The notes below the pieces were generated by a model. That model was not told the DNA's origin, did not search any database, and saw nothing but the letters and a program-made list of their open reading frames with translations. From positions 1-22,665 of the IMG/VR virus record IMGVR_UViG_3300032235_000662: DNA of 22,665 bases. The stretch is one strand, 5' to 3'. Shown one piece after another: positions 1-22,665 of the stretch (the first letter of the stretch is position 1; every line of letters starts with the position of its first letter). Made by a program: the position numbers and the translations under genes. Source of the stretch: a virus.

Positions 1-135
1 AAAGATCATTACAATAATAATTGGATTAAGGCTTTAAGTGAAAAAAATAGTAATTTAATCTGTTATGGTACTGATATATTACATAATAAACTTAAAAATA
101 AAAACATAAATGAATGCTATTTTGAGGGGAATTAA
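1..135 (+). CDS. C-terminal end of an unidentified protein (5' partial)
   Basis: Frame 1 is open from the first base to a TAA at 133-135, giving the last 44 residues of a protein whose start lies upstream of the window. The visible part is rich in Asn and Lys (for example the stretch HNKLKNKNINE) and contains no motif I recognise. The next gene begins 17 nt downstream with its own AGGAG, so the two probably share a transcript. Function unknown. Confidence 0.6.
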   Translation, partial: KDHYNNNWIKALSEKNSNLICYGTDILHNKLKNKNINECYFEGN

Positions 136-152
136 ATTATAGGAGTAATAAT

Positions 153-332
153 ATGAATTTTGAATCAGAAGGTGCTTTTAGATATTGGCTAAAGATAAAC
201 GGTTATACAGACGATGTTATAAACGAAATGGCCTATAAGTGGGATTCAGTAACTATTAATAATGGACAAATTACTGATTCTGTTACACAAACATTAGTAA
301 ATGATCAAATTACTGACTCTATAACAGTTTAA
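153..332 (+). CDS. Small hypothetical protein, 59 residues, with an internal repeat
   Basis: The ATG at 153 follows AGGAG (141-145) at 7 nt spacing. The frame stays open to a TAA at 330-332 whose last A is the A of the next ATG, a typical coupled phage junction. The protein is acidic and starts MNFESEGAFRYWLK. Its C-terminal third repeats the motif NGQITDSVT as NDQITDSIT about 14 residues later, and the DNA repeat CAAATTACTGA occurs twice. There is no signal peptide or membrane segment. I do not recognise the family. The good ribosome binding site and tight junctions argue that it is real. Confidence 0.65.
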   Translation: MNFESEGAFRYWLKINGYTDDVINEMAYKWDSVTINNGQITDSVTQTLVNDQITDSITV

Positions 333-886
333 TGAGATATATAATATCAAAATCTAAACTAAACGGAGATTGGTCTGATATTTTAGAAAAATTACCTTAT
401 TTTTCTTGTGAAGACTATGATCTTAAAAATGCAATAACTGCCTGTAGCATCAAAAGTGCTACAGGTAAAATAGATGATCTTTATAAGTCTAATAAAGAAG
501 ACTTACCAGAAAATTATAAATATACTAAAATATTTGAAATACCAAAAATTAAAAACTTAGTTAATTTTTTTGAATTTGAAACTACAAGAATAAGAATTTT
601 TAAGCAAAACCCTGGTCATATAACTCCTATGCATTTAGATTTAGATGATAGTAATATAGTTAGGTTGTGGGTAGCTTTAAACGAAAATTATAATTTTAAA
701 TTTTTTTTCGGAAATAATAAAGAAGAGATTGTATTAAATAAAGGAAATATACTCATATTTAATCCCAATTATCTTCATGGGGCAGCCAATCTTGGCGTAG
801 AACCTAGATATACATTAAATATATGCGGTATACCTAATAGTTGGTTAAAAAACTTGATGACTGAAGAGAAACTTATAAGTGTTTGA
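332..886 (+). CDS. 2-oxoglutarate/Fe(II)-dependent oxygenase-like protein (aspartyl/asparaginyl beta-hydroxylase type)
   Basis: This 184-residue protein has the metal-binding triad expected of the double-stranded beta-helix oxygenases. His101 and Asp103 form the H-x-D pair inside HITPMHLDLDD, the distal His149 lies in NPNYLHGAANLG, and Arg159 (EPRYTLN) sits ten residues later, where these enzymes bind the 2-oxoglutarate carboxylate. The spacing and the basic residue resemble the aspartyl/asparaginyl hydroxylase or proline hydroxylase branches. Such enzymes couple 2-oxoglutarate decarboxylation to hydroxylation of a protein, nucleobase or small molecule. The substrate cannot be read from the sequence. 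Its ATG overlaps the upstream TAA by 1 nt, and its end overlaps the next gene by 8 nt. Family assignment is fairly secure; substrate is unknown. Confidence 0.65.
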   Translation: MRYIISKSKLNGDWSDILEKLPYFSCEDYDLKNAITACSIKSATGKIDDLYKSNKEDLPENYKYTKIFEIPKIKNLVNFFEFETTRIRIFKQNPGHITPMHLDLDDSNIVRLWVALNENYNFKFFFGNNKEEIVLNKGNILIFNPNYLHGAANLGVEPRYTLNICGIPNSWLKNLMTEEKLISV

Positions 887-1166
887 CAGATATGTTTATA
901 AAAAACCTAATGGTAACGTAGTAAAAGTTACAATGAGCGACTTTAGAGGTCAAGTATACATACATATTAGAGATTATCAGATGGATGGTGATTCTGGTGT
1001 ATGGTACCCTACTAAGACAGGTTATGCGTTTGTAGCTGAAGAGACAGATTGCATAATCAAAGCTTTAGAAGAAGCTAGTGAAACTTTTGCAAAGTATACT
1101 AGACACTTAGAGTTTGATGAAAACCAACTGGAATTTAATTTTGAGGAAATTAATAATGAGCATTAA
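879..1166 (+). CDS. PC4/p15-like ssDNA-binding transcriptional cofactor
   Basis: This 95-residue protein starts at a GTG (879) inside the end of the previous gene; no in-frame ATG precedes residue 19. Residues 15-66 follow the PC4 pattern. A strand VKVTMSDFRGQ leads into VYIHIRDYQMDGD, matching the family's 'vyvdIReyy..dg'. Then comes WYPTKTGYAFV, matching 'PgkKGisL', followed by a helix ALEEASETFAKY. PC4-fold proteins bind single-stranded or melted DNA as dimers, and phage T5 is known to encode one (p5). The C-terminus is acidic (ENQLEFNFEEINNEH). The assignment rests on pattern matching by eye; the strand/IRxY/KxG spacing is good but the second lysine is Thr here. A role in replication or transcription would suit the neighbours. 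Confidence 0.55.
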   Translation: MFDRYVYKKPNGNVVKVTMSDFRGQVYIHIRDYQMDGDSGVWYPTKTGYAFVAEETDCIIKALEEASETFAKYTRHLEFDENQLEFNFEEINNEH

Positions 1167-1464
1167 AGCGTGGTCCGATGAACAAGAGGCAAAGTTAATA
1201 GAACTTTATACTAAAGAAGATATTAAAGATGTCTATGAATTAGCAGAGTTTTTTGGAAAAGGATATAGATCTGTAATAAGTAAGCTTGTACAGTTAAAAA
1301 TATATCAAAAACCCGAAGAACTTGAAGATAGTAAAAATAAAACAGTTAAAACTATGCTTAGAGAAATAGAAGAGTATCTTGATATAGAAATAGAAGGTAT
1401 TAATCTAAATAAAAAAGAAAATTTAATTAAACTAGTAGATGCTTTGGAGAAAAAATTAGGCTAA
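1156..1464 (+). CDS. Small helix-turn-helix (Myb/GcrA-like) DNA-binding-type protein
   Basis: I start this 102-residue protein at ATG 1156, preceded by GAGG (1143-1146); an upstream in-frame ATG at 1114 lies deep in the previous gene and has no ribosome binding site. Residues 4-48 form a three-helix module beginning AWSDEQEAKLIELY and ending with the recognition-helix-like YRSVISKLVQLKIY. That module resembles the third repeat of the 227-residue protein at 3881 (YSEAEEAKIAAMV ... SVRGKLLSMGL). The rest is a charged helical tail with a leucine-rich segment near the end (ENLIKLVDALEKKLG). It probably binds DNA; the target is unknown. It overlaps the upstream gene by 11 nt. Confidence 0.6.
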   Translation: MSIKAWSDEQEAKLIELYTKEDIKDVYELAEFFGKGYRSVISKLVQLKIYQKPEELEDSKNKTVKTMLREIEEYLDIEIEGINLNKKENLIKLVDALEKKLG

Positions 1465-1466
1465 CC

Positions 1467-1913
1467 ATGGTAGATTGGAAAATTTTAAATTTTTTAAATA
1501 AACAAAAATACAAAAAAGTACTCTTAATTGTAAAAGACCAAAAGCAAGTAAAAAAGTTTATAAAAAATAGTAATATAACTATTATAGAAGAAAATAAATT
1601 TCTTGAACATTTCCCCGAGAATGCTTATCATATAATATCAACATGGGATATTTTATCAGAGGGGTCTTCCATGTTAATATATACATACTTAGCTAAAATG
1701 AATCACTCATTAAGAGATGATGGTTTTTTATATTTAAGAGTATTAAAGAATAAAAATCACTATAAAGAGTTAGAAACTATACCTTTTTGTTGGAATCTAG
1801 AAAGAATACATTCCTTTGGAAGAGCCAAAGGGTTAAAACTAGATCAAAAAGAAGAATATATAGTTACCAAAGAAGAATCTTCAATTAGATTTAAGTACAT
1901 TCCCTCAGTTTAA
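1467..1913 (+). CDS. Methyltransferase-like protein lacking an obvious SAM-binding motif I
   Basis: The 148-residue product starts 2 nt after the previous stop. Residues 52-95 look like the second half of a class I methyltransferase Rossmann fold. A strand YHIISTWDILSEGSS sits where such proteins carry post-motif I/motif II, then helix YTYLAKMNHSLRD, then DDGFLYLRVL, matching the common 'L(k)pgG.l.i' strand. The N-terminal half has a strand-helix-strand (KVLLIVKD ... ITIIEE) but no GxGxG-type glycine loop. It may be a degenerate or non-catalytic Rossmann protein. The C-terminus is basic. It is last in its operon, since a promoter follows. Assignment is tentative. Confidence 0.4.
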   Translation: MVDWKILNFLNKQKYKKVLLIVKDQKQVKKFIKNSNITIIEENKFLEHFPENAYHIISTWDILSEGSSMLIYTYLAKMNHSLRDDGFLYLRVLKNKNHYKELETIPFCWNLERIHSFGRAKGLKLDQKEEYIVTKEESSIRFKYIPSV

Positions 1914-1928
1914 AATTTCATTTATAAC

Positions 1929-1957
1929 TTGGCTATCAAACAATTTTATTGTATTAT
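1929..1957 (+). promoter_or_regulatory. Sigma70-type promoter for the ligase gene
   Basis: TTGGCT (1929-1934) and TATTAT (1952-1957) are separated by exactly 17 bp in the only gap between the first operon and the ligase gene. Transcription would start near 1964, giving a leader of about 25 nt. The hexamers match the consensus at 4/6 and 5/6. Confidence 0.6.
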
Positions 1958-1970
1958 ATTTTTACAATAA
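1946..1970. repeat. Inverted repeat overlapping the ligase promoter -10
   Basis: TTATTGTA (1946-1953) and TACAATAA (1963-1970) are perfect 8-bp arms separated by 9 nt. The left arm overlaps the first two bases of the -10, and the right arm covers the expected start site. The position suits an operator; a short AT-rich hairpin without function is also possible. Confidence 0.45.
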
Positions 1971-1988
1971 GATTGAAGAGTATCATTT

Positions 1989-3734
1989 ATGACTTATGAA
2001 GAATTAAAAAACATTGTATCTCATCACTGCTATCTGTATTATGATCTTAATAAGCCAGAGCTTAGTGATGCAGATTTCGATAAGCTATATGATAAACTAC
2101 TTGAAGTTGAAAAAAATCAAGGATGGCACGACTCAGATTCTCCTACTATTAAAGTAGGCGGAACCGCTGGTAAGGTAAAACATCCTTATAAGCTTTATTC
2201 TCTTCGTAAAGTATATGATTCAGAAGAGATTGATAATAACTTTATTATTGAAACCCCTAAAGTAGACGGGGCTAATCTATCTTTAATTTATAAAAATGGT
2301 AATTTACATTTAGCTCTAACTCGCGGTAATGGTGAGTTCGGAGAAAATGTTACTCATCTTGCACATTACCTGCTTGGAATTCCTGAGTTTATTTCTAATA
2401 ATCTTGGGGAAACCATTGTAGTTAATGGTGAGTGTGTAACAGATAATGAAGTTGAAAACTTCAGAAACTATGTAAGCGGTGCACTAGGTCTAAAGGATGA
2501 GGATGATTTTATTTCTCGTAAGATTAGATTTATTGCACATGATATGCTTGGCGTAAAAATGAATTATACTGCCAAGATTAAAATCTTACATGAGGCTGGA
2601 TTTCACACTGTTTTAGATAAGCTTTGTGAGAAGTATCCTCAAGATGGTAAGGTATATCGCGTAGACTCTCATGAGGAGGCAGAACGTCTTGGTTATACGT
2701 CAAAGTATCCAAGATTTGCTGTAGCTTTAAAAGAGAGAGAAAGCTTAACCGCAATTACAACGCTACAAAACGTGGTTTGGGTTGTTGGTAGAACTGGAAC
2801 TGTTAACCCAACAGGAATAGTTGATCCTGTTGAACTAGACGGTGCGACTGTGAGTCGCGTTACTCTCCACAATTTGGAATTTATGGAAAGTCATGACTTG
2901 GGCCTTGGCGACCTGATACAGATCGAAAGAGCAGGTGGTGTAATTCCAAAGTTTAATAGAGTTATCCAGCATTCGCAACATAATCTCAAAATTAAACAAA
3001 GACATGCCGAAGAAGCTATTGGACAAGGTCTTCGTAAAGTCGGCCCAAAGTTGTTTGTTACTGATGTATCGCAGCACAGTACAACTAAATTGCTAGAACA
3101 TTTTGTCAAAACTCTTGAAATCAAGGGTTTAGGTCCAGCATCTACGTCCAAAATGAATCTTCAACATCCTGCTGATATTTATCAGAATAATGATTGGAGT
3201 ATTCTTGGTGCTAACGGAGAAAAAGTTCAAGCAGAAATAGAACGCAGCAAGATTAAGCCTTATGAAACTGTTCTTGCTGCTTTAGGTATCCCTGGTGTTG
3301 GAAAGTCGGCTGCAAAGTTGATTATCAAGCACATACCTTCGTTCAATCGTTTGCGAGAGATTGAAACGGTACAAATACACGGAATTGGTCCAAAAACAAT
3401 CGAGAATATTTTAGTATGGCTCGATACTAACGAAGAGTGGGTTAATGAGTTACCTCTTAAGTTAGAACAGAATCAAAGCATAGACCTCGAAGCAAATTCC
3501 GGCGAGGTTAAAAAAGTTTGTATAACAGGGAAATTAGATATGTCTCGTAATGAACTAGCTGATCACTTAGAACAGTTTGGCTTTACGATTACCAGCACGG
3601 TCACAAAAGACTGCTATGCTTTGATTTCTGGAGATGATACAACTAGTAGCAAATATAAAAAAGCTACTTCAAGTGGAATTAAGATCGTAGACTATTGGAA
3701 AAATAGATCTGATGTGTTAAAAGGTGCTTTTTGA
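1989..3734 (+). CDS. ligA: NAD-dependent DNA ligase (LigA-like), zinc-finger cysteines absent
   Basis: This 581-residue protein has the domain order of bacterial LigA, which seals nicks using NAD+. Residues 1-45 are the NMN-binding Ia region (YYDLNKPELSDADFD). The adenylation motif TPKVDGAN places the nucleophilic lysine at Lys91, followed by TRGNGEFGEN at 111-120. The OB-fold region includes VVGRTGTVNPTG (265-276) and ERAGGVIP (313-320). Helix-hairpin-helix segments occupy about 378-480 (IKGLGP, GIPGVGKSAA, IHGIGPKT), and a BRCT domain lies at about 505-573 (CITGKLDMSR ... VDYW). It is shorter than the usual ~670 residues. The four cysteines of the zinc finger expected between the OB fold and the helix-hairpin-helix region are missing. 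It has its own promoter and probably joins Okazaki fragments. T5 also uses an NAD-dependent ligase, there as split subunits. Confidence 0.93.
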   Translation: MTYEELKNIVSHHCYLYYDLNKPELSDADFDKLYDKLLEVEKNQGWHDSDSPTIKVGGTAGKVKHPYKLYSLRKVYDSEEIDNNFIIETPKVDGANLSLIYKNGNLHLALTRGNGEFGENVTHLAHYLLGIPEFISNNLGETIVVNGECVTDNEVENFRNYVSGALGLKDEDDFISRKIRFIAHDMLGVKMNYTAKIKILHEAGFHTVLDKLCEKYPQDGKVYRVDSHEEAERLGYTSKYPRFAVALKERESLTAITTLQNVVWVVGRTGTVNPTGIVDPVELDGATVSRVTLHNLEFMESHDLGLGDLIQIERAGGVIPKFNRVIQHSQHNLKIKQRHAEEAIGQGLRKVGPKLFVTDVSQHSTTKLLEHFVKTLEIKGLGPASTSKMNLQHPADIYQNNDWSILGANGEKVQAEIERSKIKPYETVLAALGIPGVGKSAAKLIIKHIPSFNRLREIETVQIHGIGPKTIENILVWLDTNEEWVNELPLKLEQNQSIDLEANSGEVKKVCITGKLDMSRNELADHLEQFGFTITSTVTKDCYALISGDDTTSSKYKKATSSGIKIVDYWKNRSDVLKGAF

Positions 3735-3779
3735 TGATTTTCTTAAAACACCATTACACTAATTTCAGTGACATTAATC

Positions 3780-3808
3780 TTGCTATATCAATTTTTACTT
3801 GTTATAAT
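3780..3808 (+). promoter_or_regulatory. Strong sigma70-type promoter for the four-repeat HTH protein
   Basis: TTGCTA (3780-3785), a 17-bp spacer, and a perfect TATAAT (3803-3808). The start would be near 3815, just before a 5' hairpin, with AGGAG (3871-3875) ahead of ATG 3881. Confidence 0.7.
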
Positions 3809-3819
3809 CTTTTTATGAC

Positions 3820-3840
3820 GTTGAGAGAAAACCTCTCAGT
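3820..3840 (+). promoter_or_regulatory. 5' leader stem-loop
   Basis: TGAGAG (3822-3827) pairs with CTCTCA (3833-3838) around a loop AAAAC, extendable by wobble pairs on the outside. It begins about 5 nt from the predicted transcript start and has no following T run. A role in stabilising the mRNA 5' end is more likely than termination. Confidence 0.5.
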
Positions 3841-3880
3841 CTGACAAAAAACTTAACTATTACACATATGAGGAGAAAAA

Positions 3881-4564
3881 ATGTCTAAGTTTGAATATAC
3901 CGACGAAATGGTTGTACGTATGAATGAAGTTTGCGCTACTGGCGTAACAGAAGAAATTATTGAGAAGCTCTGCGATGAGTTTGAGTTTCCACGTCGTTCT
4001 GTAACCGCTAAGCTACGTAAGCTTGGTTTTGATGTTCCAAAGAAGCCAGGTGCTGCGCCTGTTTTCTCAGCTGAAGAGACTAACGCTTTGGCTGCTTATC
4101 TTGAAGCACATTCAGGTAAGAAGACCGCAGAAGAGATTGCTGCTGATTTTGCTGATGGCCAGTTTACTGCCCGCCAGATCAATGGTAAGGCTCTTTCACT
4201 AGAAATGACTCAGCACATTAAGCCAGCTGAGAAGAAGGTCACACCAAAGACCTATAGTGAGGCTGAAGAAGCTAAGATTGCCGCAATGGTTGAAAAGGGT
4301 GCTTTCCTTGAAGATATTGCTGATGCAGTTGGCAAGACTGCTAACTCTGTCCGTGGCAAGCTTCTTAGCATGGGCCTAAAGGCTGAGCAGAAGAATAAGA
4401 AGGGTGCCAAGGCTGATCCATACGAGGGTATCGAAGATATGCTCGATCAGTCTGTAGAGCAGATTGCTGAGAACTTCGGTAAGACAGTTCGTGGTGTTAA
4501 GACTGTTCTAACTCGTCGTGGTCTTTCTTGCGCTGATTACAGCCCAAAGACTGTAGAAGAGTAA
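3881..4564 (+). CDS. Four-repeat helix-turn-helix (Myb/GcrA-like) protein, probably abundant and DNA-binding
   Basis: The 227-residue protein is built from four related modules of roughly 40-48 residues: about 6-52 (YTDEMVVRMNEV ... SVTAKLRKLGFDV), 62-110 (FSAEETNALAAYL ... QINGKALSLEM), 125-168 (YSEAEEAKIAAMV ... SVRGKLLSMGLKA) and 181-217 (YEGIEDMLDQ ... GVKTVLTRRGLSC). Each has an acidic first helix and ends with a recognition-helix-like 'SVxxKLxxLG' motif. Linkers are Lys/Pro/Ala-rich. It has a strong promoter, an AGGAG site at 5 nt spacing, a 5' hairpin and a 3' hairpin. It also uses more AAG and GC-ending codons than its neighbours, so high expression is likely. It could coat or organise DNA or regulate transcription; I cannot choose. 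A single-module relative lies at 1156-1464. Confidence 0.7.
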   Translation: MSKFEYTDEMVVRMNEVCATGVTEEIIEKLCDEFEFPRRSVTAKLRKLGFDVPKKPGAAPVFSAEETNALAAYLEAHSGKKTAEEIAADFADGQFTARQINGKALSLEMTQHIKPAEKKVTPKTYSEAEEAKIAAMVEKGAFLEDIADAVGKTANSVRGKLLSMGLKAEQKNKKGAKADPYEGIEDMLDQSVEQIAENFGKTVRGVKTVLTRRGLSCADYSPKTVEE

Positions 4565-4587
4565 TCTGAAGTATAAGTAAGATTGCG

Positions 4588-4613
4588 GAGCAGGGTAAGT
4601 AATTACCCTGCTC
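4588..4613 (+). terminator. Stable 3' hairpin after the four-repeat HTH gene
   Basis: GAGCAGGGTAA (4588-4598) and TTACCCTGCTC (4603-4613) form a perfect 11-bp stem closed by a GTAA tetraloop (GNRA type). The following sequence, TATAATCG, is not a T run, so it may be an inefficient terminator or a 3'-end stabiliser that lets some transcription pass into 4632. Confidence 0.6.
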
Positions 4614-4631
4614 TATAATCGTATCTAAATA

Positions 4632-4940
4632 ATGGCACATTCACTACTCTTAAATGAAATTCCAGAGACACAAATAGACACTGTTCTATCTTTAAATGAG
4701 AACGGTAAGACTATATTTTTTCATAATTTGATTAGCAGTCATTTTCCACATATCGAAAAAGATACTAATGAGTATAAAGCTTTACAAGTACATTATAGAT
4801 GTTGTTGGATGATGGAAAAAATTTATAGAAATAATCAATTTATGAAAGAATGTTTTAGCGTAGTTTATACTAAAACTGGCTTAATTAGAAATATTTGGAA
4901 TGATTTATATTATACAGATGATGACTTGATTATTCATTAA
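4632..4940 (+). CDS. Hypothetical protein, 102 residues
   Basis: The frame opens at ATG 4632, 19 nt after the hairpin, and ends with TAA at 4940. No Shine-Dalgarno sequence precedes it, and no alternative in-frame ATG is available before residue 61. It would depend on read-through from the upstream gene; TATAAT at 4614-4619 has no matching -35. The protein is rich in His, Tyr, Trp and Asn (HYRCCWMMEKIYRNN, IWNDLYYTDDD) and has no recognisable motif, signal peptide or membrane helix. Base composition fits the AT-rich neighbours. Function unknown. Confidence 0.55.
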   Translation: MAHSLLLNEIPETQIDTVLSLNENGKTIFFHNLISSHFPHIEKDTNEYKALQVHYRCCWMMEKIYRNNQFMKECFSVVYTKTGLIRNIWNDLYYTDDDLIIH

Positions 4941-4956
4941 TTTAAAATTATTTAAT

Positions 4957-4985
4957 TTGCCATTTTTAGTTACTTACTATATAAT
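4957..4985 (+). promoter_or_regulatory. Strong sigma70-type promoter for the beta-helix protein
   Basis: TTGCCA (4957-4962), a 17-bp spacer, and a perfect TATAAT (4980-4985). The start would be near 4992, and AGGAG (5021-5025) precedes ATG 5033 at 7 nt. Confidence 0.7.
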
Positions 4986-4988
4986 ATA

Positions 4989-5012
4989 TTTATTAGTCGG
5001 GGGCTTAATAAA
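4989..5012 (+). promoter_or_regulatory. 5' leader stem-loop with a G-rich loop
   Basis: TTTATTA (4989-4995) pairs with TAATAAA (5006-5012) around a 10-nt loop GTCGGGGGCT. It lies at the predicted transcript start. The stem is all A-T, so stability would be low; the G5 loop is striking in this AT-rich gap. Confidence 0.35.
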
Positions 5013-5032
5013 ACTATTATAGGAGTAAAACT

Positions 5033-5746
5033 ATGGGAGAAAAACTAGTTTTCAAGGTGTCTCAGATTGGCACCGATAATGCAAATTATTTAAATCTAAC
5101 AGAAATAGCAGCTGGTACACTTGAAGAACAAGATACAGTGCTGTTATATCCTGGAGAATATAATGATCCAGGTTCTAACGCTACTCGTTTTCAGAACGTA
5201 TCAATTGTAGGTGTTGGAAGACGTGACGACATTTTAATTCAAGGATTTACAATCCCAGATTCTTTCACTGGAGCTATCACTTTTAAGGGTGTATCTTTTG
5301 GTTCTCCAGGTGTTACCATTGGTAATACAACAGCAACTGTAAAGTTCTATGATTGCTTATTTGCTGGAGCTAATAGTGCTGCTAGATCAGCATCTCTTGC
5401 AGTAGGCAATGCTTGTATAACTAAGGGTGTAGCCGTTTCAGGTGGTAAGTCATCTAACTCAACATTAATTGTTGAAGACTCTGAGTTCTCTCAAGGAACA
5501 GCATACGCTGTTGTTGCTCACGATTATGGTACTATGACTTTCCGTGATGTAATGTTCAGAACTGATGCTGGAGTGTTATCAAACGCTGCTTGTACTTTTG
5601 AAGGTTCTGTAGCAACTGGTGCAAACAATATTGTATCAACTATTGCTGCACCAGCAGTAGTTCCTGCTCACGTATATCGTGGCACTGTGGCTGCACAGTC
5701 TAACGCAGGTAACTGCACTAAGTCAGCTGTAGCTGTCTTAACCTAA
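5033..5746 (+). CDS. Right-handed parallel beta-helix-like protein (putative structural or surface protein)
   Basis: This 237-residue protein is rich in Gly, Ala, Ser, Thr, Val and Asn and poor in charge. Its short strands are spaced about 20-25 residues apart: DTVLLYPGEY, VSIVGVG, AITFKGVSFG, ATVKFYDCLF, STLIVEDSEF, GTMTFRDVMF. This is the look of a parallel beta-helix as in pectate lyase-like and tailspike folds, including the repeated 'x-F-x-D-x-x-F' rungs. No catalytic motif is visible. A strong promoter, strong ribosome binding site and higher-GC codon use suggest abundant production. It could be a virion decoration or spike component, though no other structural genes are nearby. It has no signal peptide. 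The fold is likely; the role is unknown. Confidence 0.6.
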   Translation: MGEKLVFKVSQIGTDNANYLNLTEIAAGTLEEQDTVLLYPGEYNDPGSNATRFQNVSIVGVGRRDDILIQGFTIPDSFTGAITFKGVSFGSPGVTIGNTTATVKFYDCLFAGANSAARSASLAVGNACITKGVAVSGGKSSNSTLIVEDSEFSQGTAYAVVAHDYGTMTFRDVMFRTDAGVLSNAACTFEGSVATGANNIVSTIAAPAVVPAHVYRGTVAAQSNAGNCTKSAVAVLT

Positions 5747-5766
5747 TATATAATTATAATTACATA

Positions 5767-5795
5767 TTGACTTAACTCCTGATTAGTGTTATCAT
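5767..5795 (+). promoter_or_regulatory. Sigma70-type promoter for the UV endonuclease gene, lying inside a hairpin
   Basis: TTGACT (5767-5772), a 17-bp spacer, and TATCAT (5790-5795). The start would be near 5802. The left arm of the inverted repeat (5774-5785) is in the spacer, so RNA from this promoter lacks it. Confidence 0.65.
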
Positions 5796-5827
5796 ATAAA
5801 GATAATTATTAATCAGGAGTTTTTTTT
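5774..5827 (+). promoter_or_regulatory. Perfect 12-bp inverted repeat followed by a T run; right arm contains the ribosome binding site
   Basis: AACTCCTGATTA (5774-5785) and TAATCAGGAGTT (5810-5821) are perfect complements around a 24-nt loop that holds the -10. The T run 5821-5827 follows directly, as in an intrinsic terminator. The AGGAG of the next gene (5815-5819) lies in the right arm. RNA reading in from upstream could terminate here or mask the ribosome binding site; RNA starting near 5802 could do neither. Confidence 0.65.
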
Positions 5828-6907
5828 ATGTATTTTAATCAGTCTCAAACTGATTGGCGAATCGCTCAGTGTTGTCAATTCTATGATGCTAAGCTAGCTA
5901 AGCGTTATAATCTTGGAACTACTACTAAGACATATGCTCTTAAAGATGGTGGCAAACAAAAGGTTCAATCTAAAGCTATTGAGAATTGCAAAAAGCTTCT
6001 TGATATCTTGTCTACTTATTTTCCACATCAACCGCGTAATTTGAGAAGTTTCAGAATTTCTTCTGAGCTATTCCCTTGCTATACTCTAGATTTTACTAAG
6101 GACTGGTATGAAGAAATTATGCCAGAGATCTCTGCTATTCTAGCTCGGGCAGGTCAGATTGCAATCACTAATGAAATTAGGCTTTCTGTACACCCCGCAC
6201 AATTTACTGTACTTGCATCTAATAATGCAGAAGTAGTACAAAACTCTATTAAAGATCTAGAATACCATGCACTTTATGGTAAGCTAATGAATATCCCTGC
6301 TAAAGATTTTTCTATGAATATTCATCTTCAAGGATTGTATGGTGGTAAGCATAACGACGGTATCAAACGTTTTGCTAAACACTTTGAATATCTTTCAGAC
6401 TATGCTAAAGAGTGTCTTACAGTAGAAAATGAAGATAAACCAAATGGCTATGATATTTCTCATACCCTTGAGCTTGCACAACTAATCCCTATTAGGACTT
6501 GTTTAGATATTCATCATTATGCTTGTCATAGAATGACAAAATCTGAACAAGTTAAAAACTCAGAAGGTAAGCTAGTTAATAGAAAGATTCGTGATAACTT
6601 TGAACATATTACTGTTAATGATGAGTTTTTCAAAGAAGCTGTAAAAACTTGGAAAGATGTTCGTCCTTTGTTTCATGTCTCTCAAAGTTTTCCTATTGAA
6701 AATGAAGAATACTGGATGAAGCCAAATGCTCACTCTGACATATTCCATGATGAGCACCTAATGTCTCATTGTATTCCTATGCTACAATATGCAGATTTTG
6801 AGATTGAAGCAAAAAACAAAGAAGTAGCTGTTAATCATTTTTATTCTTATATTAAAGAAGAGCAAAATATGGCTGGCGAACCTCTTTTGTGTAAAATCTT
6901 AAAATAG
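5828..6907 (+). CDS. uvsE: UV damage endonuclease (UVDE/UvsE family)
   Basis: The 359-residue protein matches the UVDE TIM-barrel family, which nicks DNA 5' to UV photoproducts and other lesions using a metal cluster like that of endonuclease IV. Recognisable motifs in order are FRISSELFP (75-83), RLSVHPAQFTVL (118-129, His122), MNIHLQG (163-169, His166), LTVENED (197-203, Glu200), CLDIHHY (225-231, Asp227/His229/His230), LFHVSQS (281-287, His283) and HSDIFHDEH (302-310). Length is near that of bacterial homologues. The start ATG is 8 nt after AGGAG, which lies in a hairpin arm. It is monocistronic, between promoters at 5767 and 6945. The Lys described as carboxylated in the Thermus enzyme, two residues before the His of LFHVSQS, appears to be Leu281. 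It probably lets the phage repair UV damage independently of the host. Confidence 0.88.
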   Translation: MYFNQSQTDWRIAQCCQFYDAKLAKRYNLGTTTKTYALKDGGKQKVQSKAIENCKKLLDILSTYFPHQPRNLRSFRISSELFPCYTLDFTKDWYEEIMPEISAILARAGQIAITNEIRLSVHPAQFTVLASNNAEVVQNSIKDLEYHALYGKLMNIPAKDFSMNIHLQGLYGGKHNDGIKRFAKHFEYLSDYAKECLTVENEDKPNGYDISHTLELAQLIPIRTCLDIHHYACHRMTKSEQVKNSEGKLVNRKIRDNFEHITVNDEFFKEAVKTWKDVRPLFHVSQSFPIENEEYWMKPNAHSDIFHDEHLMSHCIPMLQYADFEIEAKNKEVAVNHFYSYIKEEQNMAGEPLLCKILK

Positions 6908-6944
6908 TGGTAATACACAAACCGATTAGTAATCAACATTTTAT

Positions 6945-6973
6945 TTGACACCTAACTTTCTTTATGTTATAAT
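6945..6973 (+). promoter_or_regulatory. Perfect-consensus sigma70 promoter for the replication operon
   Basis: TTGACA (6945-6950), 17 bp, TATAAT (6968-6973): an exact match to the consensus at both hexamers and spacing. The start would be near 6980, 14 nt before ATG 6994, with GAGG at 6984-6987. This looks like an early promoter served by unmodified host RNA polymerase. Confidence 0.85.
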
Positions 6974-6980
6974 AAAGAAA
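6957..6980. repeat. Inverted repeat around the replication-operon -10
   Basis: TTTCTTTAT (6957-6965) and ATAAAGAAA (6972-6980) are perfect 9-bp arms separated by 6 nt. The arms bracket the -10 and reach the predicted start, a good position for a repressor operator. The sequence differs from the repeats at the other promoters. Confidence 0.5.
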
Positions 6981-6993
6981 ATAGAGGATTGTT

Positions 6994-7770
6994 ATGGCAA
7001 AAAAACCAACTACGACAGAAATTTCAGAAACTAAAATCAGACAAGCAATCTGGATGTTGAAAACAAATAAGACAAAAAAGTCTATTTGTGAGCATCTAGG
7101 TATTGCTTATAATACAAAACGTCTTGATACTATTGTTAAAGATTTTCAAGACAGAGAAGAAAGAGTTGCGGAGCTAAAAAAGAAAAGATCTAAAACTCCT
7201 TTCAGTGAAGCAGAAAAGATAAACATTGTAAAAGACTACAATGATGGGGATAGTCAGTCTGCTATCGCAGAAAGGCTATATACTACTCCTGCTAGAATTA
7301 AGTCTGTACTAATTGAAATGAATGTCCCGCTTAGAGCAAGATCTAAGAAGGGAGAAGCTACTGTTGACCATGTTGTACAAGATCTAGATATAATCCTTAA
7401 AAAAGGTGATAGAGTTTTTGTTCCCAAGGTTAATTCTTTTGGAACTATTAAAGAAGTTTTTGATGAGGATTGGATCGATTATTATCGTCAACCAACAAAA
7501 AGACGTTATGTAGAAATTCAAAATCTAGATAAACTTAGAAAGAAATATGGCGAAGATTACGAAGGTGTAGAAGATACTCATTGGAATATCTACTGGATGT
7601 ACGATAACGGCACTGAGTGGAAAGAGTTCGCAATTAAAGAAAAAATTAAAGATGTAGAAACTATTCTAGAAAAGACTGGTAGAGAATATTATTCTATATG
7701 GATAGAAGGTGATTATGGTCACTTTACTGTAGCAAATAGAGATAAAGTTTTTCCTGTGATGAGCAATTAA
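6994..7770 (+). CDS. Double helix-turn-helix protein heading the replication operon
   Basis: The 258-residue protein has two N-terminal helix-turn-helix-like modules: about 11-52 (ETKIRQAIWMLKTNK ... SICEHLGIAYNTKRL) and 69-113 (PFSEAEKINIVKDYN ... IAERLYTTPARIKSVL). A basic linker KKKRSKTP joins them. A possible SH3/KOW-like segment lies near 136-156 (KKGDRVFVPKVNSFGTIKEV), and the C-terminal half (Trp- and Tyr-rich, 157-258) is unrecognised. It is co-transcribed with, and stop-start coupled (TAATG) to, the helicase gene, followed by primase and polymerase. Origin recognition, helicase loading or autoregulation are all reasonable guesses. The HTH modules resemble those in the proteins at 1156 and 3881. 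DNA binding is likely; the exact role is unknown. Confidence 0.6.
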   Translation: MAKKPTTTEISETKIRQAIWMLKTNKTKKSICEHLGIAYNTKRLDTIVKDFQDREERVAELKKKRSKTPFSEAEKINIVKDYNDGDSQSAIAERLYTTPARIKSVLIEMNVPLRARSKKGEATVDHVVQDLDIILKKGDRVFVPKVNSFGTIKEVFDEDWIDYYRQPTKRRYVEIQNLDKLRKKYGEDYEGVEDTHWNIYWMYDNGTEWKEFAIKEKIKDVETILEKTGREYYSIWIEGDYGHFTVANRDKVFPVMSN

Positions 7771-9170
7771 TGGCCTTAGATTTACAAAAACTAGCACTTA
7801 GAAGACTATTAGATAATAAAGACCCCGATCTATACTCAAAGTTATCCTCTGTATATTTTACAGGGGCTAACTCTGCTTTGTTTGATAGGGTACAAAGTTT
7901 TTATAAAGCTAATATTAGAATACCTACTCTTGATGAGTTTCAGGTTCTTAAGAAAGAAGCATCTTTACAAGAGTATTTTGATACCCAAATTTTAGATGAT
8001 GATAATAAATTTGATGAAGTAGCTGATGAGTTTTTAATTAGTCAACTACAAGACTATTTTATTAGAGAAGAAACTATTTCTTTTCTAGACAAGTTTATTG
8101 ACGAGTTGTCTGAACTAGAAAAAGTAGAAATTGTAGATAAGCTACAAACTCATTTGCTAAATCTTAATAAAGCTCTTCCCATGACGGATGAGCTTTACGA
8201 TGTCGCAGATCTAGACTTTTTTCCTAATCCTGATGATTTTATTCTTTATCCTACTGGATTAAGTGCAGAATATGATTCTACTAACGGCGGTATGGCTCTT
8301 CAAGAGTTGGTTCTTTTAGGTGGTCGTAGAGGATCTGGTAAGTCTATTATCAGCTTAAATCTTGCTATTAACAGATTTTTGCAAGGAAGTACTGTAGCAT
8401 TTTTTACTATTGAAATGCGTTATAAAGAAGTATATGATAGACTACTAAGTATTCTTAGTGGGGTACCTTTTCTATCAATTTTTAAAAATGAGCTTTCTGT
8501 TGAGCAGAAAATGCAGCTTGTAAGAGCCAAGATTGATCATTTTTATGAGCCTAGTAGTGTTATTGAGACTTGGTATAAAGAACTTTTTAATGATAAAGAT
8601 TTTAAAAAGTTTGAGAGAAAGGTTAAGTCTGAAAAACCAAAATTAAAAGGAAACAGGTTTTTTATTATTGACGATGAGGGCTTGACTCTCAATCGTATTG
8701 ATCATTATTGTAATATGTTTACTAATCAGTATGATAATTTTACCTTAGCAGTGGTAGATTATATCAATATTATTAAACATGATGATTCTAAGGATTGGAA
8801 AACTCAGATTGTATTAGCAGAAGCTCTAAAAGGAATGAGCAGGAAATTTAATATAACTGTAATCTCTCCTTATCAGATTGATGCTTCTGGTGAAGCTCGA
8901 TTTGCTAAAGGTATTCTAGATAGTGCTGATAGAAGTTTTGCGTTCTTTCCTGCAAAGGAAGGAGATGATCGAGCACAAGAAAATAAACTACAAATCCATA
9001 CTACTAAAATTCGTAATGGCAAACATATGAGTTTTGATATTTATATGGATTGGTCTTGTGTAAAAATTGATCCTACACAAAGTAGATCAATTAATGAAAA
9101 GCCACACAAAATCGCAATGTATGGAGATGATGAAAAAGGTAAGTCATCAGAGGGGAGTCGTGATCTATGA
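7770..9170 (+). CDS. dnaB: Replicative DNA helicase, DnaB/gp41-like (RecA-fold, superfamily 4)
   Basis: The 466-residue protein has an all-helical N-terminal region (1-150) and a RecA-like ATPase domain. Walker A is GGRRGSGKS (184-192, Lys191). The catalytic glutamate lies in FFTIEM (Glu215), and Walker B is LAVVDYINII (Asp330). A sensor-like motif SPYQID occupies 366-371, and the arginine-bearing KIRNGKHM (413-420) corresponds to the 'K.RnG' element of DnaB. Such hexamers move 5' to 3' along the lagging-strand template and recruit primase. The primase gene overlaps it by 4 nt, so the two proteins are probably produced together. The tail is charged (YGDDEKGKSSEGSRDL). Length fits phage DnaB-type helicases. 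Confidence 0.93.
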   Translation: MALDLQKLALRRLLDNKDPDLYSKLSSVYFTGANSALFDRVQSFYKANIRIPTLDEFQVLKKEASLQEYFDTQILDDDNKFDEVADEFLISQLQDYFIREETISFLDKFIDELSELEKVEIVDKLQTHLLNLNKALPMTDELYDVADLDFFPNPDDFILYPTGLSAEYDSTNGGMALQELVLLGGRRGSGKSIISLNLAINRFLQGSTVAFFTIEMRYKEVYDRLLSILSGVPFLSIFKNELSVEQKMQLVRAKIDHFYEPSSVIETWYKELFNDKDFKKFERKVKSEKPKLKGNRFFIIDDEGLTLNRIDHYCNMFTNQYDNFTLAVVDYINIIKHDDSKDWKTQIVLAEALKGMSRKFNITVISPYQIDASGEARFAKGILDSADRSFAFFPAKEGDDRAQENKLQIHTTKIRNGKHMSFDIYMDWSCVKIDPTQSRSINEKPHKIAMYGDDEKGKSSEGSRDL

Positions 9171-10048
9171 ACATGATTGACGTATTACAAAAACATGGTT
9201 TAGATTACTCTAAAACTAACAACCCAACTGAGATAGCTCTTAGATGTACTTCAGGAAATCACGCAGATAATTCTCCCAGCATGATGTATAATCTTGAAAA
9301 AGATATATTTCAGTGCTGGTCTTGTGGTTTTAAAGGTACAAAAAGAAAATTCTTACATAGTATTGGAATAAATACTGATATTCCTTTTGATAGTAAACAA
9401 CCTTTTAAAATCTTAAAACTCAAAAATAAGTTAAATGATCTTATTTTTGAAGATAAAGTTGTTGTTCCAGAAGATGCTAGGAAAGTAAAAGGAACTTTTA
9501 GGAATATTAGAGCTGAAACCTTAGAGAAGTTCGATGCTTTCTTTACAGAACAGATGGGTTTACAAGATTATATTTGCTTTCCCGTATCTCAATTTGGTAA
9601 AATAAGATTTATTGAAGGTAGAAATAGATTCAATAAGTCTGAAAAACCCAAGTATTATAGAAGACCAGCAAAAGCAAGGTCTGCTGATATGCTATTTCCT
9701 TTAGATCTTATTAAAGATAAGTCTCAGCTTATCTTGGTTGAAGGTTTATTTGACATGCTAAATATGTGGGATAAAGGCTATGAAAACACTGTTTGTGTTT
9801 TTGGAGCTAACAATTTTAATAAACCTAAGTTAGATGTTCTGGATAAAATTGGTACTACTTATGTAGAAATACTATTTGACGGCGACGAAGCTGGTAAAAA
9901 CGGAGCAAAAAGAATAGCAGAAATGTTAGATAAAAGGTTTATTCAATCAAAGATTATTAACCTACCTAAAGATACAGATCCTGGAGATCTTTCTCAAGAA
10001 CAACTAAATATGATTTTACCAAAGGATAGATATAATAATGGCAAATAA
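9167..10048 (+). CDS. dnaG: DNA primase, DnaG-type with CHC2-like zinc finger and TOPRIM
   Basis: This 293-residue protein lays down RNA primers at the fork. The N-terminal zinc-binding domain uses Cys27, His32, Cys50 and Cys53 (RCTSGNHADNSP ... FQCWSCGFKG). The TOPRIM domain follows: LILVEGLFDML carries Glu192, and ILFDGDEAGKNGAKR carries Asp238 and Asp240, the expected metal ligands. It is much shorter than bacterial DnaG (about 580 residues) and lacks a recognisable C-terminal helicase-binding domain. It is the size of the primase half of T7 gp4. The start ATG 9167 overlaps the helicase stop (ATGA); ATG 9173 is a possible alternative. It overlaps the polymerase gene by 11 nt. Confidence 0.92.
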   Translation: MNMIDVLQKHGLDYSKTNNPTEIALRCTSGNHADNSPSMMYNLEKDIFQCWSCGFKGTKRKFLHSIGINTDIPFDSKQPFKILKLKNKLNDLIFEDKVVVPEDARKVKGTFRNIRAETLEKFDAFFTEQMGLQDYICFPVSQFGKIRFIEGRNRFNKSEKPKYYRRPAKARSADMLFPLDLIKDKSQLILVEGLFDMLNMWDKGYENTVCVFGANNFNKPKLDVLDKIGTTYVEILFDGDEAGKNGAKRIAEMLDKRFIQSKIINLPKDTDPGDLSQEQLNMILPKDRYNNGK

Positions 10049-12272
10049 TGTAGCTTTCGTATTTGCATCAGCAGCAGAAAAGAACCCTCAAATCATGAGT
10101 AAGTATTTTTCTGAAGAGTTTGATGTTCACTTTTTATGTTCAAAACCTAAAGACAAGATTTTGAAGAAAGATATTGACTTAGACATGTCAATTCTTGACT
10201 CTTACAAAGTTGTATGTCCTGTAGGAGCAGAACCACTAAAGTATGTAGCGGGGCTTACTGGTATTACTAAGTACAACGGCATGTTTATTGAAAAGAAGTA
10301 CATTCCGTTTTTACACCCCAATATGATAGTCTTTAAGCCACAGTACGAAGATGATATTGTCAAAGCTAGTAATACCTTGACTAAGGTTTTGTCAGGAGCT
10401 GTAGACTCAGAGATTAAGGATAAAGAGTATGCCTTTATTCAAACTAAGGAAGAATTTGAGAAACTAATAAAGAAATTAAATAGCGCAAATCCTATAGTAG
10501 TAGATATTGAAACCTCTAGCTTGTCCCCTAGAACTGGTAATGTACTAGGCATTGCTTTATCAACTAGAGCACACGAAGGCTACTATATTCACTCAGATGT
10601 AGTTGCTATATATAAAGATTATTTTCATAACCTATTTAAAACAAAAAAGTGTATTCTTCATAACGCAAAATTCGATATGAATTTTATGGTGTATGAATAT
10701 GGTTTTGAGTTTCCAGACTTTGAAGACACTATGTTGATGCATTACTGCTTAGAAGAAGCAGTAGGAACGCACGGACTAAAACCCCTAGCTTTAAGGTTTA
10801 CCGATCTTGGAGATTATGAGAAAGAGCTAGACGAATATAAAAAAGCTTTTGCTCGTAAAAACAAGATTAAGCTAGAAGATTTTAATTATGGTATGTTACC
10901 TACTGAAATCTTGGCTCCTTATGCTTGTAAAGATGCTGATGCTACTTTTCAACTTTACCACAAGTTTTCAGATAAAGTACTAGGCAATAAATACTTTTCA
11001 AAACTATATAATGAAATTCTCAAGCCAGCCACAACTGCTTTAATGAGGTTAGAGCAGAATGGTGGACCTATTGACTTCAAAAACTTAGCAAAGTTAGAAG
11101 AAGAATACACTATTGATATTGAAGAGTGTTTAGCTGAAATAGAAATGCACGAAGACGTAAAAACCTTCGAGCGTATTCATAATAAGACTTTTAATCCAAA
11201 TAGCACTCAACAACTTCAAGAACTGTTTTTTAAGATAATTAAACTTAAACCAACTAAAAAAACAGAAACAGGAGCATGGTCAGTAGATAAAGAAGTTCTT
11301 GGAGAATTAAATCATCCACTAGCTAAAGCTATCTTAGATCTTAGAGAAAAAACTAAGATGCTATCTACTTACATCTCAAGTATTAGAGACGGCGTAGATT
11401 TTGATAATAGACTAAGAAGTGGTTTCAATATTCATGGAACTACGTCAGGTCGTTTATCTAGCTCTGGAGTACTTAATTATCAAAATATTCCAAGAGATAA
11501 TAAAGATATTAAAAAGCTGTTCAAAGCTAGACCAGGTTATAAGATTGTACAAGGAGACTTAGGTACAGCAGAGGTTTATATCGCTGCAGCACTAAGTAAC
11601 GATAAGTTTCTACAGAAAGCGTTTATTGAGAAACTAGATTTCCATTCTTATGTTGCAAAACAGATTTTTAATCTTCCTTGTGATGTAAACAGTGTAAAGA
11701 AAGAATTTCCTGATAAGCGTCAACATGCAAAGGCTATTACTTTCGGTATCATGTATCAAGCTGGGCCAGCAAAAATTGCAGAAACAGCTAGTGTTAGTAC
11801 TAATGAGGCTAAACAATTTATTGCAAAATATTTTAGAGAAGCCTACGCGCTTAAAAGCTATATCGAAGATAGTAATAACCAGATTGAAAGTAACGCTTTC
11901 ATCTATAGTTTCTTTGGTCGTAAACGCAGATTGCCTGAGTCAAGATCTCCTAATCAGGGGGTAGCTAAACACGCTATTAGATCTGGAGTTAACTTTCTAG
12001 TTCAGAGCGTGGCTTCAGACATTAACGTTCTAGGATTAATTGATCTAGTTAAGTGGATAGACGAGGCTGGATATCAAAATGATATCTTGCCATTCACAGT
12101 GGTTCATGACTCAATTGTTGCGGAAGTTAGAGAAGATCTAGTTGACCTATATATTGAAATGACGAAAAAGTTTATTCAAACAGATAGAGGCTGCTCCATT
12201 GATGGATGCCCTATTGGAATGGACTTTGAATTAGGGCCAAGCTGGGGTGAACTCGAAAATTATAAAAAATAG
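10038..12272 (+). CDS. polA: DNA polymerase, family A, with 3'-5' exonuclease domain
   Basis: The 744-residue protein is the replicative polymerase. The exonuclease domain shows VVDIETSSL (Asp156, Glu158), LHNAKFDMNF (Asp213) and YACKDADA (Tyr295, Asp299). The polymerase domain shows TTSGRLSS (468-475), motif A QGDLGTAEV (Asp507), motif B RQHAKAITFGIMY (561-573, Lys565, Phe569, Tyr573) and motif C VVHDSIVAEV (Asp691). In motif C the usual HDE reads HDS, and the glycine after the motif B Tyr is Gln. Phe569 corresponds to E. coli Phe762. There is no 5' nuclease domain; the first ~140 residues are unrecognised. It is slightly longer than T7 polymerase. It overlaps the primase gene and is last in the operon. 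Confidence 0.94.
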   Translation: MANNVAFVFASAAEKNPQIMSKYFSEEFDVHFLCSKPKDKILKKDIDLDMSILDSYKVVCPVGAEPLKYVAGLTGITKYNGMFIEKKYIPFLHPNMIVFKPQYEDDIVKASNTLTKVLSGAVDSEIKDKEYAFIQTKEEFEKLIKKLNSANPIVVDIETSSLSPRTGNVLGIALSTRAHEGYYIHSDVVAIYKDYFHNLFKTKKCILHNAKFDMNFMVYEYGFEFPDFEDTMLMHYCLEEAVGTHGLKPLALRFTDLGDYEKELDEYKKAFARKNKIKLEDFNYGMLPTEILAPYACKDADATFQLYHKFSDKVLGNKYFSKLYNEILKPATTALMRLEQNGGPIDFKNLAKLEEEYTIDIEECLAEIEMHEDVKTFERIHNKTFNPNSTQQLQELFFKIIKLKPTKKTETGAWSVDKEVLGELNHPLAKAILDLREKTKMLSTYISSIRDGVDFDNRLRSGFNIHGTTSGRLSSSGVLNYQNIPRDNKDIKKLFKARPGYKIVQGDLGTAEVYIAAALSNDKFLQKAFIEKLDFHSYVAKQIFNLPCDVNSVKKEFPDKRQHAKAITFGIMYQAGPAKIAETASVSTNEAKQFIAKYFREAYALKSYIEDSNNQIESNAFIYSFFGRKRRLPESRSPNQGVAKHAIRSGVNFLVQSVASDINVLGLIDLVKWIDEAGYQNDILPFTVVHDSIVAEVREDLVDLYIEMTKKFIQTDRGCSIDGCPIGMDFELGPSWGELENYKK

Positions 12273-12324
12273 CATCAGATACAGAAAAGAATGCAATGAG
12301 TTATAATGAGTATCACCTAGTTGT

Positions 12325-12359
12325 CACTTATAGAATAAGCATTTATTCTCATTTAAGTG
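12325..12359. repeat. Imperfect palindrome upstream of the lysin promoter
   Basis: Outer arms CACTTA (12325-12330) and TAAGTG (12354-12359) enclose inner arms AGAATAA (12332-12338) and TTATTCT (12343-12349) with a GCAT loop. It abuts the -35 at 12360. It could be an operator or part of the 3' end of the polymerase transcript. There is no T run. Confidence 0.4.
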
Positions 12360-12388
12360 TTGACTAATAGACGATAGTTTTATAAAAT
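12360..12388 (+). promoter_or_regulatory. Sigma70-type promoter for the lysin/deformylase operon
   Basis: TTGACT (12360-12365), 17 bp, TAAAAT (12383-12388). The start would be near 12395, inside the left arm of the following hairpin. No gene is present between 12273 and 12477; the gap holds this promoter, the palindrome, a terminator and a structured leader. Confidence 0.6.
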
Positions 12389-12389
12389 T

Positions 12390-12421
12390 AAAATAGTACC
12401 TCTAAAAAAGGTACTATTTTT
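12390..12421 (+). terminator. Intrinsic terminator of the replication operon
   Basis: AAAATAGTACC (12390-12400) pairs fully with GGTACTATTTT (12410-12420): an 11-bp stem with loop TCTAAAAAA, its 3' arm running into TTTTTATT. It follows the polymerase gene by about 120 nt and directly abuts the next promoter's -10. Confidence 0.7.
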
Positions 12422-12432
12422 ATTGAGGAGGG

Positions 12433-12462
12433 AAAAGGTCTTGCCGACAAGCAAGGTTTTTT
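12433..12462 (+). promoter_or_regulatory. Leader hairpin with T run just before the lysin ribosome binding site
   Basis: CTTGC (12440-12444) and GCAAG (12451-12455) form the core around CGACAA. G-U and A-T pairs extend it (AAAAGGT with GTTTTTT), giving a 12-bp stem ending in six T. It resembles an attenuator and ends one base before AAAAGGAG (12463-12470), the ribosome binding site of ATG 12478. Confidence 0.45.
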
Positions 12463-12477
12463 AAAAGGAGTACGCGT

Positions 12478-13275
12478 ATGAAATCAACACTTATTAAGAC
12501 AGTGTTATTAGCTATTATGATGTCTGGTTTTGTAATTACTAATCAAGCATTAGCAGTGCCAAGAAATAACTCTGATATAGGGGTGGGGATCCAAAATAAT
12601 TCAACCACTGTAAAGAAACAAAAAAATAACAAGAAAAAAGTAACTACAAATAAAAAGAAAAAACCAGTAAAAGTACAACAAAATAATCCCCAAACTGTTC
12701 AACAAAACACACAAAACTTATACTTTTTTTCTGAGCAAGATGAGACCGCAGCCCAATATTGGGCTAGAGAACAAATGAGAGACAGACAGTTAGCAGTCTC
12801 TAGAGAAGGTTTACAGGCTAAACCAGTAGTACATAGAAATCCTACACCATCTGGAACAAAAAAACCAATAGCAAAGGCTAAAGACTGGGTAGGTTATCAC
12901 GCAAAAAGAGATAGAAATGAGCTTAAAAGATTTTTAAGTGAGGGCAATCACACAAAAGTAGACCCAGTTTCTATAGCGTGGTGCGCAGCTTTTATGAATG
13001 CAGTTCTTAAATCTTCTGGATATGAAGGAACTAATAGTTTACTAGCTAGAAGTTTTCTATCATATGGAACAGTAGTAAAAGAACCACAACAAGGTGACAT
13101 AGTAGTATTTACAAGAGGAAGATCCTCTGGAACAGGTCACGTTGCATTCTTCGATGGTTATGAGTATATAAATAACATTAGATATATTAGAGCCGTAGGT
13201 GGCAACCAAAACAAATCAGTAACAGTTGGACTTTATCCAGCACATAGATTAATTGGGGTTAGAAGAATAGCATGA
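12478..13275 (+). CDS. Exported peptidoglycan hydrolase, TIGR02594-type (CHAP/NlpC-like) lysin
   Basis: The 265-residue protein begins with a Sec signal peptide: basic MKSTLIK, a hydrophobic core to about residue 20, and a likely cleavage after ALA (24-26). A low-complexity Lys/Asn/Gln linker (about 45-80) follows. The C-terminal domain (about 130-265) matches the TIGR02594 cysteine peptidase/amidase-like family: SIAWCAAFMNAVL with Cys169, LARSFLSYG, QQGDIVVFTRG, TGHVAFFDGY with His221, AVGGNQNKSV and a terminal HRLIGVRR. Cys and His are the likely catalytic pair for peptide-bond cleavage in peptidoglycan. Secretion without a holin would place it in the periplasm. AAAAGGAG precedes the ATG at 7 nt. 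It overlaps the deformylase gene by 4 nt. A virion or lysis role cannot be separated from sequence alone. Confidence 0.75.
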   Translation: MKSTLIKTVLLAIMMSGFVITNQALAVPRNNSDIGVGIQNNSTTVKKQKNNKKKVTTNKKKKPVKVQQNNPQTVQQNTQNLYFFSEQDETAAQYWAREQMRDRQLAVSREGLQAKPVVHRNPTPSGTKKPIAKAKDWVGYHAKRDRNELKRFLSEGNHTKVDPVSIAWCAAFMNAVLKSSGYEGTNSLLARSFLSYGTVVKEPQQGDIVVFTRGRSSGTGHVAFFDGYEYINNIRYIRAVGGNQNKSVTVGLYPAHRLIGVRRIA

Positions 13276-13718
13276 AACTTATAGATTCAACTGATGAGCG
13301 GTTATATAAATCAGCCGTTCGTGTTGATAACGCAAAGTCCCTAAGCATTAAATTGCTTAGGGATAAATTAATAAAAATTATGAAAAAATATAAGGGTATA
13401 GGGTTGGCTGCTAATCAAGTAGGCAAAGAAGAAGCAGTTTTTATAATGTACAAAGATGGTAAAATAATTACATGTATAAACCCTAGTATTTCATGGCAGT
13501 CTGATGACAAAGTAGAAATGGATGAATATTGTTTAAGTTTTCCTACCATTAAGATAAATCTTAAACGTTCTTCTAAAATAATAGCGGAATATACAGATAT
13601 AAAAGGAAATAGAGTTATTGAAAAAATGTCTGGTATAGAAGCTAGATGTTTCCAACACGAGTTAGATCATCTAAGTGGTATAACTTTCATACACAGACAA
13701 AATGAGCAAATTCAGTAA
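13272..13718 (+). CDS. def: Peptide deformylase
   Basis: The 148-residue enzyme removes the formyl group from nascent N-terminal methionine. All three family motifs are present. GIGLAANQVG (42-51, Gln49) is motif 1. EYCLSFP (85-91, metal-ligand Cys87) is motif 2, with Tyr where bacterial enzymes have Gly (EGCLS). FQHELDHLSG (127-136, His129, Glu130, His133) is motif 3. It is shorter than bacterial enzymes (about 165-170 residues) and lacks their C-terminal helix extension, as in known marine phage deformylases. Its ATGA start overlaps the lysin stop, and its end overlaps the next gene by 17 nt. It may speed maturation of phage proteins or replace a limiting host activity. Confidence 0.92.
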   Translation: MKLIDSTDERLYKSAVRVDNAKSLSIKLLRDKLIKIMKKYKGIGLAANQVGKEEAVFIMYKDGKIITCINPSISWQSDDKVEMDEYCLSFPTIKINLKRSSKIIAEYTDIKGNRVIEKMSGIEARCFQHELDHLSGITFIHRQNEQIQ

Positions 13719-14211
13719 AATATCTTTTCCTATATTTGGAATAAAAAACGTAGTACAGTTTGAATTTACTATTGATAAAATTTTTACGACAATAAATAAC
13801 CAAAAATATATAGTAGATGATAAAAACATAAAAAATCAAGAATATCTAAGTAGATTAATAGAATTAGACTCAAGAAAAGACTATCAAAGAATAAAATTCG
13901 ACTATACCATAAGAAATATAGAAGAATTGTTAAAATCAAACTGTAAACTAGGAATTGATAGCCTTGGAAATATTCATAATTTTGAAATAAAAGAGCAATT
14001 TAAATATTCTGAGAGAGAAATAATAAAAACTAAACTTCCTTACTTCTGGTTTAAAAACATTAGCTATCCTTTTAAAATTAATGTAGAAAATATATCAGAG
14101 ATAGAAGAGAATAAGTCTTTTTACTACGGAAAATTGACTTATATTAATAAAAATTGGTATTTTTTAGGTTTAACAGACGAAAAAACTAATAAAAATACAA
14201 TCTGGCTATAA
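13702..14211 (+). CDS. Hypothetical protein, 169 residues
   Basis: The ATG at 13702 lies within the deformylase gene (17-nt overlap), and the stop TAA is immediately followed by the helicase ATG. The protein is rich in Ile, Lys, Asn, Phe and Tyr, with alternating short strands (VVQFEFTIDKIF, FYYGKLTYINKNWYFLGL) suggesting a mainly beta fold in the last 60 residues. No motif, signal peptide or membrane helix is seen. The tight coupling on both sides supports a real gene. Function unknown; position suggests a partner of the UvsW-like helicase, but that is a guess from location only. Confidence 0.6.
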   Translation: MSKFSKISFPIFGIKNVVQFEFTIDKIFTTINNQKYIVDDKNIKNQEYLSRLIELDSRKDYQRIKFDYTIRNIEELLKSNCKLGIDSLGNIHNFEIKEQFKYSEREIIKTKLPYFWFKNISYPFKINVENISEIEENKSFYYGKLTYINKNWYFLGLTDEKTNKNTIWL

Positions 14212-15507
14212 ATGATAAGTAAATTAAACATAAAATCTGCAACAATATCTGATAAAATATATATAAAAGAGGAAGATATTGAAGATATCTCATCTTTTGA
14301 AAACGCTTATACTTATCAAATAGTAGATGATTTTCACTATACGTATGAGTATAACGATGTTAATGGTGTTTATGCAGTTCCTAGTAATTCTTATCATAAA
14401 TTAAAAATTGAAACTGTTGAAGATCTAAGAAATTTTGAAGATGCTACCCAAAAGTTTTCTTTTAATGGGTCTCTAAGACCAGAACAACAGGTAATGGTTG
14501 ATTCTTTTTTTCAAATAAATGACAGAATTAGAAGTGGGTTATTTCAAGCACCCTGCGGTTGGGGTAAAACCTATGTAGGTTGTAATCTAATTGCTAGAGC
14601 TAATAAACCAACTCTTATTTTACTACATACTAAGTTATTATTTAGACAATGGATTGAAGAATTAGAGAAACAAATACCCGGAGTAAAGATTGGTAAGGTA
14701 GGAGACGGTCTTTTAGATATACAAGAAATTACCGTTGGTATTTATAAAAGTGTTTTAAATAATATAGATGATTTACATGATAGATTTGGGCTCTTGTTAG
14801 TAGACGAAGCTCATTTGTGTCCAGCAGATATGTTCTCTCAGGCAGTAAACTCCATTAACTGTAGAGCTAAAATAGCTATCAGTGCCACTCCCAGAAGAAA
14901 AGATGGTAAGCATGTCGTATTAGACGACTATTTTACTACTTTTAAGTCTTACGCCGAAGACCCTCGTGTCTTAGCCATTCCTATGGTTGAGATTTATCAA
15001 ACAGACATAAGATTCAATGTTTTAGATCCAAAAAGAGATTGGAGTAAGCAAACCAATAAACTTGCTTTGAATTCGGAGTTGCACCGGCTAATTGCTGAAA
15101 AAGCCATAGAAAAAGTAAGTCAAGGTAGATGCGTTCTCATTTTAGGAGAACGTCTAGATTGGTTGAGAGAATTAAATAAATTAATACCTAACTCAGTTCT
15201 TATGATTGGCGGCACACTAGAAGAACAAAGAAAAGAAGTCTTAGAGAACGTCGGTCCTAAGTATAAAGTAGTTCTAACAACTAAACTATTCGACGAGGGC
15301 ATTTCCTGTCATAGACTAGATACTCTATTCTTAGTATTCCCCTCTAATAATCCTATTAAACTAGAACAAAGAATAGGCAGAATAATTAGAGAACACCCAG
15401 ACAAACAAAGACCTTTAATATGTGACTTTTGGTTAGCAGGGGGAATAGTTCATAGACAACAAGTAAGTAGAAGGAATTGGTATATACAAAGAGGTTATAC
15501 ATTATAA
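14212..15507 (+). CDS. uvsW: DNA helicase/annealing ATPase, UvsW-like (superfamily 2)
   Basis: The 431-residue protein has the superfamily 2 motif set: a Q-like element LRPEQQVMVD (88-97), Walker A QAPCGWGKT (112-120, Lys119), motif Ia LILLHTKLLFRQW, DEAH box LLLVDEAH (194-201), motif III ISATPRR (223-229), TTKLFDEGIS (356-365) and motif VI EQRIGRIIREH (385-395). The 87-residue N-terminal region is a separate domain, as in T4 UvsW, which unwinds branched recombination and replication intermediates. The ATG directly follows the upstream TAA, without its own ribosome binding site, so translation is probably coupled. XPB-like and T5 D10-like helicases share this architecture, so uvsW is the best label rather than proof of orthology. 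Confidence 0.85.
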   Translation: MISKLNIKSATISDKIYIKEEDIEDISSFENAYTYQIVDDFHYTYEYNDVNGVYAVPSNSYHKLKIETVEDLRNFEDATQKFSFNGSLRPEQQVMVDSFFQINDRIRSGLFQAPCGWGKTYVGCNLIARANKPTLILLHTKLLFRQWIEELEKQIPGVKIGKVGDGLLDIQEITVGIYKSVLNNIDDLHDRFGLLLVDEAHLCPADMFSQAVNSINCRAKIAISATPRRKDGKHVVLDDYFTTFKSYAEDPRVLAIPMVEIYQTDIRFNVLDPKRDWSKQTNKLALNSELHRLIAEKAIEKVSQGRCVLILGERLDWLRELNKLIPNSVLMIGGTLEEQRKEVLENVGPKYKVVLTTKLFDEGISCHRLDTLFLVFPSNNPIKLEQRIGRIIREHPDKQRPLICDFWLAGGIVHRQQVSRRNWYIQRGYTL

Positions 15508-15960
15508 ATGTATTACTTTAATTGGTATGAGTTGTTACATAAAGCCAAAAAAGATCAAGATTCAATAATTGTTTTGACTTATGCTTCAACTTTTAGCTAT
15601 AATAAGAAAATAGCAAATAGTTCATTAGACTTAATAAAAAAATTAAATGTTTATAGAATACCAAACTGGCTAAATAGTTATTTAGTAATTAATAAAAAGT
15701 TTGAGATATTTAATAACTATTTAATTGAAGAACCACAAAGTTATTTTAATAACCCATCATTTTTATTAGCTGTAACTCCTGTAGTATATAAGATTCAGTA
15801 TCTATGGCTATTATCACACAGAAAAATTGAAGATAGAAATAACTACATAAATAAAGATTATTTTAAACTAAAAGAAATAGATGGCATTAAGAATAATCCA
15901 TTTATTTGTATTGAAAAAGATAAAATTGTATTTATCTTAGAAAATACCTACACAAAATGA
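15508..15960 (+). CDS. Hypothetical protein, 150 residues
   Basis: The ATG directly follows the helicase TAA, the same coupling seen at the helicase start. The protein is aromatic and Asn-rich (MYYFNWYELLHKAKKDQD, FNNYLIEEPQSYFNNP). A mildly hydrophobic stretch SFLLAVTPVVYKIQYLWLL (about 84-102) is interrupted by Lys and Gln, so a membrane helix is doubtful. No family recognised. It ends 31 nt before the ssDNA-binding protein, and that gap holds only AAGGA (15977-15981). Confidence 0.6.
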   Translation: MYYFNWYELLHKAKKDQDSIIVLTYASTFSYNKKIANSSLDLIKKLNVYRIPNWLNSYLVINKKFEIFNNYLIEEPQSYFNNPSFLLAVTPVVYKIQYLWLLSHRKIEDRNNYINKDYFKLKEIDGIKNNPFICIEKDKIVFILENTYTK

Positions 15961-15991
15961 ACTTAGTTCAACACGAAAGGAAACACTAAAT

Positions 15992-16648
15992 ATGGTATCT
16001 TGGGACAAAGCAAAAGGCAATACTGGATCTGGATCATCTAGTAGAAAAGAAATTGAAAGAATTAATATTGGTATTGGAGACACTAAGCTAAGGCTAATTG
16101 GAGAAGTGTTGCCTAGATATGTATATTGGGTTGTAACTACAGAAGGAAAGAAGATGCCTGTAGAGTGTCTTCGTTTTGATAGACAAAAAGAAACCTTTAA
16201 TGATAGTATTAAAGACCCAATGAAAGAAATTGATGAAGAGATTTACGCAGAAAAGCCTCAGTTTGCTTATGTATGTAACGTAATTGACAGAACTGATGGC
16301 AAGGTAAAGATTTTTGATCTAAGGTCTACTATTTATAAGCAGATTGTAGATTATGCTACAAATCCAGATTATGGCAATCCAGCTGACGATGGAGCAGGAT
16401 ATGACATTACAATTAAGAAAGAAAAGACTGGACCTCTTCCTCAGAACGTAAAGTATTCTGTAATCCCTGCCAGAAATAACTCAGCTCTTTCTGAAACTGA
16501 AAAGAAGCTAGAGCTATTCGAGCTTGATAAGATTTATAAGAGGCAGACTTATGAAGAGCAAAAAGAGTGGTTGTTAAAGAATACCGCTTACTTTACTGGA
16601 GACTCTTCTGACGAGTTTAGACCAGAAAAGCCAGAGGATCTTGATTAA
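15992..16648 (+). CDS. Single-stranded DNA-binding protein, gp32-like
   Basis: The 218-residue protein looks like the T4-type ssDNA-binding proteins that coat lagging-strand template and recombination intermediates. A flexible basic/Gly-Ser N-terminus (SWDKAKGNTGSGSSSRK) precedes the OB-fold-like core, which starts with DTKLRLIGEVLPRYVYWV and continues through KKMPVECLRF and QFAYVCNVIDRTDGKVKIFDL. The tail is acidic (SSDEFRPEKPEDLD), as needed for partner binding by gp32. The Cys/His zinc site of T4 gp32 is not evident. AAGGA lies 10 nt before the ATG. The downstream glycosyltransferase ATG overlaps the TAA by 1 nt. Confidence 0.75.
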   Translation: MVSWDKAKGNTGSGSSSRKEIERINIGIGDTKLRLIGEVLPRYVYWVVTTEGKKMPVECLRFDRQKETFNDSIKDPMKEIDEEIYAEKPQFAYVCNVIDRTDGKVKIFDLRSTIYKQIVDYATNPDYGNPADDGAGYDITIKKEKTGPLPQNVKYSVIPARNNSALSETEKKLELFELDKIYKRQTYEEQKEWLLKNTAYFTGDSSDEFRPEKPEDLD

Positions 16649-17475
16649 TGGTAAAAAAGTCACTAGGAGATTTTGATACTTCTAAGGCACTATTAGATGA
16701 AAGTGCAGAAAAGAAAGCTCTAAGAATTGACGAACAAGGGCAGGCTCAAGTAGACCTAAATGTTCTTAGAGAAAAGTGTAGCGTATTTTTCGCTACTCCC
16801 TGTTATGGTGGATTAGTTACTGATCAGTTCTTCTTAAGTATCTTTAAGGCTTCTCAAGAATTAGTAAGACATGGCATTACTTTTAGACTAACTACTCTAA
16901 GAAATGAGAGCTTAGTTACCAGAGCTAGAAATATCCTGTCTGCCATGTTCTTAGAATCTGGAGCTACCCATCTATTCTTTATTGATGCAGATATTGAATT
17001 TGATCCTGATTCAGTAATTAGAATGCTTGCAATGGATAAAGATATTATTGCAGCGGCTTATCCTAAGAAAGCTCTACCAATTCAATATGCTATGAACTTT
17101 AAGTATATTGATCCTGTAAAAAAGCAGATCCGCGTAGAAAACGGAGCTGTTGAGGTTTGGGACGCTTCGACCGGGTTCTTCTGCATTAAGCGTGAAGTCT
17201 TTGAAAAGATGATGCTCGCTTATCCTGATCTACACTATAAGAATGATAGTAATATCGATCCTAAGTTACAAAAATTCTGCTATGCGTTTTTTGATACGAT
17301 GATTGATAAGGATGAGAATGGGGATAATAGATATCTATCAGAAGATTATACTTTCTGTAGACTGTGGCAGAGATTAGGTGGTGAAATTTGGATGGATCCA
17401 AATACAAGACTAAACCATGTAGGCTCTTACACATTCGAAGGCGATCTAAGTAAGATTATCGGTACAGGTAGATAA
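16648..17475 (+). CDS. GT-A type glycosyltransferase
   Basis: The 275-residue protein has a GT-A fold. A first strand SVFFATPCYGG (45-55) opens it, then a nucleotide-sugar segment RNESLVTRARNIL (85-97). The metal-binding D-x-D is in HLFFIDADIEFD (Asp113, Asp115), STGFFCIKREVFEKM is at 174-188, and an acidic SEDYTFCRLWQRLG (231-244) carries the likely base. His257 follows in LNHVGS. Such enzymes transfer a sugar from a nucleotide-sugar donor. The acceptor could be modified DNA, a phage protein or host glycan. Being translationally coupled to the ssDNA-binding protein hints at, but does not show, a DNA substrate. The 40 N-terminal residues (charged, Ala/Lys/Glu-rich) are an extension. Confidence 0.8.
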   Translation: MVKKSLGDFDTSKALLDESAEKKALRIDEQGQAQVDLNVLREKCSVFFATPCYGGLVTDQFFLSIFKASQELVRHGITFRLTTLRNESLVTRARNILSAMFLESGATHLFFIDADIEFDPDSVIRMLAMDKDIIAAAYPKKALPIQYAMNFKYIDPVKKQIRVENGAVEVWDASTGFFCIKREVFEKMMLAYPDLHYKNDSNIDPKLQKFCYAFFDTMIDKDENGDNRYLSEDYTFCRLWQRLGGEIWMDPNTRLNHVGSYTFEGDLSKIIGTGR

Positions 17476-17612
17476 TTTTAGGCATAGCTCTGGCGACGCC
17501 ACGCTTATGCACTCCGTGCAACGCAATATGTCTCTCCGAGACAACGTAATCGAACACCGTGGGGGGTCGCTCTTGAACAGCTGATCACCTGCGGTGTTTT
17601 CGTTATCACCTA

Positions 17613-17638
17613 TATGCAATAAGAATAGCATACTTTTT
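17613..17638 (+). terminator. Weak terminator-like hairpin at the end of the GC-rich element
   Basis: TATGC (17613-17617) and GCATA (17628-17632) enclose a 10-nt A-rich loop and are followed by C and five T (17634-17638). The 5-bp stem is weak; it may mark the 3' end of the structured RNA. Confidence 0.3.
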
Positions 17639-17650
17639 GATCTCCGTCAA
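17622..17650 (-). promoter_or_regulatory. Candidate minus-strand promoter reading into the GC-rich element
   Basis: Read on the - strand, TTGACG (17650-17645), a 17-bp spacer and TATTCT (17627-17622) match the spacing of all six + strand promoters here. The start would be near 17615, giving an RNA antisense to the structured element and then to the glycosyltransferase. The -10 matches only 4/6. Confidence 0.35.
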
Positions 17651-17678
17651 AATTAAAATTTTAAATTAGGATTACTAC

Positions 17679-18647
17679 ATGAAAATTCTACATAGTGCTG
17701 ATTGGCACATAAATTTACACAGAAAGAAAGTACCATCCGACTGGAGTGCTAATCGTTTTAGACTCTTTTTTGATGAGCTACACAAACTAGAAGATAGCCA
17801 TGATATTCATATTATCTCTGGTGATGTGTTTGATAGGAAGCCAGAACCAGATGAAATCTGCTTATTTCTAAGATATGCGAATGCAGTTCGCATACCAACA
17901 TACATAATTCCAGGTAATCACGAAGCTACTAAAAAAGGGGAAAGCTTCCTTGAGCATTTTCACGAAGACTACGCAATTACAAATCCGAACTTGGTTCTTA
18001 TTACTAAAAACAGACGCGAAGTTATTATGGATCAGAAGTTTTACTTTTTTCCGTATGGTGAACTTCAAAAGGATAATTTATGGAGCGCTGAGGGAGATGA
18101 AATTCTCATTGCTCATATTCGCGGAGAGGTTCCCCCGCATATTACGGAGGAATACAGTTTTGAGAAGCTTCGTGCCTGGAAACTCATACTTCTCGGTGAC
18201 ATACACTTTGCTCATAAGTACATGGATTATCCTGCTTGGTATAGTGGTTCTCCGATGAATACTAGCTTTGATCGTGATGATGGGAGAGACTATGGAGTTA
18301 ATTCTATACAGTTTAATTCTTGTAACGATTATAGTGTTAATTTCGTACCACTAAAACTTCCAAAGCTTATTCGTAAAACACTAAAAGCTGGCGAGCAGAT
18401 GAAGCAAGATAGCTTTAATCATACAATATATGAAGTTACTGGTTCTGTAGATCAACTAGCTAGCATTAAAAACTCTGAGCTGCTTGATAAGAAGATTGCG
18501 ATTAAGCCTACAGAAAACTCTAAGCTAGATCTTAAAAACCTAAGCCTTTCAGAAGAGTTAAAGGTTTATTTGAACTATATAAAAGTATCTAACGTAGAAG
18601 AAATTGTAAAAGACTTTCAAGATTTAAATATCAATGCTAGAACTTAA
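17679..18647 (+). CDS. Recombination nuclease subunit, gp47/SbcD/Mre11-like
   Basis: The 322-residue metallophosphoesterase carries the Mre11/SbcD motifs: HSADWHINLH (Asp8, His10), ISGDVFDRKP (Asp49), IPGNHEATK (Asn80, His81), IAHIRGE (His146) and LLGDIHFAHK (Asp174, His176). Together with the gp46-like ATPase it would form the nuclease complex that processes DNA ends for recombination-dependent replication, as T4 gp46/47 and T5 D12/D13 do. The C-terminal ~100 residues form the usual capping/partner-binding region. TAGGA (17667-17671) lies 7 nt before the ATG. A weak TTGATC (17637)-TTAAAT (17661) pair could be a promoter. It overlaps the PP-loop gene by 14 nt. Confidence 0.88.
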   Translation: MKILHSADWHINLHRKKVPSDWSANRFRLFFDELHKLEDSHDIHIISGDVFDRKPEPDEICLFLRYANAVRIPTYIIPGNHEATKKGESFLEHFHEDYAITNPNLVLITKNRREVIMDQKFYFFPYGELQKDNLWSAEGDEILIAHIRGEVPPHITEEYSFEKLRAWKLILLGDIHFAHKYMDYPAWYSGSPMNTSFDRDDGRDYGVNSIQFNSCNDYSVNFVPLKLPKLIRKTLKAGEQMKQDSFNHTIYEVTGSVDQLASIKNSELLDKKIAIKPTENSKLDLKNLSLSEELKVYLNYIKVSNVEEIVKDFQDLNINART

Positions 18648-19488
18648 TAGAGTATACTGGGAGTATGATAACGGAGATTGGTGGAGACCTAATCCAGTTA
18701 AAGATGCTTTTGTTAATGTTCCAAGATATAAAAGACATGGACCTTCTATAAAGCATGATCTTTTTATCTTGGCTGAGCAATTCGCTAAGCTATATAGTGA
18801 TTATAAATTCTATATAGCACTTAGCGGAGGGATAGATTCTGAGATTACCGCTGAGACCTTCTATCAATTAGGAATTCCTTTTGAAGGTATTACTCTCAGA
18901 CTTTTTGAAGGTAAAAACGACTTTGACTTACTATATGTAGAAGAGTTTTGTAAAACAAGAAATATTACTTCAAATATTGTAAATCTAAGTTTAAAAACCT
19001 TTGAAAATGAAACTATACCAAAAGCTACAAAGTATGGTCAGTTCACACATTCTCTAAGTCAAATAGCTTTAAGTCATTTATATGATCATATGACTGATAA
19101 AGATATATTAATATATTCAGGGCATAATCCTGATATATGTAAGTTTGGTGTAGGATGGTGGGAAGACTCTCCTAATATGGTAAAGTATGCAATAAATACA
19201 AATAAAAACTTCTTTACTTTTACTAGTTTAGAACCGATATTTATGCACTATCTTAAAAACTATGATCCTAATCAACCTGGTGATAAGGATAATACTTTTA
19301 TCTATAACTGCTATACTAATCTAAAACGTAGAACAAAAAGAACTGGATGGGAAACAATAGGATATTTAGTGAGTGATTATGATCACTTACTAGTTAGACC
19401 TCAAAAAGTAGATAATGTAAGAGAAATTAGAGACAAAAGAGTTCGGTATGGACCGAAAGATTGGCCGGTATTTTTAACATGGAAATAA
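18634..19488 (+). CDS. PP-loop (N-type) ATP pyrophosphatase-like protein
   Basis: The 284-residue protein has the PP-loop signature IALSGGIDSEITAE (61-74, SGGIDS at 64-69), which binds ATP pyrophosphate in asparagine synthetases, GMP and NAD synthetases, QueC, TilS and related enzymes that adenylate a carbonyl or carboxyl. The next strand GITLRLFEGKNDFDLLYVEEF fits the fold, as does LIYSGHNPDICKFG. No CxxC zinc site (QueC) or glutaminase domain (AsnB) is visible. An N-terminal extension of about 55 residues is rich in Trp, Tyr and Arg. It sits between the two nuclease subunit genes, overlapping both. Substrate unknown; a nucleotide or amide modification is possible. Confidence 0.7.
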   Translation: MLELNRVYWEYDNGDWWRPNPVKDAFVNVPRYKRHGPSIKHDLFILAEQFAKLYSDYKFYIALSGGIDSEITAETFYQLGIPFEGITLRLFEGKNDFDLLYVEEFCKTRNITSNIVNLSLKTFENETIPKATKYGQFTHSLSQIALSHLYDHMTDKDILIYSGHNPDICKFGVGWWEDSPNMVKYAINTNKNFFTFTSLEPIFMHYLKNYDPNQPGDKDNTFIYNCYTNLKRRTKRTGWETIGYLVSDYDHLLVRPQKVDNVREIRDKRVRYGPKDWPVFLTWK

Positions 19489-21305
19489 CTTTAAAAAAAC
19501 TCACATTTAATAATATGTTTAGTTATGGAAATAATAATGAACTAGACATAAATAAAAATAAGATTACACAACTAACTGCTCCTAATGGTAGTGGTAAATC
19601 AACAATAGCACTAATCATTCAAGAACTTTTATTTTCAAAAAATATTAAGAATATCAAAAAAGGTGATATTGTTAATAGATACTCTAGTAGTAAAGACTGG
19701 GGAGGCTCTTTAGAGTTTCAAGTAAATGATAAAAACTACAGTGTACAAGTAAAAAGAATTGGGGCTTCTAGTAAAGTAACATTACTAGAAAACGGTGTTG
19801 ATATATCTGATCACAAAGTTCCAGACACTTATAAAAAGCTATCTAACATCTTAGGTATGGATTTTGAAGTATTTTCACAATTAACATATCAAAGCTCTAC
19901 AGACTTACTAGATTTTATTAAAGCTACAGATACTAACAGAAAAAAATTTCTAATCAATCTTTTTGGGTTAGAAAAGTATATTGCTATTGGGGATGTTCTT
20001 AAGATTAAACTATCTTCTCTAGAAAAAGAATTAGCTTCAAAGAATGGTGAGATTAAAAGTGTTAATTCATTTCTAGAAGAAAACCAAATAAAAGAAACTA
20101 AATCTTTAATTGAAGTACCAGGTATTGATGAATCTCTAAGACAAAAAATAGCCAGACTAAAGAATGAATTAGAAGATTACCAATCACAATGTAAAAAAAT
20201 TGATAAGAATAATATGCTTGTCGAAGAAAGAGATAAGTTATTATTTGATATAGAACTAGCCGAACCAGCTCTATCTTTAGGTTTTAAAGAAGACTTTGAA
20301 CAAGCCAAAACTACTATTAATACTTTAAATACAAAAATAGCAGATAATCAAAAAAAGATTAAAGGCTTAGATACATCAGATAATTGTTACGCTTGTGGTC
20401 AACACATTGATAACTCCAGAACTAAGTTGATTAAAAACAGCTTAGAATCCGATATTGTGTCATATCAAGAAGAATTGGAAGAAGTAAAAATAACTTACGA
20501 TAGTCTAAGTAAAGAGTATAGCAACTACGAAAAAGCTTTAACTAAGTATGTTAGTAATCAAAAAGCTATAGAACGCTTTGAACAACTAGCTCAACTAATA
20601 GATGATTCTATACCTAGAAAGTATCCTGACTATACAGAGATAGAAGAATCTTTAAGAAATTTCTCTAAGAATTTACGAGAGCAAGAAAAAGCTAAATCTG
20701 ATGCACAAGATTATAATGAGCAAGTTAAGATCCATAATACAAAAGTAGAAGCCCTACAAGAACAAAAACGACAATTTTTAGTTAGACAACACCTATTGAA
20801 TGATGATATAATTTCTTTATCGTCAAAAATTAAAAATATCACAATTTTAAGAAAGGCGTTTAGTACTACAGGTATTGTAGCGTTTAAATTAGAAAATCTA
20901 ACAAAAGAGTTAGAAGACACAATTAATAAATATCTATCAGAACTATCTGATGGTAAGTTTCAAGTAATATTTCGATTAGATGGTGAAAAACTAAATATAG
21001 TTGTAGTAAATGACGGTAAAGAAACTCCTGTAGAAACAGTATCTGGAGGAGAGTTTAGTAGAATACAAACAGCCATCCTTCTTTCTATAAGAAGCCTATT
21101 ATCTAAAATAGGCGGTAATTATATTAATCTGTTATTCTTAGATGAAATCACTGGTGTTTTAGATGATGCCGGTAAAGAAAAACTTATTGATATTTTACAG
21201 GAAGAAGATAATTTAAACGTATTCTTAATATCACATGATTTTACGCACCCATTAATTGAAAAAATTTCAATAATTAAAGAAAATAACATAAGTTATATTG
21301 AATAG
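19479..21305 (+). CDS. Recombination nuclease ATPase subunit, gp46/SbcC/Rad50-like
   Basis: I start at ATG 19479 because MEITLKKLTFNNMFSYG is the usual gp46/SbcC opening; the longer TTG reading from 19461 adds six residues with no clear ribosome binding site. The 608-residue protein has Walker A LTAPNGSGKST (Lys40 region), long coiled-coil arms (about 180-300 and 315-455) and a zinc hook CYAC (Cys303, Cys306) at the apex. The ABC signature TVSGGEFSR (520-528), Walker B NLLFLDE (Asp555, Glu556) and SHD (585-587) follow. It is shorter than SbcC (over 1000 residues) and like T4 gp46. It partners the gp47-like subunit at 17679. It overlaps the PP-loop gene by 10 nt. Confidence 0.92.
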   Translation: MEITLKKLTFNNMFSYGNNNELDINKNKITQLTAPNGSGKSTIALIIQELLFSKNIKNIKKGDIVNRYSSSKDWGGSLEFQVNDKNYSVQVKRIGASSKVTLLENGVDISDHKVPDTYKKLSNILGMDFEVFSQLTYQSSTDLLDFIKATDTNRKKFLINLFGLEKYIAIGDVLKIKLSSLEKELASKNGEIKSVNSFLEENQIKETKSLIEVPGIDESLRQKIARLKNELEDYQSQCKKIDKNNMLVEERDKLLFDIELAEPALSLGFKEDFEQAKTTINTLNTKIADNQKKIKGLDTSDNCYACGQHIDNSRTKLIKNSLESDIVSYQEELEEVKITYDSLSKEYSNYEKALTKYVSNQKAIERFEQLAQLIDDSIPRKYPDYTEIEESLRNFSKNLREQEKAKSDAQDYNEQVKIHNTKVEALQEQKRQFLVRQHLLNDDIISLSSKIKNITILRKAFSTTGIVAFKLENLTKELEDTINKYLSELSDGKFQVIFRLDGEKLNIVVVNDGKETPVETVSGGEFSRIQTAILLSIRSLLSKIGGNYINLLFLDEITGVLDDAGKEKLIDILQEEDNLNVFLISHDFTHPLIEKISIIKENNISYIE

Positions 21306-21316
21306 GAGATATAGTA

Positions 21317-22665
21317 GTGGCAACAATTGAAGTTACAAAAAGAGATGGCTCTAAGGAGCCTCTTAATCTAGAAAAGCTGCATAAAATGACATTTGAAGCT
21401 TGTGAAGATTTGAGTGGTGTATCTGCTTCTCAAATAGAAATGAACTCAGGTATTCAAATATTTGATGGAATATCTACAAAAGATATTCAAAGTATCTTAA
21501 TTAGAAGTGCAGCAGATCTCATATCTCTTGAGACCCCTAACTATCAATATGCTGCCGCTAGACTTCTTTTATTCTCTCTTAGAAAAGAGGTAATGGGACA
21601 ATTTGACTATATCTCTCTAGGTGAACTAATCTCTAGAAATATAAAGAATGGTGTGTATGATGAAGCTATTCTTAAGTGGTACTCAGCTAAAGAGCTAGAA
21701 AAGCTGGACTCTCATATTAAGCACACAAGAGATTTTGATTTTACCTATGCTGGCTTAAGACAGGTAGTAGATAAGTATTTAGTGCAAGATCGTTCTAACG
21801 GGCAGATATACGAAACTCCTCAGTTTATGTATATGATGATAGCTGCAACAATGTTTTATAATTATCCTAAAGATGTAAGGTTATCATATGTTAAACGCTA
21901 TTACGATGCTATTTCAACTTTTAAAATTAATATTCCTACTCCCGTTATGGCTGGTGTTCGTACTCCTATTCGTCAGTTTGCTAGCTGCGTTCTTGTTGAT
22001 AGCGATGATACTCTTAACAGTATTTTTAGTTCTGATATGGCTATCGGATACTATACATCACAAAGGGCAGGTATTGGTATCAACGCAGGTAGAATTAGAG
22101 CAATCAACTCAAGGATTAGAGGTGGAGAAGTTCAACACACGGGAGTCATCCCGTTTCTTAAGAAGTTTGAATCAACTGTACGATGCTGCACGCAAAACGG
22201 TGTCAGAGGTGGCTCAGCTACTGTACATTTTCCTATCTGGCACAAAGAGATAGAAGATATTCTTGTTCTTAAAAATAATAAAGGAACGGAAGATAACCGC
22301 GTTCGTAAGCTAGATTACAGTATTCAAATCTCTAAGCTATTTTATGAGAGATTTATTGAAGATAAAAATATTTCTTTATTTAGTCCAAACGATGTTCCAG
22401 GGCTATATGAAGCTTTTGGAACTCCTAAGTTTGATGAGCTTTATAAGAAATATGAACGCGCTCATTCTATACCTAAGAAAAAGGTCAGAGCACAAGAGAT
22501 TTTTATGGCTCTTCTGAAAGAACGTGCAGAAACAGGTCGTATTTACATTATGAATATCGATCACTGTAACTCTCACTCATCTTTTATTGATAAAGTTGAG
22601 ATGAGTAATCTGTGTCAAGAAATTACTCTTCCTACTAAACCACTTCAACACATTGATGATATTGA
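21317..22665 (+). CDS. nrdA: Ribonucleotide reductase class Ia, alpha (large) subunit, 3' partial
   Basis: A GTG at 21317, 8 nt after AGGAG (21304-21308), opens a frame that runs off the window after 449 codons plus two bases; E. coli NrdA has 761. Residues 1-90 form the ATP cone (VTKRDGSKEPLNLEKLH ... QYAAARLLLFSLRK), so allosteric activity control is expected. The catalytic barrel shows RQFASCVL (Cys224, the redox cysteine), RAGIGINAGRIRA, RGGEVQHTG and SNLCQEI with Asn431, Cys433 (thiyl-radical cysteine) and Glu435. Long stretches are visibly close to E. coli NrdA. It converts ribonucleoside diphosphates to deoxy forms for phage DNA synthesis and needs an NrdB partner, presumably just downstream. 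Its AGGAG overlaps the gp46-like gene's stop. Confidence 0.95.
   Translation, partial: MATIEVTKRDGSKEPLNLEKLHKMTFEACEDLSGVSASQIEMNSGIQIFDGISTKDIQSILIRSAADLISLETPNYQYAAARLLLFSLRKEVMGQFDYISLGELISRNIKNGVYDEAILKWYSAKELEKLDSHIKHTRDFDFTYAGLRQVVDKYLVQDRSNGQIYETPQFMYMMIAATMFYNYPKDVRLSYVKRYYDAISTFKINIPTPVMAGVRTPIRQFASCVLVDSDDTLNSIFSSDMAIGYYTSQRAGIGINAGRIRAINSRIRGGEVQHTGVIPFLKKFESTVRCCTQNGVRGGSATVHFPIWHKEIEDILVLKNNKGTEDNRVRKLDYSIQISKLFYERFIEDKNISLFSPNDVPGLYEAFGTPKFDELYKKYERAHSIPKKKVRAQEIFMALLKERAETGRIYIMNIDHCNSHSSFIDKVEMSNLCQEITLPTKPLQHIDDI

Follow-up and report, generated by a model that had tools for sequence, protein, structure and literature searches.

Background

What does a GC-rich interval lacking any conserved gene do within the replication-gene block of an uncultured phage? 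The question is raised by a 22,665-b virus contig, IMG/VR record IMGVR_UViG_3300032235_000662 (the window, by which we mean the whole stretch of DNA analyzed). The nearest relatives of its DNA polymerase are those of T5-like phages (~41% identity), and its gene order (ligase, helicase, primase, polymerase, UvsW/D10-like helicase, SSB, gp47/D12-like and gp46/D13-like) agrees with that of phage BF23 and T5-like Vibrio phages. The D11-D12 gap of BF23 is 36 b; in the window, the D11 and D12 counterparts are separated by a glycosyltransferase-like gene (GT, 275 aa) and by the element described here, which lies within the replication-gene block. The interval between GT and the gp47-like gene (17466-17679 in the window, with its equivalents in relatives) is an insertion hot spot of 0 to ~2.4 kb whose gene content differs between relatives.

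No conserved gene is found at 17476-17678, and 67 of the 120 bases at 17481-17600 are G or C, as the initial annotation of this DNA had counted, against 32.9% G+C across the window. Only 7 of the 22,545 segments of 120 b in the contig reach that count, those listed lying around 17477-17481. The initial annotation proposed this patch as a candidate undescribed phage structured RNA with at least four hairpins, read in the + sense.

Results

The element recurs in uncultured T5-like phages

Using blastn and nhmmer, the element was found to recur in many uncultured, mostly marine T5-like phage contigs of IMG/VR. In an alignment of 54 distinct near-full-length sequences, similarity drops sharply on both flanks of a conserved unit, which we annotate as a candidate self-contained sRNA gene (promoter plus transcribed region; 17471-17655, - strand). 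A covariance model, R1, detects one copy each in most related contigs. It also detects more divergent copies at different loci, among others in contigs G002, G003, G010, G019 and G020. G002 and G019 have two copies each, and G003 has as many as three, of which the third is a weak match (E 0.007).

Rfam returned no match at the gathering threshold for the window and seven relatives, and none even at E≤10 for the 361 b searched, which is consistent with an undescribed family. Among 50,697 annotated phage records there was no match to the element, only one chance hit and matches to gp47 coding sequence, and the covariance model gave none of the 13 pattern matches in bacterial genomes any support other than the pattern. 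A pattern scan for the copies that we term A-type returned mostly chance hits in GC-rich phages. The RNA family appears to be undescribed, being absent from Rfam 15 and from the open-access literature covered by a limited search; the general kind, a phage sRNA, is already known, and it is the family that appears to be new.

The minus strand carries a conserved sigma-70-type promoter

The most conserved block of the element reads TAAAnTARCAYA...CAA on the + strand and forms an extended -10 sigma-70 promoter on the - strand. When 32 representative sequences were tabulated, the pattern TTG-N17-TANNNT, with TG just before the -10, was present in every one, so that each has its own conserved promoter upstream of the RNA, as is expected of an independent sigma-70 sRNA gene. 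TTG, TG and TA are invariant and the spacing is 17 b throughout, the spacer being otherwise variable; the last T of the -10 (-7T) is kept in 30/32, and the predicted +1 is a purine (A or G) in all. In 30 of the 32 elements, it outranks every other promoter-like site of both strands. The pattern was not found in the stretch examined of L212, one of a set of divergent copies that we term B-type.

The window promoter is TTGACG-N17-TATTCT, and a promoter scan independently lists the same site with its extended -10. On the - strand, the -35 element TTGACG occupies 17645-17650 and the extended -10 element TGC-TATTCT occupies 17622-17630 (-10 proper at 17622-17627), with transcription predicted to start at an A at ~17615. 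Upstream of the -35, an A/T-rich tract (17651-17668, - strand) carries T at three positions in 29-31 of the 32 sequences and may function like an UP element. A + strand sigma promoter, TTCACT-N17-TAGCATA, was rejected: among the matches listed, the intact motif in a related 117-kb contig was the element itself.

Pairing also bears on the strand. The helix around hairpin 2, P3, contains 21 G-U pairs across the alignment when read in the - sense versus 5 in the + sense. Because of the conserved - strand promoter and these wobble pairs, the transcript is most likely made from the - strand, and not in the + sense that had been assumed at first. Single-sequence folding of the window favors the opposite strand: relative to shuffled sequences, the + strand gave z -3.1 for the region and z -3.35 for 17471-17615, and the - strand was weaker (z -1.9 and -1.8). 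The advantage of the + strand is due largely to a long stem that is not conserved. This stem of ~19 pairs with G-U pairing (17553-17571 with 17579-17599), proposed in the initial annotation, is predicted in the window sequence, but beyond the closest relatives only ACACCG/CGGTGT is partly kept, and it is gone in most families (alignment A1).

Three hairpins and an outer helix are supported in relatives

Read on the - strand, the element contains three hairpins with triloops of the form C-GNA-G, N being variable; this loop is found in H1 and H2 throughout and in H3 in nearly all relatives. H1 (TGCAC-GGA-GTGCA, 17508-17520) has stems in relatives such as TGCAC, GCGAAC, GCGCAC, GGCAAC, GAGCAC and AGAAC, each with its complement. 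H2 (TGTCTC-GGA-GAGACA, 17529-17543) is 99.3% paired over five pairs, two of which are changed on both sides, with stems such as GTCTC, GGCAC, GGCGC and GCTTC. H3 (CACC-GCA-GGTG, 17586-17596) is 100% paired in 29 sequences and shows compensatory change in one lineage, L017, where three pairs are changed on both sides. The arms of P3, GCTGT (17577-17581) and ATATT (17525-17529), are paired in 92.4% of cells on the - strand, with two pairs changed on both sides; four of the five pairs form in the window. No G-U was seen in the inner pairs of H1-H3, an outcome that a DNA hairpin would also give.

Covariation was evaluated over 13,695 column pairs against a tree-based null of our own making, which simplifies the R-scape approach. 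The three top-ranked pairs belong to H1, H1 and H2, a further H2 pair ranks 10, and all four fit base pairing. Against all 13,695 pairs none falls below E 0.05 (best 0.43); when scaled to the 25 proposed pairs only, a rescaling of our own, the four give ~0.0008-0.03. For the structure as a whole, 84.3% of cells in the - strand alignment are paired versus 30-52% in slid controls, and its covariation score was reached by 0 of 500 shuffles. Conserved secondary structure with covariation is thus supported for H1, H2, H3 and P3. A further helix, P4, is unsupported (59% paired); the 3' hairpin H0 pairs imperfectly to an equal degree on both strands; and the closing helix P1 of a + strand RNA (GUGACGU/ACGUUGU) consists mostly of invariant G-U pairs with no compensation.

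The hairpin set proposed at the outset survives in part. Hairpin II is H1 and is conserved, while hairpin I (17482-17510) is predicted for the window sequence alone and is not kept in relatives. Since hairpin I is unsupported, so is the switch between I and II suggested by their shared bases. The hairpin at 17529-17543, here H2, was additional to that set; it is present in the single-sequence fold of the window and conserved in relatives, and it is this hairpin and H1 that covary. The core proposal, an undescribed phage structured RNA, is supported by the conservation of this noncoding element, its covarying stems and the lack of an Rfam match.

Two observations concern hairpins in individual contigs. 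In L005 (1712-1800), H1 occurs twice in tandem, with ATGCACTCCGTGCA repeated ~30 b apart, as if by local duplication. In contig G005 (L189-L194; 112,794 b), perfect C-TNC-G / C-GNA-G triloop hairpins are abundant genome-wide in both orientations, ~40 having stems of at least 5 pairs (e.g. TTGAAC-TTC-GTTCAA); the related 117-kb contig has far fewer.

Paired repeats and the 3' region

Two short direct repeats, 20-21 b apart, lie just after the predicted start at about +6 to +14 and +26 to +36. Repeat 1, GGTGATAAC (17602-17610, - strand), carries a GUGA(A/U) motif and changes in step with repeat 2, AGGTGATCAGC (17580-17590, - strand), across families, as judged by eye in alignment A3: the pairs are GUGAA/GUGAA in most, GUGAU/GUGAU in the window family and G005, and GUAAA/GUAAA in L017. 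This joint change suggests that both repeats contact one shared partner; they could instead be operator DNA.

A conserved 3' region (consensus ACGTCAC-N4-TGYGTCT; 17479-17499, - strand) is kept in the main, A-type and B-type families and probably marks the 3' end of the RNA. A terminator-like 3' end occurs only in some relatives (L007, L207), so there is no consistent intrinsic terminator, and none is predicted for the window copy. A search for antisense targets, based on the longest exact complementarity, covered the window and the 117-kb relative; for the window, matches were no longer than those of shuffles.

The element is independent of its neighbors

The element, usually antisense to the operon, begins at the stop codon of whichever gene precedes it, and at least 10 different genes (GT and several unrelated ORFs) occupy that place. 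The gene on its promoter side varies as well (gp47-like, a 207-aa ORF and others). In G002, G003 and G010, the B-type copies have the opposite orientation relative to flanking genes and share the sense of their operon. A leader or riboswitch would be expected at a constant sense position upstream of a related gene; here, the gene downstream is not constant and B-type copies point the other way. These variable neighbors and reversed copies make a leader or riboswitch unlikely and fit a stand-alone transcription unit.

Four B-type copies (L207, L211, L212 and L240) lie between two small lysine-rich genes, one of 58 aa (MAKHKKMPMK...) and one of 70-72 aa with lysine/arginine runs at its end; these copies extend into the first gene's ribosome-binding site. 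A-type copies (L208:2-523, L213 and L229) follow a glycosyltransferase gene of phrog_2170, the window GT belonging to phrog_1574, and the 3' end of the A-type RNA overlaps the end of the glycosyltransferase gene in antisense.

Discussion

The element combines conservation, covariation of stems, promoter architecture and independence from neighboring genes and their orientation. We consider it probable that the element constitutes, on the - strand, an independent phage sRNA gene that is read by sigma-70 polymerase and encodes a trans-acting regulatory RNA; expression, ends and the role in trans we infer from sequence. Host RNA polymerase with the housekeeping sigma factor would read it from its own extended -10 promoter (17622-17650), and in T5 the host sigma-70 RNA polymerase serves all gene classes (PMC7472727). 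The predicted RNA of ~140 nt would start near 17615 and end near 17471-17480, folding into H3, H2 and H1 with P3 bracketing H2. It would act in trans as a stable regulatory RNA, for which the unpaired GUGA(A/U) repeats and the GAACANGGC segment may be contact sites for target RNAs or a protein. Counting against this reading, the - strand has just a modest folding advantage over shuffles (z -1.8), smaller than that of the + strand.

Phages are known to encode trans-acting sRNAs, e.g. OOP/PreS of lambda and VpdS of VP882. The element shares with these a short noncoding RNA, a host-type promoter of its own and an intergenic position, but has no known similarity to them in sequence or structure and no Rfam match. 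Like the CsrB/RsmZ sponge RNAs, it would carry several similar stable hairpins in one small RNA, and the H1 and H2 loops of the window are GGA; it differs in having only three hairpins and a variable middle loop base (GUA, GCA, GAA), and it has no Rfam match. Since any of G, U, C and A occurs as N of the CGNAG loop among relatives, GGA is not required, in contrast to the CsrB/RsmZ loop.

More tentatively, the element might represent a class of decoy RNA, present in 1-3 copies in uncultured T5-like phages, whose early transcript would use its GNA-capped hairpins and co-evolving GUGA(A/U) repeats to titrate a host or phage protein, for instance an RNA-binding or defense protein. We offer this as a possibility to which we give limited weight.

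The main rival to the sRNA gene is a replication origin acting at the DNA level, in which a transcript from the promoter primes leading-strand synthesis and the hairpins serve replication proteins. Origins of the T4 and ColE1 types work through a promoter and a short structured transcript that primes replication, and the element resembles them in possessing both within a replication region. The 1-3 copies per genome in either orientation, which would then amount to several origins, as reported for T5, the direct repeats just after +1 and the nearly perfect stems without G-U agree with such a role. However, the GC-skew turn in the 117-kb contig tracks gene strand, at ~18 and ~68 kb, and does not coincide with the element (54 kb), the - sense G-U pairs of P3 favor RNA, and no initiator-box family was recognized; on balance, we find an origin rather unlikely.

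Less probable again is that the promoter alone matters, with antisense transcription interfering with upstream operon genes and the RNA being incidental. The usual antisense placement of the element, with its end at the stop codon of the gene before it, is what this would predict. Against it, the genes upstream are not always the same (GT and several unrelated ORFs), B-type copies have the same sense as their operon, and covariation is seen in the hairpins of the transcribed part.

The gp47-like operon might instead have a + strand cis leader, a riboswitch or a processed RNA, along the lines proposed in the initial annotation. The element does adjoin gp47 in the window and its close relatives, and the + strand does fold better. 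In other relatives, other genes follow the element and the neighbor is not always gp47-like; B-type copies are oriented against the operon, the conserved block forms a - strand promoter and the P3 wobble pairs favor the - strand, leaving little probability for a + strand product of this kind.

Promoters of the N4 virion RNA polymerase are template-strand hairpins centered at -11 (PMC4496689). Early promoters in the N4 genome itself carry the same C-TNC-G / C-GNA-G triloop hairpins, and the element has C-GNA-G stems in the same orientation, on the template strand. It differs in having a sigma-70 promoter instead, together with a conserved body and a single cluster per genome in the main family, and protein and family searches found no N4-like virion RNA polymerase in 14-16 related contigs of up to 173 kb, possibly fragments; we regard promoters of this type as very improbable here. 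The open - strand frame of 61 aa (17446-17631) is almost certainly not the remnant of a coding gene, since transcription is predicted to start downstream of its ATG, its first codons include a stop in L033 and L003, and relatives differ by indels whose lengths are not multiples of three.

Conclusions

Small RNAs of phages are few in number, and laboratory phages have supplied most of those known; the element described here is present in dozens of uncultured T5-like contigs. Its promoter is conserved well enough for the start of transcription to be predicted to the base. Our findings suggest that the intergenic regions of T5-like phages contain unrecognized RNA genes.
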